In this document: positions 1-61,039 of the stretch, piece after piece
Layout: each line of letters begins with the position of its first letter
How positions within the stretch are numbered: the stretch's first letter is position 1
Source of the DNA: Prevotella sp.
GTDB lineage: Bacteria; Bacteroidota; Bacteroidia; Bacteroidales; Bacteroidaceae
NCBI GenBank assembly: GCA_017934525.1
Contig: JAGBJJ010000045.1
Location: forward strand, 1 to 61,039
Direction of reading: 5' to 3'
Length of the DNA: 61,039 nt
Position numbers and translations under genes: made by a program
Notes under the pieces: generated by a model
What the model saw: only the letters and a program-made list of their open reading frames with translations
What the model was told of the DNA's origin: nothing
The model's database searches: none

Positions 1-48
1 GATGTGAGATACATCGTGGAGACTATCAAGGCGAACATCATGGGATGA
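1..48 (+). CDS. C-terminal end of an unidentified protein (partial)
   Basis: Frame 1 is open from the window edge and reads the last 15 codons (ending KANIMG) before a TGA stop at 46-48. The downstream gene has its own promoter. The fragment is too short to assign a family; the alternation of charged and hydrophobic residues is compatible with a terminal amphipathic helix. It could also be chance open frame. Confidence 0.45.
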   Translation, partial: DVRYIVETIKANIMG

Positions 49-105
49 GGAACCCTAAATCACGTTAAAATCTGCGTGGAGGTGGTGGATTTACAAAAAA
101 AAATG

Positions 106-114
106 TAACTTTGC
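106..114 (+). promoter_or_regulatory. Bacteroidetes -7 promoter element of the sigma factor gene
   Basis: The sequence TAACTTTGC matches the Bacteroidetes -7 consensus TAnnTTTG. It ends only 4 nt before the ATG at 119, so the predicted transcript would be leaderless or nearly so. Confidence 0.75.
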
Positions 115-118
115 ACCC

Positions 119-808
119 ATGGAAGACAATAAACTGAACAAATATCTCGACGAGATAGGACGCGAGGAGTTGCTCAGCGAGGCTGAGGAGCAACAGCTGA
201 GCGCACGCGTGCTCAAGGGCGACAAGCGTGCTCTTGACCGTCTGATAGAGAAAAACCTGAAGTTTGTGGTGGCTATTGCACGCGGCTATCAGGGTAATGG
301 GCTCGACATGGACGACCTGATAAGCGAAGGCAACATGGGACTGATGAAGGCTGCGGCTAAGTTTGATGCCACGCGCGGCACGCGCTTCGTCAACTTTGCG
401 GTGGTGTATGTGCGGCAGAATATTGAGAAGGCGCTGAAACGCGAGAGCGACGCCCAGCGGGTGGAGAGTCGTAAGGACGGACAGACGCGCTCTATTGACG
501 CACCGCTGGGCTCGAAGACGGGTGTCAGCCTGCTGTCGGTATTGGCCGACGGCAATGCCGTGCTGGCCGACAAGCGGGTCTACGACGGTAACATGGCGAC
601 GGCCTTTGAACGGGCGATGGCTTCACTGGAAGGGCGCGAGCATCAGGTGATAAGTCTCTATTACGGTCTTGAAGACGAGGCTCTCACCATGGCTGAGATT
701 GCCGATGCTATGCAGCTCAGACGTGAGCGGGTGCGCCAGATACGCGACCATGCCCTGCGCCGACTGAAGAAGAACTACAGGCAGAGTCTGGCGGAGCTGC
801 GGGAATAG
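119..808 (+). CDS. Short sigma-70 family RNA polymerase sigma factor
   Basis: A 229-residue RpoD-like sigma factor. It starts with a region 1.2-like segment (KYLDEIGRE, LLSEAEEQQLS). Region 2 follows at about residues 40-105, with DMDDLISEGNMGLMKAAAKF and the DNA-melting stretch around RFVNFAVVYVRQNI. Region 4 is at about 165-220, with the helix-turn-helix TMAEIADAMQ followed by RRERVRQIRDHALRRLK. From family knowledge, the primary sigma of Bacteroidetes is near 286 residues; this protein is shorter, with the region-3 part between residues 110 and 160 much reduced. I therefore infer an alternative group-2-like sigma rather than the housekeeping RpoD. The ATG is fixed by the promoter immediately upstream. 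Confidence 0.85.
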   Translation: MEDNKLNKYLDEIGREELLSEAEEQQLSARVLKGDKRALDRLIEKNLKFVVAIARGYQGNGLDMDDLISEGNMGLMKAAAKFDATRGTRFVNFAVVYVRQNIEKALKRESDAQRVESRKDGQTRSIDAPLGSKTGVSLLSVLADGNAVLADKRVYDGNMATAFERAMASLEGREHQVISLYYGLEDEALTMAEIADAMQLRRERVRQIRDHALRRLKKNYRQSLAELRE

Positions 809-850
809 GTTGTAATTCCTGATAACTACCTCTTTATATCTATCCCCAAA

Positions 851-903
851 AAAATCACGGACTCTGAGAATTGGCAACCGTCATTCTCAGAGTCCGTGAT
901 TTT
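851..903. terminator. Bidirectional terminator between the sigma gene and htpG
   Basis: A perfect 20-bp inverted repeat (851-870 with 884-903), A-rich on the left and T-rich on the right, lies between two convergent genes. It can serve as a rho-independent terminator on both strands. Confidence 0.9.
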
Positions 904-929
904 TGCTATTGGAGCCGTTGAGCGTCCGT

Positions 930-2984
930 CTATTTGATGAGGTCGACGGAGCGCTTCAGGAACTTGTCGAGGGCTTCGCCCTTCAGCATGCCGTTCTGCA
1001 GCAGGGCAAGGTCGATGAGCTGGTGGACGACGGCGTTCTTTGCGGCGAAACCGCTCAGCACGCTCTGCTTCTTCTCATTTTGCTCGTCGATGGCCTTCTG
1101 CGTGTTGGCCTTGTCGTCTTTCTCGGCCTGGGTGAGCTCCTCAGGCTTTTTCTTCTCCGTCTGCTGGTTGAGGGCGGCCAGACGGGCCTCCTGGCCCTTT
1201 ATCTCGGCTTCGATGGGTTTCAGGGTGTCTGACAGCTCGGTATTGAGCGACGACAGCACTTCCTTCACCAAGCGGTGGTCGCTGTTGAGCACCATGTTGA
1301 ACGAGTCGGGCATCTGGCCGTAGAAGGCCATGCCGCTCTGGTAGCGGCTCATCTCTTTCATGCGGCGCATCCACTCGTTTTGCGTGATGATGACCGGACG
1401 GGCGTCTTCGCCAAGGGCATCGACCTCGACCAGGAACTCCGACTTCTCCATCTGTGGCACCTGCGACTGGAAGATGGCTGACAAATTGTCACGCTCGCCA
1501 TCGGAGAGCGATGTCTTCTGGGCGTCTTCCTTCACGATGAGACGGTCGATGATGTCGCTGTCTACGCGTGTGAAGCGGCTCTTCTCGAACTTCTGCTCGA
1601 AGGTCTGGATGGCCGGCACGTCGAGCTGACCGTCGAAGAGCAGCACTGAGTAGCCTTTGTCCTGGGCTGCCTTGATGTAGCTGTACTGCTCCTCCTTGTC
1701 GGTGGCATAGAGGTAGACGAGTGTGCCGTCCTTGTCTTTCTGCACTGGCTCAATCAGCTTCTGATACTCTTCGAAGGTGAAGTACTTGCCCTCGGTGTCC
1801 TTAAACAGCGAGAAGTCCTTGGCGCGGTCGTAGAAGTCTTTCTCTGACAGGATGCCGTAGTTGATGAAGAGCTTCAGGTCGTCCCACTTCTGCTCGTAGG
1901 CCTTGCGGTCTTCATTGAAGATGGCCTTCAGGCGGTCGGCCACCTTCTTGGTGATGTAGGTGGAAATCTTCTTCACCTCGCGGTCGCTCTGCAGATAGCT
2001 GCGCGACACGTTCAGGGGGATGTCGGGCGAGTCGATGACGCCGTGGAGCAGGGTGAGGAACTCAGGCACGATGCCCTCTACCTGGTCGGTGACGAAGACC
2101 TGGTTGCAGTAGAGCTGTATCTTGTTGCGCGTGATGTCGAGGTTTGACTTGATGCGGGGGAAGTAGAGGATACCCGTGAGGTTGAAGGGGTAGTCGACGT
2201 TCAGGTGAATCCAGAAGAGCGGCTCGTCGTGCATGGGGTAGAGCGTGCGGTAGAACGACTTGTAGTCCTCGTCTTTCAGCGTCGAGGGGGTCTTCGTCCA
2301 CAGTGGCTCCACGCTGTTTATTATATGGTCCTCGGCCGTTTCCACCTGCTTGCCGTCCTTCCATTCGGTCTTCTTGCCGAAGGCTACGGGCACGGGCAGG
2401 AACTTGCAATACTTCTGCAGCAGCTCCTCAATCTTCTGCTTGTCGAGGAACTCCTTGCAGTCGTCGTCGATGTGCAGGATGATGTCTGAGCCGCGGCTGT
2501 CGCGCTCGGCATCGTCAATCTCGAAGGCGGGACTGCCGTCGCAGCTCCACTTCACAGCCTTGGCACCGTCCTTGTAGCTCTTCGTGATAATCTCCACCTT
2601 CTTCGACACCATGAACGAGGAGTAGAAGCCGAGGCCGAAGTGGCCGATGATGTTGTTGGCGTTGTCCTTATACTTCTCCAGAAAGTCGCTCACGCCCGAG
2701 AAGGCTATCTGGTTGATGTATTTGTCAATCTCCTCCTCGGTCATGCCGATGCCGCGGTCGCTGATGGTGATGGTGCCCTTGTCGGTGTCGAGGGCTATGT
2801 GTACGGTCAGGTCGCCCAGCTCGCCCTTGAAGTCGCCCTTCTCCTTGAGCGTCTTCAGCTTCTGGGTGGCATCGACGGCGTTGCTCACCATCTCGCGAAG
2901 GAAAATCTCATGGTCGCTGTAGAGAAACTTTTTGATGACGGGGAAGATGTTCTCGGTTGTAACCCCGATGTTACCTTTTTGCAT
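930..2984 (-). CDS. htpG: Molecular chaperone HtpG (Hsp90 family)
   Basis: Cytosolic ATP-dependent chaperone of 684 residues. The N-terminal GHKL ATPase domain shows the catalytic-Glu helix (FLREMVSNAVDA), the ATP-lid motif DRGIGMTEEE near residue 80 and GHFGLGFYSS near 115. Middle and C-terminal dimerisation domains follow. The protein is about 60 residues longer than E. coli HtpG because of a charged, Lys/Glu/Gln-rich insert near residues 595-650; other Bacteroidetes HtpG proteins have a similar length. The protein ends in DLIK and has no eukaryotic MEEVD tail. No clear heat-shock operator or consensus -7 element is visible upstream. It converges with the sigma factor gene across a shared terminator. 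Confidence 0.97.
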   Translation of the reverse strand: MQKGNIGVTTENIFPVIKKFLYSDHEIFLREMVSNAVDATQKLKTLKEKGDFKGELGDLTVHIALDTDKGTITISDRGIGMTEEEIDKYINQIAFSGVSDFLEKYKDNANNIIGHFGLGFYSSFMVSKKVEIITKSYKDGAKAVKWSCDGSPAFEIDDAERDSRGSDIILHIDDDCKEFLDKQKIEELLQKYCKFLPVPVAFGKKTEWKDGKQVETAEDHIINSVEPLWTKTPSTLKDEDYKSFYRTLYPMHDEPLFWIHLNVDYPFNLTGILYFPRIKSNLDITRNKIQLYCNQVFVTDQVEGIVPEFLTLLHGVIDSPDIPLNVSRSYLQSDREVKKISTYITKKVADRLKAIFNEDRKAYEQKWDDLKLFINYGILSEKDFYDRAKDFSLFKDTEGKYFTFEEYQKLIEPVQKDKDGTLVYLYATDKEEQYSYIKAAQDKGYSVLLFDGQLDVPAIQTFEQKFEKSRFTRVDSDIIDRLIVKEDAQKTSLSDGERDNLSAIFQSQVPQMEKSEFLVEVDALGEDARPVIITQNEWMRRMKEMSRYQSGMAFYGQMPDSFNMVLNSDHRLVKEVLSSLNTELSDTLKPIEAEIKGQEARLAALNQQTEKKKPEELTQAEKDDKANTQKAIDEQNEKKQSVLSGFAAKNAVVHQLIDLALLQNGMLKGEALDKFLKRSVDLIK

Positions 2985-3181
2985 AACAGATTATGTTTTA
3001 CTATTTTGTTTCGTTTTCATCAATCCGTTTTGCAAATATCGTGCCAAAGTGCATAAGATGCTTTGGGGAGTGAAGGAGTGGGGAGAGGTGAAGGAGTGGC
3101 GGGGATGTGAAACTTGTATGGCGTAAGGAGGCGATGCTGCAATATTTTGCGTCATAAAACAGTTTTCTCATAAAAAAGTAG

Positions 3182-3190
3182 TAACTTTGC
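3182..3190 (+). promoter_or_regulatory. -7 promoter element of the DUF3078 gene
   Basis: TAACTTTGC lies 8 nt before the ATG at 3199. An in-frame TTG at 3187 falls inside the promoter element and so cannot be the start codon. Confidence 0.75.
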
Positions 3191-3198
3191 AGGCGAAT

Positions 3199-4386
3199 AT
3201 GAAACAACTAACTCTACTTTTTGCGGCAGTCATGGCACTCAGTGCACGCGCCGCGCAGCCACAAGACTCGGTCAACGGCCGGTATTACCGGCTGTTTGCA
3301 CCGCTGACTTTCTATTATTCGGTAGCTAATTCGCAGTTGTCGCTCGACAACGACGGCAACCCTTCGGGCGAAGCTGTAGACAAGGCTTTGCTACACGTCT
3401 ATCTGAACAGGCCTGACTTGGTGGAGGTGACTGAGGGCGAGCAGCAGGAGTCGGGGCAGCTGCGCCAGGACATCATTGACCAGCCCCTTGTGCAGACGGC
3501 CGAAATGGTGGAGCAGGCCGAGCCCATGCCCCAGGCTCCCGAGGCTGAGGCCGTGGAGGTGGAAGTGCAGAAGCCTAAGTTCTGGAAATACAAGGGCGAC
3601 GGCTATCTGCAGTTTATGCAGAACTACGTGAGCGGCAACTGGTACAAGGGCGGCGAGAGCAACTATTCGGCCGTGGGAAGTCTGACGCTGGAGGCCAACT
3701 ACGACAATAAGTCGAAATGGAAGTGGGAGAACAAACTGGAGATGAAGCTAGGCTTCCAGACCTCGCGCACTGACTCCGTACACCGTTTCAAAGCCAACGA
3801 AGACTTGTTCCGCTATACGGGCAAGGTGGGGCTGCAGGCTGCCAACAAATGGTACTACACGCTGCAGATGCTGGCCTATACGCAGTTTGCCCGCGGCTTC
3901 AAGGCCAACGACATCAAGACCTACTCGGACTTCTTCTCGCCGCTGAACATCAGTGTCGGTCTCGGTATGGACTACAAGGTGGAGTGGCTCAACAAGAGGC
4001 TGACGGGTACCATCAACATCTCGCCCTTTGCCGTGAACTATCGCTACGTAGACCGCCGATGGTTTGACGACAGCACCTGGTTTCCCACGCGCTACGGTAT
4101 TGAGGATAATCACCACCACCTCACCGACTTCGGTTCGCAGCTGACGGCTGCCCTTGAGTGGAAGATTAATGAGAACGTCACGTGGAAGTCGCGCTTCTAC
4201 GCCTTCACCAGCTATCACCGCGCTGAGATTGAATGGGAGAACACGTTCGCCCTGCGGGTGTCGAAGTATATCTCGGCCAACCTGTTCCTCTTCCCGCGCT
4301 TCGACGATGCCAACGTGCGTGATTCCAATCTGGGCTACTGGCAGTTTAAGGAGTATTCCTCGCTGGGATTCTCTTATTCCTTCTGA
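3199..4386 (+). CDS. DUF3078 domain-containing outer-membrane-type protein
   Basis: A 395-residue exported protein with a cleavable signal peptide (MKQLTLLFAAVMALSARAA). A low-complexity acidic/Gln/Glu-rich linker spans about residues 75-125. The C-terminal part is rich in alternating aromatic strands (YLQFMQNYVSGNWYKGG, WKWENKLEMKLGFQ) and ends in an aromatic strand (SSLGFSYSF), typical of an outer-membrane beta barrel. The strand pattern matches DUF3078, a Bacteroidetes family of unknown function. ATG 3199 is chosen because it begins the signal peptide and lies just after the promoter element. It stands alone between a promoter and a strong terminator, so it is probably monocistronic. No substrate can be named. 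Confidence 0.85.
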   Translation: MKQLTLLFAAVMALSARAAQPQDSVNGRYYRLFAPLTFYYSVANSQLSLDNDGNPSGEAVDKALLHVYLNRPDLVEVTEGEQQESGQLRQDIIDQPLVQTAEMVEQAEPMPQAPEAEAVEVEVQKPKFWKYKGDGYLQFMQNYVSGNWYKGGESNYSAVGSLTLEANYDNKSKWKWENKLEMKLGFQTSRTDSVHRFKANEDLFRYTGKVGLQAANKWYYTLQMLAYTQFARGFKANDIKTYSDFFSPLNISVGLGMDYKVEWLNKRLTGTINISPFAVNYRYVDRRWFDDSTWFPTRYGIEDNHHHLTDFGSQLTAALEWKINENVTWKSRFYAFTSYHRAEIEWENTFALRVSKYISANLFLFPRFDDANVRDSNLGYWQFKEYSSLGFSYSF

Positions 4387-4403
4387 ACACTGCAGACTAT
4401 ATC

Positions 4404-4464
4404 AGACGCTGACTGCGGCGGGCCCAAACACTCTGAGCGTTTGGGCCCGCCGCAGTCAGCGTCT
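4404..4464. terminator. Very long bidirectional terminator
   Basis: A perfect 26-bp GC-rich inverted repeat (4404-4429 with 4439-4464, 9-nt loop), followed on the plus strand by a T-rich tract. It separates the convergent DUF3078 and CcsBA genes. Confidence 0.93.
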
Positions 4465-4500
4465 GGCCTTTTTGCTATTTGCAATGCTGTCTGCCGCTCT

Positions 4501-6684
4501 CTAAGCGTAGGAATGCATGCCTCCTAAGAAGTAGTTCACGCCGAAGTAGGTCATGAGTATCGTCAGAAAACTGAACGTGACAAACACGTGGTACGGCACG
4601 GGGCGGCGGAAGACGGGAAACGTCTGCACGTGGGCAACGATGGCATAGACCATGAATGTGATGAGCGCCCACGTTTCTTTGGGGTCCCAGCTCCAGTAGG
4701 TGCCCCATGAGATATTGGCCCAGACGGCACCGATGAAGATGCCGAGGCCCAGTGTGGTGAGGGCGGGGTAGAGGAAAAGCCGGCTCAGCATGGCCAGCGC
4801 CTCGATGCTCTCACCCGCATGCCGGTTGAAGGCTCTGATGGTCAGTGCGGTCAGTCCGCAGATGAACGTCAGGCTAAGAAGTGCGAATGACATCATGATG
4901 ATGCTGACATGGACGGTCAGCAAGGGCGACCGCAGTACGGGCATGAGATGGCCAATCTGAGGGTCCATCTGCGAGATATGGCTCACCAGCAGGAAGAATC
5001 CGGAGAGCAGGAAGCCGAACGTCAGCATGACAGGAAAGCGCCGGACCGTGAAGAGTGTCAGCAGCTGCAGCATCCAGGCCATGAGCAGCATGGTCTCATA
5101 GCCGTTTGACATGGGTATGGTGCCACTGATAATCCATCGCAGCGACTCGCAGAGGGTGAGAGCTAAAAAGCAGACGGCCATGACGATGACGGAGAACACG
5201 ACGAAAGGCTTGCTGCGACGGCCTTTGGCAAGCGCCGCAATGAAATAGAAGAGGGTGAGGAAACCCATGGTGAGGCACACCATGAAAAGAATGGTGGCAA
5301 AGGGAATGCTGTTGTAGAGACGTTCGGCATGCAGATGCATTGACGAAGGCATCGACGCTCCCGCATGCTGCTGCTGATAGCTCAGCATCTTGTCGAGATA
5401 TGCGTTCACTTTGGTGTAGTTGCCGGCGGCGGCCTCTTCGTAGAGCAGCTGAAAGATGGTGCCCATAAACAGCCGGTTGGGCATCGGAATAGCCTCGGGC
5501 ACTTGCTCGTCGACGGGGCTGTACCATGTGGTTTCGCCCTGCAGGGTAAACGGGAAGACCTTCAGAGGGGTGCCCTGCTGCAGCTCCATGACCACCATCA
5601 GACGGTCGTCCATCTGGGCCGCCTGCTTGTTGACGCCTTCATGAGCCCCTTGTCGGTAATCCATGAGGTAAGGGCCAAGCAGGTAGTCGCCGCCGAAGAA
5701 GTCGTTGACCGATGCGCGGCCTCCGAGATGGAGCGCTTGTTTCAGCTCTTCGCCTTTTACCTTGATGAGCGGCTCGGCATCCCAGTCTTCTTTGAAAAAA
5801 ATGAAACCGGCCAGGACTTGCTCGGCACTGAATGCCCCATAGCGGCGCTGGCCGCTGAGCTTCTTGGTGAAGTCGAGGGCATAGGTCTGCAAGGGGCAGA
5901 CTCTGTCGTTGTAGACCACGCAGAGATTTCCAAAACGTTCGGCTGTCTCTTTCGGGAATGTGCGGGGAGCAGCCACTGAGAAGACGACCGGAGCGGCAAT
6001 GACAATCGTCGACAGAAGGCCGCGCTTCAGCAGAGGTGAGCTCGCTATGCGGCGATAGCTGCCTTTCGGGTCAATGAGCATCCAGATGAGACCGCAGAAC
6101 AGCAGTGCATAGCCGCAGTAGGTGACAGGAATGCCCCACGGGTCGCTGTTTACCGACAGCACCGTGCCTCTCAGGTCTTCGTCATACGACATCTGGTAGA
6201 GACGATAGCCGCCGTGACTGTATATATTGTTCATCGATACGGTGATGCCGGTTTGCAGGCTGCCATCGGTGAGCGTCAGGTGCGACTCGTAGTCGGCAGC
6301 TGCCCGCGTGCCGGGGTGGAAGCGTATGGCGAAGGTGTCGAGGCGCAGCGTAAACGGCAGTTCATGCGCCAGCGCATCGTCAGTGAGGTACTCGGCTGCT
6401 GTTTCGCCTTCGCGTATATGGATGATGCCCTGTTCTGAGAAGAGACGAGTGAGCAGTGCGCCTGCCAATATGACCACAAAGCCCAGGTGGAGCGTCACGA
6501 CAGAGGGCCGCCTGACTCTTTGCTTCAAGAGCCATGTCAGTCCGGCAGCCGTGAGCAGAGCCCAAAGCAGTGAGAACCACCATTCGACGTAGAGGCGTGT
6601 ACCGCTGAGCTTTTCTACAAAAGTGGCGATGGCCATGACGGCCACCACCACTATGTAGGATATGATGAGTGTCTTCTTCAGCAT
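4501..6684 (-). CDS. ccsBA: Cytochrome c biogenesis protein CcsBA (fused CcsB/ResB-CcsA/ResC)
   Basis: A 727-residue polytopic membrane protein for system II cytochrome c maturation, which carries heme to the outer face and attaches it to CXXCH apocytochromes. The N-terminal part has membrane helices and an extracytoplasmic domain of the CcsB/ResB type. The C-terminal part is CcsA-like, with the tryptophan-rich heme-handling (WWD) segment SWGTYWSWDPKETWALI near residues 655-670 and further helices. Its start lies only 6 nt after the stop of the di-heme cytochrome gene, so the two are almost certainly cotranscribed. The nearest gene in this window that needs heme attachment is that neighbour. 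Fused CcsBA proteins are known from epsilonproteobacteria and Bacteroidetes. Confidence 0.93.
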   Translation of the reverse strand: MLKKTLIISYIVVVAVMAIATFVEKLSGTRLYVEWWFSLLWALLTAAGLTWLLKQRVRRPSVVTLHLGFVVILAGALLTRLFSEQGIIHIREGETAAEYLTDDALAHELPFTLRLDTFAIRFHPGTRAAADYESHLTLTDGSLQTGITVSMNNIYSHGGYRLYQMSYDEDLRGTVLSVNSDPWGIPVTYCGYALLFCGLIWMLIDPKGSYRRIASSPLLKRGLLSTIVIAAPVVFSVAAPRTFPKETAERFGNLCVVYNDRVCPLQTYALDFTKKLSGQRRYGAFSAEQVLAGFIFFKEDWDAEPLIKVKGEELKQALHLGGRASVNDFFGGDYLLGPYLMDYRQGAHEGVNKQAAQMDDRLMVVMELQQGTPLKVFPFTLQGETTWYSPVDEQVPEAIPMPNRLFMGTIFQLLYEEAAAGNYTKVNAYLDKMLSYQQQHAGASMPSSMHLHAERLYNSIPFATILFMVCLTMGFLTLFYFIAALAKGRRSKPFVVFSVIVMAVCFLALTLCESLRWIISGTIPMSNGYETMLLMAWMLQLLTLFTVRRFPVMLTFGFLLSGFFLLVSHISQMDPQIGHLMPVLRSPLLTVHVSIIMMSFALLSLTFICGLTALTIRAFNRHAGESIEALAMLSRLFLYPALTTLGLGIFIGAVWANISWGTYWSWDPKETWALITFMVYAIVAHVQTFPVFRRPVPYHVFVTFSFLTILMTYFGVNYFLGGMHSYA

Positions 6685-6690
6685 ACGCGC

Positions 6691-8502
6691 TTAGATGGAC
6701 TCGATGAAGCGAACTACGGCGTCGCGGTCAGCCTTTGGTAAGGCATGGAATTTCTTGGCCGACTCGAAGGCCTGCGACTGCTTGGAGTATCCGTGCCACA
6801 TGATGGCCTCGACCACGGTGCGTGCACGGCAGTCGTGCAGGCGGTCGTCGGCACCTGTCAGTCGGCGGCTCAGACCGCGGCCCCAGAGCGGAGTAGTGCG
6901 ACACCAGCCAGTGCGGATGTCGTTCTCCATGAACAGACGGTGCTGCACCATGTCGGTGTAGGGCCAGATGGTCTGGTTGGGGAACTTAGGCAGCAGCTTG
7001 GTGTAGTCGCCATCCTTGGCAAGCCCGTTGGCATCGGCATAGGCTTTAATAGCGGCATCAACCCACATGTCGTCTTTTCCGGTCTTCCACGACGGGCGGT
7101 GGCACTGCGTGCAGCCCATCTTGCTGAACAGCTGCTTGCCGCGCTTCACCTGGTCGTCGTCAAGATTGCGTGCGGCAGGCACGGCCAGTCCGCGGTGCCA
7201 CACCATGAACTGGTAGTACTGCTTGTCGGTCATCTCCTCTTCGCTGTTGTAGGGTTTGCCGTTGAGCAGGTATTTCTCGAATACATCCTTCTTGGCAATC
7301 GACGTTGCCGAGAGAATCTCGTTGATGCGCTCGCTGATACCCTCAGCCGTTCCGTCGGCATAGTAGGGGTGAAGCACGCTTTTCTCGTCCTTGCCGTGCT
7401 GCTGGATATACTTCACCACATCCTGGTCCTCGCTCTGAGCCTTAGCCCAGGCGGGAGTGGTGTAGAGGAAGTGGCGGTCAGAACGGGTGACGTTGGTGAT
7501 GTTCCAGATGGCATTGGCACCGGCACCGTCCTGCAGCGAGCCGCGCGTCATGGCATAGGTGAAGCGCTTCAGTGGCCCGTGAGAGCCGCGGTGAGTGGCT
7601 GTGTTGTTGTAGGGAGCTGCATAGTAGGCACTGGCCTTGAATGTATTGGCCTCTTTGTCCCACATGCCGGGATTCAGGTCGATATGCTCAGACTCGGCGC
7701 GCCACTGTGCCTCGATATCCTCATCGTCGAGGGCGTCGAGCAGTCCTGTGCCGTAGATGCCGATGGTCGACTCGAGACGCACCTCATAGTTGGAGGGCTT
7801 GGGGTTGGTGTTGAAGGCCGAAACGGGGATGGTGATGTCCGGGTAGATGAGCTCGTAGGCCTCGCCGTCGCTGAAGGTCATGGCCAGTCCGCTGGGCATC
7901 TTGTCCACTTTCTTCCATTCAATCTTTATCTGGTTCTCGTCGATGGGCGCCTTGAAGGGACTCATGGCCTTGGTCTGGGGCATGCCCGTCACCTCGGTGA
8001 TGTAGCCTGACGACTCGGTGGTGTAGCGCACGCCATCCTCGGTGAAGGCTTCTTGCGGATGGTAGACCACGAGCAGATAGCCGTTGCCGATGGTGTTGGC
8101 ACGGTATTCCGTCTGGCGCTTGCCGTGGCCGTAGCTGGGATGGCAGGCAATGCAGCCGTTGCGCACCCATGCCGGGCCCAAGCCTTTGCGCGGAGCTTGG
8201 TCGACGGTGTAGAGTTTCTCGAAGAAGTCTTCGCCGACGTTGAAGTCGTCTTCCATGCCGGGGATATTAGTGACAGCAGGCACAGGGTCGCTGTAGCTGG
8301 CATTATTGGTGGTGCCGAGCTGTCCGCCGGGATACCATTCGTCGGCCGCGAACACATCGTTGGCCTGTCCGAAACTGCTTTCGGCAGGCGTCAGCTCGCC
8401 CAGTTCCTTCTTGTTGTCGTTGTCGTCGCTGCAGGCCGTCAGCAGTGGTGCTGCCACCAAAGCGGCCATGGTCCATTTGGTCAGGTTCTTCATGTTTGTC
8501 AT
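6691..8502 (-). CDS. Di-heme oxidoreductase family (DUF1111) lipoprotein
   Basis: A 603-residue lipoprotein with two c-type heme sites: CIACH near residue 117 and CTQCH near residue 465. This architecture is typical of the DUF1111/di-heme oxidoreductase ('thiol oxidoreductase') family, distantly related to di-heme peroxidases. The signal peptide ends LLTAC, and the mature protein would begin Cys-Ser-Asp-Asp-Asn-Asp-Asn; in Bacteroidetes, acidic residues after the lipid Cys favour export to the cell surface. The start could be ATG 8502 or ATG 8493; the latter gives a more standard signal peptide (MKNLTKW). It lies between imelysin and ccsBA on the same strand. From family knowledge, DUF1111 genes often sit beside imelysins in iron-related clusters. 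The electron partner is unknown. Confidence 0.9.
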   Translation of the reverse strand: MTNMKNLTKWTMAALVAAPLLTACSDDNDNKKELGELTPAESSFGQANDVFAADEWYPGGQLGTTNNASYSDPVPAVTNIPGMEDDFNVGEDFFEKLYTVDQAPRKGLGPAWVRNGCIACHPSYGHGKRQTEYRANTIGNGYLLVVYHPQEAFTEDGVRYTTESSGYITEVTGMPQTKAMSPFKAPIDENQIKIEWKKVDKMPSGLAMTFSDGEAYELIYPDITIPVSAFNTNPKPSNYEVRLESTIGIYGTGLLDALDDEDIEAQWRAESEHIDLNPGMWDKEANTFKASAYYAAPYNNTATHRGSHGPLKRFTYAMTRGSLQDGAGANAIWNITNVTRSDRHFLYTTPAWAKAQSEDQDVVKYIQQHGKDEKSVLHPYYADGTAEGISERINEILSATSIAKKDVFEKYLLNGKPYNSEEEMTDKQYYQFMVWHRGLAVPAARNLDDDQVKRGKQLFSKMGCTQCHRPSWKTGKDDMWVDAAIKAYADANGLAKDGDYTKLLPKFPNQTIWPYTDMVQHRLFMENDIRTGWCRTTPLWGRGLSRRLTGADDRLHDCRARTVVEAIMWHGYSKQSQAFESAKKFHALPKADRDAVVRFIESI

Positions 8503-8532
8503 ATCAGTTAAATTATTCTTATTGCTGGTTGA

Positions 8533-8572
8533 AGCGTCTCACCCGGAGAACTTGTTTGCCGGGCGAGGCGCT
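8533..8572 (-). other. Intra-operon hairpin between the imelysin and di-heme genes
   Basis: Imperfect 14-bp inverted repeat (8533-8546 with 8559-8572, two non-Watson-Crick positions) in the 99-nt gap between two same-strand genes. There is no U-tract after it, so an mRNA processing or attenuation element is more likely than a full terminator. Confidence 0.5.
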
Positions 8573-8601
8573 CAGTTGCTTGTTGCATATATTACTTCCG
8601 G

Positions 8602-9933
8602 TCATTCCTCTGAGGTGGAGTCCCAGTTTTCAGGATCGTCGAAATTTTTGCCCCAGACGATGCTGCAGTACTTCACGAAAGGAGCGGGCATATTGCTGAT
8701 GCTGGCAATAGATGACACATAGGCATTCTCCAGCGCTGCGTTCAGACTGCTCTGGTTAACGCTTGCGAAGAAGGTGTGGAAGGAGTATTTGGCAGCCGTC
8801 TTGTCAGTACTGCCCAGCCAGATGTTACGGATGGAACGGATGTTGTCGCGGAAGTCGGCAATAGAGTTATAGCTGTAGGGCGACTCCACATAGGCGATGT
8901 CGCCAGCCGAGAAGGGGTTGGCAATCTTGGCCGTGCCCACCTCGTTGGCAATGCCCACGCAGGAGCCCTCGGTATCGCTGAGCACCTGGGCAATGGCAGC
9001 CTGCAGGGTGGGGAAGGTGCTCTTGCTGTTTTTGCCGGCCTCCTTCAGGTTCTGACCGTATGACAGGCCGTTCACTGTCTGGAGAGCGAGGTTGGCAGCC
9101 TTCACCACCTCTACGCGGCTGACGTTCTTGGCTGTCTCGCCTTCCCAGGCCACCTGCAGCTGGAAGCAGCGCTCTTTCAGCAGGGTGCACACCTGCTGTG
9201 CATACTTCAGCTCGTCGGCACCGCTTACATCCTGGAAACTGGTGTAGGTGTCGTTGCCCTGCAACTCGGCCACGCGGCGGTTCTGGCCATTGCGGAAGAG
9301 GATGAACTCAAGGGCATGGAAACCCAGTATTGACGACTCGTCTGCAATCTCGGCTTTCATGCCGCTCTTGAAGTAGTTAAGCAGCTCGGTACGGTCGAGG
9401 GGCCAGGAGTCGATGGTGGGGTCGATGCTGAAGTCGGCGGCGGCACCCATCAGGAAGGCTTCAGAGCGCTCCCAGTGCTGGCGGGCCTGCTTGAAGTCGG
9501 CGCAGGCCTTGTCAATCTGGGCCTGGGTAATGGTGGTGGTGGTAAGTCCGTGCAGTGTCTTCTCCAAATCCTCCACGTCGTCGGCCAACTGGGTGTAAGT
9601 GGGCACGATGACCTGATCGACCAGATTGTCGAGCACCATGTAAAGATACTGCTGCTGCTCGTCGCTCAGCTTGGCTCTGCCGATGGCGCTATTGGCCTTG
9701 GTGAGCTGGTCTACCAGTGTGGCACAGGCATCGATGGCCGTATTGCCGAAGGCTTTGTTCTTGTAGTTGGCCTCCGTGGTATTGGCGGCATAGGTATCCT
9801 CGTCGACGACGGGGGTGGTCATGATGATGTTAAACTCTGTCTCGTTCTCGTTGTTGTTATCGTCATCGCTGCATGCGGTGAGAGACAGTGCGCCCAACAT
9901 GATGGCTGCGGGCAGATAGAAAAACTTTTTCAT
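8602..9933 (-). CDS. Imelysin family (M75) lipoprotein
   Basis: A 443-residue lipoprotein. The signal peptide ends SLTAC and the mature N-terminus is Cys-Ser-Asp-Asp-Asp-Asn, which suggests surface exposure in Bacteroidetes. The GxHxxE signature of the imelysin/EfeO fold is present as GFHALE near residue 203. A largely helical body follows, consistent with the two-bundle imelysin fold. Imelysins are associated with iron acquisition and are related to the EfeO component; despite the M75 peptidase label, protease activity is not established for most members. It lies second in a porin-imelysin-diheme-ccsBA series, 42 nt after the porin. Metal binding is inferred from the family. Confidence 0.93.
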   Translation of the reverse strand: MKKFFYLPAAIMLGALSLTACSDDDNNNENETEFNIIMTTPVVDEDTYAANTTEANYKNKAFGNTAIDACATLVDQLTKANSAIGRAKLSDEQQQYLYMVLDNLVDQVIVPTYTQLADDVEDLEKTLHGLTTTTITQAQIDKACADFKQARQHWERSEAFLMGAAADFSIDPTIDSWPLDRTELLNYFKSGMKAEIADESSILGFHALEFILFRNGQNRRVAELQGNDTYTSFQDVSGADELKYAQQVCTLLKERCFQLQVAWEGETAKNVSRVEVVKAANLALQTVNGLSYGQNLKEAGKNSKSTFPTLQAAIAQVLSDTEGSCVGIANEVGTAKIANPFSAGDIAYVESPYSYNSIADFRDNIRSIRNIWLGSTDKTAAKYSFHTFFASVNQSSLNAALENAYVSSIASISNMPAPFVKYCSIVWGKNFDDPENWDSTSEE

Positions 9934-9975
9934 GTGATTGTTTTTGTTTTTATTTGATATTTGTTTTATAATGGC

Positions 9976-11277
9976 TTACAGGAAGAAGCCTTCGTAAGCG
10001 ATGCCGACATTCACCGCCGGCTCATTGTTGTAGATAGACTTCAGGAAGCGGTGGCTGTATTCGGCCTTCACCACAATCTGGGGCACGGGGTGATAGTTCA
10101 GACCGACGGCCATGCGCTTTACGGCCGTGTAGTTGTAGGCTGTGCCCTTGGTTTTCGAGGCATAGGGATTGTAGGCTTCGTAGCGCCCGAAGACGTAGAG
10201 CTGGCGGTCAGACTGGCGCATCGACCTAATCTGCGAGAAGATGTCGTAGCCGGCCTCAATGCCAACAGCATAGGCATTCTTCGAAACGAAGGCTGAGTGG
10301 TGGAAAGGCGACCGAGAGTTGAGGCGGTTGTAGACGTACTTCAGTTGTGAGGCATCGCTCAGGTAGCCGTAGTCGGCCTGTCCGCGCACTATCCAGTTGT
10401 GGCCTTTGTATGTGAAGTCGAGGGCGCCGATGGCCACGCGGCCCTTGTATTCGGCGTCTACGCCGTTCTTGTTGCGTGGATAGCTGTTACCGATGGAATG
10501 GCCGTAATAGCCGCTGAGACCGATGCGCAGGCCGGACACGGCATAGTAGTCGAGGCGTGCGCTGACACCGTACTTATTGGCTACGTCATATTCCAGCGGA
10601 CTTTTATTGCCTTTGTGTATCCATCCGGTGTTAGTGAAGTGGTCGGCATTCAGGCCGGCCAGCAGCTGCGCCTCATAGCGGAAGCGACCCGCCCGGCCGA
10701 AGAATGATACGCCCGTCTGATGCCACGTGGAGGGCATGATGGTATTTTCGCCCTCAGGACGGTAGACGGTAAAGAAGTTGAGCGGTTCGTGGCGGGCATT
10801 GTTGAGGCCCACAGGTACCACGATATGGCCGATGCGCAGGTTTGCTTTGGGCGAGAAGGACTTCTGCAGCCAGAACTGCTCGAGTTCTACTTCGCCGCCT
10901 TTCTCGGTCTCCTGCTCCCATTCGCCTCCTTCTTCGTCTTCTTTTTCGTAGGCGATGCCGTTGCCGCCATGTTCGAACTCAATCTCGGTGCCGAAGGTCC
11001 AGCCTCGACCAAAATCGTAGCCCACGTAAATGACGGCATGAGGCAGGTCGAATTTGCCATGTGAGGGGTCGTTCTTGTGTTCTTCTGGTTGAGAATAACG
11101 GCTAACATGGTCGCTGAAGAAGTTGCGCGAGAAGCATACTTCGCCATACCCACCAACACTCAGACGGTTGCCTTTAGCATGGCTCATCACACTGTCGCCT
11201 GCACTCTCTTGCGCTTCTGAAGGGGTAGGGGCGCACATTATTGCCAGCGACATGATTGTAATAATACTTGTTTTCAT
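9976..11277 (-). CDS. Porin (OprO/OprP-like outer-membrane barrel)
   Basis: A 433-residue outer-membrane protein beginning with a signal peptide (MKTSIITIMSLAIM...SEAQ). Many barrel strands alternate aromatic and polar residues (GRGWTFGTEIEFEHGG, YEAQLLAGLNADHF), and it ends in a terminal aromatic residue pattern (GIAYEGFFL). It resembles the phosphate-selective porin-like family common in Bacteroidetes. An acidic loop rich in Glu/Asp (about residues 95-115) may attract cations. The start at 11277 begins the signal peptide; the frame extends further upstream, but the promoter element at 11300-11308 excludes those codons. It is the first gene of the imelysin/di-heme/ccsBA block and may provide the outer-membrane passage for that system. 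The ion carried is unknown. Confidence 0.85.
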   Translation of the reverse strand: MKTSIITIMSLAIMCAPTPSEAQESAGDSVMSHAKGNRLSVGGYGEVCFSRNFFSDHVSRYSQPEEHKNDPSHGKFDLPHAVIYVGYDFGRGWTFGTEIEFEHGGNGIAYEKEDEEGGEWEQETEKGGEVELEQFWLQKSFSPKANLRIGHIVVPVGLNNARHEPLNFFTVYRPEGENTIMPSTWHQTGVSFFGRAGRFRYEAQLLAGLNADHFTNTGWIHKGNKSPLEYDVANKYGVSARLDYYAVSGLRIGLSGYYGHSIGNSYPRNKNGVDAEYKGRVAIGALDFTYKGHNWIVRGQADYGYLSDASQLKYVYNRLNSRSPFHHSAFVSKNAYAVGIEAGYDIFSQIRSMRQSDRQLYVFGRYEAYNPYASKTKGTAYNYTAVKRMAVGLNYHPVPQIVVKAEYSHRFLKSIYNNEPAVNVGIAYEGFFL

Positions 11278-11299
11278 TGATATGTTGATTTTTTCGGCT

Positions 11300-11308
11300 G
11301 CAAAGGTA
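11300..11308 (-). promoter_or_regulatory. -7 promoter element of the porin-imelysin-diheme-ccsBA operon
   Basis: On the minus strand this reads TACCTTTGC, 22 nt before the porin ATG. It is divergent from the regulator promoter at 11387-11395. Confidence 0.75.
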
Positions 11309-11355
11309 CGCTCTTTGAGAAAAACATGCAATACCCAAAAGTGGTGATTTTTCTT

Positions 11356-11368
11356 TGCAACTATTGCA
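11356..11368. promoter_or_regulatory. Candidate operator between divergent promoters
   Basis: A perfect inverted repeat, TGCAA-CTA-TTGCA, lies between the two divergent -7 elements, near the -33 region of the regulator gene and upstream of the porin promoter. Position and symmetry suit a dimeric LuxR-type protein such as the one encoded next door. Binding is inference only. Confidence 0.35.
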
Positions 11369-11386
11369 GGAGTCGACAAAAATAGC

Positions 11387-11395
11387 TAATTTTGC
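11387..11395 (+). promoter_or_regulatory. -7 promoter element of the hemerythrin-LuxR regulator
   Basis: TAATTTTGC with a TTG about 20 nt upstream as a possible -33 element. It leaves a leader of roughly 70 nt before ATG 11470. Confidence 0.65.
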
Positions 11396-11469
11396 ACCAC
11401 CGCAGTGAGGCTGTGCTTTCTGCGCTGTAAAGAATGAATCTACTACCCATTATATATTACGTATAAACT

Positions 11470-12432
11470 ATGAAACAGATGAAAATGTATGAGAGCGACG
11501 ACAAGATGATCTCGCTCATCCGCGATAATTACGACTTGCTGCAGATGCTGGGTAGCTTCGGCATCAGTCTGGGGTTCGGCGATAAGACGGTGGAAGAGAC
11601 GTGCGCCGACAACCATGTAGACACTTACACCTTTCTGGCCGTGGTCAATTTTTCTATCAACGGTTATTCTGACGCGCTGGTCGACGACAAACTTTCGGTG
11701 CCCACCCTCATGCATTATCTGCAAGCCAGCCATGTGTGGTATCTGGAGTTTCAGTTGCCATTCATACGAAGAGAGCTTGAGGAAAGTCTTAACCAGGATG
11801 ACTCTCTCGGCAAGCTGATACTAAGTTTTTATGATGAGTATGCCCATGAGATACGCCGCCACATGCACTATGAGCAGCGCGTGCTCTTCCCCTATGTGGA
11901 GTCGTTGCTCGACGGCAAGCCGACGGGCGACTACAACATTGAGACTTTCTCGCGGCACCACGGACAGGCTGACAAGAAGCTGCGTGAACTGAAGCTGCTC
12001 ATCATCAAATATCTGCCTCATGACGGCTTCCACAACAACAAGCTGATGGCTGCACTCCACGATATCTATGCCAATGAGGAATGGCTGCACCAACACGCCC
12101 TGGTGGAAGACAACATCTTTGTGCCGGCTATACGACGCCTGGAGCATATAAAGAAGCAGAGCGACGTGACGCGCAACATCACTGACATGGTGTTTAAGAA
12201 TGCTACTTCGCAAAACAACGAGACGCTGAGCGAGCGCGAGGTCGACGTCATTGTGGCATTGGTGCAAGGCATGGCCAACAAAGAGATTGCCGACCACCTG
12301 TGTATATCGGTCAACACGGTCATCACTCACCGGCGTAACATTGCCCGCAAACTGCAGATTCACTCACCGGCAGGGCTCACTATTTATGCTATCGTAAACG
12401 GGCTTGTTGACATCTCGGCTGTCAAGCTGTAG
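11470..12432 (+). CDS. Hemerythrin/RIC-like di-iron domain fused to a LuxR-type HTH regulator
   Basis: A 320-residue cytosolic protein with two parts. Residues 80-220 form a hemerythrin-like bundle. The candidate ligands H88, H131, E135, H163 or H164, H209 and E213 reproduce the HxxxE pairs and approximate spacing of the di-iron site in the repair protein YtfE/RIC. The N-terminal 50 residues resemble the ScdA_N segment, but the usual Cys-Cys pair is absent (GISLGFGDKT). Residues 251-315 are a LuxR/GerE helix-turn-helix (LSEREVDVIVALVQGMANKE, then SVNTVITHRRNIARKLQI). The protein probably senses oxygen, nitric oxide or iron state and controls transcription. It is divergent from the porin-imelysin-diheme-ccsBA block, so that block is the obvious candidate target. 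Confidence 0.88.
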   Translation: MKQMKMYESDDKMISLIRDNYDLLQMLGSFGISLGFGDKTVEETCADNHVDTYTFLAVVNFSINGYSDALVDDKLSVPTLMHYLQASHVWYLEFQLPFIRRELEESLNQDDSLGKLILSFYDEYAHEIRRHMHYEQRVLFPYVESLLDGKPTGDYNIETFSRHHGQADKKLRELKLLIIKYLPHDGFHNNKLMAALHDIYANEEWLHQHALVEDNIFVPAIRRLEHIKKQSDVTRNITDMVFKNATSQNNETLSEREVDVIVALVQGMANKEIADHLCISVNTVITHRRNIARKLQIHSPAGLTIYAIVNGLVDISAVKL

Positions 12433-12458
12433 GAAAGAGCCTTGCTGATTATTTCATA

Positions 12459-12483
12459 GGCTGGAGTCTTGCTGACTCCAGCC
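12459..12483 (+). terminator. Terminator of the hemerythrin-LuxR gene
   Basis: Perfect 10-bp stem (12459-12468 with 12474-12483) and a 5-nt loop, followed by a T-rich stretch (TTCTTCGTT), 26 nt after the stop codon. Confidence 0.8.
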
Positions 12484-12512
12484 TTCTTCGTTGACAGAAA
12501 TACATAGGAAAA

Positions 12513-12541
12513 TGAGCCCCCGATATCACATCGGGAGCTCA
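12513..12541 (-). terminator. Terminator of galE
   Basis: 12-bp stem with one mismatch (12513-12524 with 12530-12541). Read on the minus strand it is followed by TTTTCC. It lies downstream of the galE stop. Confidence 0.7.
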
Positions 12542-12589
12542 TCACAACACAAACACAAAATCAGTCATTATTCTATGACTGTATGTTTC

Positions 12590-13630
12590 TTACTGCATTC
12601 CGTCGGCACGCAGCTTCTGCTGCCAGCGCCAGGCCGACTTCAGCACCTCGTCGGTAGGTGTCTCGGCTTTCCATCCAAGCACCTTGTTAGCCTTGTCAAC
12701 ATTGCCCCACACCTTTTCAATGTCGCCCTCGCGGCGCGGTGCATACGTCCAGTTCAGCTTGACGCCGGTTGCTTTTTCGAAGCCTTCAACAATCTCTAAT
12801 GTAGAGAGGCCGCGGCCGGTGCCGATGTTGAATACCTCCACGGACTCGCACTCAGGCTTGTCGAGCACTCTTTCCATGGCTTTCACATGAGCCTTGGCCA
12901 AGTCGACCACGTAGATATAGTCGCGGATGCATGTGCCGTCGGGGGTATCGTAGTCGTTGCCGAAAATCTTGAGCTGCTGACGGATTCCGATGGCCGTCTG
13001 TGTGACGAAGGGTATGAGGTTCATGGGCACGCCGTTGGGCAGTTCGCCGATGAGTGCCGAGGGATGTGCGCCGATGGGATTGAAGTAACGCAGGATGATG
13101 CTTTTGATGGGGGCCCCGCTATGGATAAAGTCTTGTATGATTACCTCGTTGATCTGCTTGGTGTTGCCGTAGGGCGACAAAGCCTTCTGAATGGGAGCTT
13201 TCTCGGTGACGGGCAGGTTCTCTTCCGTAGGCTGTCCATACACGGTGCAGCTGGATGAGAAGATGATGCCTTTCACGTTGTACTGCGGCATGAGTTCCAG
13301 CAGATTGATGAGCGAAGTGATATTGTTGCGATAGTAGAGCAGCGGCTTCTCCACGCTCTCGCCCACGGCCTTCGATGCAGCGAAATGAATGATTCCCTCA
13401 ATGGCCGGATATTTCTTGAAGACCTGCTCGAGTGCTTCCTTGTCGCAGCAGTCAATCTTCTCGAAAGCGGGCCTCTTCCCGGTGATTTTCTCAATGCCGT
13501 CAATCACGTTGGCATTGGAATTCGAGAGATTGTCGACGATGACCACTTCATAACCAGCCTCTTGGAGCTCAACGGTAGTGTGCGAGCCGATAAAGCCGGT
13601 GCCTCCTGTTACAAGAATTGTCTGTTTCAT
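12590..13630 (-). CDS. galE: UDP-glucose 4-epimerase
   Basis: A 346-residue short-chain dehydrogenase/reductase that interconverts UDP-glucose and UDP-galactose using bound NAD. The Rossmann motif GGTGFIGSHT is at residues 8-17, the catalytic Ser region at SSSCTVYG, and the YxxxK pair in SPYGNTK near residues 152-158. The length matches bacterial GalE (about 340). It follows the Rnf cluster on the same strand with an 82-nt gap that holds its own -7-like element, so it can be expressed separately. It supplies UDP-galactose for surface polysaccharides and the Leloir pathway. Confidence 0.97.
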   Translation of the reverse strand: MKQTILVTGGTGFIGSHTTVELQEAGYEVVIVDNLSNSNANVIDGIEKITGKRPAFEKIDCCDKEALEQVFKKYPAIEGIIHFAASKAVGESVEKPLLYYRNNITSLINLLELMPQYNVKGIIFSSSCTVYGQPTEENLPVTEKAPIQKALSPYGNTKQINEVIIQDFIHSGAPIKSIILRYFNPIGAHPSALIGELPNGVPMNLIPFVTQTAIGIRQQLKIFGNDYDTPDGTCIRDYIYVVDLAKAHVKAMERVLDKPECESVEVFNIGTGRGLSTLEIVEGFEKATGVKLNWTYAPRREGDIEKVWGNVDKANKVLGWKAETPTDEVLKSAWRWQQKLRADGMQ

Positions 13631-13657
13631 GTTGTCTATAATTACGTTTTGTTGTCT

Positions 13658-13666
13658 ACAAAAATA
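13658..13666 (-). promoter_or_regulatory. -7 promoter element of galE
   Basis: Minus-strand TATTTTTGT fits TAnnTTTG and lies 27 nt upstream of the galE ATG. Confidence 0.55.
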
Positions 13667-13712
13667 ATGTTTTTCTTAATGTGATAATGCTAATATGCTG
13701 AGCCATATTATA

Positions 13713-14312
13713 TTATAGTCCGAAGAGTGCCTTCAAACCACCGTCTACGCCAGAGAACCCCATGAAGGCGAGGCTCAGCAGACCTGCAGTGACGAGCACG
13801 ATGGCCATGCCACGCATGCCCTTGGGGATGTTGACCATCTCGAGTTGTTCGCGCATGCCGGCAAAAACGGTCAGTGCCAAGCCAAAGCCTAAGGCCGTAG
13901 AGAAGGCGTAGGCAATGCTTTCGGCCAGGTTATAGTCTTTCTGTATGACAAGTATGGCTACACCGAGCACGGCGCAGTTGGTGGTGATGAGCGGCAGGAA
14001 GATGCCCAGTGCCTGATAAAGAGTGGGGGAGACCTTCTTCAGCACTATCTCGACCATCTGCACGAGCGACGCTATGACCAGGATGAACGCTATCGTCTGA
14101 AGGTACTCTAAGCCGAAAGCCTCGAGCACAAACTTTTGCACAAGCCATGTGACCACCGTGGCCAGCGTCAGCACGAAGGCCACAGCCGCCGACATGCCGA
14201 GCGATGTCTCAATCTTCTTCGAGACGCCCAGAAAGGGACAAATGCCCAGAAATTGCGACAGGACAATATTGTTGACGAATATCGCAGAGATGAAAATTAA
14301 CAGGTATTCCAT
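13713..14312 (-). CDS. rnfA: Rnf/Rsx complex subunit A
   Basis: A 199-residue integral membrane protein with six predicted helices and the family N-terminus (LLIFISAIFVNNIVLSQFLG, CPFLGVSKK). RnfA and RnfE are homologous, inverted membrane subunits that form the electron and ion path of the Rnf complex. That complex couples ferredoxin:NAD oxidoreduction to Na+ or H+ translocation. It is the last gene of the rnfBCDGEA order, 12 nt after rnfE. Most of the length is hydrophobic, in line with family members of about 190-200 residues. The coupling ion cannot be told from sequence reading. Confidence 0.96.
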   Translation of the reverse strand: MEYLLIFISAIFVNNIVLSQFLGICPFLGVSKKIETSLGMSAAVAFVLTLATVVTWLVQKFVLEAFGLEYLQTIAFILVIASLVQMVEIVLKKVSPTLYQALGIFLPLITTNCAVLGVAILVIQKDYNLAESIAYAFSTALGFGLALTVFAGMREQLEMVNIPKGMRGMAIVLVTAGLLSLAFMGFSGVDGGLKALFGL

Positions 14313-14324
14313 GACTTGTGAGAT

Positions 14325-14909
14325 TTACTGTTTCTTGATTTTGTTGACAATGGCGATGAGAAAGCCCAGGGTGATGAAAGCACCGGGAGGCAGGATGAAG
14401 AGGAGCACATTGTATGTCTCGGGCAGCAGTTTGAAGCCGAAGAGCATGCCGGCCCCCAGAAGCTCGCGCAGCATGCCGAGCAGGGTGAGGGCGAGGGTGA
14501 AGCCAAGGCCAATGCCTATGCCGTCGAAGAGCGATGCCAGCGGTGTGTTCTTACAGGCAAAAGCCTCTGCACGCCCCAGGATGATGCAGTTGACCACAAT
14601 GAGCGGAATGAAGAGGCCGAGCGCTTTGTCAACATCGGGCAGATAGGCTTTGATGACCATCTGAAGGATGGTGACGAAGGCTGCGATGACCACGATGAAT
14701 ACTGGTATGCGCACTTTGTCGGGCGTGAGCTGCTTGATGAGCGAGATGACAAAGTTGGTGCATATGAGCACGGCCATCGTAGCCAGACCCATCGACATGC
14801 CGTTGATGGCCGACGTGGTGGTGGCTAAGGTGGGACACATGCCAAGCATCAGGACAAAGGTGGGGTTCTCCTTGCTGATGCCGTTTTTGATGATATCTAT
14901 ATATTTCAT
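14325..14909 (-). CDS. rnfE: Rnf/Rsx complex subunit E
   Basis: A 194-residue polytopic membrane subunit. It has the RnfE N-terminal signature NPTFVLMLGMCPTLATTTSA and six hydrophobic helices. Its start overlaps the rnfG stop by 4 nt (ATGA type), indicating translational coupling. It pairs with RnfA in the membrane core, where conserved Cys residues (here in GMCPTLA) help bind a buried iron-sulfur centre in characterised Rnf complexes. Length is normal for the family. Confidence 0.96.
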   Translation of the reverse strand: MKYIDIIKNGISKENPTFVLMLGMCPTLATTTSAINGMSMGLATMAVLICTNFVISLIKQLTPDKVRIPVFIVVIAAFVTILQMVIKAYLPDVDKALGLFIPLIVVNCIILGRAEAFACKNTPLASLFDGIGIGLGFTLALTLLGMLRELLGAGMLFGFKLLPETYNVLLFILPPGAFITLGFLIAIVNKIKKQ

Positions 14910-15496
14910 AGCGTTTCCTCCTTTGTTTGTGTGATAGCTTTTGACGTGGCTTGTTGGTACGATGCATAGGCGGCGTTGACCGCGTTGAGGAAGGCTCGGC
15001 TCGTGATGGTCGAGGCTGTGATGGCGTCAACCTCTCCGCCGTCTTTCTTCACTTTGAGCGGTGTGGCGGGGTTCATGCCCACGATGTCGCCCTTCTGCCC
15101 TTTCTGGAACCATACGTCGGCCTTTGCCCCAAGTCCGGGTGTCTCGGCATGCTCCAGCAGCTGATACCCCCTGATGTTGCCTTCGGTGTCGAAACCTACG
15201 AGCAGGCGCAGAGTGCCCCCGAATCCCATGGTCTGGCTCTCCACGGCCGCACCTATTGGCGAGTGATTCTCAGTCACCTGATAGATAATGTTGCCGTCGA
15301 TGGTGTCGGTAGCTGCCACTTCCACCTGGTCGGAGAGCATGACCGCGCGGATGCCATCAGCCAGGGCCTTCTCCTTCTGCTGCATGATGGGGCCACTGGT
15401 TACGTTGTTTACCAGCGCGAGTATGCCTCCCATAATGACTGCCACAAGTGTGAGCACAAGCACCATGTTGGTCAGTGATGAATCTAACTTCTTCAT
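14906..15496 (-). CDS. rnfG: Rnf/Rsx complex subunit G (FMN-binding)
   Basis: A 196-residue protein with one N-terminal membrane anchor (NMVLVLTLVAVIMGGILALV) and an extracytoplasmic FMN-binding domain. The C-terminal segment DAITASTITSRAF near residues 155-167 matches the motif whose Thr carries covalently bound FMN, attached by ApbE. The heading motif ETPGLGAKADVWFQKG is also typical of RnfG/NqrC. It overlaps both rnfD (4 nt) and rnfE (4 nt). No apbE gene lies in this window, so flavinylation must be provided from elsewhere. Confidence 0.96.
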   Translation of the reverse strand: MKKLDSSLTNMVLVLTLVAVIMGGILALVNNVTSGPIMQQKEKALADGIRAVMLSDQVEVAATDTIDGNIIYQVTENHSPIGAAVESQTMGFGGTLRLLVGFDTEGNIRGYQLLEHAETPGLGAKADVWFQKGQKGDIVGMNPATPLKVKKDGGEVDAITASTITSRAFLNAVNAAYASYQQATSKAITQTKEETL

Positions 15497-16494
15497 TTCT
15501 TCACCTCCTCTCCAAAGCGTTTAGGCTTGATGTAGTTGTTGATGAGCGGTGTGAAGGCATTCATGATGAGAATGGCAAACGACATGCCTTCAGGATATGC
15601 GCCCCAGTTACGTATGATGATGGTCAGCAGGCCGATGCTCACGCCATAGATGAGCTGTCCCTTGTGGGTCATGGGCGAGGTGACGTAGTCGGTGGCCATG
15701 AAGATGGCTCCCAGCATGAGTCCGCCACTCAGTATGACGGCAAAGGGGTCGGCATAGGCGGGGCTGACGACGTGCATGATGGCACTGACGAAGAAGACGG
15801 TGCCGATGATGCTGACGGGTATGTGCCATGTGATGATGCGCCGATAGAGCAGATAGACAAAGCCGACGATGAGCGCGAGGCCGCATATCTCGCCGATGGT
15901 GCCGGCGCCGCCGGCAAACGAGTGCTCGCCCAGCAGGAGGCTGAAGGCGTCAGGCATTTTGTCAAGCACCGACGCATCGCCCGTCTTGATGGCTTGCTTC
16001 ATCAGCGCCAGCGGCGTGGCTCCCGTCTCGGCATCCATGTAGTTGGTCCACTTGCCTGGAACGGGCCAGGTGGTCATCTGGGCGGGAAATGCCACCAGAA
16101 GGGCGCATCGCCCCACAAGGGCAGGATTGAAAATGTTGTTGCCGAGTCCGCCGAAAGACATTTTTGCCACGCCGATGGCAAAGAGTGCTCCGATGAAGAC
16201 AATCCACACTGGCAGGTTGGAAGGCAGGTTCATGCCGAGAAGCAGACCGGTAAGCATGGCCGACCCGTCGAGCACGGTGTTGCGTGGGTTCTTCAGCACA
16301 TATTTGTTGATGGCCCACTCGAGAAACACGCAGAAGACGACGCTCGACAGGCATACGATGGCCGAGCCTATGCCGAAGTAGTAGAACGACACGAGCAGTG
16401 CAGGCATCAGTGCTATGAGTACACCGTACATGTTGCGTTCCACGGAGTCGTTGCCGTGGGCATGTGGTGAAAGTGATACAATGAGCTTGTTCAT
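15493..16494 (-). CDS. rnfD: Rnf/Rsx complex subunit D (FMN-binding membrane subunit)
   Basis: A 333-residue membrane protein (RnfD/NqrB family). The start at 16494 (MNKLIVSLSPHAHG) is the conserved N-terminus; an upstream extension in frame overlaps rnfC and is not credible. The covalent-FMN Thr lies in ETGATPLALM near residue 158. Several helices and the family stretch GNNIFNPALVGRCALLVAFP are present. It lies between rnfC and rnfG, 13 nt after rnfC. It belongs to the electron route from cytoplasmic ferredoxin to NAD. Confidence 0.96.
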   Translation of the reverse strand: MNKLIVSLSPHAHGNDSVERNMYGVLIALMPALLVSFYYFGIGSAIVCLSSVVFCVFLEWAINKYVLKNPRNTVLDGSAMLTGLLLGMNLPSNLPVWIVFIGALFAIGVAKMSFGGLGNNIFNPALVGRCALLVAFPAQMTTWPVPGKWTNYMDAETGATPLALMKQAIKTGDASVLDKMPDAFSLLLGEHSFAGGAGTIGEICGLALIVGFVYLLYRRIITWHIPVSIIGTVFFVSAIMHVVSPAYADPFAVILSGGLMLGAIFMATDYVTSPMTHKGQLIYGVSIGLLTIIIRNWGAYPEGMSFAILIMNAFTPLINNYIKPKRFGEEVKK

Positions 16495-16507
16495 TATGAT
16501 GCGGAGA

Positions 16508-17857
16508 TTATTTGATGTTACGTGAACGGATGATGCCCATGACGGTCGACTTGCCCTGGCGTATGTTGTCGAGCAGCGGGCGGTGGGCCGGGCAGGTGAA
16601 CTGGCAAGAGCCACACTCGATACATGAGGTGATCATCTCACGTTCGGCGCGCTCCCAGTTCTTCATGGTGCTGAGCGATGCAAGCAGGTATGGCTCCAGA
16701 CCCATGGGGCATGCTCCTACGCATTTGGCACATCGGATGCATGGCTGCGGCTCCTTGCGCAGGGCATCGCTGCCGCTGAGAATAGTCACCGAGTTGGTGC
16801 CTTTGCAGACAGGGACCTCGGCCGTTGTCAGCGCCTTGCCCATCATGGGACCTCCGGCCAGCAACTTGTTGTCGCCTTCAGGCATGCCGCCGCATGCATC
16901 GATGAGATTTATCATGGGAGTGCCCATGCGCACCAGGAAGTTGGCGGGGTGCTGCAGGCGTTTGCCCGTGACGGTGGTGTAGCGCTCGAAGAGGGGCTTG
17001 TGCTTCATGACGGCTTCATAGACGGCGAAGGCCGTGCCTACGTTCTGCACTATAGCCCCTACGTTGACGGGTATGGCAGGAGGCGCAGGCACCTGGCGGC
17101 GTATGACGGCATCGACGAGCTGCTTCTCTCCGCCTTGGGGGTAACGTTGCTGCAGCGGCACAACCTCTATGCGGTCGTCGTGGCGTGTCTTCTCCTCGAA
17201 GAGTGAGATGGCTTTGGGCTTGTTCACTTCGATGCCTATGTAACCCTTTTCAACTTTTGTGGCCTTCATGAGCAGATAGAGGCCCACGAGAATCTCGTCG
17301 GCATGTTCCATCATCAGGCGGTAGTCGGCCGTGATGTAAGGCTCACATTCCACCGCGTTGATAATGACACATTCGGCCTTGGCTGTGGGAGGCGGCGTAA
17401 GCTTGATGAAGGTGGGGAATCCGGCACCGCCCATGCCGGTGACACCTGCTGTCTTGATGCGCTCCACAATTTCCTCAGGAGTAAGCTCGGGGTGCGCCTC
17501 AAGGGTCTCCAGCTTGTCGGAGCGGTCGATGGAGTCTTCCCATTCGTCGCCCTCCACCTTGACGATGATTGCAGGTTTCCTGTAGCCGGTAGCGTCGACT
17601 GCACTGTCAATCTTTGCGATGGTGCCGCTCACCGACGAGTAGATGGGGGCCGACACAAAGCCGCCGGCTTCGGCCAGCAGCGTCCCCACTCGTACCTTGT
17701 CGCCCACTTTCACCACAGGCTTGGCCGGTGCGCCGATGTGCTGCGAGAGCGGAAATATGGCTTGGGCAGGCAATTCGGCCACTCGGGTAGGAACCTCGTG
17801 AGTCAGTTTGTTTTCTTCTGGGTGTATGCCACCTATGCGGAATGTCTTTATTTTCAT
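16508..17857 (-). CDS. rnfC: Rnf/Rsx complex subunit C (NADH-interacting iron-sulfur subunit)
   Basis: A 449-residue peripheral subunit related to the NADH-binding subunit of complex I. It starts with the barrel-like N-terminus MKIKTFRIGGIHP, carries the Gly-rich nucleotide/flavin-binding stretch TGMGGAGFPTFIKL near residue 140, and ends with two 4Fe-4S motifs: CIRCAKCVGACP near 365-376 and CIECGSCQFTCP near 405-416. The start at 17857 overlaps the rnfB stop by 4 nt; a longer in-frame extension inside rnfB was discarded. This is the site of NAD+/NADH reaction in Rnf. The C-terminus is shorter than in E. coli RsxC and lacks the long Ala/Lys-rich repeat. Confidence 0.96.
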   Translation of the reverse strand: MKIKTFRIGGIHPEENKLTHEVPTRVAELPAQAIFPLSQHIGAPAKPVVKVGDKVRVGTLLAEAGGFVSAPIYSSVSGTIAKIDSAVDATGYRKPAIIVKVEGDEWEDSIDRSDKLETLEAHPELTPEEIVERIKTAGVTGMGGAGFPTFIKLTPPPTAKAECVIINAVECEPYITADYRLMMEHADEILVGLYLLMKATKVEKGYIGIEVNKPKAISLFEEKTRHDDRIEVVPLQQRYPQGGEKQLVDAVIRRQVPAPPAIPVNVGAIVQNVGTAFAVYEAVMKHKPLFERYTTVTGKRLQHPANFLVRMGTPMINLIDACGGMPEGDNKLLAGGPMMGKALTTAEVPVCKGTNSVTILSGSDALRKEPQPCIRCAKCVGACPMGLEPYLLASLSTMKNWERAEREMITSCIECGSCQFTCPAHRPLLDNIRQGKSTVMGIIRSRNIK

Positions 17858-18723
17858 GATTCTGCTTCTTTCTTTTCTGCTACGGGTTGAGGTGTTGGGG
17901 TGGGGAAGTTGACGGCGTGGATGGCCTTGGTGGGGCATACGGCTACACACTTTCGGCATAGCCGGCACTTCTCGGAATCGATGTAAGAGACATTGCCTTC
18001 AACCTTAATGGCTTCAAACTTGCACTCTTTGACACATTTTCCGCATCCGATGCAGGCCGCTTTACAGGCTTTCATGGCAGCAGCCCCCTTGTCGTGATTG
18101 ACACAGCTGACGAAGACTCGTCGGCCTCTGGGCCCCTTTTTACGAAGTTCGATGATGTGACGCGGACATGCCTTGACGCATGCTCCGCAAGCAGTGCACA
18201 GTTCTTCATTGACCACGGCTATGCCTGTATTGGCATCGATGCTGATGGCTCCAAACTGACAGGCTTCCACACAGTCGCCACATCCCAGACAGCCATAGCC
18301 GCAGGCCGTCTCGCCAGCGCCACACGCATGCATGGCGGCGCAGCTGCGAAGTCCATCGTAGCGAGCTGTCTGGGGGCGCACGTCGCAAGTGCCGTTGCAT
18401 CTCACCACAGCCACCCGAGGCTCTCCATTGGCAATGGCAATGCCCAGCAGGTCGGCCACGCTGTCCATGACCGTTGCACCGCCTACAGGGCACGACAGCC
18501 CTTCGATGCTGCCTTTGTCGGCTCCTTTCACCAGTGCGTCGGCCATGCCGCTGCACCCCGGGAAACCGCAGCCGCCGCAGTTGGCTCCCGGCAGCAGGCT
18601 GGTAACCTGGGCAATGCGCGGGTCTTCGTAGACGGCGAAGCGCTTGGAGCAAACGTAGAGAATGAGAGCTGCCACAAGTGCAATACTCCCAAGCACAATG
18701 ATTGCAATTAACGTAGGATTCAT
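17854..18723 (-). CDS. rnfB: Rnf/Rsx complex subunit B (ferredoxin-type, polycluster)
   Basis: A 289-residue protein with an N-terminal membrane helix (LIAIIVLGSIALVAALILYV), the 4Fe-4S binding signature NCGGCGFPGCSG near residues 49-60, and a run of ferredoxin motifs: CGYGCLGCGDCVEAC, CTACGACVKACP, CIGCGKCVKEC and CRLCRKCVAVCP. RnfB accepts electrons from reduced ferredoxin and passes them to the membrane subunits. It is the first gene of the rnf set, 20 nt downstream of the RseC-like gene, so these genes probably form a single transcript. The number of clusters is in the high range seen in anaerobes. Confidence 0.96.
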   Translation of the reverse strand: MNPTLIAIIVLGSIALVAALILYVCSKRFAVYEDPRIAQVTSLLPGANCGGCGFPGCSGMADALVKGADKGSIEGLSCPVGGATVMDSVADLLGIAIANGEPRVAVVRCNGTCDVRPQTARYDGLRSCAAMHACGAGETACGYGCLGCGDCVEACQFGAISIDANTGIAVVNEELCTACGACVKACPRHIIELRKKGPRGRRVFVSCVNHDKGAAAMKACKAACIGCGKCVKECKFEAIKVEGNVSYIDSEKCRLCRKCVAVCPTKAIHAVNFPTPTPQPVAEKKEAES

Positions 18724-18743
18724 ATTAACAGCTTAATTTTTTG

Positions 18744-19157
18744 TTATTCAATCCAAAAAGTCATCCTTCGGGCAATGGTTTTCCTGAAACATGCCACAAC
18801 GGCATAATATGGGATGAGCGACAGCAGCATGCCTACAGCCGATGACATCTCACTGCATCCCGACAGCAACATGATGGCCATCACGGCGAGCATGAGCGCC
18901 AGAGGCAGGGCAAAACCTATGAGCAGCGCCCTGAAGGCTGTCTGGCCTGACGCCACGACGACGACCTCATCGCCCACACTCAGCTGGCGCCGGCTGGGAC
19001 ACGGCACGCTGACGAGCTTTTCTTTCATCTCAGCCATGTGGCATGTGTGGCTCACTTTACAACCCGCGCATGCTGCCATCTGCTGTATGCGAACCATTAC
19101 ATCGCCCTGCTCCGTAAACGAGTCGACAATGCCTGAATGTCGGATGTTATTTCCCAT
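18744..19157 (-). CDS. rseC: SoxR-reducing system protein RseC-like
   Basis: A 137-residue membrane protein with a Cys-rich cytoplasmic N-terminal part (CAGCKVSHTC near residues 31-40) and two C-terminal helices (LLIGFALPLALMLAVMAIML and AVGMLLSLIPYYAVVACF). This matches the RseC/MucC family, often linked to rsx/rnf genes. Start 19157 is chosen because the next upstream ATG (19169) lies inside the promoter element. It leads the rnf operon. In E. coli RseC takes part with Rsx in SoxR reduction; a role here in Rnf assembly or redox control is inference, since no soxR is present in the window. Confidence 0.88.
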   Translation of the reverse strand: MGNNIRHSGIVDSFTEQGDVMVRIQQMAACAGCKVSHTCHMAEMKEKLVSVPCPSRRQLSVGDEVVVVASGQTAFRALLIGFALPLALMLAVMAIMLLSGCSEMSSAVGMLLSLIPYYAVVACFRKTIARRMTFWIE

Positions 19158-19165
19158 ATTTGGGT

Positions 19166-19174
19166 GCAAAGGTA
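19166..19174 (-). promoter_or_regulatory. -7 promoter element of the rseC-rnf operon
   Basis: Minus-strand TACCTTTGC, 8 nt before the rseC ATG. It gives a very short leader. Confidence 0.7.
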
Positions 19175-19276
19175 ATAAGAAAAGTGGAAAGAATAAACTT
19201 TTTTCCCGAAAAAACTCGTAATCGTTTGTAGATACGAATCTTTTTTATACTTTTGCATTCAAAAAGCAGAAGAAGC

Positions 19277-19717
19277 ATGAGAGCAACAGACCAAACTTTG
19301 CAGCAGATTGAGCGCGCCATCAGAAAGACGGCCGACAAGTTTCCGCCGACAGAAGAGGCCAGTCAGCTGACTGACATCCACGTACGGGTGACGCAGGAGA
19401 CCGGCGAACTGATGACATTTGACGACGACGACCGTGAACTGACGCGGTGTGTGGTGGAGCAATGGATAGACAATAAAGACGGCGACTTCTATGATGTGAT
19501 ACCTGGCGTCATCAGACGTTGTATCGAAAAGCAGAAACAGCTGGTGGAAGGCATGTCGATACTGAAACCGTATGCTTTCGTACTGGAAGACGACGACCGC
19601 GAACCTATCACCGAACTCTATGTGGTCGATGACGATATGGTGATTATCGACCCCGAGCTGATGAAGGGCCTTGACAAAGATTTGGACAGTTTTCTTGACG
19701 AACTGCTCAAGTCGTAA
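19277..19717 (+). CDS. Conserved hypothetical acidic protein
   Basis: A 146-residue cytosolic protein I cannot assign. It is strongly acidic, with three Asp-rich turns (TFDDDDRE, VLEDDDRE, VVDDDMV) and the C-terminal helix ELMKGLDKDLDSFLDELLKS. There is no signal peptide, membrane segment or Cys motif. The ATG at 19277 is preferred over an in-frame upstream start because the -7-like element TACTTTTGC ends near 19260. It lies 18 nt upstream of the ClC channel gene, so the two may be cotranscribed. A regulatory or scaffold role is possible but has no direct support. Confidence 0.7.
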   Translation: MRATDQTLQQIERAIRKTADKFPPTEEASQLTDIHVRVTQETGELMTFDDDDRELTRCVVEQWIDNKDGDFYDVIPGVIRRCIEKQKQLVEGMSILKPYAFVLEDDDREPITELYVVDDDMVIIDPELMKGLDKDLDSFLDELLKS

Positions 19718-19735
19718 GCATAAGGGGATGCGTGC

Positions 19736-21544
19736 ATGTCTCCGGCGATGCTGAGTCAGTCTTTGTCTGCATGGCTTGCGCGGCTTAACGCCTGGCGCGA
19801 AAGCCATGTTAGTGAGCGCATGTTTGTGCTCTTTTTGGCGTTGTTGGTAGGCTTCTTCTCTGCCGTGGCTGCCTTGCTGCTCCATTGGATTATTGCTCAG
19901 ATAGAACATCTTCTGACGAGTTCTTTTGATGCCACTTCTTCAAACTGGCTTTACCTGGTTTATCCGGTGGTGGGTATTTTCTTCACCATGCTTTTCGTGC
20001 GCTATGTGGTGAAAGACAATATTTCCCATGGAATCACTCGCATACTCTATGCCATCAGCACCAAGAGCTCACGGCTGAAGTCGCATAACACGTGGTCGTC
20101 GGTCATCGCATCGGCCATCACCATCGGCTTCGGCGGCAGCGTGGGAGCCGAGGCGCCTATTGTGCTCACCGGCTCGGCCATAGGCAGCAACCTCGGCAAG
20201 CTGTTCGGCGTCAATGCACGCATCATGATGCTGCTCGTGGGATGTGGTGCGGCAGGTGCCATTGCCGGCATCTTCAAGGCGCCTATTGCCGGCTTGGTAT
20301 TTACTCTGGAGGTGCTCATGATTGACATGACCATGACGGCCTTGCTGCCAATACTCGTCAGCAGTGTCACGGCGACCATCTTTACCTATATCTTCAGTGG
20401 CGACGCGGTGCTCTTCTCGTTTCATCTTGACAACTACTGGACCATTGAGCGTGCGCCAGCCTGTGTGTTGCTGGGAGTGTTCTGTGGCATGGTGAGTCTT
20501 TATTTCGTGCGTACCATGACATTTTGCGAAGACATCTTCGCCCGCTTCCGTTCAAACCGCTATGGCAAATTGCTATTCGGCGGTGCGGTGCTTAGCAGCC
20601 TCATATTTCTCTTTCCGGTGCTGTTCGGCGAGGGCTATGGTTCAATCAACCTGTTGCTCAATGGCGAGACGGACGTCGACTGGAACCGCCTGCTCAACAA
20701 CTCGCTCTTTGCCGGCCATGGAAAGATGCTCATTCCTTACGTAGCACTTGTCGTGTTGACGAAGGTGGTAGCCACTTCGGCCACCAATGGTGCCGGCGGC
20801 GTGGGAGGCACGTTTGCACCTTCGCTTTTCGTAGGCTGTTTCAGTGGCTTCCTCTTCTCGCGTCTGTGGAACATGTATGAGGTGGGTGTATATGTGCCGG
20901 AGAAAAACTTTGCCTTGATGGGCATGGCTGGTGTCATGTCGGGTGTGATGCACGCACCGCTGACGGGCATCTTCCTGATTGCTGAGCTGACCGGCGGCTA
21001 TGCCTTGCTGCTGCCGCTGATGATTGTGTCGGTAAGCTCGTATCTGACTATCAACGTCTTCGAGCCTCATAGTATATACAGTGCACGACTGGCCAAGGAG
21101 GGTAAGTTGCTCACCCATCATACCGACCATGCCATATTGACGCTCATGCAGCTCAATTCTGTCATTGATCGCGACTTCACGTCGGTGGACCCCGACATGG
21201 ACCTGGGGCAGATTGTGCATAAGATAAGCTATTCTCATGGCATGGTGATTCCTGTGCTCGACCGTGGCGGTACACTGCTCGGCGAGATTGATATCACCAA
21301 GATTCGCCACGTGGTGTTTCGTATTGAGCTTTACCATCATTTTACTGCACGCCAGCTCATGCAGGAGCCGCCGGCAATACTTGCCGACCGTCAGACTATG
21401 GCCGAGGTGATGCGTTCGTTTGAGCGTACGCATGCCGACTGGTTGCCTGTGGTTGACAAAGACAACCGGCTGGAAGGATACATCTCGCGGCAGCGCCTCT
21501 ATACGCAGTATCGCAACATTGTGGCCGATATGAGTCGTGAGTGA
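19736..21544 (+). CDS. ClC-type chloride channel/transporter with CBS domains
   Basis: A 602-residue integral membrane protein of the ClC family. Signature stretches are GSVGAEAPIVLTGSAIGSN (selectivity region, near residues 140-158), AGIFKAPIAGLVFTLEVL, and GAGGVGGTFAPSLFVG (GxFxP motif, near 350-365). A C-terminal cytosolic pair of CBS domains occupies about residues 445-600 (MVIPVLDRGGTLLGEIDITK, WLPVVDKDNRLEGYISR). The family moves Cl- or exchanges Cl-/H+; from reading alone, channel versus exchanger cannot be decided. ATG 19736 is used; ATG 19748 is a near alternative. Gene order suggests cotranscription with the acidic hypothetical upstream. Confidence 0.93.
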   Translation: MSPAMLSQSLSAWLARLNAWRESHVSERMFVLFLALLVGFFSAVAALLLHWIIAQIEHLLTSSFDATSSNWLYLVYPVVGIFFTMLFVRYVVKDNISHGITRILYAISTKSSRLKSHNTWSSVIASAITIGFGGSVGAEAPIVLTGSAIGSNLGKLFGVNARIMMLLVGCGAAGAIAGIFKAPIAGLVFTLEVLMIDMTMTALLPILVSSVTATIFTYIFSGDAVLFSFHLDNYWTIERAPACVLLGVFCGMVSLYFVRTMTFCEDIFARFRSNRYGKLLFGGAVLSSLIFLFPVLFGEGYGSINLLLNGETDVDWNRLLNNSLFAGHGKMLIPYVALVVLTKVVATSATNGAGGVGGTFAPSLFVGCFSGFLFSRLWNMYEVGVYVPEKNFALMGMAGVMSGVMHAPLTGIFLIAELTGGYALLLPLMIVSVSSYLTINVFEPHSIYSARLAKEGKLLTHHTDHAILTLMQLNSVIDRDFTSVDPDMDLGQIVHKISYSHGMVIPVLDRGGTLLGEIDITKIRHVVFRIELYHHFTARQLMQEPPAILADRQTMAEVMRSFERTHADWLPVVDKDNRLEGYISRQRLYTQYRNIVADMSRE

Positions 21545-21604
21545 CCCCGCCAGGGTAGGCATGAGGTGGATTGTTATGGAAGAATCAATTAGAACCGAAT
21601 AAAG

Positions 21605-22570
21605 ATGAATAAACAAGAATTGAAAATAGTGTTCATGGGCACTCCTGAGTTTGCGGTGACTACGCTGAAAGCCCTCGTTGAGGAGGGCTATCGGGTGGTG
21701 GCTGTCGTCACTCAGCCCGACAAGCCCGTAGGGCGTCATGGGTCGGTGTTGCAGCCCTCGCCCGTGAAGCAGTATGCACTTGAGCAGGGATTGCCGGTAC
21801 TTCAGCCAGTGAAGATGAAAGACCCTGACTTCCTCGCTGAACTGCGTTCCTATGGTGCCGACCTGCAGGTGGTGGTGGCATTCCGCATGCTGCCTGAGGT
21901 GGTGTGGGCCATGCCACGCTATGGCACGTTTAATGTGCACGCAGCGTTGCTGCCCCAGTATCGCGGCGCAGCCCCCATCAACTGGGCGGTCATCAATGGC
22001 GAGACGACGACGGGAGTCACAACGTTTATGCTCGATCATCAGATTGACACCGGGCGCATCCTGCGGCAGATGCCGTTCGACATACCCGACGATGCTGACG
22101 TGGAGTATGTCTACGACGGGCTGATGCACCTCGGAGCGCGCCTTTGCCTGGATACTATCGAGCAAATCATTGCCTCTGACGGCCGACCTGAAGCCCGCCC
22201 ACAGGAAGATATGCCCGACCTGAAGCCGGCTCCGAAGATATTCAAGGAGACGTGTATGGTCGACTGGCATCTTACTGCCAAGCGTGTCTACGACTTCGTG
22301 CGTGGTCTCTCGCCTGTGCCTGGTGCCTGGACCACACTTATCGACAACGAGGGGTCGGAATCTGTGCTGAAAATATATCGCACGGCTAAAACCGACCTGC
22401 CTGCAGAAGAAGCCCCCGGCACGCTGCTGGTGATGCAGAAACGACTCTACATTGCCTGCGCAGACAAACTGCTCGAGATTTGCGAACTTCAGATGGCGGG
22501 GAAAAAGCGCATGGACGCGCAGGCTTTCCTCAACGGCCAGAAAAATATAGAAAATTATTTCGCGCAGTGA
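21605..22570 (+). CDS. fmt: Methionyl-tRNA formyltransferase
   Basis: A 321-residue enzyme that formylates initiator Met-tRNA using 10-formyl-tetrahydrofolate. The N-terminal Rossmann-like domain has IVFMGTPEFAV, and the formyl-transfer segment FNVHAALLPQYRGAAPINWA is near residues 105-124, followed by GVTTFMLDHQIDTG. The C-terminal OB-like domain begins near residue 205 (RVYDFVRGLSPVPGAW). Length matches bacterial Fmt (about 315). It begins 60 nt after the ClC gene. The recognised start MNKQELKIVFMGTPEF is normal for the family. Confidence 0.97.
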   Translation: MNKQELKIVFMGTPEFAVTTLKALVEEGYRVVAVVTQPDKPVGRHGSVLQPSPVKQYALEQGLPVLQPVKMKDPDFLAELRSYGADLQVVVAFRMLPEVVWAMPRYGTFNVHAALLPQYRGAAPINWAVINGETTTGVTTFMLDHQIDTGRILRQMPFDIPDDADVEYVYDGLMHLGARLCLDTIEQIIASDGRPEARPQEDMPDLKPAPKIFKETCMVDWHLTAKRVYDFVRGLSPVPGAWTTLIDNEGSESVLKIYRTAKTDLPAEEAPGTLLVMQKRLYIACADKLLEICELQMAGKKRMDAQAFLNGQKNIENYFAQ

Positions 22571-22628
22571 TATAATAAATGTCAGGTACGGAGCGTTACT
22601 TAATTGTAACATTAAACATCATGTGCCT

Positions 22629-22742
22629 ATGCAGTTATTTACTCACGAAGAAATGACACCGAGCGAGAAAACGCTCAAATTGATTAGACAAATCGCCTAC
22701 ACCTATCGTGTAACAAACCATCAGGCATACTGCCTGAATTAG
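22629..22742 (+). CDS. Small ORF, 37 codons (candidate small protein)
   Basis: A complete reading frame in the 184-nt gap between fmt and rpe. It begins ATG at 22629 (MQLFTHEEMTPSEKTLKL...), continues through a helix-forming part (IRQIAYTYRV) and ends AYCLN before TAG at 22740-22742. It is charged and amphipathic, lacks a signal peptide and lies in frame order with rpe 12 nt later. Coding-like composition and the lack of any other explanation for this gap support it. I recall similar short helical proteins with an IRQ(I/F)A(Y/R)TY core in Bacteroidales, but cannot verify this here. Function unknown. Confidence 0.6.
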   Translation: MQLFTHEEMTPSEKTLKLIRQIAYTYRVTNHQAYCLN

Positions 22743-22754
22743 CATGAAAAAGCA

Positions 22755-23402
22755 ATGACAATCATCTCACCCTCTTTACTCGCGGCCGATTTCCTGCATC
22801 TCGACCGTGAGATTCAAATGATTAACCGCTCGGAAGCTGATTGGCTTCATCTTGACGTGATGGACGGCATGTTCGTACCTAACATCTCTTTCGGATTCCC
22901 CGTCATGGAGGCTGTGGCAAGCGTGTGTACTAAACCTCTTGACGTGCATTACATGATTGAGCAGCCGGAGCGCTATATTGAGCAGACTGCTAAACTCGGC
23001 GCCATGATGATGAACGTGCATGCTGAGGCTACAACCCATCTGCACCGCACTATACAGGAGATTCATGCAGCTGGCATGAAGGCTGGCGTAACACTTAACC
23101 CCTCGACTCCTGTGATACAGTTGGAAGACGTCATCACGGATGTAGACATGGTCTTGCTCATGAGTGTCAACCCTGGTTTCGGCGGGCAGAAGTTCATAGA
23201 GAATACCATCGCCAAGACACGTCGACTGCGACAGCTGATTGACCAGAGCGGCAGCCATGCACTGATAGAAATTGACGGTGGCGTGCAGGAGCAGACGGCA
23301 CCGCGGCTGGTGGAGGCCGGCGCCGATGTGCTTGTGGCGGGCAGCTATGTGTTCCATTCCGCTGATCCCGAACAGACCATCAGTCAACTTAAAGCCCTAT
23401 AG
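22755..23402 (+). CDS. rpe: Ribulose-phosphate 3-epimerase
   Basis: A 215-residue TIM-barrel enzyme that interconverts ribulose-5-phosphate and xylulose-5-phosphate in the pentose phosphate pathway. Motifs are SPSLLAADFLHL at the N-terminus, LHLDVMDGMFVPNISFGFP (metal/catalytic Asp, near residues 32-50), VDMVLLMSVNPGFGGQKF (phosphate and catalytic region) and EIDGGVQEQTAP. Length is standard. It sits between the 37-codon ORF and ridA on the same strand. Confidence 0.97.
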   Translation: MTIISPSLLAADFLHLDREIQMINRSEADWLHLDVMDGMFVPNISFGFPVMEAVASVCTKPLDVHYMIEQPERYIEQTAKLGAMMMNVHAEATTHLHRTIQEIHAAGMKAGVTLNPSTPVIQLEDVITDVDMVLLMSVNPGFGGQKFIENTIAKTRRLRQLIDQSGSHALIEIDGGVQEQTAPRLVEAGADVLVAGSYVFHSADPEQTISQLKAL

Positions 23403-23472
23403 GGGCGCTGCTCGTATTCTCGTAAGAAAAGCTGAAATTTAAAATAGAAACATAAAAAACAAAAGGAAAACT

Positions 23473-23847
23473 ATGAAAGCAATTGCAACACAAAAGGCAC
23501 CTGCTGCCATCGGCCCTTACAGTCAGGCCATTGAAGCTAATGGATTTGTTTACTTGAGCGGACAGCTCCCCATCGACCCCGCCACCGGACAGTTCCCGGA
23601 AGGAGGCATTAAGGAGCAGACCCGCCAGTCTCTGCTTAACGCTAAGGCCATACTGCAGGAAGCAGGCCTCGACCTCTGTAATGTGGTGAAAACCACGGTG
23701 CTGCTGAGTGACATCGCCAACTTCGGTCCCATGAATGAGGTCTATGCCGAAATGTTTGCCTCACCATTTCCCGGCCGCTCTGCCTTTGCCGTGCGCGACC
23801 TGCCAAAAGGCGCCCTTGTTGAGATTGAAATGATTGCTGCACGATGA
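23473..23847 (+). CDS. ridA: RidA family enamine/imine deaminase
   Basis: A 124-residue protein of the YjgF/YER057c/UK114 family that hydrolyses reactive 2-aminoacrylate and related enamines. Family features are APAAIGPYSQAIEANGFVYLSGQLP near the N-terminus, TRQSLLNAKAILQEAGL in the middle, and the C-terminal PGRSAFAVRDLPKGALVEIEMIA, whose Arg (in AVRDLPKG) is the catalytic residue in RidA. It forms trimers in known members. The stop overlaps the queC start by 4 nt, so the genes are coupled. Confidence 0.95.
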   Translation: MKAIATQKAPAAIGPYSQAIEANGFVYLSGQLPIDPATGQFPEGGIKEQTRQSLLNAKAILQEAGLDLCNVVKTTVLLSDIANFGPMNEVYAEMFASPFPGRSAFAVRDLPKGALVEIEMIAAR

Positions 23848-24512
23848 AGAAGGATGCTCTTCTCATTGTCAGTGGCGGCATGGATTCGGTCACGATGCTC
23901 TATGAGTATCGCGACCGAATCGCATTGGCCTTGAGTTTCGACTATGGTGCCAATCATAATGCGCGCGAACTGCCTTTTGCCGCCCTTCATTGCCAGCGGC
24001 TTGGCATTGAGCATATTGTCATTCCATTGGCCTTTATGGGGCGTTATTTCAAAAGCTCGCTGCTCAGCGGTGCCAATGCTATTCCGGAAGGGCATTATGA
24101 TACACAGAACATGCAGTCGACGGTGGTTCCTTTCCGCAATGGTATTATGCTTGCTGTGGCGGTGGGAATGGCTGAGAGCCGGGGGCTTACCACGGTGATG
24201 ATGGCCAATCATGGCGGCGACCATGCGGTCTATCCCGACTGTCGGCCCGATTTTGTTGAGGCTTTCAGTATGGCAGCTCAGAGAGGCACCTATGAAGGTG
24301 TTACTCTTTACGCTCCATACACCGGGATTACCAAGTCTGACATTGCGCGTAAGGGCAAGTTGCTTGGCATCGATTATGCAGAGACATGGTCGTGCTATAA
24401 GGGTGGAACCCGACATTGCGGCCGTTGCGGAACCTGTGTGGAACGCCGCGAAGCATTGGCCGATGCAGGCATTGCCGACACTACGGAATATGAGGATGAA
24501 GTTTCCGAATGA
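23844..24512 (+). CDS. queC: 7-cyano-7-deazaguanine synthase
   Basis: A 222-residue PP-loop ATPase that converts 7-carboxy-7-deazaguanine to preQ0 in queuosine synthesis. The PP-loop SGGMDSVTMLYEY is at residues 10-22. The zinc-binding Cys cluster near the C-terminus (CYKGGTRHCGRCGTC) matches QueC. Its start overlaps ridA by 4 nt. The other queuosine genes (queD, queE, queF) are not in this window. Length agrees with family members of about 220. Confidence 0.95.
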   Translation: MKKDALLIVSGGMDSVTMLYEYRDRIALALSFDYGANHNARELPFAALHCQRLGIEHIVIPLAFMGRYFKSSLLSGANAIPEGHYDTQNMQSTVVPFRNGIMLAVAVGMAESRGLTTVMMANHGGDHAVYPDCRPDFVEAFSMAAQRGTYEGVTLYAPYTGITKSDIARKGKLLGIDYAETWSCYKGGTRHCGRCGTCVERREALADAGIADTTEYEDEVSE

Positions 24513-24530
24513 GTCGGAGACTGTATGATA

Positions 24531-24573
24531 TCAGGGGTTGAGGGTACTGTGCTTTACAGTCCCTTGACTCCTG
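24531..24573 (+). terminator. Possible terminator after queC
   Basis: An imperfect inverted repeat of about 17 paired positions with several G-U pairs (arms around 24533-24549 and 24557-24572), followed by a weakly T-rich stretch, in the gap between queC and rmuC. Confidence 0.45.
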
Positions 24574-24595
24574 TTGATGTTATTTACATAGATTG

Positions 24596-25885
24596 ATGAG
24601 TACGATATTAGCACTTCTCTTAGGCCTTTCACTCGGTATACTGGCGGGGCTTTTTTGGGGGCGCAGTTCAGGCAGACGGCTGTTGGCCAAAATGGAAGAC
24701 ATGGCCAGAGAGCTGAGCACGCTGAAAGCTGAGCGTGACGTCATGCGAAGCAAGTGGGAAGACGAGCGTGTGCATGGTGAGCAGATGCGTCAGCAGATGA
24801 ATCAGCAAATGACCCTGCAGATGCAGACAGTAAAAGCGGAGCTGAGTGCGGCCTCTGAGCGCATATTAGGTGAGAGGGCGCAGCAACTCTCAGCTGTCAA
24901 CAAAGAGCAGTTGGACGCCATTCTCAATCCGTTGCGCGAGAATATCCGTCAGATGCGCGATGCCGTGGAGCGTAGTGACAGGGCTCAGACTGTGAGCATG
25001 GAACGCCTTGATGCTGCTATCAAGGAGAATCTCAGGCGTGCTCAGGAGGTGGGCGACCGCGCCGACAAGCTGGCACAGGCCCTGACGAGCGAGAACAAGT
25101 CGCAGGGCAACTTCGGTGAGTTGCGGCTGAAACAGCTTCTCGAGGAGATGGGACTGGAGGAAGGGCTTCAGTTTGAGGAGCAGGTGACGCTTCGCGATGC
25201 CAATGGGCGGGCCGTCTACGATGATGTCGACGGTCATCGGATGATACCCGATGTGGTGCTTCATTTCCCCGATCGGCGCGATGTCATCATCGATTCCAAG
25301 ATGTCGTTCACAGCCTTTCAGGATTACTATAACGCCAAAAGCGATGCCGACCGCCAGTCGGCTTTACGGCGCCACCTGGCATCGGTGCGCCAGCACGTCA
25401 GCGAGCTATCGAAGAAAAACTACAGCCGCTATGTTCGCGAGGACCGTCAGCGGCTTGATTTCGTGATGATGTATGTCTTCAGCGAGAGCGCTTTGCAGTT
25501 AGCCCTGAGCAACGACCCGACACTGTGGAAAGAAGCTTACGACCGCGGCGTCATCATTGCTGGCAGCCAGAGCCTCTACATGATGCTGCGTGTGCTCGAG
25601 ATGACTTGGCGACAGGTGCGTCAGGTGGAGAATCAGGAGGAAATCATGAAGACGGCCAATCTGTTGGTAGAGCGCGTGCAGGTGTTCTATGAGCGCTTCC
25701 TCAGAGTCGACGAGCAGCTGCATAAGACGCAAGAGGCTTTCGACGACCTGAAACGCAGCACGTCGGCTCAAGGCCTTAGTATCACCACTGCCGCAGCAAA
25801 GCTCCTTCGCTTCGGTGCCCAGGAGAATCCCAAGCGCCGCCAGCGTATCCCCAAGGACGATGATGCAGCGCAGCAGCTTGAGTAA
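24596..25885 (+). CDS. rmuC: DNA recombination protein RmuC
   Basis: A 429-residue protein with an N-terminal membrane helix (TILALLLGLSLGILAGLFWG), a long coiled coil (about residues 35-150, rich in Gln/Arg/Glu) and the RmuC domain at about 160-370. That domain includes QGNFGELRLKQLLEEMGL and PDVVLHFPDRRDVIIDSKMS, the latter with the acidic/Lys pattern of a PD-(D/E)XK-like nuclease fold. RmuC limits certain recombination events, such as inversions at short repeats. ATG 24596 is used; an in-frame TTG one codon earlier is not needed. It converges on pntB across a shared hairpin. Confidence 0.93.
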   Translation: MSTILALLLGLSLGILAGLFWGRSSGRRLLAKMEDMARELSTLKAERDVMRSKWEDERVHGEQMRQQMNQQMTLQMQTVKAELSAASERILGERAQQLSAVNKEQLDAILNPLRENIRQMRDAVERSDRAQTVSMERLDAAIKENLRRAQEVGDRADKLAQALTSENKSQGNFGELRLKQLLEEMGLEEGLQFEEQVTLRDANGRAVYDDVDGHRMIPDVVLHFPDRRDVIIDSKMSFTAFQDYYNAKSDADRQSALRRHLASVRQHVSELSKKNYSRYVREDRQRLDFVMMYVFSESALQLALSNDPTLWKEAYDRGVIIAGSQSLYMMLRVLEMTWRQVRQVENQEEIMKTANLLVERVQVFYERFLRVDEQLHKTQEAFDDLKRSTSAQGLSITTAAAKLLRFGAQENPKRRQRIPKDDDAAQQLE

Positions 25886-25912
25886 GCCCTCATTTCTTTC
25901 GAAATAAAAAAA

Positions 25913-25948
25913 TACTGCCCGGCACGTGGAAAAATGTGCCGGGCAGTA
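25913..25948. terminator. Bidirectional terminator between rmuC and pntB
   Basis: Perfect 13-bp GC-rich stem (25913-25925 with 25936-25948), preceded by an A-tract and placed between convergent genes. Confidence 0.88.
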
Positions 25949-25978
25949 TACTCACAAATTGAATCGGATGCTTGCCCT

Positions 25979-27529
25979 TTATTTGATGTCGGCAGTGATG
26001 CGCATCAGTGTCTCCTTAGCATCGCCAAGCTCCAGATAGACACCCTCCTTGCGCGAGTAGAGCGGATTCTCCACGCCGGCGTAACCGGGTTTCAGGTCGT
26101 AGTTGCAGATAATCACCTCGGGAGCCTTGTCGACATTCAACACGGGCATGCCATAGATGGGAGTGCCCTCGGCATGACGGGCGGCGGGGTTGAGCACGTC
26201 GTTAGCACCGATGACGACGACGGCATCCACCTTGCCGAAGTCATCATTGATGGCTTCCATCTCGTAGAGCTTTTCGTAGTCTACGTCGGCCTCGGCCAGC
26301 AGCACGTTCATGTGGCCGGGCATACGACCAGCCACGGGGTGAATAGCGTAGCGCACGCGGGTGCCCCGGCTCTCCAGACGGTCGGCCAGCTGGCGCACCT
26401 GATGCTGTGCCTGAGCCAAAGCCATACCGTAGCCTGGAACGATAATCACGTCCTTAGCAGCCGAAAGCACGCTTGCGGCCGTCTTCTTGGTTGCTTTCTC
26501 GGGAGCGGCATTCTTTGTCTGCTCGCTCTTCTCAATCTGGTCGTCCAGCACCTTTACTCTCTCTTCCAGGTTCTTGACGATTTCTTCCAGTTGCTTGATT
26601 TTCTCTTCAAGTATCATAACTCTTTTTTCTAATTCTTCGTTTTGGGGATTGTTTGACTGAACAGGTGCCGCCTTGGCAGGCTTTTTGGGTTTTGCGCCCA
26701 CGAGGATGCTCATCAGACTACGGTTCATGGCGCGACACATAATCTGCGTGAGCAACAGGCCCGAGGCACCGACGATGCCGCCGACGGCGACAAGAAACAC
26801 ATCGCTGATGGCCATACCGGCAATAGAACCGGCCACGCCCGAGAGCGAGTTGAGCAGCGAGATAGTGATAGGCATATCGGCACCGCCGACTCTGACCGAG
26901 AAGTAGGCACCGAAGAAAGCCGAAGCCACCAGCGTGCCGAGCAGGCAGAGGGGCATCACCTCGGCAGGAGCGAAGAGGCCAGTGATGATGAAGGCCACGG
27001 TGATTGCCAGAAACAGCAGCGACATCATAGAGTGCATAGGCCACACAATAGGCTTCTGCGGCAGCACACGGTGCAACTTGCCGGCAGCGACAAGGCTGCC
27101 CACCAGCGTAATCATACCAACGGCGACGGCCAGCAGCGATACGAAGCGCACGAAGGGCCAGTAGCCGCCGAGCTCAATATCCTGAAGCTGACTGTCGCTG
27201 AAGCCGATGGCCATGGCCGACAAGCAGCCGACGAGTGCCGAGGCACCACCGCCGAGGCCGTTGAAAAGGGCCACCGTCTGCGGCATCTGTATCATTTGCA
27301 CCTTGCGGGCCATCTGACCGCCGATGAGTGCACCTATCAGAATGGCGGGATAGACCGTCCATGCCGACACAACGCCGCTGAAGACAAGCGTAGCGACGAC
27401 ACCGATGAGCATGGCAAGCGCCGACAGCAGGTTGCCGTTCACGGCTGTCTTCACACGGCTCATCATCGAGATGCCTGCCAGCACCATCAGGGCCAGCACG
27501 GCACTAAGAATAATCTGAAATGTTGCCAT
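25979..27529 (-). CDS. pntB: NAD(P)+ transhydrogenase subunit beta with an extra coiled-coil linker
   Basis: A 516-residue protein. Residues 1-275 carry the membrane domain dII (eight or nine helices; GLGGGASALVG, GGIVGASGLLL). Residues 352-516 are the NADP(H)-binding dIII domain (VIIVPGYGMALAQAQH, VVVIGANDVLNPAA, DKAPEVIICNYDLKPGYAGVENPLY). Ordinary PntB is near 460 residues and has a short dII-dIII linker. Here a Lys/Pro/Ala segment and a clear heptad coiled coil (residues about 298-335) are inserted, adding roughly 50 residues. It forms the proton-translocating transhydrogenase with the two PntA parts upstream on the same strand. Confidence 0.95.
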   Translation of the reverse strand: MATFQIILSAVLALMVLAGISMMSRVKTAVNGNLLSALAMLIGVVATLVFSGVVSAWTVYPAILIGALIGGQMARKVQMIQMPQTVALFNGLGGGASALVGCLSAMAIGFSDSQLQDIELGGYWPFVRFVSLLAVAVGMITLVGSLVAAGKLHRVLPQKPIVWPMHSMMSLLFLAITVAFIITGLFAPAEVMPLCLLGTLVASAFFGAYFSVRVGGADMPITISLLNSLSGVAGSIAGMAISDVFLVAVGGIVGASGLLLTQIMCRAMNRSLMSILVGAKPKKPAKAAPVQSNNPQNEELEKRVMILEEKIKQLEEIVKNLEERVKVLDDQIEKSEQTKNAAPEKATKKTAASVLSAAKDVIIVPGYGMALAQAQHQVRQLADRLESRGTRVRYAIHPVAGRMPGHMNVLLAEADVDYEKLYEMEAINDDFGKVDAVVVIGANDVLNPAARHAEGTPIYGMPVLNVDKAPEVIICNYDLKPGYAGVENPLYSRKEGVYLELGDAKETLMRITADIK

Positions 27530-27537
27530 GGGATAGT

Positions 27538-27834
27538 CTATTTCTTTTTCTTGTTAAACATCTGCAGCATACGGTGCGTAACGCCGAAACCGCCGAAAAC
27601 ATTGACCGCTGCCAGCACAATGGCCAGACAGCCGCAGAGCTGGGCAAACCAGCTGTCGCCACCCAGCAAAGCCACACCCGTGGCGCTGATGGCGCCCACT
27701 ATCGTCACACCCGACAGGGCGTTCATACCCGACATCAGCGGCGTATGAAGCAGGCTTGGCACATTCCTGATGATGAAATAGCCCAGAACCGTGCAGACGA
27801 TAAATACTAAGACAAGGATGAACGGATGAATCAT
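27538..27834 (-). CDS. pntAB: NAD(P)+ transhydrogenase subunit alpha part 2
   Basis: A 98-residue membrane protein matching the C-terminal membrane segment of PntA. It has three or four hydrophobic helices (FILVLVFIVCTVLGYFII, MSGMNALSGVTIVGAISATG, CLAIVLAAVNVFGGFGVT) and the family end VTHRMLQMF followed by lysines. In this lineage PntA is split into two genes. The start at 27834 (MIHPFILVLV) is chosen because upstream in-frame codons have no family similarity and fall in the intergenic palindrome. It lies 8 nt upstream of pntB. Confidence 0.93.
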   Translation of the reverse strand: MIHPFILVLVFIVCTVLGYFIIRNVPSLLHTPLMSGMNALSGVTIVGAISATGVALLGGDSWFAQLCGCLAIVLAAVNVFGGFGVTHRMLQMFNKKKK

Positions 27835-27876
27835 ACTTGGATGTTTGGGGTTGTTTCTATCTTTGAAAAACAAAGA

Positions 27877-27948
27877 GTGAAGAACGGAGAACCTGCTGCC
27901 GTCATGCCTCAGTGATGATGCCACGACAGCACGTTCCTCATCCTTCAC
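27877..27948 (-). repeat. Long imperfect palindrome between pntAA and pntAB
   Basis: The arms (about 27877-27902 and 27923-27948) pair over roughly 20 of 26 positions, and the ends read GTGAAG...CTTCAC. It fills most of the 136-nt gap inside the transhydrogenase operon. It may be an extragenic palindromic repeat or an mRNA stability hairpin; there is no U-tract. Confidence 0.5.
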
Positions 27949-27970
27949 TCCTTAATTCTCATATCTCACA

Positions 27971-29131
27971 TTATGCAAGACCCATAGCCTCGCGGGCACC
28001 GGCGTGAACAAGCTCACCGTCGATGCATACAAGCGACTTCTGGATGATTTCGTCGTTGCGATCGAGAACCACCTTGCCACCCTTTACCAGATAGCTGACG
28101 AGGTTGTAGAGGTTGTTGGAGAACATCCAGGTAGAGCTGGTAGGCAGCAGGCCGGGGATGTTCTTCACACCCATCAGCGTCACGCCGTACTTCTTCTCGA
28201 TGCCACCCTTCGGGGTCAGCTCGCAGTTACCACCCTGGTCAATCGATATGTCGACAATGACGGCACCCTTCTTCATGCCCTTCACCATTTCCTCGGTGAT
28301 GATGATAGGAGCAATCTTACCAGGAATCAGAGCCGAGCAGAAGACGATATCCATATCCTGAATGGTCTCTCTCAGGGCTTCCTGCTCCTGAATCAGCACG
28401 TCGGCGGGCAGACGGTTGGCATAGCCTCCCTCAGCGATTGCCAGCTCAGCGGGAACGGTCGTGTCAACCACCTTGGCACCCAGCGAACCGGCGTTCTCCG
28501 AGGCCATCGGGCGAATGTCGGCAGCGTAGGTGATGGCACCCAGACGCTTGGCTGTAGCCAAAGCCTGAAGACCAGCAACACCGACACCGATGACCATCAC
28601 CTTGGCGGGCTTAATCTGACCCACAGCGGTGAACATCTGGGGAACGAAGGTCGTCATCATATTGGCGGCCATCAGAATGCCCTTGTAGCCGGCGCAGGTC
28701 GACATCGAGGTCAGGGCGTCCATGTTCTGTGCACGCGAGATGCGGGGAATACCATCGAGGGTGATAGCGGTGACACCCTTAGCCGTCAGCTTCTTCACCA
28801 TCTCGTGGTTCACGGGCGATGCGGGGTGAATGAAGGTGATGAGATACTGGCCTTTGTGCATCATGTCGACCTCATGCTTGCCCTTGGCCTCATTCATCAG
28901 AGGCTCCTTGACCTTCAGAATCAGCTCTGCGCGGTCGTAGATCTCCTGAGCGTCGTCAATCATCGTTGCACCGGCCTTGATGTACTCTTCATCGTCATAG
29001 AGGGCACCTTCGCCGGCATGACGCTCCACCAAGACTTCAAATCCGTCCTTTACAAACTTACCCACGGTTTCTGGGGTTGCTGCTACACGAGCTTCGTCGT
29101 GCATAATCTCTTTAGGAATACCAATAGTCAT
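27971..29131 (-). CDS. pntAA: NAD(P)+ transhydrogenase subunit alpha part 1 (NAD-binding dI)
   Basis: A 386-residue soluble NAD(H)-binding domain of proton-translocating transhydrogenase, homologous to alanine dehydrogenase. It begins MTIGIPKEIMHDEARVAATP. The Rossmann stretch VMVIGVGVAGLQALATAKRLGA is near residues 173-194, and the RQD-type loop region and IVDISIDQGGNCE follow. The enzyme uses the proton motive force to reduce NADP+ with NADH. It lacks the C-terminal membrane part found in long PntA proteins, which is encoded by the next gene. It is the first gene of the operon, with a consensus -7 element upstream. Confidence 0.95.
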   Translation of the reverse strand: MTIGIPKEIMHDEARVAATPETVGKFVKDGFEVLVERHAGEGALYDDEEYIKAGATMIDDAQEIYDRAELILKVKEPLMNEAKGKHEVDMMHKGQYLITFIHPASPVNHEMVKKLTAKGVTAITLDGIPRISRAQNMDALTSMSTCAGYKGILMAANMMTTFVPQMFTAVGQIKPAKVMVIGVGVAGLQALATAKRLGAITYAADIRPMASENAGSLGAKVVDTTVPAELAIAEGGYANRLPADVLIQEQEALRETIQDMDIVFCSALIPGKIAPIIITEEMVKGMKKGAVIVDISIDQGGNCELTPKGGIEKKYGVTLMGVKNIPGLLPTSSTWMFSNNLYNLVSYLVKGGKVVLDRNDEIIQKSLVCIDGELVHAGAREAMGLA

Positions 29132-29168
29132 GTTTTCAGTTCTTATTTTAGGTTAAAGAATTCCGAAT

Positions 29169-29177
29169 GCAAAAGTA
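29169..29177 (-). promoter_or_regulatory. -7 promoter element of the pntAA-pntAB-pntB operon
   Basis: Minus-strand TACTTTTGC, 37 nt before the pntAA ATG. Confidence 0.7.
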
Positions 29178-29262
29178 CAAAGAATATGCATCTAAAATGC
29201 TTTTTATACTGAGTTTAACACAAATTTAACACGTCCCTGACTTTTGTTCGCCTTTTTTCTGC

Positions 29263-29271
29263 TATCTTTGC
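29263..29271 (+). promoter_or_regulatory. -7 promoter element of the outer-membrane barrel gene
   Basis: TATCTTTGC, with a TTTG about 20 nt upstream as a -33 element. It ends 7 nt before the ATG at 29279, so the leader is only a few nucleotides long. Confidence 0.75.
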
Positions 29272-29278
29272 AGCCGTT

Positions 29279-32098
29279 ATGAAGAAAAGCATTGTTTGGC
29301 TGATATTTTTAATGGCTTGTTTGCCTGCTATCGCCCAGCAAGATTCGGTGAAAATGAAGCGTAAGATAGAGCTTTATGGCAGTGTATATGACTCGTTTAC
29401 AAAGGCGCCCCTTAAGGCACATCTGACATTGCTGACAGCAGGCGACTCTGCCGTGGTCGACACGACGACCTGCTGGACGTGGGAAACCAACTCTTTCTAT
29501 GAGTTCAAAGTGCCTGCCCGCCAGGAAGACTATATAATACGGGGGTCGTGCGACGGCTATGATGACGGATTTCTTGACTACAAGTTGCGCCACATTGCCC
29601 GCAACAATCATTTCGAACTGCCACGCTTGCTGCTGAAAAAGAAGCAAGATGTATATAAGGAGGTGGGACTTGACGGCGTAGTTGTCACTGGCACAAAGGT
29701 GAAGATTGCCTATCGTGGCGACACAATCGTCTATAATGCATCGGCCTTCAACCTGCCTGAGGGCTCTATGCTCGACGGGCTCATCCGCCAGATGCCAGGT
29801 GCTGAGATGAAGGACAACGGCGACATCTATATCGATGGCCGCAAGGTAGACTATCTGATGCTCAACGGCAAGGAGTTCTTCAAGGGCAACAACAAGGTGA
29901 TGCTCGACAATCTGCCTTATTTCACCGTACAGGACGTCAAGGTCTACGACAAATCGACAGAAGAAAGCAAGCGCATTGGGCATGACATTGAAAAGAAAGA
30001 CTATGTGATGGACGTGAACCTGAAACGCCAGTACAAGCGAGGCTATACGGCAAACGTAGAGGCTGGCGCAGGAACAGACGACCGCTATATGGCACGTCTC
30101 TTTTCGCTCTATTACGACGACCACACACGCATTTCGTTCTTTGGCAATGTGAACAATGTGAACGAGACCCGCAAGCCTGGCGGCGAAGGTGAGTGGCGTC
30201 CGTCGAACATGCCGCAGGGACTGCGCACCACAAAGATGACGGGCCTGCATTTGTCGACCGAAGATCAGGACAAACGGTTGGAGGAGACGTTCGATGCCAG
30301 CTTCACCTGGGATGATGCCCGCAATGAGTCGCGCTCCGCCCGCGAGACTTTCAGCACCGACGGCAGCATCTTCGGTGCTTCGCAGTCGGTGAGCCGACAA
30401 AAAGACTTCCGCTTCTCGGCCAGCAATCATGTCATTTTCAACCAGATCAACCTGAATCTCACTACTGATATCAACTATGCCAATGGTAATCTCGGCACAC
30501 AGGGCGTTGATTCTACCATGCGCGACGTGCTCATCAATCATGTGCATAACGCAGGCTACAATCGCTACCGTACACTAAGCCTCAATGGCGGTCTCAGATG
30601 GTTCAAGAAATTCGAGTGGGGCGACTATGTAACACTCAGTGCCAGTGGGACTTATAATTGCCAAAAACCCAGCGAGCGCTTCTCTCTGCAGGACACGCGC
30701 TACACTGCTGATGCACCGCTTGACCATCGCCGGTACTATGCCGACACCCATCAGAACGACTACGACTACACGGCTTCGGCCGGCTACATCTTTCAGATGC
30801 CCAACAACTGGTATGTGAATGCAGATGCTTCGTACTCGCAAGAGCGTAAAGCCGTCGTGAACAGTAGCTATCGTCTTGACCGCCTGGCCAATGTGCCCGC
30901 CTATACTCCCAACGCACCTGCATCGCAATTAGCATGGCTCCCTTCCAACATGGTATTGTTGCAGCAGGTGTTCGATGCTGATAATAGTGACACCTACCAG
31001 ACAATGACGCGCTCTGCGAAGCTGCAAGCGGGGCTGTCGCACAGTACCGACAAAAGCTATTTCCAAATTGCTTTCCCCGTCAGTGTCGCCCGCCAGCACA
31101 TGCACTACGACGACACCGTGCTTGACACACTGGCCCGCCGTCGCTACACCACCTTCGAGCCATCAGCCTCCTGGGCCCGTTGGGGGCGCAACTTCAGCTT
31201 CGCCAACTACAGCGTGAGCGTCAGCCAGCCCGATTTCCCCTCTGTCATGCCAACAGATGACACCATGAACCCTTTGGCCATCCACATCAACAACCCCAGT
31301 CTGAAGGCCAGCATTACCCATCATATGAACGGGAATCTTTCATGGACGGTCGACTCGCTGAAACGCACCATCTCCCTGAGCTTCGATGCCACCCTCACAC
31401 AGCGCTCCTGGGGCACACGCACCACCTACAATCCATCCACTGGCGCCTATACCTACCTCATGGACAATATCAACGGCAACTGGTCGGCCTCTATCGAAGG
31501 CAGCTATCGGCAACCCATTGACCGCAAACGTCGTCTCACTTTCACTCAGCGCCCCGCCGTAGGCTATGTACACAGCGTTGACTTTCCCGTTCTGTATGTT
31601 GCATCGCCAACACAACATGCTGAATCGGAACACTCCACTGTTCATAACTTGACGCTCGGCGACTATATGAAGTTAGAATACCAGATAGACAAGCTCACGG
31701 TCAGCACCAGCGGCAATATAGTCTATCGGCTGAGCAACAGCAGTCGTGAAGGGTTCCAGCGCATCAACGCCGTGGACTTCGACTATGGCCTGGTACTTAA
31801 CTATACCATTCCCTGGATGGAGGTCACGCTGGCCACCGACCTGCGCATGTTCTCACGTCGCGGCTACTATAGTGCGCTGATGAACGACGACCACCTCATC
31901 TGGAATGCAGAGCTCTCGCGCTCATTCTTCAAGGGCAAGCTTGCTGCTAAGCTCACTGCATTCGATTTGCTGCACCAGCTCAGCAACACCCAGTACACTG
32001 TCAATGCACAGGGGCGCACCGAGACGTGGAACAACTGTATACCACGCTATGTGATGTTTACCCTTAGTTATAAGTTCACACAGAAATCTAAACAGTAA
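29279..32098 (+). CDS. Large outer-membrane beta-barrel protein (TonB-receptor-like)
   Basis: A 939-residue exported protein: signal peptide MKKSIVWLIFLMACLPAIAQ, an N-terminal carboxypeptidase-regulatory-like beta domain (KIELYGSVYDSFTKAPLKAH), a plug-like region (DGVVVTGTKVKIAYRGDTIV, DGLIRQMPGAEMKDNGDIYI), then a long barrel ending in LSYKFTQKSKQ. It fits the Bacteroidetes 'outer membrane beta-barrel family protein' group related to TonB-dependent receptors. No SusD-like partner is adjacent. The stop is 9 nt before the metal P-type ATPase gene, suggesting cotranscription and a possible role in metal movement across the outer membrane, which is inference. Confidence 0.87.
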   Translation: MKKSIVWLIFLMACLPAIAQQDSVKMKRKIELYGSVYDSFTKAPLKAHLTLLTAGDSAVVDTTTCWTWETNSFYEFKVPARQEDYIIRGSCDGYDDGFLDYKLRHIARNNHFELPRLLLKKKQDVYKEVGLDGVVVTGTKVKIAYRGDTIVYNASAFNLPEGSMLDGLIRQMPGAEMKDNGDIYIDGRKVDYLMLNGKEFFKGNNKVMLDNLPYFTVQDVKVYDKSTEESKRIGHDIEKKDYVMDVNLKRQYKRGYTANVEAGAGTDDRYMARLFSLYYDDHTRISFFGNVNNVNETRKPGGEGEWRPSNMPQGLRTTKMTGLHLSTEDQDKRLEETFDASFTWDDARNESRSARETFSTDGSIFGASQSVSRQKDFRFSASNHVIFNQINLNLTTDINYANGNLGTQGVDSTMRDVLINHVHNAGYNRYRTLSLNGGLRWFKKFEWGDYVTLSASGTYNCQKPSERFSLQDTRYTADAPLDHRRYYADTHQNDYDYTASAGYIFQMPNNWYVNADASYSQERKAVVNSSYRLDRLANVPAYTPNAPASQLAWLPSNMVLLQQVFDADNSDTYQTMTRSAKLQAGLSHSTDKSYFQIAFPVSVARQHMHYDDTVLDTLARRRYTTFEPSASWARWGRNFSFANYSVSVSQPDFPSVMPTDDTMNPLAIHINNPSLKASITHHMNGNLSWTVDSLKRTISLSFDATLTQRSWGTRTTYNPSTGAYTYLMDNINGNWSASIEGSYRQPIDRKRRLTFTQRPAVGYVHSVDFPVLYVASPTQHAESEHSTVHNLTLGDYMKLEYQIDKLTVSTSGNIVYRLSNSSREGFQRINAVDFDYGLVLNYTIPWMEVTLATDLRMFSRRGYYSALMNDDHLIWNAELSRSFFKGKLAAKLTAFDLLHQLSNTQYTVNAQGRTETWNNCIPRYVMFTLSYKFTQKSKQ

Positions 32099-32107
32099 TA
32101 TTAAGTT

Positions 32108-34063
32108 ATGGAAAAGAAGACCGTGGCGGTGCTCGGCATGATGTGTGCCGGATGTGCCGCTAATGTGGAAAGAAAACTTAGTGCTCTTGACGGCGTTGCT
32201 TCGGCAGCCGTCAACCTGCCCACCCGGACGGTGCTGCTCGAATATGAGCCTGAGCGCATCACGCTCCAACAGATGAAGGACGCTCTCGGGCAGATAGGCT
32301 ATGACATGGTCATTGAGGAAGACCGCAACGTGGAGGCCATTGAGCGTCAGAACTATCGTGCCTTGCGCCGCAAGGTGCTTGTCTCCTGGTGTTTCGCAGT
32401 TCTTTGCATGGCCGTCTCTATGCGGTGGGTGCTTGGTGGCGAGTCCGACAGCTTTCGCAATCAGCTCTGTCTTATCATCGCCTTGCTGAACCTTATTTAT
32501 TGTGGACGCCAGTTCTATGTCAACGCCTGGCGCCAGCTGACTCATCTGTCGGCAAATATGGATACACTTGTCGCCTTGAGCACCTGCATCTCCTTCCTAT
32601 TCAGTGTTTTCAACACCTTCTGGGGCGAATCGTTCTGGGGCGCCCAGGGCATCGAGAACCACACGTGGTTTGACGCCTCGGTGATGATCATAACCTTCGT
32701 GCTCACCGGGCGCCTGCTGGAAGAACGTGCCAAGCAGGGCACCGCATCGAGTATCCGTTCGCTGATGGGCTTACAGCCGAAGACGGCCCATCTCGTCGGT
32801 GAGGCTCCCAAGCCGTCGCTCTCCGACCTGATGAGTGGAAAAGCCTCGGCCCAACAGGCACCGTCGGTCACCGACATTCCCATCTCGGCTGTCCAGCAGG
32901 GCGATATCCTCGAGGTGCGCCCCGGCGAGAAGGTCCCCGTCGATGGCTTTTGTGTCAGCAGCCATGCCTCTGACGCCCTTCCGGCAGCAGTCGACGAGAG
33001 CATGATGACCGGCGAGTCGGTGCTTGTCAGCAAGCACGACGGCGACCACGTGCTGGCCGGCACGATTGTCAAGGAAGGGATGCTGCGCATGAAGGCCGAT
33101 GCTGTGGGGCAGGACACCGTCTTGGCCAACATGATCCGCATGGTACAGGAGGCACAGGGCTCCAAAGCTCCTGTGCAGCACACTGTCGACCGAATCGCCT
33201 TGGTCTTTGTGCCTGCCGTCGTCGGTCTGGCACTTCTCACCTTCCTGATTTGGCTCCTCATTGGTGGCATGCAGATGCTGCCGCAGGCCGTGCTCTCAGC
33301 CGTCAGCGTGCTGGTCATTGCCTGCCCGTGTGCCATGGGGCTTGCCACGCCTACGGCACTTATGGTAGGCATTGGCAAGGCTGCTGAGAAGAACATTCTG
33401 ATAAAAGATGCCACAGCACTTGAAGAACTGCGCAAGGTAGACGCCATGGTCGTCGACAAGACGGGTACGGTGACGCTGTTGGCTCCCGAAGACCCGATGG
33501 GAGAGACGCTGAAGCCATATGCACGCGAAGCCATCGAGCAGCTGAAGTCACACGGTGTAGAGGTCTATATGATGAGTGGCGACCAGGAAGAGAGGGTCCG
33601 TCACTGGGCCACGGCCGCCGGCATTGACCACTACAAGAGTCAGGTGTTGCCGCAGGATAAGGAAGACCTGGTCAGTCAGCTGCAGGCCGAAGGTCGCCAT
33701 GTAGCCATGGTGGGCGATGGCGTCAACGACTCGCAGGCCCTTGCCACGGCCGATGTCAGCATTGCCATGGGCAGCGGTACGGATGTAGCCATGGACGTGG
33801 CTCAGGTGACGCTCATGGGCACCGACCTGCGCCGCATCCCCGAGGCCGTGTTGCTTTCACGCAAGACTGTCGGCATGATTCATCAGAACCTCTTCTGGGC
33901 TTTCATCTATAATCTCGTCTGTATTCCTTTGGCCGCCGGCGTACCTTATCTCTTCGGGTGTCACTTCCAGATCACACCCATGTGGGCCTCGGCGCTCATG
34001 GCCTTCTCAAGCATCAGTGTCGTCAGCAACAGTCTGCGCCTGAAGTTCTTCAAGACGATATAG
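32108..34063 (+). CDS. Heavy-metal (P1B, copper-type) P-type ATPase lacking the nucleotide-binding domain
   Basis: A 651-residue membrane protein with a single heavy-metal-associated domain (MMCAGCAANVE, C13 and C16), an A-domain (TGES near residue 300), the copper-type transmembrane CPC (IACPCAMGLATPTA near 405) and P-domain motifs DKTGT (near 449) and GDGVNDSQAL (near 535). The roughly 100-110-residue N-domain that normally follows DKTGT, with its His-Pro ATP-binding motif, is missing. DKTGTVT is followed directly by the P-domain continuation LKPYAREAIEQLKSHGVEVY. The frame is intact on both sides. CopA-type enzymes with one metal domain are usually about 740 residues. The gene lies 9 nt after an outer-membrane barrel gene. 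Copper specificity is inferred from CPC and MxCxxC. Confidence 0.92.
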   Translation: MEKKTVAVLGMMCAGCAANVERKLSALDGVASAAVNLPTRTVLLEYEPERITLQQMKDALGQIGYDMVIEEDRNVEAIERQNYRALRRKVLVSWCFAVLCMAVSMRWVLGGESDSFRNQLCLIIALLNLIYCGRQFYVNAWRQLTHLSANMDTLVALSTCISFLFSVFNTFWGESFWGAQGIENHTWFDASVMIITFVLTGRLLEERAKQGTASSIRSLMGLQPKTAHLVGEAPKPSLSDLMSGKASAQQAPSVTDIPISAVQQGDILEVRPGEKVPVDGFCVSSHASDALPAAVDESMMTGESVLVSKHDGDHVLAGTIVKEGMLRMKADAVGQDTVLANMIRMVQEAQGSKAPVQHTVDRIALVFVPAVVGLALLTFLIWLLIGGMQMLPQAVLSAVSVLVIACPCAMGLATPTALMVGIGKAAEKNILIKDATALEELRKVDAMVVDKTGTVTLLAPEDPMGETLKPYAREAIEQLKSHGVEVYMMSGDQEERVRHWATAAGIDHYKSQVLPQDKEDLVSQLQAEGRHVAMVGDGVNDSQALATADVSIAMGSGTDVAMDVAQVTLMGTDLRRIPEAVLLSRKTVGMIHQNLFWAFIYNLVCIPLAAGVPYLFGCHFQITPMWASALMAFSSISVVSNSLRLKFFKTI

Positions 34064-34177
34064 CTTTGGCTGCAAATTGCGGCAACAGATGTCTCATCAG
34101 TCATGGCGTAATGTATGTTTTCTACTCCAAAAGTTGCAAAAAAATATTAAACACACTGATAATTGCTTTTTTTTTTG

Positions 34178-34186
34178 TACTTTTGC
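34178..34186 (+). promoter_or_regulatory. -7 promoter element of lepA
   Basis: TACTTTTGC after a T-rich run. It gives a leader of about 20 nt before the ATG at 34209. Confidence 0.7.
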
Positions 34187-34208
34187 ACCTTAAAAGTAGT
34201 TGACAACA

Positions 34209-35990
<1,782 letters not shown>

Positions 35991-36065
35991 TGCGGCGAGG
36001 ACGCTCTGACCGTTTCTACGTCTGAATGTTTTTAAAGTATACAACTAACAAATCCTCTTTATATT

Positions 36066-36668
36066 ATGCCTATTCAAAGTTTGACTTCACGCGATGTGGC
36101 TCGCGAACTGGCCAGACGTTACAGTACGATGACGCACGATGAGCTTGACATGCTTGAGAACATCCTCGTGCCTATGAAGTTTGCTAAGGGCGATACAATC
36201 CTGAGTGAAGGTGAGACGTGTCGCCATATCTATTGGATTGTGAAGGGCTTGGTACGCCAGTTCTACTACAAGAACAAGAAGGAACTGACGGAATACATGG
36301 CTACAGAAAACACCATCTGCATGAGCATTGAGAGTCTGTTCAAAGAGGAACCTTCGCAGCAGATTCTGCAAGCTCTTGAGCCCACCATTATCTATGCGCT
36401 GCCCATGCATCAGCTTGAGGCTGTGGCCATGAAGAGCGTCAATATACAGATGCTCTATAGAAAAATACTTGAGGAGTCGCTCATCATCAGTCAGCATCAT
36501 GCCGACATGCTGCGCTTTGAGAGCGCCCAAGACCGTTACCTGAAGCTGGTGAAGCGTTCGCCGCAGCTGGTGCTCCGTGCGCCCCTTGTCTATATTGCCA
36601 GCTATCTGCAGATGACTCCTGAGACGCTGAGCCGTGTGCGTACGTCGGCATTGCTGGAAAACAAATGA
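36066..36668 (+). CDS. Crp/Fnr family transcriptional regulator
   Basis: A 200-residue regulator with an N-terminal cyclic-nucleotide-binding-type beta-roll (residues about 25-120, FAKGDTILSEGETCRHIYWI) and a compact C-terminal winged helix (YIASYLQMTPETLSRVRTSA). There are no Cys residues suited to an FNR-type iron-sulfur cluster in the N-terminal region; the effector is unknown. Bacteroidetes members of this group often act as global or stress regulators. The gene starts 75 nt after lepA and converges on the pectate lyase with only 22 nt between the stops. Confidence 0.9.
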   Translation: MPIQSLTSRDVARELARRYSTMTHDELDMLENILVPMKFAKGDTILSEGETCRHIYWIVKGLVRQFYYKNKKELTEYMATENTICMSIESLFKEEPSQQILQALEPTIIYALPMHQLEAVAMKSVNIQMLYRKILEESLIISQHHADMLRFESAQDRYLKLVKRSPQLVLRAPLVYIASYLQMTPETLSRVRTSALLENK

Positions 36669-36690
36669 AAAAATACTTCCTGTATTCCGT

Positions 36691-37806
36691 CTATGGTCTC
36701 ACTTTGCTGATCCAGGCGGGATACATGTCGATTACCTCTTGCGGCTGTTTGTTATACCATCCGTAACCGTTGCGCCGTTCGTAGCCGATATATTCAAGTG
36801 ATGGCTGCGGTACGCCGTCGCGGTCACATACGTAGGGCTCTTCTGTCTGCAGGTCGTAGTAGCGCGCCCAGATGCGCGAACCGAAGCGGTGCACCAGTCT
36901 TCGGTCTTTCTTTCCTTCTTTGTTGGTGAAAGTCTCCAGGTCCATGTCTTCTATGGCATGGGCTTTCAGCCATTCCACGGCCGCCGTGACGGCTTCAACT
37001 ACCTCGTCAGACGGTTTGTCGAGCGACATGAGCAGTTTCAGCAGGTCGGGGGTCTCGTGGCTGCCTGTGAATGACGCCAGTTCGTAGCTGCGGGCATTGG
37101 CAGGCATGAAGGTGCGTTCATCATGCTGCTGGCACCACACCGTGCGGCGACCGTCTTTTATTATCTGACACTTGAGGATGCAGCTGATGCCTCTGTCGAA
37201 TGCTGCGCGCAGTTGCTGCAAGGTGTTGCTTGGCAGTTGCAGCGCGTCGTAGGGCTTGCGCTCTTCATAGACATCACGCAAGAGGCACATCACGTTGTAG
37301 ATGGCATTGTCGTTGAAAGTAATGTGATTTGAGTAAAACGGTGCCCCTTCTTTTGTGAATGGCTTATAGGGGTAGTATTGCGGCCATCCGCCATGCGGAT
37401 ATTGTGCCTTCACAAGATAGTCGAGCCCCTTCAGCACAGCCTTCCTGTATTTCTTGTTGCCTGTAGCCTTGTATACACGAGCAAGAATCTTGATTTCTGT
37501 TGTCGTGGCTTTGTTGTCAATGGTTGATCCGATGCCGTCGCTGCTGTTTTTCTGGCGCCATATCTCTGTGCGTTCTTTCAGTTTTGCTCCTTTCTCGGCC
37601 AAATGCCAGTTGTGGTTCTTTGCCCATCCGCCGCTGGCAAACTGATATTTCACGATAGAGTCTGCCACACTCGTGGCTTCTTTCGATGCAAACCAGCTTT
37701 TGTCGTGCAGGTGAAGAATATCTGTCATGCTGAGAGACGTGGTCTGGCTTTTCACGGTTAGGCACACTGTGAGAAGAGATGCAAAGACGGTAATTCTGAT
37801 GTTCAT
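36691..37806 (-). CDS. Pectate lyase (PL10 family)
   Basis: A 371-residue secreted enzyme with a signal peptide (MNIRITVFASLLTVCLTVKS). It has the family stretches SGGWAKNHNWH (near 57), HGGWPQYYPYKPFTKEGAP (near 135-155) and HITFNDNAIYNVMCLLRDV, followed by CILKCQI, VWCQQHDE and ARSYELASFTGSHE, typical of PL10 (alpha/alpha toroid). Pectate lyases cleave polygalacturonate by beta-elimination with Ca2+ and an Arg base. Its ATG overlaps the stop of the CotH-kinase gene by 4 nt, so translation is coupled. It is the second gene of the transcript. Confidence 0.9.
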   Translation of the reverse strand: MNIRITVFASLLTVCLTVKSQTTSLSMTDILHLHDKSWFASKEATSVADSIVKYQFASGGWAKNHNWHLAEKGAKLKERTEIWRQKNSSDGIGSTIDNKATTTEIKILARVYKATGNKKYRKAVLKGLDYLVKAQYPHGGWPQYYPYKPFTKEGAPFYSNHITFNDNAIYNVMCLLRDVYEERKPYDALQLPSNTLQQLRAAFDRGISCILKCQIIKDGRRTVWCQQHDERTFMPANARSYELASFTGSHETPDLLKLLMSLDKPSDEVVEAVTAAVEWLKAHAIEDMDLETFTNKEGKKDRRLVHRFGSRIWARYYDLQTEEPYVCDRDGVPQPSLEYIGYERRNGYGWYNKQPQEVIDMYPAWISKVRP

Positions 37807-40241
37807 TTTACAATAACTTTTTTTCCTTTAATAATATAGACGCCAGGCTTGAGAGCGCGGGCATTGTCAGCCGTGGTCACTTTCTTGCCGCTCAAGTCGT
37901 AGACATCACCGTGGGCAGTTACCGGGTGACTTACAAGTTCAATACCAGAGGGCGGAAGCGAGGCAATGTCGAACCGCTTGGTGTCAAGATACTCCATACG
38001 TCGTGTGAACCAGTCGGCGAGGTAGTCCATCTCGTTGTCGAAATCCAAGTTGCGGCGCGCTATGTCGGTATCGCCATTCCATCTGCTGTATTCTCGCTGG
38101 TCGGCGCCGCATTTCTTAAATTCGCCAAGATAGGAGCGGAAGCGGTTCAGTATCTGTTCGGTGTCGAGATAAGTGGAGCGCAGGTCACGATAGCGCAGGC
38201 GCACACGGTTGTTGAAGTCGTCGGCATTTGTGTTGCGCAGACGTCTGAAAAGATTATAGTCGCCATGCTCATGGTTGGTGATAAACTGCTCATAGTCCTG
38301 GTCGGGCCGCATCAGCGGCGAGTGCCAGTAGTCGTCGCTCCAGCGCTGGCCGCAAGCGGCGTCCATATCCCACACACCGATGGTGATTTTTCTTGATTGC
38401 CGTTTGTCGTAGATGCCAAAAAACATGTTCTTGCCATGGTTGTCACTTGACATAATAGTCTCCATCAGTATGTAGTAGTCAATGATGACAGGCATGTCGA
38501 AGTATTCGGGAGCATAATGTATGAAGTAGTTGTCGGATGACGTACATACCAAGTCGACGGCATCGTAGAGATATTGCCAGTCGGTGGGCGACACGTCTTC
38601 TATGCTGGGATACTTCACGTAGTATTGATCCCACGACTCGCTGAAGTTGTTGAAGTTGACAGGCGACGTGCCAGGATAGTAGTTGTTGTCGCGGTCGTGT
38701 CCCATGAAGACGGCATAGCTCCATTCCTTCGATTTCCATAGCTGGCCGTGCATGGTTTGCGTGTCTTCATCATATTTTCTCAGCTTCATCTGCTTACGGT
38801 CCATATTCTCGGTCATGCAGTATATGCCGCGATACTCGCCGTTGAGCACAAGCTCCACGAAATGTCCGCGTGTGCCCGTCAGGGCTTTGGGCTCTTGGGC
38901 GATGTAGTAAGGTGGTGTGGCGAAATCATTCCACAAGTCGGTGAGCACGCGGTTGCGAACGCGGCTCATGTCTATCTGGCATGCCTCCAGAATCCACGAG
39001 TTGTCGTTTCGGAGTCCGAAGAACTTCTTCTCGAGTTTCTGGCCTGTGGCGTCAAGCAGCTTCACATGATAGTTGCGCTTGTGTTTGCCTGGCGAGTTGC
39101 TGATGCCGCCTCGCCATTTAGCCTTCATGCAGAGCAGCTCTGCTGCACGCTTGTCGGGTTCGTTGACGGCAATGTAACCCTCGGAGTAGCTGTTGTTAAA
39201 TGATCCGTATAGACTTACTACGGGTTGAGAGGTGAAAGTCAGTGACTTACTGACTGACGAGCCATCGGCAAGCTGCGCTGTCAGCTCATAGTTTTTGCTG
39301 CCTTCTATCATCGTGAAGACAAAGGTGCTGTCATTGTCGATGGGGTGCTGTTCGATAAGCAATCTGCTTGACGCATCGCCAGGTGAGAAGCTGATGGTAG
39401 CGGCATAGTCGCTGCCAAAGTGGTCGGTAGGGATTGAGCAGAGATAGAGGTCGAGCGACTCCACATAGGTGATGGCGTGCCCGTCGATAGTGATTTGTCC
39501 GACGTACCTGTTCAGAGGACCGCCTTTCGGCAGTGTGGCCACCGATTTGCGCAACTCCTCGAGTGCGGCGAAGTCGTCGCCAGCCTGGCTGATGAGTTCA
39601 TCAGCCTCTTCGGGGGTATAGCAGTCCTGCAGTTCGGTTCTCACTTTGCGTTTTTCCCCATCGATGACTTGCTGTTCGCTCCCTTTATATAGAAGGTATA
39701 TGTTGTCGATAGCTATCCAGTTGGCGTTGGTACTGGTGGCCCTGACACCTAAATTCACAGTACCATCGGCAGCCAGCGTGAAGTCAACGCTCATGCGCTC
39801 GGGAGCATTGTTGTTGGTGCCTACTGCCGTCGCATGGTCATTGGCATATAGCTCCACGCCTGTAGCGGGTGCCTCAGGCATGCCGCCCCAGCTATTGCCT
39901 TGCCAAACGGCAATCATGTCTGCCTGCAGGGTATAGCTTCCGGCGGGGATGTTTTTCAGTGTCTGAGAGAGTGTGCAGTCGTCGAGCGGCCCATAGGCCA
40001 CGTCGTGCCAGTTCTCAACGAAGGGTGCCACGGTGTAGGCATTGCCGTTATAGTGTGAGCCGCCGGCGCCTGTATTCAAGAACCAGCCGCCCTCGTTTTT
40101 CCAGCCCTCGATGGCATCGGCAGTGGCATTGAGCCATGACGACACGTCGAAGGTGGTTCCACTGGCTTGACGCGGGGTGGCGCCGGTATGAGCTATCGTT
40201 CCGACCAATAGCAGCGTGAGGGAGAGCAGCTTAGGTTTCAT
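37803..40241 (-). CDS. Secreted CotH-kinase family protein with an N-terminal binding domain and sorting-like tail
   Basis: An 812-residue exported protein. After a signal peptide (MKPKLLSLTLLLVGTIAHTGA), a galactose-binding-like beta domain occupies about residues 35-190 (SWLNATADAIEGWKNEGGWF...). The CotH kinase domain spans about 360-720 with NDNSWILEACQIDMSRVRNR, GEYRGIYCMTENMDRKQMKL and the metal-binding WDMDAACGQRW. The end (VYDLSGKKVTTADNAR...GVYIIKGKKVIVK) resembles Bacteroidetes C-terminal sorting domains. CotH of Bacillus is an atypical protein kinase for spore coat proteins. The neighbour is a pectate lyase, so a role with pectin or plant-wall protein is possible but unproven. Confidence 0.87.
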   Translation of the reverse strand: MKPKLLSLTLLLVGTIAHTGATPRQASGTTFDVSSWLNATADAIEGWKNEGGWFLNTGAGGSHYNGNAYTVAPFVENWHDVAYGPLDDCTLSQTLKNIPAGSYTLQADMIAVWQGNSWGGMPEAPATGVELYANDHATAVGTNNNAPERMSVDFTLAADGTVNLGVRATSTNANWIAIDNIYLLYKGSEQQVIDGEKRKVRTELQDCYTPEEADELISQAGDDFAALEELRKSVATLPKGGPLNRYVGQITIDGHAITYVESLDLYLCSIPTDHFGSDYAATISFSPGDASSRLLIEQHPIDNDSTFVFTMIEGSKNYELTAQLADGSSVSKSLTFTSQPVVSLYGSFNNSYSEGYIAVNEPDKRAAELLCMKAKWRGGISNSPGKHKRNYHVKLLDATGQKLEKKFFGLRNDNSWILEACQIDMSRVRNRVLTDLWNDFATPPYYIAQEPKALTGTRGHFVELVLNGEYRGIYCMTENMDRKQMKLRKYDEDTQTMHGQLWKSKEWSYAVFMGHDRDNNYYPGTSPVNFNNFSESWDQYYVKYPSIEDVSPTDWQYLYDAVDLVCTSSDNYFIHYAPEYFDMPVIIDYYILMETIMSSDNHGKNMFFGIYDKRQSRKITIGVWDMDAACGQRWSDDYWHSPLMRPDQDYEQFITNHEHGDYNLFRRLRNTNADDFNNRVRLRYRDLRSTYLDTEQILNRFRSYLGEFKKCGADQREYSRWNGDTDIARRNLDFDNEMDYLADWFTRRMEYLDTKRFDIASLPPSGIELVSHPVTAHGDVYDLSGKKVTTADNARALKPGVYIIKGKKVIVK

Positions 40242-40288
40242 GTTTTTTAGTAGATGGTAGTTGTAAGAAGTAGTTTAGTTAGGAAAAA

Positions 40289-40342
40289 CATTGAACATTG
40301 AACGTGGAGCTAATAGCTCGCAGTTCCGTTCAATGTTCAATG
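40289..40342 (-). terminator. Terminator-like hairpin downstream of glyA
   Basis: A perfect 15-bp inverted repeat (40289-40303 with 40328-40342) contains a nested GAGC-GCTC hairpin, just after the glyA stop on the minus strand. On that strand it is followed by TTTTTCC. Confidence 0.8.
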
Positions 40343-40352
40343 ATGCAGAAGA

Positions 40353-41633
40353 TTAGTAGGCGAAGAGCGGGTAGTTCTTCATCGTCTCATTCACGCGCTT
40401 GCGAACGCTTGCGATGACCTCTTCGTCGGTAGGATTGTTAAGCACGGTCTCGATGAGCTCAGCAATGAGCACCATGAGGTCTTCCTTGGCACCGCGTGTG
40501 GTGATGGCAGGCGTGCCCAGGCGCAGGCCGCTTGTCTGGAAGGCCGAACGGGTGTCGAAAGGAACCATGTTCTTGTTGACGGTGATGTCGGCAGCCACCA
40601 GAGCGTTCTCAGCCACCTTACCGGTCAGGTCGGGATACTTGGTGCGCAGGTCGACCAGCATCGAGTGGTTGTCAGTACCGCCGCTGACGATATGGAATCC
40701 GCGCTTGATGAGCTCTTCGGCCAGCACGGCTGCGTTCTTCTTCACCTGCAGAGCCCACTCCTTGAACTCAGGCTGCAGGGCCTCGCCGAAGGCCACGGCC
40801 TTGGCAGCAATGACGTGCTCCAGCGGGCCGCCCTGCTGTCCGGGGAAGACGGCGCTGTTCAGTATCTGCGACATCATCTTCACCTGGCCCTTAGGCGTGG
40901 TCAGGCCCCAGGGATTCTCGAAGTCCTTGCCCATCAGGATGATACCTCCGCGAGGACCACGGAGGGTCTTGTGGGTCGTAGAAGTGACGATGTGGGCATA
41001 CTTCACGGGGTTGTCGAGCAGACCGGCAGCGATGAGACCTGCGGGGTGAGCCATGTCGACCATGAGCAGGGCTCCTACTTTGTCGGCAATCTCGCGCATG
41101 CGCTTATAGTCCCACTCACGGCTGTAGGCCGAGCCGCCGCCGATGATCAGTTTGGGCTTGTGCTCCAGGGCGAGCTGCTCCATCTCGTCGTAGTCCACGC
41201 GGCCAGTCTCCTTGTTGAGGTTGTAGCCGATGGGGTTGTAGAGGATACCGCTGGTGTTCACCTTCGAACCGTGGCTCAGGTGGCCGCCGTGGTCAAGGTT
41301 CATGCCCATGAAGGTGTCGCCGGGCTTCAGCACGGCCAGCAGCACGGCGGCGTTAGCCTGTGCGCCAGAGTGAGGCTGCACGTTGGCATACTCGGCACCG
41401 AAGAGCTTGCATACGCGCTCGATGGCGAGGTTCTCTATCTCGTCGACCACCTGACAGCCGCCGTAGTAGCGCTTGCCGGGATAGCCTTCGGCATACTTGT
41501 TGGTGCAGTACGAACCCATGGCTTCCATGACTTCGTCGCTGACGAAATTCTCACTGGCGATGAGCTCCATGCCTTTCAGCTGGCGCTGATGCTCACGCTC
41601 AATCAGGTCAAACACTTTGTTGTCTCTTTGCAT
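40353..41633 (-). CDS. glyA: Serine hydroxymethyltransferase
   Basis: A 426-residue PLP enzyme that converts serine and tetrahydrofolate to glycine and 5,10-methylene-tetrahydrofolate. The PLP lysine lies in [15 protein letters not shown] near residue 225. Other marks are [35 protein letters not shown] and [17 protein letters not shown]. Length is standard. It is divergent from fabD across a 349-nt region holding promoters for both. Confidence 0.98.
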
Positions 41634-41680
41634 AGTTTTTTAAATTTATAGGGTTATGATTTATTTGCATTTTTGAGTGT

Positions 41681-41689
41681 GCAAAGGTA
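41681..41689 (-). promoter_or_regulatory. -7 promoter element of glyA
   Basis: Minus-strand TACCTTTGC, 47 nt before the glyA ATG. Confidence 0.7.
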
Positions 41690-41939
41690 CGAATTATTTT
41701 CCGAATCAGCAAACGAATTGAAAAGAATATTCTTCTATTTCAGAAACTTTCAGAATCGGTTTTGCAGAAATTCATCTCTGTTTCCGGCATACTTCGTCTA
41801 CCTGTTGTTGGCGATGCTTCCACAAGCAAGTTGGTGGTTCTCTTCGCTGAAGTTAATTCAGATGGTTGTCAAACATCAATTTTTCTGACGTAAGTACATG
41901 ATTTTAGTGCTTTTATTTCCGTATTACTTTATTTTTTAG

Positions 41940-41948
41940 TAATTTTGC
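41940..41948 (+). promoter_or_regulatory. -7 promoter element of fabD
   Basis: TAATTTTGC with an AT-rich upstream region, 34 nt before the fabD ATG. Confidence 0.7.
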
Positions 41949-41982
41949 AGCCGAAACAGTAATCAATAAAAAGAGACAAAGA

Positions 41983-42888
41983 ATGAAAGCATTTGTATTT
42001 CCGGGACAAGGTGCCCAGTTTGTCGGCATGGGTAAAGATCTGTATGATACCAACCCAGAGGCAAAGAAGTTGTTTGAAAAGGCCAATGAGATTCTCGGCT
42101 ATCGCATTACAGATATCATGTTTGAGGGTACTGACGACGACCTCAAGCAGACGAAAGTTACTCAGCCGGCCGTATTCCTTCACTCGGTCATCTCGGCCCT
42201 CTGTGCAACACCTTTCGATCAGCCTGAAGAGAACTGCCCGAAGATGATGGCTGGTCACTCGCTGGGTGAGTTCTCGGCATTGGTTGTTGCCGGGGCTCTG
42301 TCGTTTGAAGATGGCCTGCGCTTGGTGTATGCTCGTGCAATGGCCATGCAGAAAGCCTGCGAGGCACAGCCTTCCACGATGGCTGCCATCATCGGCCTGG
42401 CCGACGAGCAGGTGGAAGAAATTTGCGCAAAGGTGTCGGCTATGGGCAAGGGCGTTGTCGTGCCGGCCAACTACAATAACCCTGGCCAGCTGGTCATCAG
42501 CGGCAATATTGAGGCCATCGAAGAGGCATGCGCACAGCTGAAGGCTGCAGGAGCCAAGCGTGCTCTGCCGCTGAAGGTGGGAGGCGCATTCCACAGTCCG
42601 CTGATGCAGCCGGCAAAAGATGAGCTGCAGACGGCCATTGAGCACACTGACTTCCGCACACCCATGTGTCCCGTCTATCAGAATGTCGACGGACTGCCCC
42701 ATACCGATCCTGCCGAGATAAAAGCCAACCTGATTGCCCAGCTGACAAGCTCAGTCAGGTGGACACAGTGTGTGCAGTCGATGATTGCCGACGGTGCCAC
42801 CGATTTCACCGAGTGCGGCCCTGGCAAGGCTTTGCAGGGCATGATTGCCAAAATTAACAGAGAGGTGACGGTGCACGGCATTGCATAA
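41983..42888 (+). CDS. fabD: Malonyl-CoA:ACP transacylase
   Basis: A 301-residue enzyme that loads malonate onto acyl carrier protein for fatty acid synthesis. The N-terminal motif VFPGQGAQFVGMG, the nucleophile elbow AGHSLGEFSAL (Ser near residue 90) and the catalytic-His region GGAFHSPLM near 200 are all present. Length is normal. It appears monocistronic, with a long hairpin after the stop. No other fab genes lie nearby. Confidence 0.97.
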   Translation: MKAFVFPGQGAQFVGMGKDLYDTNPEAKKLFEKANEILGYRITDIMFEGTDDDLKQTKVTQPAVFLHSVISALCATPFDQPEENCPKMMAGHSLGEFSALVVAGALSFEDGLRLVYARAMAMQKACEAQPSTMAAIIGLADEQVEEICAKVSAMGKGVVVPANYNNPGQLVISGNIEAIEEACAQLKAAGAKRALPLKVGGAFHSPLMQPAKDELQTAIEHTDFRTPMCPVYQNVDGLPHTDPAEIKANLIAQLTSSVRWTQCVQSMIADGATDFTECGPGKALQGMIAKINREVTVHGIA

Positions 42889-42919
42889 AGAAAAATCAAA
42901 GAAACAAAAACTAACGGTG

Positions 42920-42976
42920 ATTGGAGTTTAAGGGATAACACACTGCTAATTGATGCTGTGTCCTTTAAACTCCAAT
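42920..42976 (+). terminator. Terminator after fabD
   Basis: A long near-perfect stem (left arm 42920-42943, right arm about 42956-42976, one G-U type mismatch and one bulge) between fabD and the amylase gene, followed by an AT-rich stretch. Confidence 0.7.
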
Positions 42977-43002
42977 TATTCTATACAAGTCGCTCATCAT
43001 TC

Positions 43003-44628
43003 ATGAAAATCATTATTTATCAGATTCTGATGCGTCTCTACGGTAATAAAAACGAGACGCGTAAGGCTAACGGAACCATCGAAGAGAACGGTTGTGGCAA
43101 GATGAACAATCTGAGTGCCAGCGAATTGAAAAAAATTCGGGAACTTGGAGTCACTCATGTCTGGTATACCGGCATTCTGCGTCATGCATCTACCACCGAT
43201 TACACCAGTCATGGCATTCCTTGCCAGCATCCGGCGGTGGTGAAGGGCAAGGCTGGCTCGCCTTATGCCATTGCAGACTACTACGATGTAGACCCTGATT
43301 TAGCCGTTGTGGTAGATAAGCGTATGAGTGAGTTTGAGCGGCTCGTGAGTCGCACCCATCGGGCCGGGTTGAAAGTCGTCATCGACTTTGTACCCAATCA
43401 TGTGGCACGTCAATATCATAGTATTGCCAAGCCCGACGGCGTGAGAGACCTGGGGGAAGACGATGACACATCGGCAGGATTCATGCCCGAGAAAAACAAT
43501 TTCTATTATTGTCCCGGCCAGGCTTTCATGCCCTATCTCGACCTGTATCACGGAGCAAAAGAGCCGTATCAGGAAATGCCTGCCAAGGCCACGGGCAACG
43601 ACTGCTTCCACAATTCGCCGACGCGCAACGACTGGTATGAGACCGTGAAGTTGAACTATGGCGTAGACTATTATGCAGGTGGGGTGGGACACTTCACACC
43701 GATACCCGACACGTGGCATAAGATGCTCCACATCTTGCTTTACTGGGCAAGCAAACGCGTTGATGCCTTTCGCTGCGACATGGCAGAGATGGTGCCGGCC
43801 GAGTTTTGGGATTGGGCCATTGCCAAGGTGAAGGAGAAATATCCGGAAGTGGCATTCATTGCCGAGGTCTATAATCCTCAGAAATACAGAAGGTATATCG
43901 CTGCAGGCTTCGACTATCTTTATGACAAGGTGGGAATGTATGACGCTGTGCGCGACGTGGTATGCCATCGGCGCGATGTTGGCGCCATCACCGAGGCATG
44001 GCAACAGACCGACGACATTGGGCAGCACATGCTCTATTTCCTTGAGAATCATGATGAACAGCGCGTGGCAAGTGACTTCTTTGCTGCTGACGGCCGGAAG
44101 GCTGTACCGGCTCTGGTGGCATGTGCGCTGATGCGCCAGAACCCGTTTATGATCTACTTCGGACAAGAGTGGGGCGAGAAGGGTATGGATGCTGAAGGCT
44201 TTAGCGGTCACGACGGGCGGACTACTATCTTCGACTACTGGTCTTTTGGGTCTCAGGCTGAACGCGATGCAGAACTGGAGATGACCTACCGGCACGTGCT
44301 TAACATTGCAAAAAGTGAGCGGGCTGTCACTGATGGCTTGTCTTTCGACCTGATGTATGTCAACAGGCAGTGCTGCAGGCAGTATGCCTTCCTGAGAAAG
44401 GCAGAAAACGAACTGCTGCTCGTACTCACCAACTTCGACGATGCTGCCGCCAGTGTGAATCTGCTTCTGCCGGAACATGCCTTCAACTATCTGGATATCA
44501 GCGAAGGAACATATCTGATGACCGACCTGCTTAGCGGGCAGAGCATGGAAGCGGTTCTGCAGCGCAACCAGTCTGTGAATATTACTATCAAACCAAGAGG
44601 AGCACAAATATGGAAGATTACATTTTGA
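43003..44628 (+). CDS. GH13 alpha-amylase-like glycoside hydrolase
   Basis: A 541-residue cytosolic enzyme without a signal peptide. The four GH13 regions are visible: I in VVIDFVPNHVAR, II in VDAFRCDMAEM (nucleophile Asp), III in VAFIAEVYNP (acid/base Glu) and IV in FLENHDEQR (stabilising Asp). A C-terminal beta domain follows. It acts on alpha-glucans or maltooligosaccharides, or could be a trehalose- or sucrose-type enzyme; specificity cannot be fixed. The ATG at 43003 begins MKIIIYQILMRLYG; upstream in-frame codons lie in the terminator hairpin. The stop overlaps the SAD-domain gene by 19 nt. Confidence 0.92.
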   Translation: MKIIIYQILMRLYGNKNETRKANGTIEENGCGKMNNLSASELKKIRELGVTHVWYTGILRHASTTDYTSHGIPCQHPAVVKGKAGSPYAIADYYDVDPDLAVVVDKRMSEFERLVSRTHRAGLKVVIDFVPNHVARQYHSIAKPDGVRDLGEDDDTSAGFMPEKNNFYYCPGQAFMPYLDLYHGAKEPYQEMPAKATGNDCFHNSPTRNDWYETVKLNYGVDYYAGGVGHFTPIPDTWHKMLHILLYWASKRVDAFRCDMAEMVPAEFWDWAIAKVKEKYPEVAFIAEVYNPQKYRRYIAAGFDYLYDKVGMYDAVRDVVCHRRDVGAITEAWQQTDDIGQHMLYFLENHDEQRVASDFFAADGRKAVPALVACALMRQNPFMIYFGQEWGEKGMDAEGFSGHDGRTTIFDYWSFGSQAERDAELEMTYRHVLNIAKSERAVTDGLSFDLMYVNRQCCRQYAFLRKAENELLLVLTNFDDAAASVNLLLPEHAFNYLDISEGTYLMTDLLSGQSMEAVLQRNQSVNITIKPRGAQIWKITF

Positions 44629-45083
44629 ATGAGCATAACAAAGAGGAGTTTCCGCCTGCACACACGGCGGAGCATTTGCTCAACCAAACAATGATCAGGT
44701 TTTTTGGGTGTGGGCGCAGTCACAATGCCCATATAGAGCGGAAGAAGAGCAAGATGAGTTTCTATCTGGATCATAAGCCTGACCGCAAAGAGGAGAAGGC
44801 AATTGAGCAGAGAATGAATGAACTCATTGAGGCCGACCTGCCCGTCACCTTTGAGTTTTGCAATCGTCATGAACTGCCTGAAGGCATAGCCATCGACCGT
44901 CTGCCAGACGAAGCATCGGAGACCATCAGGCTTGTGCGCATAGGCGACTATGATGTGTGTCCGTGCATAGGGCGCCATGTCAGGTCGACTGCGCAGATAG
45001 GAAGGTTTGAACTACTGGGTACGAACTGGGACGAACACGAGCACTCGTTCAGAGTGCGGTTTAAAATCATCTCTGGGCAGTAG
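44610..45083 (+). CDS. tRNA-editing (SAD/AlaX-like) domain protein
   Basis: A 157-residue cytosolic protein with the second additional domain found in threonyl- and alanyl-tRNA synthetases. The metal-binding HxxxH is at HTAEHLLNQ near residue 18, and the CxxxH is at CPCIGRHVRSTAQIGRFEL near 122-140. Free-standing versions (AlaX-like) deacylate mischarged Ser- or Gly-tRNA(Ala) or Ser-tRNA(Thr). Its length is short for AlaX and it lacks the N-terminal glycine-rich part. The start overlaps the amylase gene by 19 nt, so the two are translationally coupled, an unusual pairing. Which mischarged tRNA is the substrate is unknown. Confidence 0.82.
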   Translation: MEDYILNEHNKEEFPPAHTAEHLLNQTMIRFFGCGRSHNAHIERKKSKMSFYLDHKPDRKEEKAIEQRMNELIEADLPVTFEFCNRHELPEGIAIDRLPDEASETIRLVRIGDYDVCPCIGRHVRSTAQIGRFELLGTNWDEHEHSFRVRFKIISGQ

Positions 45084-45092
45084 GCTTATAAT

Positions 45093-45133
45093 GCAGGGAG
45101 GACATTCTGTGGTGTTCAGAATGTCCTCCCTGC
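45093..45133. terminator. Bidirectional terminator between the SAD-domain gene and acyl-CoA ligase
   Basis: A perfect 17-bp inverted repeat (45093-45109 with 45117-45133) between convergent genes, 9 nt after the plus-strand stop. Confidence 0.88.
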
Positions 45134-45144
45134 CGAAATAAGGG

Positions 45145-46806
45145 TTATGTGTAGAGGTATCGCTTGATGCTCTTCTTGGGCGTCTTGGCAAACTCCTCTT
45201 CGTGTATTACTATTTCGCTGATTTTCTCATAAGCCGGAAGCTGCTGGTTGAGGCCAGCCAGATTCTGGTTCATAATGTCTTGCAGATCTTCTTTGGTGAA
45301 GTTCATGGCCTTGGCTTCTTCGATGTCAGGATGCACCAAGGCAACGAGCTTCGTGTCGCGCTGCACGACGATGCTCTCCACCACCATCGTCATGGAGTTG
45401 AGCTTGTCTTCTATCTCCTCCGGGTAGATGTTCTGGCCATTAGAACCTAAAAGCATATTCTTGCTGCGGCCGTTGATGAAGACGTTGCCTTCGCGGTCCA
45501 TGGTTCCGAGGTCGCCCGTGTGATACCAGCCATCTTTGTCGATGGTCTCTGCCGTTGCTTCGGGATTCTTGTAATAGCCAAGCATGACGTTGAGTCCGCG
45601 GGCCAGAATCTCTCCGGGAACATTCTGCGGGTCGGGCGAGTCAATCTTCACTTCCATGTGAAGCGCGGCCTTGCCGCACGACCCAGGCACAAACTCGCGC
45701 CAGTCGGCATAGCAGATGATGGGAGCGCACTCTGTGGCCCCGTAGCCAACGGTGAACGGAAACTGTATCTGCTGCAGGAACTGCTCTACTTCGCGGTTGA
45801 ATGCCGCACCGCCGATAATGACCTCGAAGAATTCGCCTCCGAAGGCTTTCACCACCTCCTGGCAAATCATTTCCTTCACCTTCTTTGAGATGACAGGCAT
45901 CTGCAGCAAGAGACGCATGCGGTTGTTTTGTATCTTGGGGAACACACGCTTGCGGATAATCTTCTCGATGACGAGTGGAACGGCGATGATGATGGCCGGC
46001 TTGATGTCGGCAAAAGCTTGGGCGATGATAGCGGGTGAGGGCGTGCGGTTGAGATAGAACACGTGGCAGCCACGGATGAATTCGAATATAAACTCGAAAG
46101 CCATGCCATACATGTGGGCCATGGGAAGAATAGAGATGACATTAGCGCCCGGCTTCACGTTGGCTCCCATGACCTGACAGGCAAAGTCGTAGTTCGACCA
46201 CAGTGCCCTGTAGGGAATCATCACTCCTTTGGAAAAGCCCGTCGTTCCGCTTGTGTAGTTGATCATGGCCAGCTCTTCGCCGTTTGCTTCGCGGTAGTAG
46301 CTCACGTGTTCTTTCCTGAAGTATTTGGGGAACTTCTTTCCGTATAGCTCGTTGAGGTGCTCGCGGGCATAAGTCAGCTTGTCGGTGCGTGAAACCAGAA
46401 GTGAATAGTCGGTAGAGCGTATGATACCTTCAAGACCGGGCATCTTTGCAGGGTCGATGATTCCGCATATATGATCGCCGGCAAAGAGCAGACGTGCATC
46501 AGAGTGGTTCACAATATTGTGTATTTGCTCAGGCATGAACTCGTGCAGGATAGGTACGGCAATGGCGCCGTAGGTGAGTGTGGCCAGGAAAGCCACTGCC
46601 CATTGGCTGCTGTTCCTTCCGCACAATGCAATCTTATCTCCTTTCTGTATGCCGGAGTTCTCAAATAAGATGTGTACCTTTTCAATTTTGCGTGCGACGT
46701 CGTGGAACTGCAGAGTCTGCCCCTTATAGTCGGTCAGAGCATCCATGTCCCAGTGGTCGATGATGCTTTTTTCTATTAGTTCATTAAAGTTTTGTATTTT
46801 TTCCAT
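45145..46806 (-). CDS. AMP-dependent long-chain acyl-CoA ligase (second of a tandem pair)
   Basis: A 553-residue adenylate-forming enzyme. Motifs are INYTSGTTGFSKGVMIPYRA (P-loop-like, near residue 185), VGYGATECAP, GWYHTGDLGTMDREGNVFI (near 420) and the C-terminal catalytic Lys in AKTPKKSIKRYLYT. It activates fatty acids with ATP and CoA. It lies 7 nt downstream of a close paralogue on the same strand; long stretches of the two are nearly identical at protein level (for example GKGDKIA/QKGDKIA, LLGS(N/D)GQNIYPEEIEDKLNSM). No fad beta-oxidation genes are adjacent, so a role in membrane lipid remodelling or fatty acid recycling is possible. Confidence 0.93.
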   Translation of the reverse strand: MEKIQNFNELIEKSIIDHWDMDALTDYKGQTLQFHDVARKIEKVHILFENSGIQKGDKIALCGRNSSQWAVAFLATLTYGAIAVPILHEFMPEQIHNIVNHSDARLLFAGDHICGIIDPAKMPGLEGIIRSTDYSLLVSRTDKLTYAREHLNELYGKKFPKYFRKEHVSYYREANGEELAMINYTSGTTGFSKGVMIPYRALWSNYDFACQVMGANVKPGANVISILPMAHMYGMAFEFIFEFIRGCHVFYLNRTPSPAIIAQAFADIKPAIIIAVPLVIEKIIRKRVFPKIQNNRMRLLLQMPVISKKVKEMICQEVVKAFGGEFFEVIIGGAAFNREVEQFLQQIQFPFTVGYGATECAPIICYADWREFVPGSCGKAALHMEVKIDSPDPQNVPGEILARGLNVMLGYYKNPEATAETIDKDGWYHTGDLGTMDREGNVFINGRSKNMLLGSNGQNIYPEEIEDKLNSMTMVVESIVVQRDTKLVALVHPDIEEAKAMNFTKEDLQDIMNQNLAGLNQQLPAYEKISEIVIHEEEFAKTPKKSIKRYLYT

Positions 46807-46813
46807 GTTTCTA

Positions 46814-48466
46814 TTATGCTTGGTAAAGATAACGTTTTATGCTTTTTTTCGGTGTCTTCTGAAACTCTTCGTCAACCATCTCTATGCGGTTGATTCTGAT
46901 ATAGCCAGGCATGCTGTCATTCAAGTTTACACGGTTTTGATCCATGACGGCTTCTTTCTCAGCGTCGGTGAGCTCTGAGACTTCATCCTGGTCTGGGTAG
47001 ACCAGAGCTACCAATTTCCCGTCACGCTGCACAATAAGGCTCTCTGCCACCATAGGCATAGAGTTCAGTTTGTCTTCTATTTCCTCTGGATATATGTTTT
47101 GGCCGTCGGAACCAAGTAGCATATTCTTTATTCGCCCGCGAATGTATATGTTGCCATTGGCATCCATCGTGCCAAGGTCGCCGGTGTGGTACCATCCCTC
47201 GGCATCAATGGCCTCGGCGGTGGCTTCCGGATTCTTGTAATAGCCCAGCATGACATTTATGCCGCGGGTTACAATCTCGCCCGGGACGTCTGGCGAATGA
47301 CTCACGATGCGCACTTCCATGTTGTCGACGGCCCTGCCGCACGAACCGGGTGCAAAGCTTTTCCAGTCGCTGAAACTGATGAGCGGAGCGCATTCAGTAG
47401 CGCCATATCCCACGGTGATGGGGAAGCCGATAGAGACGAGAAACTGTTCTATCTCCTTTGAGAGTGCGGCACCGCCGACGACAATTTGATAGGCCTGCCC
47501 GCCAAATGCTGCATGTACTTGCTCGCATATCTTCTCTTTCACTCTCTTCGAGACAACCGGCATGGCCAGAAGCAGGCGCATGCGGTTGTTCTGTATGGTG
47601 GGGAACACGCGCTTACGTATGATTTTCTCAACAATCAGCGGCACAGAGATGATGAGCGACGGCCTTATTTCGGTGAAGGCCTTGGCTATCAGCGAGGGAG
47701 ACGGCAGCCTGTTGAGGAAGAAGAGATGGCAGCCGTTGCAGAAACCGAAGATGAACTCGATGGCCAGGCCATACATGTGGGCCATGGGCAGAATGTCGAG
47801 CATCGAGTCGCCGGCCTTTACGTGCGCTCCCAGATGACGCAGGCAGAAATCCAGGTTGCCCCATAGGGCCCTGTAGGGTAGCATCACGCCCTTCGAGAAG
47901 CCTGTGGTACCACTCGTGTAGTTGATGAGCGCCAGCTCCTCAGGGGCGTCTTCATGGTAGCGCACGTCCTCAGGGGTGAAAGCTTTCTGATAGCGTTTGC
48001 CAAACATATAATTAATATGTTCGCGCGCATAATCAAGCTGCTCTGAGCGTGAAACCATCAGCGAGAAGTCGGGCAGGTAGATGATGCCCTCAAGCGCCGG
48101 CATGGCGTCAGGTGTTATTTCCTTTGCAACGAAGTCGCCCACAAACAAGAGCTTTGACTCCGAATGGTTCACTATATTGTGAACTTGTTCGGCATTAAAC
48201 TCATGGAGAATGGGTACGACAACGGCTCCATATGTAAGAGTGGCCAGGAACGTCACTGCCCAGTTGGCCGAGTTGCGGCCGCAGATGGCAATTTTGTCTC
48301 CTTTCCCAACACCACAGTTCTCGAAGAGAATGTGAATTTTCTCAATTTTTCTGGCTACGTCGTGATACTGGAGCGTTGCTCCTTGGTAGTCTGTCAGGGC
48401 ATCAGCATTCCAGTTGCGTGTTATTGCCTGATATAGGTATAGGTTGAAACTTGAACCTGTTTTCAT
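46814..48466 (-). CDS. AMP-dependent long-chain acyl-CoA ligase (first of a tandem pair)
   Basis: A 550-residue paralogue of the next gene, with NYTSGTTGFSKGVMLPYRA, VGYGATECAPLISFSDW, GWYHTGDLGTMDANGNIYI and the C-terminal FQKTPKKSIKRYLYQ. The start at 48466 (MKTGSSFNLYLYQ) is supported by the -7 element 22 nt upstream; an in-frame ATG further upstream lies beyond that element. It leads a two-gene unit. The duplication looks old enough for clear divergence in the middle of the chain, so substrate range may differ between the two copies. Confidence 0.93.
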   Translation of the reverse strand: MKTGSSFNLYLYQAITRNWNADALTDYQGATLQYHDVARKIEKIHILFENCGVGKGDKIAICGRNSANWAVTFLATLTYGAVVVPILHEFNAEQVHNIVNHSESKLLFVGDFVAKEITPDAMPALEGIIYLPDFSLMVSRSEQLDYAREHINYMFGKRYQKAFTPEDVRYHEDAPEELALINYTSGTTGFSKGVMLPYRALWGNLDFCLRHLGAHVKAGDSMLDILPMAHMYGLAIEFIFGFCNGCHLFFLNRLPSPSLIAKAFTEIRPSLIISVPLIVEKIIRKRVFPTIQNNRMRLLLAMPVVSKRVKEKICEQVHAAFGGQAYQIVVGGAALSKEIEQFLVSIGFPITVGYGATECAPLISFSDWKSFAPGSCGRAVDNMEVRIVSHSPDVPGEIVTRGINVMLGYYKNPEATAEAIDAEGWYHTGDLGTMDANGNIYIRGRIKNMLLGSDGQNIYPEEIEDKLNSMPMVAESLIVQRDGKLVALVYPDQDEVSELTDAEKEAVMDQNRVNLNDSMPGYIRINRIEMVDEEFQKTPKKSIKRYLYQA

Positions 48467-48488
48467 TGCACAATTTTCGAAATTTTGT

Positions 48489-48497
48489 GCAAAGGTA
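48489..48497 (-). promoter_or_regulatory. -7 promoter element of the acyl-CoA ligase pair
   Basis: Minus-strand TACCTTTGC, 22 nt before the ATG at 48466. Confidence 0.7.
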
Positions 48498-48607
48498 CGT
48501 TGTTTTTTGCACAAATCCAAACTTTTCGTGCAGTTTTTTTCCTCGGCTCATGCTTCTCCGGAAAAAAAGACTACTTTTGTGGTGTATTATATAGACAATT
48601 GCAGGGT

Positions 48608-49855
48608 CTATTCATACCTCATGGAGCGGGCGGGGTGGATGTGCGACACCAGATAGCTGGGAGCGATAAGTACAAAGACGCTGATGACGAGCGTGGCGAT
48701 GTTGAGCAGCAAGATGAGGGGAATGCTTATCTCCATCGGTGCTTCGCTGACGTAATATGTCTGAGCGTCGAGTTTCACGAGGCCGGTATATTTCTGCAGC
48801 AGCACAATGCCGAGTCCCAGCACATTGCCCCATAGCAGTCCGCGCCCGATGATGAACACGGCAAACCAGAGGAAGGTGCGCCTGATGGCTTGGTTGCGTG
48901 CGCCCAGGGCTTTGAGCACGCCGATCATCTGCGTCCGCTCAAGGATGATGATGAGCAAGCCGCTGATCATGGTGAAGCCCGCCACCGCAATCATCAGGGC
49001 CAATATGATCCACACGTTGATGTCGAGCAGGTCGAGCCATGAGAATATCTGCGGGTAGGCTTCAAGAATGGTTTGTGAAGCAAGCGTGTTGCCGTCGGCA
49101 TCTTGTGTTCTGTTGACGAGCCATACCACGTTTTGGCTCGTCTCGTCGAGCCTGCTGAAGTCGTCTACCGTCAGCTCTGCGCCCGAGCACTCGTCGCCCC
49201 GCCATCCGTTGATGCGCTGGGTGGCATAGATGTCGGTGATGCACACAAAGTCGTCGAAGCGCTTCATGTTGGTCTGGTATATGCCGCAAATGGTAAACCG
49301 GCGGGTGCGTACATCGTCTTCGCCAATGAAATAAGTGAAGATGCGGTCGCCAATGCTGAGCCGGAGCTTTTCGGCCATGGTCTTTGATATGAGCAGCTGA
49401 TATTTCGAGGTAGAGTCGCTGAGTGCAGGCATCTCGCCGTCGGTCAGGCATTGCTTTAGGAACGTCAGGTCATACTCAGGGCCAATGCCCTTCAGGGCTA
49501 CGCCCAGAAAATCGTCGTCGGTCTTCAGTATGCCTTGTGCCATGGTGAAGCGCTCGGCGTGCTTCACGCCGTCAATCGCTGTCAGCACATTCATCAGACT
49601 GTCGTCGATGCACACGGGGAAACTGTTTGCCGAAGTATAGGAATTGATGTTTTCCACCTGTATATGACTTCCGAAGCCTACCACTTTGTCGCGGACGGTA
49701 TGCTTGAACCCCAAAATGACGCTGACAGTGACGATCATCACGGCCAGTCCGATGGCTACGCCTATCGTGGCAATGCGAATGGCTGGACGGCTCACCTTGC
49801 GCTGGTCGCCCTGGTCTTCATATATTCTCTTTGAGAGAAAAAGAGGCAAATTCAT
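48608..49855 (-). CDS. FtsX/LolC-LolE-type ABC transporter permease
   Basis: A 415-residue inner-membrane protein. It has an N-terminal helix (IATIGVAIGLAVMIVTVSVI), a large periplasmic domain (about residues 60-265) and three C-terminal helices with the FtsX-like stretch MISGLLIIILERTQMIGVLKALGA near residues 300-323. This is the architecture of LolC/LolE lipoprotein-releasing permeases. The ATPase partner (LolD-like) is not encoded next to it. The start at 49855 (MNLPLFLSKRIYED) is the conserved N-terminus and follows a -7 element at 49906-49914. A role in lipoprotein release is inferred; other MacB-like exporters share the fold. Confidence 0.9.
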   Translation of the reverse strand: MNLPLFLSKRIYEDQGDQRKVSRPAIRIATIGVAIGLAVMIVTVSVILGFKHTVRDKVVGFGSHIQVENINSYTSANSFPVCIDDSLMNVLTAIDGVKHAERFTMAQGILKTDDDFLGVALKGIGPEYDLTFLKQCLTDGEMPALSDSTSKYQLLISKTMAEKLRLSIGDRIFTYFIGEDDVRTRRFTICGIYQTNMKRFDDFVCITDIYATQRINGWRGDECSGAELTVDDFSRLDETSQNVVWLVNRTQDADGNTLASQTILEAYPQIFSWLDLLDINVWIILALMIAVAGFTMISGLLIIILERTQMIGVLKALGARNQAIRRTFLWFAVFIIGRGLLWGNVLGLGIVLLQKYTGLVKLDAQTYYVSEAPMEISIPLILLLNIATLVISVFVLIAPSYLVSHIHPARSMRYE

Positions 49856-49905
49856 GTGTCGTGTGTTTAATTTTTTTATGACGTCAAAACAACTCGTTTG
49901 CGATT

Positions 49906-49914
49906 GCAAAGGTA
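49906..49914 (-). promoter_or_regulatory. -7 promoter element of the LolC/E-type permease
   Basis: Minus-strand TACCTTTGC, 50 nt before the ATG. Confidence 0.65.
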
Positions 49915-50071
49915 CAAAAAATATCTGAACCCCAAAAGAAATCAGCCACATTTATAATAATAATGTATCGTGTTGCAGCCTCTGTGTACATAGATATTAC
50001 ATAATTCGAGTAAAAACAACTTAAAAATAAATTTTTTATCCATTTCTCGCAAGATACTCACTTATTTTCTG

Positions 50072-50080
50072 TAACTTTGT
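50072..50080 (+). promoter_or_regulatory. -7 promoter element of the MmeI-like gene
   Basis: TAACTTTGT, with a leader of about 28 nt before ATG 50113. Confidence 0.65.
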
Positions 50081-50112
50081 AGCCATAATTAAGAACCGGA
50101 GACCAACGGGAC

Positions 50113-53034
50113 ATGAAGACTGAGAAACAAATGGCGATAGCTGCGGCTGAGTTTGCCGAGCGGTGGAAAGGCAGAGGGTATGAAAGGGGCGAGTCGCAAC
50201 CTTTTTGGATAGACCTGCTCTCGAATGTGTTTGGCATAGAGACTCCCTCTGATGGATTTATACGTTTTGAAGAGCACCGAATGGTGGATGCCTCCAACTT
50301 CATAGATGGTCGTATACCTTCCACTCGTGTCCTCATTGAGCAAAAATCTCTGGGAAAGGATTTGCGTAAAGGCATCAGACAAAGTGACGACAGCCTGCTG
50401 AATCCTTTCCAGCAAGCCCGTCGCTATGTGGTCAGTTTGCCCGTGTCAGAACATCCCCGTTGGATAGTGACCTGTAACTTCTCTGAGTTTCTTGTCTATG
50501 ACATGGAGCAGCCAAACGGTGAGCCAGAACAGATATTGCTTGAAAACTTGGGTAAGGAGTATTATCGCCTGTTGTTCCTCGTCGATGCAAAGAATGAGCA
50601 CCTGAGCAAGGAAATGCGAGTCTCTATGCAGGCAGGTGAGATTGTAGGCAGAATCTACGAGGCATTGCTGAAGCAATACGACGACAACTCGGCTGAAGCT
50701 CTGCGATGGCTGAATATCCTTTGTGTACGCATCGTGTTCTGTCTTTATGCTGAGGATGCCGGGGTTTTCACCCACGACCAGTTTCACGACTATCTGGTGC
50801 GCTATGATGCAGAGGATTTGCGCAGTGCATTGATTCGTTTGTTTGAGGTACTGAACACGCCAGCCGAGAAACGCAGCAAGTATCTGAAAGATGACTTAAA
50901 AGCCTTTCCTTATACCAATGGCGGGCTGTTTGAAGAACAGATAGAGATTCCGCAGTTTACCGAGGAACTGAAACAGACCCTACTGAAGAATGCCAGCCTT
51001 GACTTCGACTGGAGCGAAATATCGCCTACTATCTTCGGCGCCGTCTTTGAGAGTACGCTTAATCCTGAGACCCGTCGTAGCGGTGGTATGCACTATACGT
51101 CGATTGCAAACATCCATAAAGTCATCGACCCGCTTTTCTTGAATGACCTGCGCCGCGAATTAGATGAGATATTGGAAGAAAAGGTAGAGAAGCAGCGCAT
51201 CAGGAAGCTCGACGCTTACCAAGAGCGCCTGGCCTCGCTGACTTTCCTTGACCCCGCTTGCGGCTCTGGCAATTTCCTTACCGAGACTTATCTCTCACTC
51301 CGTCGTCTGGAAAATGAGGTTATTCGTGAGCGTTATCATGGACAATCGTTCCTGGGCTTTGAGGAAGTGAATCCTATCAAGGTGAGCATTCAGCAGTTCT
51401 ACGGCATCGAGATCAACGACTTTGCCGTAACCGTTGCTACGACAGCCCTTTGGATTTCAGAGGCGCAGATGCTAAGAGAGACAGAGAAAATCACTCGCCG
51501 AGATATAGACTTCCTGCCCTTAAAGAGTTATTCAAACATCCGTGAAGGCAATGCCTTGCGGATGGATTGGAATTTCATTCCGTACAAAAACGGGTTACCA
51601 TCTCCATTGCCAATAAAATCTTTACCATCAAGCAGAACTGTACCTGGGTATAAGCCTGTCGAGAAAGAACGGATAGAAATACGTCCTAATGTCCATAAAA
51701 TCACCTATGAAGAAGAGCCCAAAGAAGAGGGCTTAATCATGATGTATGATTATATTATAGGTAATCCGCCATTTGTGGGTGCTCGTCAGATGAATAGCGA
51801 ACAAAAGGAGGATGTCATTCATATATTTGGTGAAAAATGGAAGAACGTTGGCAACCTTGATTATGTGTGCTGTTGGTACATGAAAGGTTTTCAGTCAACG
51901 AGAATTGGCCATCCTCGAATTGCTTTCGTATCAACTAATAGCATTTGCCAGGGAGATCAAGTGGCAAACCTTTGGCAGCCGCTTATGGAAAAGGGCCTTC
52001 GCATAGATTTTGCTCATCGTACTTTCCGCTGGGATAGTGAAGCCTCACTTAAAGCCCATGTCCATTGCGTGATTGTTGGTTTTAGCCATAAAGATGAAAA
52101 GCCGAAGGAACTTTTGATTTACGATAACGACAAGATAACAAAAGCAGATCATATTAACGCTTATCTCATGGATGCGCCAGACGTATTCATACGAAGCAAA
52201 TCCTCGCCACTATGTGATGTACCTTGGGTAGGAATAGGCAATCTCCCTATTGATGGGGGAAACTATCTCTTTACCAAAGAACAGATGGATGAATTCGTAA
52301 AAATAGAGCCTAAGTCAGCAAATTACTTCAAGCCTTGGTATGGCTCAGAGGAATTCATTCATCGGAAGCCTCGCTACTGCCTGTGGCTGGGTGACTGTAC
52401 ACCTGCAGAATTAAGGCAAATGCCCCATTGCTTGAAACGTATCGAGGCCGTTAAGGAATTGCGATTGGCCAGCAATCGTGCAGGGACTCGCAAATTGGCA
52501 GACCGCCCAACTCATTTTAGTACAGAGAACATGCCTGATACAAATTTCATTATCGTCCCAAAGGTATCCTCAGAGAAACGTCGGTATGTGCCGATGGGCT
52601 TCATGTCTCCAAATGTTTTGGCCAGTGACCTTGTTTTTGTTATCCCAGATGCAACGCTTTACCATTTCGGTATTCTTGAAAGCAATGTCCACATGGCTTG
52701 GATGAGGGCTGTATGTGGAAGATTAAAAAGCGATTATCGTTATTCTAAAGATGTTGTCTACAACAACTTCCCCTGGCCTACTCCCACAGAAGAGCAGAAA
52801 GCAAAGATTGAGCAAACTGCACAAGCCATCCTTGACGCTCGTGCCCTCTATCCCGACTCTTCGCTGGCAGATTTATACGATGAACTGACGATGCCCGTGG
52901 AGCTTCGCAAGGCCCATCAAGACAACGACCGTGCCGTAATGCAAGCCTACGGTTTTCCTGTTAAGTCCACCTTTACGGAAAGCCAGTGCGTTGCTGAATT
53001 ATTTAAATTGTATAAGGAAATGGTATCAAAATAG
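50113..53034 (+). CDS. MmeI-like (type IIL/IIG) restriction-modification enzyme
   Basis: A 973-residue single-chain enzyme. The N-terminal PD-(D/E)XK nuclease is read from D65, E76 and K78 (in IPSTRVLIEQKS). A helical spacer follows. The adenine methyltransferase core has motif I FLDPACGSGNFLTETY near residue 378 and motif IV IGNPPFVGARQ near 549. The target-recognition part is at about 640-860, and a C-terminal helical region ends near 973. In MmeI-type systems one polypeptide cuts unmethylated DNA at a fixed distance and methylates one strand. No separate methylase or specificity gene is adjacent. Codons from roughly 51.5 to 52.8 kb are visibly more AT-rich than neighbouring genes, consistent with horizontal transfer. 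Confidence 0.9.
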   Translation: MKTEKQMAIAAAEFAERWKGRGYERGESQPFWIDLLSNVFGIETPSDGFIRFEEHRMVDASNFIDGRIPSTRVLIEQKSLGKDLRKGIRQSDDSLLNPFQQARRYVVSLPVSEHPRWIVTCNFSEFLVYDMEQPNGEPEQILLENLGKEYYRLLFLVDAKNEHLSKEMRVSMQAGEIVGRIYEALLKQYDDNSAEALRWLNILCVRIVFCLYAEDAGVFTHDQFHDYLVRYDAEDLRSALIRLFEVLNTPAEKRSKYLKDDLKAFPYTNGGLFEEQIEIPQFTEELKQTLLKNASLDFDWSEISPTIFGAVFESTLNPETRRSGGMHYTSIANIHKVIDPLFLNDLRRELDEILEEKVEKQRIRKLDAYQERLASLTFLDPACGSGNFLTETYLSLRRLENEVIRERYHGQSFLGFEEVNPIKVSIQQFYGIEINDFAVTVATTALWISEAQMLRETEKITRRDIDFLPLKSYSNIREGNALRMDWNFIPYKNGLPSPLPIKSLPSSRTVPGYKPVEKERIEIRPNVHKITYEEEPKEEGLIMMYDYIIGNPPFVGARQMNSEQKEDVIHIFGEKWKNVGNLDYVCCWYMKGFQSTRIGHPRIAFVSTNSICQGDQVANLWQPLMEKGLRIDFAHRTFRWDSEASLKAHVHCVIVGFSHKDEKPKELLIYDNDKITKADHINAYLMDAPDVFIRSKSSPLCDVPWVGIGNLPIDGGNYLFTKEQMDEFVKIEPKSANYFKPWYGSEEFIHRKPRYCLWLGDCTPAELRQMPHCLKRIEAVKELRLASNRAGTRKLADRPTHFSTENMPDTNFIIVPKVSSEKRRYVPMGFMSPNVLASDLVFVIPDATLYHFGILESNVHMAWMRAVCGRLKSDYRYSKDVVYNNFPWPTPTEEQKAKIEQTAQAILDARALYPDSSLADLYDELTMPVELRKAHQDNDRAVMQAYGFPVKSTFTESQCVAELFKLYKEMVSK

Positions 53035-53056
53035 TTTTTTTTTAGAATTAATTGCC

Positions 53057-53065
53057 TAACTTTGC
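53057..53065 (+). promoter_or_regulatory. -7 promoter element of luxS
   Basis: TAACTTTGC, 22 nt before ATG 53088. Confidence 0.7.
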
Positions 53066-53087
53066 ACAAATCTTATTTAATATAATT

Positions 53088-53582
53088 ATGGAAGTCATAC
53101 AGAGTTTTACCATCAACCACACCCGCCTGAAGCCAGGCATTTATGTATCACGCGAAGACAAAGGTTTCACCACTTTCGATCTGCGTATCACCGAACCCAA
53201 CAAAGAACCGGCTGTGGCTCCTGCCGCCATGCATAGCCTGGAGCACCTCATGGCCACCTGGTTCCGCAACAGCGAGGCCAAGGATGATGTGGTCTACGTA
53301 GGTCCTATGGGCTGTCTCACCGGCATGTATGTCATCATGACGGGAGCATACACCGTCGAGGACATGCGCCGCCTGACCATCGAGTGCCTCCAGTGGATTC
53401 TCACGCAGGACAAGGTGCCCGCCACGGAGCCTGAGACCTGCGGCAACTACCTGCTTCACGACCTGCCTATGTGTAAGTGGGAGAGTGCCCGCTACCTCGA
53501 TCGCCTGCAACATGATTTCCACTGCGAGTATTCCAAGTTGCAGATTACGCTCGACGACGGCAAGGTGTTTGCTGACGCATAA
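53088..53582 (+). CDS. luxS: S-ribosylhomocysteine lyase
   Basis: A 164-residue metalloenzyme that cleaves S-ribosylhomocysteine to homocysteine and DPD, the precursor of autoinducer-2. The metal-binding HxxEH is at residues 49-53 (MHSLEHLMAT), the catalytic Cys lies in GPMGCLTGMY near 76, and the third metal ligand region CGNYLLHDLP is near 127. The start at 53088 (MEVIQSFTINHTRL) is the conserved N-terminus. It completes the activated methyl cycle; no pfs or metH is nearby. Confidence 0.97.
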   Translation: MEVIQSFTINHTRLKPGIYVSREDKGFTTFDLRITEPNKEPAVAPAAMHSLEHLMATWFRNSEAKDDVVYVGPMGCLTGMYVIMTGAYTVEDMRRLTIECLQWILTQDKVPATEPETCGNYLLHDLPMCKWESARYLDRLQHDFHCEYSKLQITLDDGKVFADA

Positions 53583-53640
53583 CCGGTATAGAGGTAAAAA
53601 AACAACTACGGACGTCATTTTATAATAATAAGGTGGACGG

Positions 53641-53710
53641 CAATTCCGGCCGGAATTGAGCGGATAATGGCCGGAATTTATGCTGTTTCGGCCAAAATCT
53701 GCACCAGACA
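53641..53710 (+). repeat. Degenerate 21-nt tandem repeat with an embedded palindrome
   Basis: GGCCGGAATT occurs at 53648 and 53669, and GGCCAAAATC at 53690, each exactly 21 nt apart. The first copy sits in an 18-bp perfect palindrome at 53641-53658 (CAATTCCGG-CCGGAATTG). Three units are seen; the third is degenerate. Confidence 0.65.
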
Positions 53711-53857
53711 GACGCCAGCCGTGGGCAAGGCGGGCGCGTGCTGACGGCTGACGGCAGCTGTGGCTGCTCTGGGAGGCTGGCTGTTTGTGGGGCAAGACGA
53801 AAAGACATAAAATAACTAAAACTCAGGGAAAAGTTTGCCAATATCGGATTTAATGTG

Positions 53858-53866
53858 TAATTTTGC
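53858..53866 (+). promoter_or_regulatory. -7 promoter element of the DUF4494 gene
   Basis: TAATTTTGC with a TTTG about 20 nt upstream. The leader before ATG 53893 is about 23 nt. Confidence 0.7.
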
Positions 53867-53892
53867 ACATTGGTAAAAACAAAAAAAGGACA

Positions 53893-54375
53893 ATGAGAAG
53901 CAGAACAGCAAACTGGTTTGAATGCAAGATCCGCTACGAAAAGACTATGGAAGACGGCTTGCAGAAAAAAGTGAATGAGTCTTATGTGGTCGACGCCCTG
54001 AGCTTCAGCGAAGCCGAGGAACGCATCATCGACGAGATGTCGGCCTACATCAGCGGCGAATTCAACGTGAAAGACATTAAAATGGCCCCTTATGGCGAGA
54101 TATTCTTCAGCGACGACGCATCAGACGACCGCTGGTATAAGGCACGACTACAGTTTATCACCATCGACGAGAAGACCGATAAAGAGAAGCGCTCCAGCGT
54201 GACCTACTTGTTTCAGGCGTCAACGCTGCCGGGAGCGGTGAAGAACATCGAGACGGGAATGAGCGGCACCATGGTCGACTATACCATTCTTTCGGTGGCA
54301 GAGACGACGCTCATGGACGTGTTTGAATATAAGAAAGCAGAAAAGAACGATAAACCCGAATACGAGGAGCAATAA
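53893..54375 (+). CDS. DUF4494 domain-containing protein
   Basis: A 160-residue cytosolic protein (MRSRTANWFECKIRYEK...), consistent with DUF4494, a Bacteroidetes family of unknown function. Visible features are a mixed alpha/beta pattern, a WFECKIRYEKTMEDG opening, a second similar WYKARLQFITIDEKTDKEKR strand pair near residue 80, and a charged C-terminal tail. The internal similarity suggests two related halves. The stop is 2 nt before the yggS start, so the genes are cotranscribed. ATG 53893 follows the promoter element. Confidence 0.82.
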   Translation: MRSRTANWFECKIRYEKTMEDGLQKKVNESYVVDALSFSEAEERIIDEMSAYISGEFNVKDIKMAPYGEIFFSDDASDDRWYKARLQFITIDEKTDKEKRSSVTYLFQASTLPGAVKNIETGMSGTMVDYTILSVAETTLMDVFEYKKAEKNDKPEYEEQ

Positions 54376-54377
54376 CC

Positions 54378-55049
54378 ATGTATGACGTAAAGGGAAATCT
54401 GCACCGGGTGCTCGCCACGCTGCCTGACTCGGTGAGGCTGGTAGCCATCAGCAAGTTTCATCCGGAGGAGTATGTCATGGCTGCCTACGACGAAGGGCAG
54501 CGGGTGTTTGGCGAGAGCCACGAGCAGGAGCTGAAACGCAAGGCTGAGGCGCTGCCGAAAGACATTGAGTGGCACTTCATCGGCCACCTGCAGACTAACA
54601 AGGTGAAGTATATAGCCCCCTTCATATCGATGATCGAGGCTGTTGACTCGCTGAAGCTGCTGCGTGAGATTGAGAAACAGGCCGCCAAGGCGGGTAGGGT
54701 GGTAGACGTGCTGCTGGAGCTGCACATTGCCGAGGAGGCCACCAAGTATGGCCTGACGCTCGACGACTGCCGCCAGCTGCTGGCCGACGGAGAATGGCGA
54801 CAAATGGAGCATGTGCGCATCTGCGGCTTGATGATGATGGCGTCAAACACCGACGACGAGGCTCAGATAAGCAGCGAGTTTCAGACGGCTGCCGACTTCT
54901 TCGATGAGGTGAAAGCCCGCTATTTCGCCGACAGGCCGAGCTTTAAAGAGCGCTCGTGGGGCATGAGCAACGACTATCAGCTCGCCCTGAGTCACCGTTC
55001 GACCATGGTGCGCGTCGGCACGGCCATCTTCGGACCGAGAGTGTATTGA
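54378..55049 (+). CDS. YggS family PLP homeostasis protein
   Basis: A 223-residue PLP-binding protein of the YggS/PROSC family. The PLP Lys lies in LVAISKFHPEEY near residue 26. The family motif FGESHEQELKRKAE is near 48, and WHFIGHLQTNKVKYI near 70 and GLMMMASNTDDE near 150 complete the fold-type III barrel signature, ending in STMVRVGTAIFGPR. It buffers PLP and affects amino acid metabolism; no catalytic activity is assigned. It lies 2 nt after the DUF4494 gene and 25 nt before nspC. Confidence 0.95.
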   Translation: MYDVKGNLHRVLATLPDSVRLVAISKFHPEEYVMAAYDEGQRVFGESHEQELKRKAEALPKDIEWHFIGHLQTNKVKYIAPFISMIEAVDSLKLLREIEKQAAKAGRVVDVLLELHIAEEATKYGLTLDDCRQLLADGEWRQMEHVRICGLMMMASNTDDEAQISSEFQTAADFFDEVKARYFADRPSFKERSWGMSNDYQLALSHRSTMVRVGTAIFGPRVY

Positions 55050-55074
55050 CGCACCACGCAATCTTTTCATCAGT

Positions 55075-56190
55075 ATGACTACACCTATATATATAATAGA
55101 AGAGAAGCGCCTGCGGCGCAACCTGGCGCTTATTGCCGATGTGGCCCGGCGGGCTGATGTGGAAATCATCCTTGCCTTCAAGGCTTTTGCCTTGTGGAAG
55201 ACTTTTCCCATCTTCCGCGAATACATCAGCAGCACTACGGCCAGTTCGCTGTCGGAAGCCCGGCTGGCACTGGAGGAGTTCGGCGCCAAGGCGCATACCT
55301 TCTCGCCAGCCTATACCGACGACGAGATTGACGAGATAGTGAAATGTTCATCGCACCTCACCTTCAATTCTCTTTCGCAGTATGAGCGCTATCATGAAAG
55401 GGCGGCGGCATGCTCCCTCGGGCTGCGCGTCAACCCTGAATATTCTGAAGTAGGCACTCTGCTCTACAATCCCTGTGCGCCCGGCACCCGCTTCGGGGTG
55501 ACGGCCGACAAGCTGCCCGAGCAGCTGCCTTCAGATATAGAGGGCTTTCACTGCCACTGCCATTGCGAGAGTGGGGCCGACGTGCTGCAGCGTACGCTGG
55601 TGCATATTGAGGAGCGCTTTGCACGATGGTTTCCGCAGCTGAAGTGGCTCAACTTGGGAGGAGGCCATCTCATGACGCGCCGCGACTACGATGTAGACTT
55701 GCTCGTCGATATTCTGCAGGGCTTGCATCGGCGTTATCCGTGGCTGAAAATTATTCTCGAGCCGGGCAGCGCTTTTGCATGGCAGACAGGACCGCTGGTG
55801 AGCCACGTGGTGGACATCGTGGAAGACAAAGGCATTAAGACGGCTGTGCTCGATGTCAGCTTCACCTGCCATATGCCCGACTGTCTTGAAATGCCATATT
55901 TCCCCGATGTGCGCGGGGCTGAACACGTGGATGAAGAGCGCGGCACATGTGTCTACCGGCTGGGAGGCAACAGCTGCCTGAGCGGCGATTTTATGTCGGC
56001 ATGGAAGTTTGAGAAAGAATTGAACGTAGGTGCCGAGGTGGTGTTTGAGGACATGATTCACTATACGACCGTGAAAACATGTATGTTCAACGGCATCACG
56101 CATCCGTCGATAGGCATGCTTCATAGCGACGGAAAACTCGAGATTTTGCGCCGTTTTGGGTACGAAGACTATAAAAAAAGGATGAATTAG
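55075..56190 (+). CDS. nspC: Carboxynorspermidine decarboxylase
   Basis: A 371-residue fold-III PLP decarboxylase of the alanine racemase/ornithine decarboxylase group. The PLP Lys is in ILAFKAFALW near residue 37, HCHCESGAD near 165 and GGGHLMTRRDYDV near 200 are NspC-like, and LEPGSAFAWQTG is near 228. It makes spermidine or norspermidine from the carboxy-precursor formed by carboxynorspermidine dehydrogenase, which is not encoded in this window. It is the last gene of the DUF4494-yggS-nspC group. The annotated start has three Thr/Pro residues before the first strand and is standard. Confidence 0.95.
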   Translation: MTTPIYIIEEKRLRRNLALIADVARRADVEIILAFKAFALWKTFPIFREYISSTTASSLSEARLALEEFGAKAHTFSPAYTDDEIDEIVKCSSHLTFNSLSQYERYHERAAACSLGLRVNPEYSEVGTLLYNPCAPGTRFGVTADKLPEQLPSDIEGFHCHCHCESGADVLQRTLVHIEERFARWFPQLKWLNLGGGHLMTRRDYDVDLLVDILQGLHRRYPWLKIILEPGSAFAWQTGPLVSHVVDIVEDKGIKTAVLDVSFTCHMPDCLEMPYFPDVRGAEHVDEERGTCVYRLGGNSCLSGDFMSAWKFEKELNVGAEVVFEDMIHYTTVKTCMFNGITHPSIGMLHSDGKLEILRRFGYEDYKKRMN

Positions 56191-56243
56191 GGCTTTTTTT
56201 GAAAAAAAATGCCGAAAAGTTTTGGTAGTTCAGAAAAAAGTCG

Positions 56244-56252
56244 TACCTTTGC
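56244..56252 (+). promoter_or_regulatory. -7 promoter element of the tRNA cluster
   Basis: TACCTTTGC, with a TTTTGG about 20 nt upstream as a -33 element, 41 nt before the first tRNA. Confidence 0.7.
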
Positions 56253-56292
56253 ATCCGCAATCGAGAGAGATGCTCCTTGAACAAAGGAAAAG

Positions 56293-56365
56293 GCGGAAAT
56301 AGCTCAGTTGGTAGAGCACAACCTTGCCAAGGTTGGGGTCGCGGGTCCGAGTCCCGTTTTCCGCT
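56293..56365 (+). tRNA. tRNA-Gly (anticodon GCC)
   Basis: 73-nt cloverleaf: 7-bp acceptor (GCGGAAA with TTTCCGC), D arm GCTC-GAGC, anticodon stem CAACC-GGTTG with loop TTGCCAA, T arm GCGGG-CCCGT. CCA is not encoded (CAA follows). Identical to the copy at 56633-56705. Confidence 0.97.
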
Positions 56366-56412
56366 CAACATTTTGAACAAAAAGAGCGATGGAAATTGTT
56401 CCATTGAAAAAT

Positions 56413-56494
56413 GCCCAGGTGGCGGAATTGGTAGACGCGCACGTTTCAGGTGCGTGTGCCGCGAGGCGTGCAGGTTCGAGTCCTGTTCTGGGCA
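56413..56494 (+). tRNA. tRNA-Leu (anticodon CAG)
   Basis: 82-nt class II cloverleaf: acceptor GCCCAGG with TCTGGGC, anticodon stem CACGT-GCGTG with loop TTCAGGT, a long variable arm and T loop TTCGAGT. CCA is not encoded. Confidence 0.96.
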
Positions 56495-56524
56495 CTCTTT
56501 TTTTCAATGTGTTAATATTATGTT

Positions 56525-56611
56525 GGAGAGGTGGCGGAATTGGTAGACGCGCTACTTTGAGGGGGTAGTGTCAATTGCGACGTGGGAGTTCGAGTCTCCT
56601 CCTCTTCACCA
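56525..56611 (+). tRNA. tRNA-Leu (anticodon GAG), CCA encoded
   Basis: Class II cloverleaf: acceptor GGAGAGG with CCTCTTC, anticodon stem CTACT-GGTAG with loop TTGAGGG, long variable arm, T loop TTCGAGT. CCA is encoded at 56609-56611, unlike the other three tRNAs here. Confidence 0.95.
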
Positions 56612-56632
56612 TTTTAGCTTTCAGTCGTAATT

Positions 56633-56705
56633 GCGGAAATAGCTCAGTTGGTAGAGCACAACCTTGCCAAGGTTGGGGTCGCGGGTCCGAGTCCCGTTTT
56701 CCGCT
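56633..56705 (+). tRNA. tRNA-Gly (anticodon GCC), second copy
   Basis: All 73 nt are identical to the first tRNA-Gly of the cluster. It ends 35 nt before the next protein-coding start. Confidence 0.97.
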
Positions 56706-56740
56706 CCCTTTATTTTGATTTTAGGAAAACATCAATTCAA

Positions 56741-57289
56741 ATGAATTTATATTTACGCTATTTTGACAAAGAGACGCTTGCTACGAGCGTTGATGAAGCT
56801 ATAGATTTTCTGAAAAGTATCGATGAGATAGGCATGAACCCTGTGCTGGAAAGTGACATACGTGACTATGTGGCCAGTGATGTCTACTATCCTAAGCGCT
56901 ATAAAATCAGGCCGCGCGTCTATTTCATCATCATCAAGACCGAAGCTGCCACCATGCTCGACTTCAAGGAGAAGAAAGCATTGCGCAGCAATCTCGACAA
57001 CAGCCAGGCGAAAGAGCGCATTGCTTCGCCGGTGGTGCAGAAGCTCAACGAGGAGCGCCCTGGATGGTATGAAGGAAGCGTAGACTTCAAGCGTGTGTCG
57101 CTGGTGCCAGGCACGGGCAAATTCCAGTATCGCGACACGCACTTTGTGGCTCAGGTGAAAGCCATGTCGGGGCTCGACTGCTATAACCGCATCATCGATC
57201 ATCTGCGCCAGCGCGTTGACGACAGGAGCCAGTTCCCCTCGGCAAAAGGCAAGAACTACCACTTCCGCTTTTTGGGCTTGGCTAAATAG
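56741..57289 (+). CDS. Conserved hypothetical protein
   Basis: A 182-residue cytosolic protein I cannot assign. It opens MNLYLRYFDKETLATSVDEA, has a basic middle (YYPKRYKIRPRVYFIIIKTE) and a long C-terminal part with YEGSVDFKRVSLVPGTGKFQ and a terminal aromatic segment (NYHFRFLGLAK). No signal peptide or Cys motif is seen. The start at 56741 is used because the in-frame extension upstream runs through the tRNA-Gly gene. No consensus -7 element occurs between tRNA and ATG, so the gene may be transcribed from the tRNA promoter. It lies 40 nt before ssb; a link to DNA replication or repair is only suggested by position. Confidence 0.75.
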   Translation: MNLYLRYFDKETLATSVDEAIDFLKSIDEIGMNPVLESDIRDYVASDVYYPKRYKIRPRVYFIIIKTEAATMLDFKEKKALRSNLDNSQAKERIASPVVQKLNEERPGWYEGSVDFKRVSLVPGTGKFQYRDTHFVAQVKAMSGLDCYNRIIDHLRQRVDDRSQFPSAKGKNYHFRFLGLAK

Positions 57290-57329
57290 TGATAAAATCA
57301 TATTGTAACCGTTTTCAATTACTGATGTT

Positions 57330-57767
57330 ATGAATAAGGTAATGCTCATAGGCAATGTTGGCGTAGAGCCCGAGATTCGCTATGTGGATCAGGGGGTGGC
57401 CGTGGCACGCTTGCGCCTTGCTACCACGGAGAAGGGCTACACGCTTCAGAATGGTACGCAGGTGCCCGACCATACCGACTGGCATAATGTGATTCTGTGG
57501 AGAAAGCTTGCCGAGGTGGTTGAGCGCTATGTGCATAAAGGCGACAAGCTATATATAGAGGGTCGCATACGTTATTCTACTTATGACAACAAGCAAGGAC
57601 AGCGCCAGTATGTGACTGAGATATGGGCTGACAACATGGAAATGCTTTCGCCGCGGCCTGCCACAACACCGGCCCAGAGTGAGGCACAACACTCTCCGTC
57701 TGTACAACCGACTACAAAAACATCTGCCACTGCCTCGTCAGACGATGACTCGGTATTGCCTTTTTAA
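57330..57767 (+). CDS. ssb: Single-stranded DNA-binding protein
   Basis: A 145-residue protein: N-terminal OB fold (MNKVMLIGNVGVEPEIRYVD, DWHNVILWRKLAEVVERYV, GDKLYIEGRIRYSTYDNKQG), a Gln/Ser/Thr/Pro-rich flexible linker and the acidic tip DDDSVLPF ending in Pro-Phe that recruits repair and replication partners. It binds ssDNA as a tetramer in known members. It lies 9 nt upstream of gldE. Confidence 0.97.
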   Translation: MNKVMLIGNVGVEPEIRYVDQGVAVARLRLATTEKGYTLQNGTQVPDHTDWHNVILWRKLAEVVERYVHKGDKLYIEGRIRYSTYDNKQGQRQYVTEIWADNMEMLSPRPATTPAQSEAQHSPSVQPTTKTSATASSDDDSVLPF

Positions 57768-57776
57768 CGCAAAACG

Positions 57777-59108
57777 ATGGACGATTATTTTCAACAATTA
57801 TTAAACGACGTACAACTGTTAACTCCTTCGTTTGGAGCCATCCTCTCGGGTGTCCTTGCATGCCTGCTGCTCATTGTGTCGGGTTTTGCATCGGGCTCCG
57901 AGATTGCTTTTTTTTCACTGTCGCCTACCGATTTGAGTGAGCTCGATGAGGAGAAGAACAAGTCTGACCGCATTATTTCAAGACTTCGAGAAGATTCTGA
58001 GCGAACGCTGGCCACCATACTGATAACCAACAACTTAGTGAATGTGACCATCATTATGCTGTGCAGCTATTTCTTTGCTCATATCATTGACTTCGGTCAT
58101 GCTGTGTGGCTTGAGTTTATCGTCATCACAGTGCTGCTTACGTTTATGCTCTTGCTCTTTGGTGAGATTATGCCAAAAATATATTGCGGCCAGCATGCAC
58201 TGGCGGTATGCCGTGTTCTCTCGCCGGCCATACTCCTCCTGCGCCGTCTGTTCTACCCTTTAGCCAGCCTGCTCATCAGCTCGGGTATATGGGTTGAGAA
58301 GGTGATGGCCCGCGAGAACCATGTACTGAGCGTTGACGACCTGGAACAGGCTTTGGAGCTGACTGACAAGGAGGAGATAAAAAACGAGAAAAACATGCTT
58401 GAAGGTATCGTCAGGTTTGGCGATGAAACTGCCAAGGAGGTGATGACCAGCAGGCAGGATGTTGTTGACCTGGACTTCCGCTCTACCTTCCCTGAGGTGA
58501 TACAGTGTATTGTGGAGAATAATTATTCGCGTATTCCGGTTTATCAGGAGTCGATAGACAATATTCGCGGTATCCTCTACATCAAGGACCTGCTGCCTCA
58601 TCTGTCGAAACCGGCTTCGTTTCGGTGGCAGTCGCTCATACGACCTCCTTATTTTGTACCTGAGACAAAGAAGATTGACGACCTGCTGCGTGATTTCCAG
58701 GAGAATAAAGTGCACATAGCTATTGTGGTCGACGAGTTTGGAGGTACCAGCGGTCTCGTCACGCTTGAAGACATACTGGAAGAGATTGTTGGGGAGATTA
58801 ACGATGAGTATGATGAAGACGAGCGCCACTATGTCAGGCTGAATGCAAACACCTATGTCTTTGAAGGAAAGACGCTGCTCGCCGATTTCTATAAGATTCT
58901 GAATCTTGATGACGACATCTTCGAGGAGGTGGAAGGCGATGCCGACACGCTGGCCGGCCTGTTGCTGGAGCTGAAGGGCGACTTCCCGCAGAAGAATGAA
59001 CGGATTGACTATGGAAACTTCAGGTTTGAAATAGTTGAGCTCGACGGTCATCGCATATCCAAGATTAAAGTTGTGGTCAACAAGGAAGATGCCGCTGATA
59101 AAGATTAG
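57777..59108 (+). CDS. gldE: GldE-type CNNM/CBS transporter-like protein
   Basis: A 443-residue membrane protein of the hemolysin C/CorC (CNNM plus CBS) family. The DUF21 domain is at about residues 15-185 (LLIVSGFASGSEIAFFSLSP, ILITNNLVNVTIIMLCSYFF, FGEIMPKIYC). Two CBS domains occupy about 200-340 (VMTSRQDVVDLDF, IAIVVDEFGGTSGLVTLEDI), and the CorC_HlyC domain is at about 350-435. Named GldE in gliding Bacteroidetes, it is also present in non-gliding Bacteroidales, where it is probably an ion (Mg2+ or Co2+) exporter. The stop overlaps the next gene by 20 nt. Confidence 0.93.
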   Translation: MDDYFQQLLNDVQLLTPSFGAILSGVLACLLLIVSGFASGSEIAFFSLSPTDLSELDEEKNKSDRIISRLREDSERTLATILITNNLVNVTIIMLCSYFFAHIIDFGHAVWLEFIVITVLLTFMLLLFGEIMPKIYCGQHALAVCRVLSPAILLLRRLFYPLASLLISSGIWVEKVMARENHVLSVDDLEQALELTDKEEIKNEKNMLEGIVRFGDETAKEVMTSRQDVVDLDFRSTFPEVIQCIVENNYSRIPVYQESIDNIRGILYIKDLLPHLSKPASFRWQSLIRPPYFVPETKKIDDLLRDFQENKVHIAIVVDEFGGTSGLVTLEDILEEIVGEINDEYDEDERHYVRLNANTYVFEGKTLLADFYKILNLDDDIFEEVEGDADTLAGLLLELKGDFPQKNERIDYGNFRFEIVELDGHRISKIKVVVNKEDAADKD

Positions 59109-59727
59109 CCATATCACCGAGGATTCGCGTATGGGATTGTGGCAGATGACTGAGACCCCCGACGAGATGCTTCGGCTTTATCCTCATCTGCATGGCCTGC
59201 AGATGACTTGCCAGAGTGTGCGACGTCGGATGGAAGTGCTTTGCACCCGGGCTCTGCTCTATGAGATGACGCACGACGCCACGCTTGTCATAGGCCATGC
59301 ATCCAGCGGCAAGCCTACACTCGAAGGATGGCATATCAGTATTAGCCATACTCGTGGATATGCAGTGCTGCTCCTGTCGCGTAAGGAAAACGTGGCCGTC
59401 GACATTGAGTATCGCTCGGACAGGGTGGGGCGCATCGCTTCGCGCTTCATACGGCCTGATGAGACGGCCAGGTCGATTGATGACATGTTGCGGATATGGT
59501 CGGCCAAGGAAACTCTCTACAAGCTTCATTCTGAAGACAATCTTCAGTTTTACGAGATGCAGACCTTGACTGCATCGGCCTCGGAAATGACGTTGCAAAA
59601 CAAAAAACACGGCCACATCGTGACCGTGTATGTCGTTTCAGAAGACGACTATGTACTGACATGGGCTACTGAAAACGATTCCACCCCACGGCCCAGTACC
59701 AGCTCGTCTTGCAAATGTCGCGGTTGA
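59089..59727 (+). CDS. 4'-phosphopantetheinyl transferase superfamily protein
   Basis: A 212-residue Sfp/AcpS-type enzyme that attaches the phosphopantetheine arm to carrier proteins. The Mg-binding signature NVAVDIEY is near residue 103 and WSAKETLYKLH is near 140, both typical of the superfamily. The start at 59089 overlaps gldE by 20 nt. The last roughly 20 codons overlap, on the opposite strand, the 3' end of the clostripain-family gene (62 nt overlap). The tail they encode (ENDSTPRPSTSSSCKCRG) looks unlike a folded domain, so the true C-terminus could have lengthened through loss of an earlier stop. Which carrier protein it serves is unknown. Confidence 0.88.
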   Translation: MPLIKISHITEDSRMGLWQMTETPDEMLRLYPHLHGLQMTCQSVRRRMEVLCTRALLYEMTHDATLVIGHASSGKPTLEGWHISISHTRGYAVLLLSRKENVAVDIEYRSDRVGRIASRFIRPDETARSIDDMLRIWSAKETLYKLHSEDNLQFYEMQTLTASASEMTLQNKKHGHIVTVYVVSEDDYVLTWATENDSTPRPSTSSSCKCRG

Positions 59728-60889
59728 AGTCGTGGCGAGAGAAATTGTATTCGGGTTTCTCCACAAACATGCTCAGTCCGCCGTAGTTGTCTTGGTTGAA
59801 GATTGATACGCCGAAGCCTTTGTAGATGTCGAAGTTTGTCGTGTCGGTCATCCATTTCTCTGAGAAGCGACGGTAGGGAACGGCCATGTCAAGAACCCGT
59901 TTCCATGCATGATAATCATTTTCAGCCAGGTTGCGCTCCATCAGGCTGCACATGTCGTACATCACCGGGACGTCGTTCTTGTATTGGAAGTAGTAGGCAA
60001 TCTTTTCTGTGTCGTATTCCGAAGGGGCTCTCAGCACGGTGCGTGTTGCTTGGGCCAGTTCCTCAATGTGGCTCATGTCTACCACAGAGAGAGGCACGCT
60101 GCAGCCGGGATAGTCTACTCTGCCCATATAATCGTCGTAATAGGTGTCGATGATGGCCTTGTAGAAATCGTCGCTTTCACTGAAAAACAGCGGAGCAATC
60201 TTGTGGTAGGGAGCACCATTTCCGGGAATCTCGGCAGGTGAGCCCAGCAGATAGTCGGTGACATGACGTAGCTCGTAAGCCGTTTCTACGCACATCATGC
60301 AGCAGCAGTCGGCGAAGATGAAGCGGAAACGGGGCAGCCCGTCGAGGGCGCGGGCCATCTGAGTGATGTTCATCCAGCGGTTGCCAAACGAAAAGCCAAC
60401 CTCGAGATTGCTGCCGTTGTCTACGCCGAATGCTTTTCGCGGTCTCGATGTAGCCGACTCGATACTGTCGTTCTCAATAATCCAGCCCTTTGCATGCCCC
60501 CATAGCACGAGGCCGTAGCTGCGAGCCGGGCATTCGTTTTCAATGAATTGTATGATTTCCCTGAATTTGTCGGGGGCAGAAGCATAAAAGTCGTGCTCAA
60601 AGAGCTTGAGCGTGTCTCGCTTGCCTCCTTTCAATTCAATGATGGCCGGCGTTGAAACGCTGGCATCATCCACGAAAGCCACCAGGCGCTGACGGCCGTT
60701 CAGTTCTTTACTGCCGTCGGTCAATTCCCTCAAGTCGTCTCTCGAAAAAGAAGACAGGTTGTTCTCGGCTGACATGTAGACGATTACAGTGCGCTGAGCC
60801 AGCGGATCGCGCTCAACACTTTCTTCGCGGCAACCGCAAAGTGTAGCCGACATGAAAAGGAGCAGACTGAGCAGAACTATGTGTCTCAT
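59666..60889 (-). CDS. Clostripain family (C11) cysteine peptidase lipoprotein
   Basis: A 407-residue lipoprotein: the signal peptide ends ATLCGC with lipid Cys at residue 20 and an acidic start (REESVERD) that favours surface display. The catalytic His is in LWGHAKGW (H132), and the catalytic Cys is in FADCCCMMC (Cys195-197, most likely Cys196). These match the clostripain family C11, whose members cleave after Arg or Lys; specificity here is inferred. The convergent neighbour is the PPTase gene, with a 62-nt overlap. The three adjacent Cys residues are unusual, since most family members show Asp-x-Cys with only one or two. Confidence 0.9.
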   Translation of the reverse strand: MRHIVLLSLLLFMSATLCGCREESVERDPLAQRTVIVYMSAENNLSSFSRDDLRELTDGSKELNGRQRLVAFVDDASVSTPAIIELKGGKRDTLKLFEHDFYASAPDKFREIIQFIENECPARSYGLVLWGHAKGWIIENDSIESATSRPRKAFGVDNGSNLEVGFSFGNRWMNITQMARALDGLPRFRFIFADCCCMMCVETAYELRHVTDYLLGSPAEIPGNGAPYHKIAPLFFSESDDFYKAIIDTYYDDYMGRVDYPGCSVPLSVVDMSHIEELAQATRTVLRAPSEYDTEKIAYYFQYKNDVPVMYDMCSLMERNLAENDYHAWKRVLDMAVPYRRFSEKWMTDTTNFDIYKGFGVSIFNQDNYGGLSMFVEKPEYNFSRHDFNRDICKTSWYWAVGWNRFQ

Positions 60890-60970
60890 TAAAATAATAT
60901 TAATAGGGATGTTCTATAAATTAACTTGTTAACAATTAGAGATTTACTTTGATATTTCAGTAAAAAGTCG

Positions 60971-60979
60971 TTCCTTTGT
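60971..60979 (+). promoter_or_regulatory. -7-like element of the last, partial gene
   Basis: TTCCTTTGT, one base off TAnnTTTG, with a TTTG at 60948-60951. It lies 20 nt before the ATG at 61000. Confidence 0.5.
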
Positions 60980-60999
60980 AGTAGAAATCATACAGAATC

Positions 61000-61039
61000 A
61001 TGCAGAAAACTACAATATACCGCAAGCCGATGGGCGAGA
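61000..61039 (+). CDS. N-terminus of an unidentified protein (partial)
   Basis: The ATG at 61000 opens MQKTTIYRKPMGE and runs off the window edge. There is a promoter-like element just upstream. Too little is visible to assign a family. Confidence 0.5.
   Translation, partial: MQKTTIYRKPMGE

Follow-up and report, generated by a model that had tools for sequence, protein, structure and literature searches.

Four genes on one strand of the DNA considered here encode an OprP-like porin, an imelysin lipoprotein, a di-heme lipoprotein of the DHOR family (formerly DUF1111) and the cytochrome c synthase CcsBA. Judged by sequence, the gene set is conserved, as are its motifs, an acidic insert in the porin and a promoter element (Table 1). 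The unit is probably an outer-membrane iron acquisition system, like EfeUOB in its working and built from other parts, in which a di-heme enzyme of the c type stands in for EfeB, and FeoB for EfeU. To our knowledge, the passage of inorganic iron over the outer membrane is poorly understood in Prevotella-type anaerobes. The association of imelysins with iron is years old and still lacks a mechanism; the unit puts names to a channel, to a redox enzyme and its maturation factor, and to a promoter element and its likely regulator. The host of the window (the whole stretch of 61,039 nucleotides that was analysed) is a Prevotella-type bacterium, and relatives carrying the unit are numerous.

Table 1. 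Features of the unit and its surroundings (positions in the window)
Feature	Position	Strand	Details
30-bp perfect hairpin at unit end	4403..4465	-	before convergent DUF3078 gene; z -10.9
CcsBA, System II cytochrome c synthase gene	4501..6684	-	727 aa; ResB and Cytochrom_C_asm matches
DHOR (DUF1111) di-heme c lipoprotein gene	6691..8502	-	PF06537, 3.7e-31; mature start CSDDN
Second heme c site of DHOR, CTQCH	7099..7113	-	invariant columns C463, C466, H467
First heme c site of DHOR, CIACH	8140..8154	-	invariant columns C116, C119, H120
RNA hairpin between imelysin and DHOR genes	8532..8573	-	without T-tract; z -2.45, 4 of 200 shuffles equally good
Imelysin (M75) lipoprotein gene	8602..9933	-	PF09375, 2.5e-39; mature start CSDDD
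GxHxxE motif of imelysin (GFHALE)	9307..9324	-	in 129 of 129 distinct imelysins
OprP-like porin gene	9976..11277	-	433 aa, 16-strand; opens unit
Glutamate-rich porin stretch, residues 98-133	10879..10986	-	acidic insert, residues 104-128, lies between predicted strands 3 and 4
Promoter element of porin, GGTATTG-N20-TACCTTTGC	11300..11335	-	
Divergent hemerythrin (HHE)-LuxR gene, proposed regulator	11470..12432	+	PF01814 and PF00196

The sequence-only reading of this DNA had placed the four genes correctly, and they form a genuine unit. Among 149 related genomes, DHOR and imelysin occur together in 67, alone in one and two, respectively, and not at all in 79. DHOR is accompanied by the acidic porin in 66 genomes; two have only DHOR and three only the porin. 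Fisher values for such co-occurrence are overstated, because related species are not independent. Of 140 loci, 133 have imelysin no more than two frames upstream of DHOR, and 133 have the porin no more than four frames upstream (locus counts include some duplicates, because the sets of loci partly overlap; there are 139 long DHOR frames, 130 of them distinct). In most loci the porin, imelysin and DHOR genes share one strand and stand in the same order. After DHOR, 106 of 140 loci have a CcsBA relative, mostly with all four heme histidines; in 31 of 140, no CcsBA label falls within five frames after DHOR despite there being room for one. Joint conservation of the four genes is thus borne out by order, strand and co-occurrence, and falls short in that CcsBA is missing or shortened in some loci. 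A chance neighbourhood is ruled out by the co-occurrence and the kept order. The hairpin between the imelysin and DHOR genes, to go by its sequence, could mark a point where transcripts are split.

The exceptional genomes bear closer description. A genome scored as having imelysin without DHOR (G085) is cut by a contig end, at which a 283-aa piece of DHOR begins. G012 is a relic, with pieces of imelysin and CcsBA and neither porin nor DHOR, and the genome scored as having DHOR without imelysin or porin (G069) is also a relic, where an 80-residue DHOR C-terminus stands directly after the HHE-LuxR promoter. Elsewhere, a locus lies on a 4.7-kb contig starting before imelysin (G087), a genome 50% complete has an acidic porin without adjoining imelysin and DHOR (G021), and a third has a truncated porin (G011). 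Four loci were scored as lacking imelysin. In two (L155, L160), the gene is masked by an opposite-strand frame; in L144, DHOR is close to the contig end; and in L123, which has no porin label, imelysin lies three frames off.

A dedicated CcsBA had also been expected to make the unit portable. Portability rests on a single plasmid-labelled record with chromosome-like genes, plus a 568-kb second replicon. The record, P. massiliensis OY725994.1, carries porin, imelysin, DHOR, CcsBA and Rid, and by eye it also has chromosome genes of the glucose-6-phosphate dehydrogenase type next to transfer-type genes, so it may be misjoined or an integrated element.

The porin is modelled with a 16-strand OprP-like fold. 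In the profile search, the window porin matched no Pfam family, PF07396 (OprP/OprO) included, and a sequence search found no useful solved structure; the second porin of one locus (L075) does match PF07396 (9e-54). Within the glutamate-rich stretch, E98, E100, E102, E111, E116, E119, E121, E125, E129 and E133 are invariant in all 126 distinct unit porins (these and the N-terminus, heme-site and GxHxxE counts below refer to distinct protein sequences). In the 17 distant porins aligned (13 from other families, L193, L194, and the second porins of L035 and L087), the acidic insert is either missing (13) or a short remnant (4). Strand alternation in the model would have the glutamates face the lumen; the acidic loop is modelled with a pLDDT of about 51-57.

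GxHxxE is present in 129 of 129 distinct imelysins. The nearest solved relatives of the window imelysin are 3n8u (a B. ovatus imelysin) and 4ecg. The B. ovatus protein PIBO is described as circularly permuted (PMC3143127). The window imelysin is seemingly not permuted, since the Pfam profile matched it in a single run and 3n8u in two stretches. Both lipoproteins of the unit had been credited with starts of the surface-export type, and these are conserved and more acidic than those of other lipoproteins in the loci: at least two acidic residues stand at +2 to +6 in 104 of 125 imelysins and 103 of 116 DHOR proteins, compared with 18 of 64 others. The export consensus proposed for B. fragilis is SDDDD (PMC5080379). 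Imelysin and DHOR both carry a polar or acidic signal of this kind after the lipid Cys, and so far as sequence can indicate they would be exposed at the surface.

Published work on other phyla connects imelysins with iron and with DUF1111 proteins and calls their functions 'poorly understood'; in a thermal-shift test, neither heme nor ferric ion was bound by two imelysins whose structures are known (PMC3143127). In Prevotella bryantii, the proteins named as iron-related include an imelysin (PMC7709123), and a Bizionia mutant in an iron regulator has less of an imelysin-like transcript (PMC9478572). A Leptospira operon that combines two imelysins with a cytochrome-type gene is up with H2O2, and the two imelysins are up under iron limitation as well (PMC7567364).

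The unit had been said to own a dedicated CcsBA. H66, H592, H685, H724 and the WWD motif are kept in the window CcsBA and its relatives, and among the 44 copies of at least 550 aa (the window and loci L032-L098), TM-His1 is present in 42, P-His1 in 44, TM-His2 in 43 and P-His2 in 44. Among the relatives are compact forms, about 340-410 aa long, and a protein of about 185 aa that stands alone and looks like the periplasmic part. The Helicobacter hepaticus CcsBA of System II shares the ResB-CcsA fusion, the four heme histidines and WWD (PMC6299221); the unit copy differs in sitting inside an imelysin operon. A CcsA match in 58 of 61 DHOR-positive members of the genus speaks for the iron unit that we propose. 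We think it rather unlikely that CcsBA is simply the cell's general cytochrome c synthase, incidentally located here and not specific to the unit. Consistent with a general role, 36 DHOR-positive genus genomes have a CcsA match without NrfA, in many of them the only match listed. Moreover, some DHOR loci without CcsBA must depend on a CcsA elsewhere. (DHOR without any CcsA match is seen in G036 and G089, where DHOR is 57 and 252 nt from a contig end, and in the G069 relic.) However, the window's own genome has both the fused CcsBA of the unit and a separate short CcsA next to NrfA, of the 22 genus genomes lacking both DHOR and NrfA only 6 have a CcsA match, and in one genome (G044) a split ResB/CcsA pair fills the place of CcsBA. 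Dedication therefore holds insofar as the unit's CcsBA is distinct from the short NrfA-side CcsA and typical of the unit. Since it follows DHOR in only the 106 loci noted above and is shortened in others, it is typical and not obligatory.

All 130 distinct DHOR relatives have exactly two CxxCH (columns in Table 1 are numbered from the second residue). The fold resembles those of di-heme cytochrome c peroxidases and MauG, with moderate Z scores, and the two CxxCH are shared with that superfamily, but DHOR has 603 aa where the matched chains have about 300-420. The sequence-profile search found no solved DHOR relatives, only a short c-type heme match; absence of a family from a fold list was not counted as evidence. 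Perhaps, then, the unit is a surface defence against peroxide, with DHOR reducing H2O2 as a di-heme peroxidase, imelysin binding loose iron that would otherwise feed Fenton chemistry, and the porin acting as a general channel. The fold is what one would expect of it, as is the H2O2 response of the Leptospira operon (PMC7567364), and peroxidase activity may be considered a candidate function of the modelled enzyme, but as an account of the whole unit the idea is improbable. Or perhaps DHOR is a modifier of the MauG/MbnH type, oxidising side chains of imelysin (or the porin) into a metal site for copper or iron. MbnH and MbnP offer a parallel, but many other di-heme peroxidases fit the DHOR fold equally well, and we regard such modification as distinctly improbable. 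Highly unlikely is an outer-membrane electron conduit, in which the porin and di-heme lipoprotein would hand electrons to an outside acceptor and imelysin hold a metal: a porin does accompany a heme lipoprotein of the c type that has a maturation protein of its own, and three loci (L071, L072, L075) have an additional lipoprotein with one CxxCH, but the porin is OprP-like with 16 strands, and the unit has two hemes in one lipoprotein and no multiheme cytochrome, the partner of the porin that defines Mtr-type conduits.

The divergent HHE-LuxR gene adjoins the porin in 64 of the 133 loci with a readable gene upstream of it. In total, the promoter element has 337 sites; the control sites number 3. 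Forty sites were picked, before their genes were known, among the matches listed, those adjacent to the unit or the regulator being mostly omitted: 6 of 6 in G061, 8 of 11 in G016, 4 of 5 in G045, 3 of 4 in G081, 3 of 4 in G032, 4 of 5 in G001, 5 of 6 in G018, 5 of 7 in G054 and 2 of 9 in G042. Each site was assigned the longest frame starting within 500 nt. The element precedes flavodoxin at 7 of the 40 sites, in 7 of the 9 genomes, at a distance of 37-447 nt (six by a strict text pattern and L256 by eye; L229 was confirmed by Pfam), some of the frames lying more than 250 nt away. The majority of the 40 sites precede other genes, several without a link to iron, such as those for enolase, cysteine synthase and TetR (by eye) and a methyltransferase (Pfam). 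In the window's own genome there are no more than two strict sites, and the frame that begins about 330 nt after the second looks unrelated. Outside the genus, the element occurs in only 15 of 59 genomes, and DHOR with imelysin in 7. A scan for sigma-70 promoters, not informative in this phylum, gave 5 sites against 3.0 expected. The HHE-LuxR protein may be the regulator paired with the GGTATTG element.

Capture of a metal, presumably iron, would suit both the acidic porin and the element shared with flavodoxin, and the iron system that we favour might work as follows. Imelysin, with its export-type N-terminus, would trap iron or an iron complex, and its neighbour DHOR would alter the oxidation state of the held iron, reduction of Fe3+ being slightly favoured over oxidation because FeoB carries Fe2+. 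The porin, with a glutamate run on two strands and an acidic loop between them, would pull the resulting cation through the outer membrane, and FeoB, not an EfeU/FTR1 permease, would move Fe2+ over the inner membrane. CcsBA, encoded last, would fix both hemes to DHOR. The divergent hemerythrin-LuxR protein would be the likely switch, at an element found also before flavodoxin in relatives. The earlier proposal of a surface redox and metal-capture unit gains in part from the conserved set, the acidic porin and the flavodoxin-shared element; as to the metal and the direction of the redox step, we infer them.

One set of known systems comes close in gene content. In the imelysin-DUF1111 operons of Pseudomonas (PA4370-4373) and Bacteroides ovatus (PIBO), published in 2011 (Xu et al., PMC3143127), a GxHxxE protein of the M75 family likewise adjoins DUF1111, with a lipoprotein and a proposed iron link. 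The unit flanks this pair with an acidic OprP-like porin on one side and CcsBA on the other, neither of them mentioned for those operons in the available text (PMC3143127). The set as a whole is described in no title or abstract found, a weak negative in that subscription journals are thinly covered.

EfeUOB has in common with the unit an imelysin-domain protein, a heme enzyme and a channel. The unit differs in its outer-membrane parts, in requiring CcsBA, in lacking the FTR1 permease and the cupredoxin domain, and in having the c-type di-heme DHOR instead of EfeB, which in E. coli is DyP-type. EfeB has itself been classed as a DUF1111 member (PMC3143127). In the window imelysin, M75 was the only domain up to an E of 0.01, with no cupredoxin domain. 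FTR1 (PF03239) was found in one of 149 genomes (G102), and neither in the window's own (76.5% complete) nor in any DHOR-positive genome, a distribution that excludes membership in EfeUOB; FeoB_C is present in 135 of the 149, the window's own among them.

For the porin, the nearest solved folds in a second-look alignment are OprP and OprO, the phosphate and pyrophosphate porins, likewise 16-strand barrels. It is possible, and we put it forward tentatively, that the unit porin would be a negative image of OprP, serving as an iron channel of the outer membrane independent of TonB. A redox pair at the surface, imelysin and a di-heme c enzyme that has a synthase of its own, would load it, and a hemerythrin-LuxR iron sensor would switch it through the promoter element. 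If so, iron could cross the outer membrane with no need for siderophore, heme or TonB. The acidic insert also offers a simple sequence marker for porins of this kind. OprP has an arginine ladder (from the structure title, 2o4v); in the unit porin the conserved charged run is one of invariant glutamates, which in this negative image would take the ladder's role, and there is an extra acidic loop.

The sequence-only reading had taken the porin, imelysin, DUF1111 di-heme c lipoprotein (DHOR) and CcsBA genes to form one unit, and the set is indeed conserved among relatives. Both imelysin (PF09375, in 69) and DHOR (PF06537, in 68) are found in 67 of 149 relative genomes, and neither in 79. A profile of the acidic porin marked 69 genomes (E below 1e-80), 66 of them DHOR-positive. 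Six genomes break the pattern: G085 and G087 through contig cuts, G012 and G069 as relics, and G011 and G021 as true exceptions. The relic in G012 holds pieces of imelysin and CcsBA without porin and DHOR; the one in G069 (locus L069) consists of the DHOR C-terminus right after the promoter region of a hemerythrin-LuxR protein (HHE-LuxR).

Neighborhoods were compared at 140 loci with a DHOR frame, including loci from 80 named contigs (Prevotella in the wide sense, Xylanibacter ruminicola, Hoylesella marshii, Leyella lascolaii, Prevotellamassilia, Limisoma and others). Imelysin lies at most two frames upstream of DHOR in 133 loci and the porin at most four frames upstream, again in 133. Median gaps are 46.5 nt between porin and imelysin (n = 134), 33 nt between imelysin and DHOR (n = 131), and 58 nt between DHOR and CcsBA (n = 99); the corresponding gaps in the window are 42, 99, and 6 nt. 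There, a Bacteroidales-type -7 box precedes the porin gene, the HHE-LuxR gene lies divergently beyond the promoter, and ccsBA is followed by a perfect hairpin of 30 bp. Judging from its sequence, the hairpin between the imelysin and DHOR genes might be a site of transcript drop, processing or attenuation.

Coordinates of the unit, its neighbors and related loci
Feature	Locus	Coordinates	Strand
Porin, imelysin, DHOR, CcsBA	window	11277 down to 4501	minus
Hairpin between imelysin and DHOR genes (weaker, without T-tract, z -2.45)	window	8532-8573	
Promoter element before porin	window	11300-11335	minus
HHE-LuxR gene	window	11470-12432	plus
Rnf-type genes (by eye), beside galE	window	13713-16614	minus
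Relic of G012	L196	6919-9469	
Split ResB/CcsA form of G044	L068	9930-12282 (after turning)	
Complete set with Rid	L271, OY725994.1	452-8069	
PepSY-type protein, TonB receptor and CbiK-like gene (by eye), beside the unit	L195	3622-8614	
Porin without acidic insert, with its neighbors	L183	1728-6928	
Small protein (about 180-195 aa) directly after DHOR	L091, L092, L113, L124, L126, L136, L140, L145, L162, L169, also L068		

Two sets lie on records labelled plasmid. One, complete from the porin through imelysin, DHOR and CcsBA to Rid, is on a circular record of 76.9 kb from Phocaeicola massiliensis, which also carries chromosome-like genes; the other is on the 568-kb second replicon of Prevotella nigrescens (L272, NZ_CP082843.1).

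That the unit brings its own maturation protein holds for most loci but not for all. A CcsBA relative follows DHOR within five frames in 106 of the 140 loci (80 of at least 550 aa, 17 of 300-549 aa, 9 shorter); 31 others have room after DHOR, yet no CcsBA label within five frames, and 3 end at a contig edge. Among the 44 copies of at least 550 aa scored (the window and the first 67 loci), the heme histidines are kept (TM-His1 in 42, P-His1 in 44, TM-His2 in 43, P-His2 in 44), as is the WWD motif; these are described in PMC6299221 as residues that CcsBA requires for heme attachment. Because a second, short CcsA adjoins NrfA in the window's genome, the fused CcsBA seems, from gene arrangement, to be the unit's own. 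A CcsA match occurs in 58 of the 61 DHOR-positive genus members (the other three being two with DHOR at a contig end and the G069 relic) and in only 6 of the 22 genus genomes with neither DHOR nor NrfA.

In G044, a 188-aa protein and a split ResB/CcsA pair stand in place of CcsBA, and at ten more distinct loci the gene after DHOR encodes a 179-194-aa protein and the frames beyond it contain no larger CcsBA. In most of its loci, this small protein stands alone, no CcsA part adjoining. By eye, and partly from blast labels, it resembles the central, periplasmic part of CcsBA; the copy in L091 matches no Pfam family. The protein may be a DHOR-specific helper.

Variant clusters (L071, L072, L075 and, by frame sizes, L073) encode three further proteins: another porin (PF07396 in L075), a lipoprotein with a single CxxCH and a member of the Rid family. 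These extras may hint at an electron carrier. The imelysin profile matches in swapped order in L071, L074, and L075 (G144, G025, G066), not in L072 or L073. In 24 of the 140 loci, the genes downstream of DHOR/CcsBA include one for a Rid-family protein (Ribonuc_L-PSP, about 380 aa). By eye, a CbiK-like gene adjoins the unit in L195, along with genes for a TonB receptor and a PepSY-type protein. The L183 porin adjoins separate hemerythrin and LuxR-like frames and, by eye, thioredoxin-like and ApbE-like genes.

Of the 133 readable loci, 64 have HHE-LuxR as the porin's divergent neighbor. Among 61 such upstream regions (56 distinct), 50 contain the 8-mer TAGGTATT or its complement, against 1.1 in shuffles, and GTATTG stands at an identical distance from TAnnTTTG in all 49 usable regions (45 distinct), that is, those with TAnnTTTG and enough preceding sequence; of the 12 left out, 8 have GTATTG somewhere and 4 lack it. 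A looser form precedes 31 of 68 porins without an HHE-LuxR neighbor. GGTATTG-N20-TANNTTTGC occurs 337 times in the 90 genus genomes (at least once in 86); of the 59 genomes from outside the genus, 15 have it. A reversed control pattern occurs 3 times over all 149. Sites also precede HHE-LuxR genes far from the unit (G008, G016, G045, G079). HHE-LuxR is the proposed regulator acting through this element. Since HHE-LuxR relatives are present in 145 of 149 genomes, its regulon must be wider than the unit. GGTATTG-N20-TAnnTTTGC precedes flavodoxin, a classic iron-limitation gene, at 7 of 40 sites chosen among the matches listed (7 of 9 genomes). Behind other sites lie genes for TonB receptors (one Pfam-confirmed), a CbiX-type protein and a PepSY protein, and, by eye or Pfam, for enolase, cysteine synthase, TetR and a methyltransferase.

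The imelysin/DUF1111 link is already published (PMC3143127); no description of its combination with the acidic porin, CcsBA and promoter element was found in the open-access literature searched. In the proposed mechanism, imelysin would hold iron at the outer face, DHOR would change its oxidation state, the acidic porin would let the cation through the outer membrane, and FeoB (in 135 of 149 genomes, the window's own included) would take it in. Reduction is slightly favored over oxidation, because FeoB carries Fe2+. The unit is not EfeUOB, as FTR1 is found in 1 of 149 genomes, though in its way of working it may be likened to that system.
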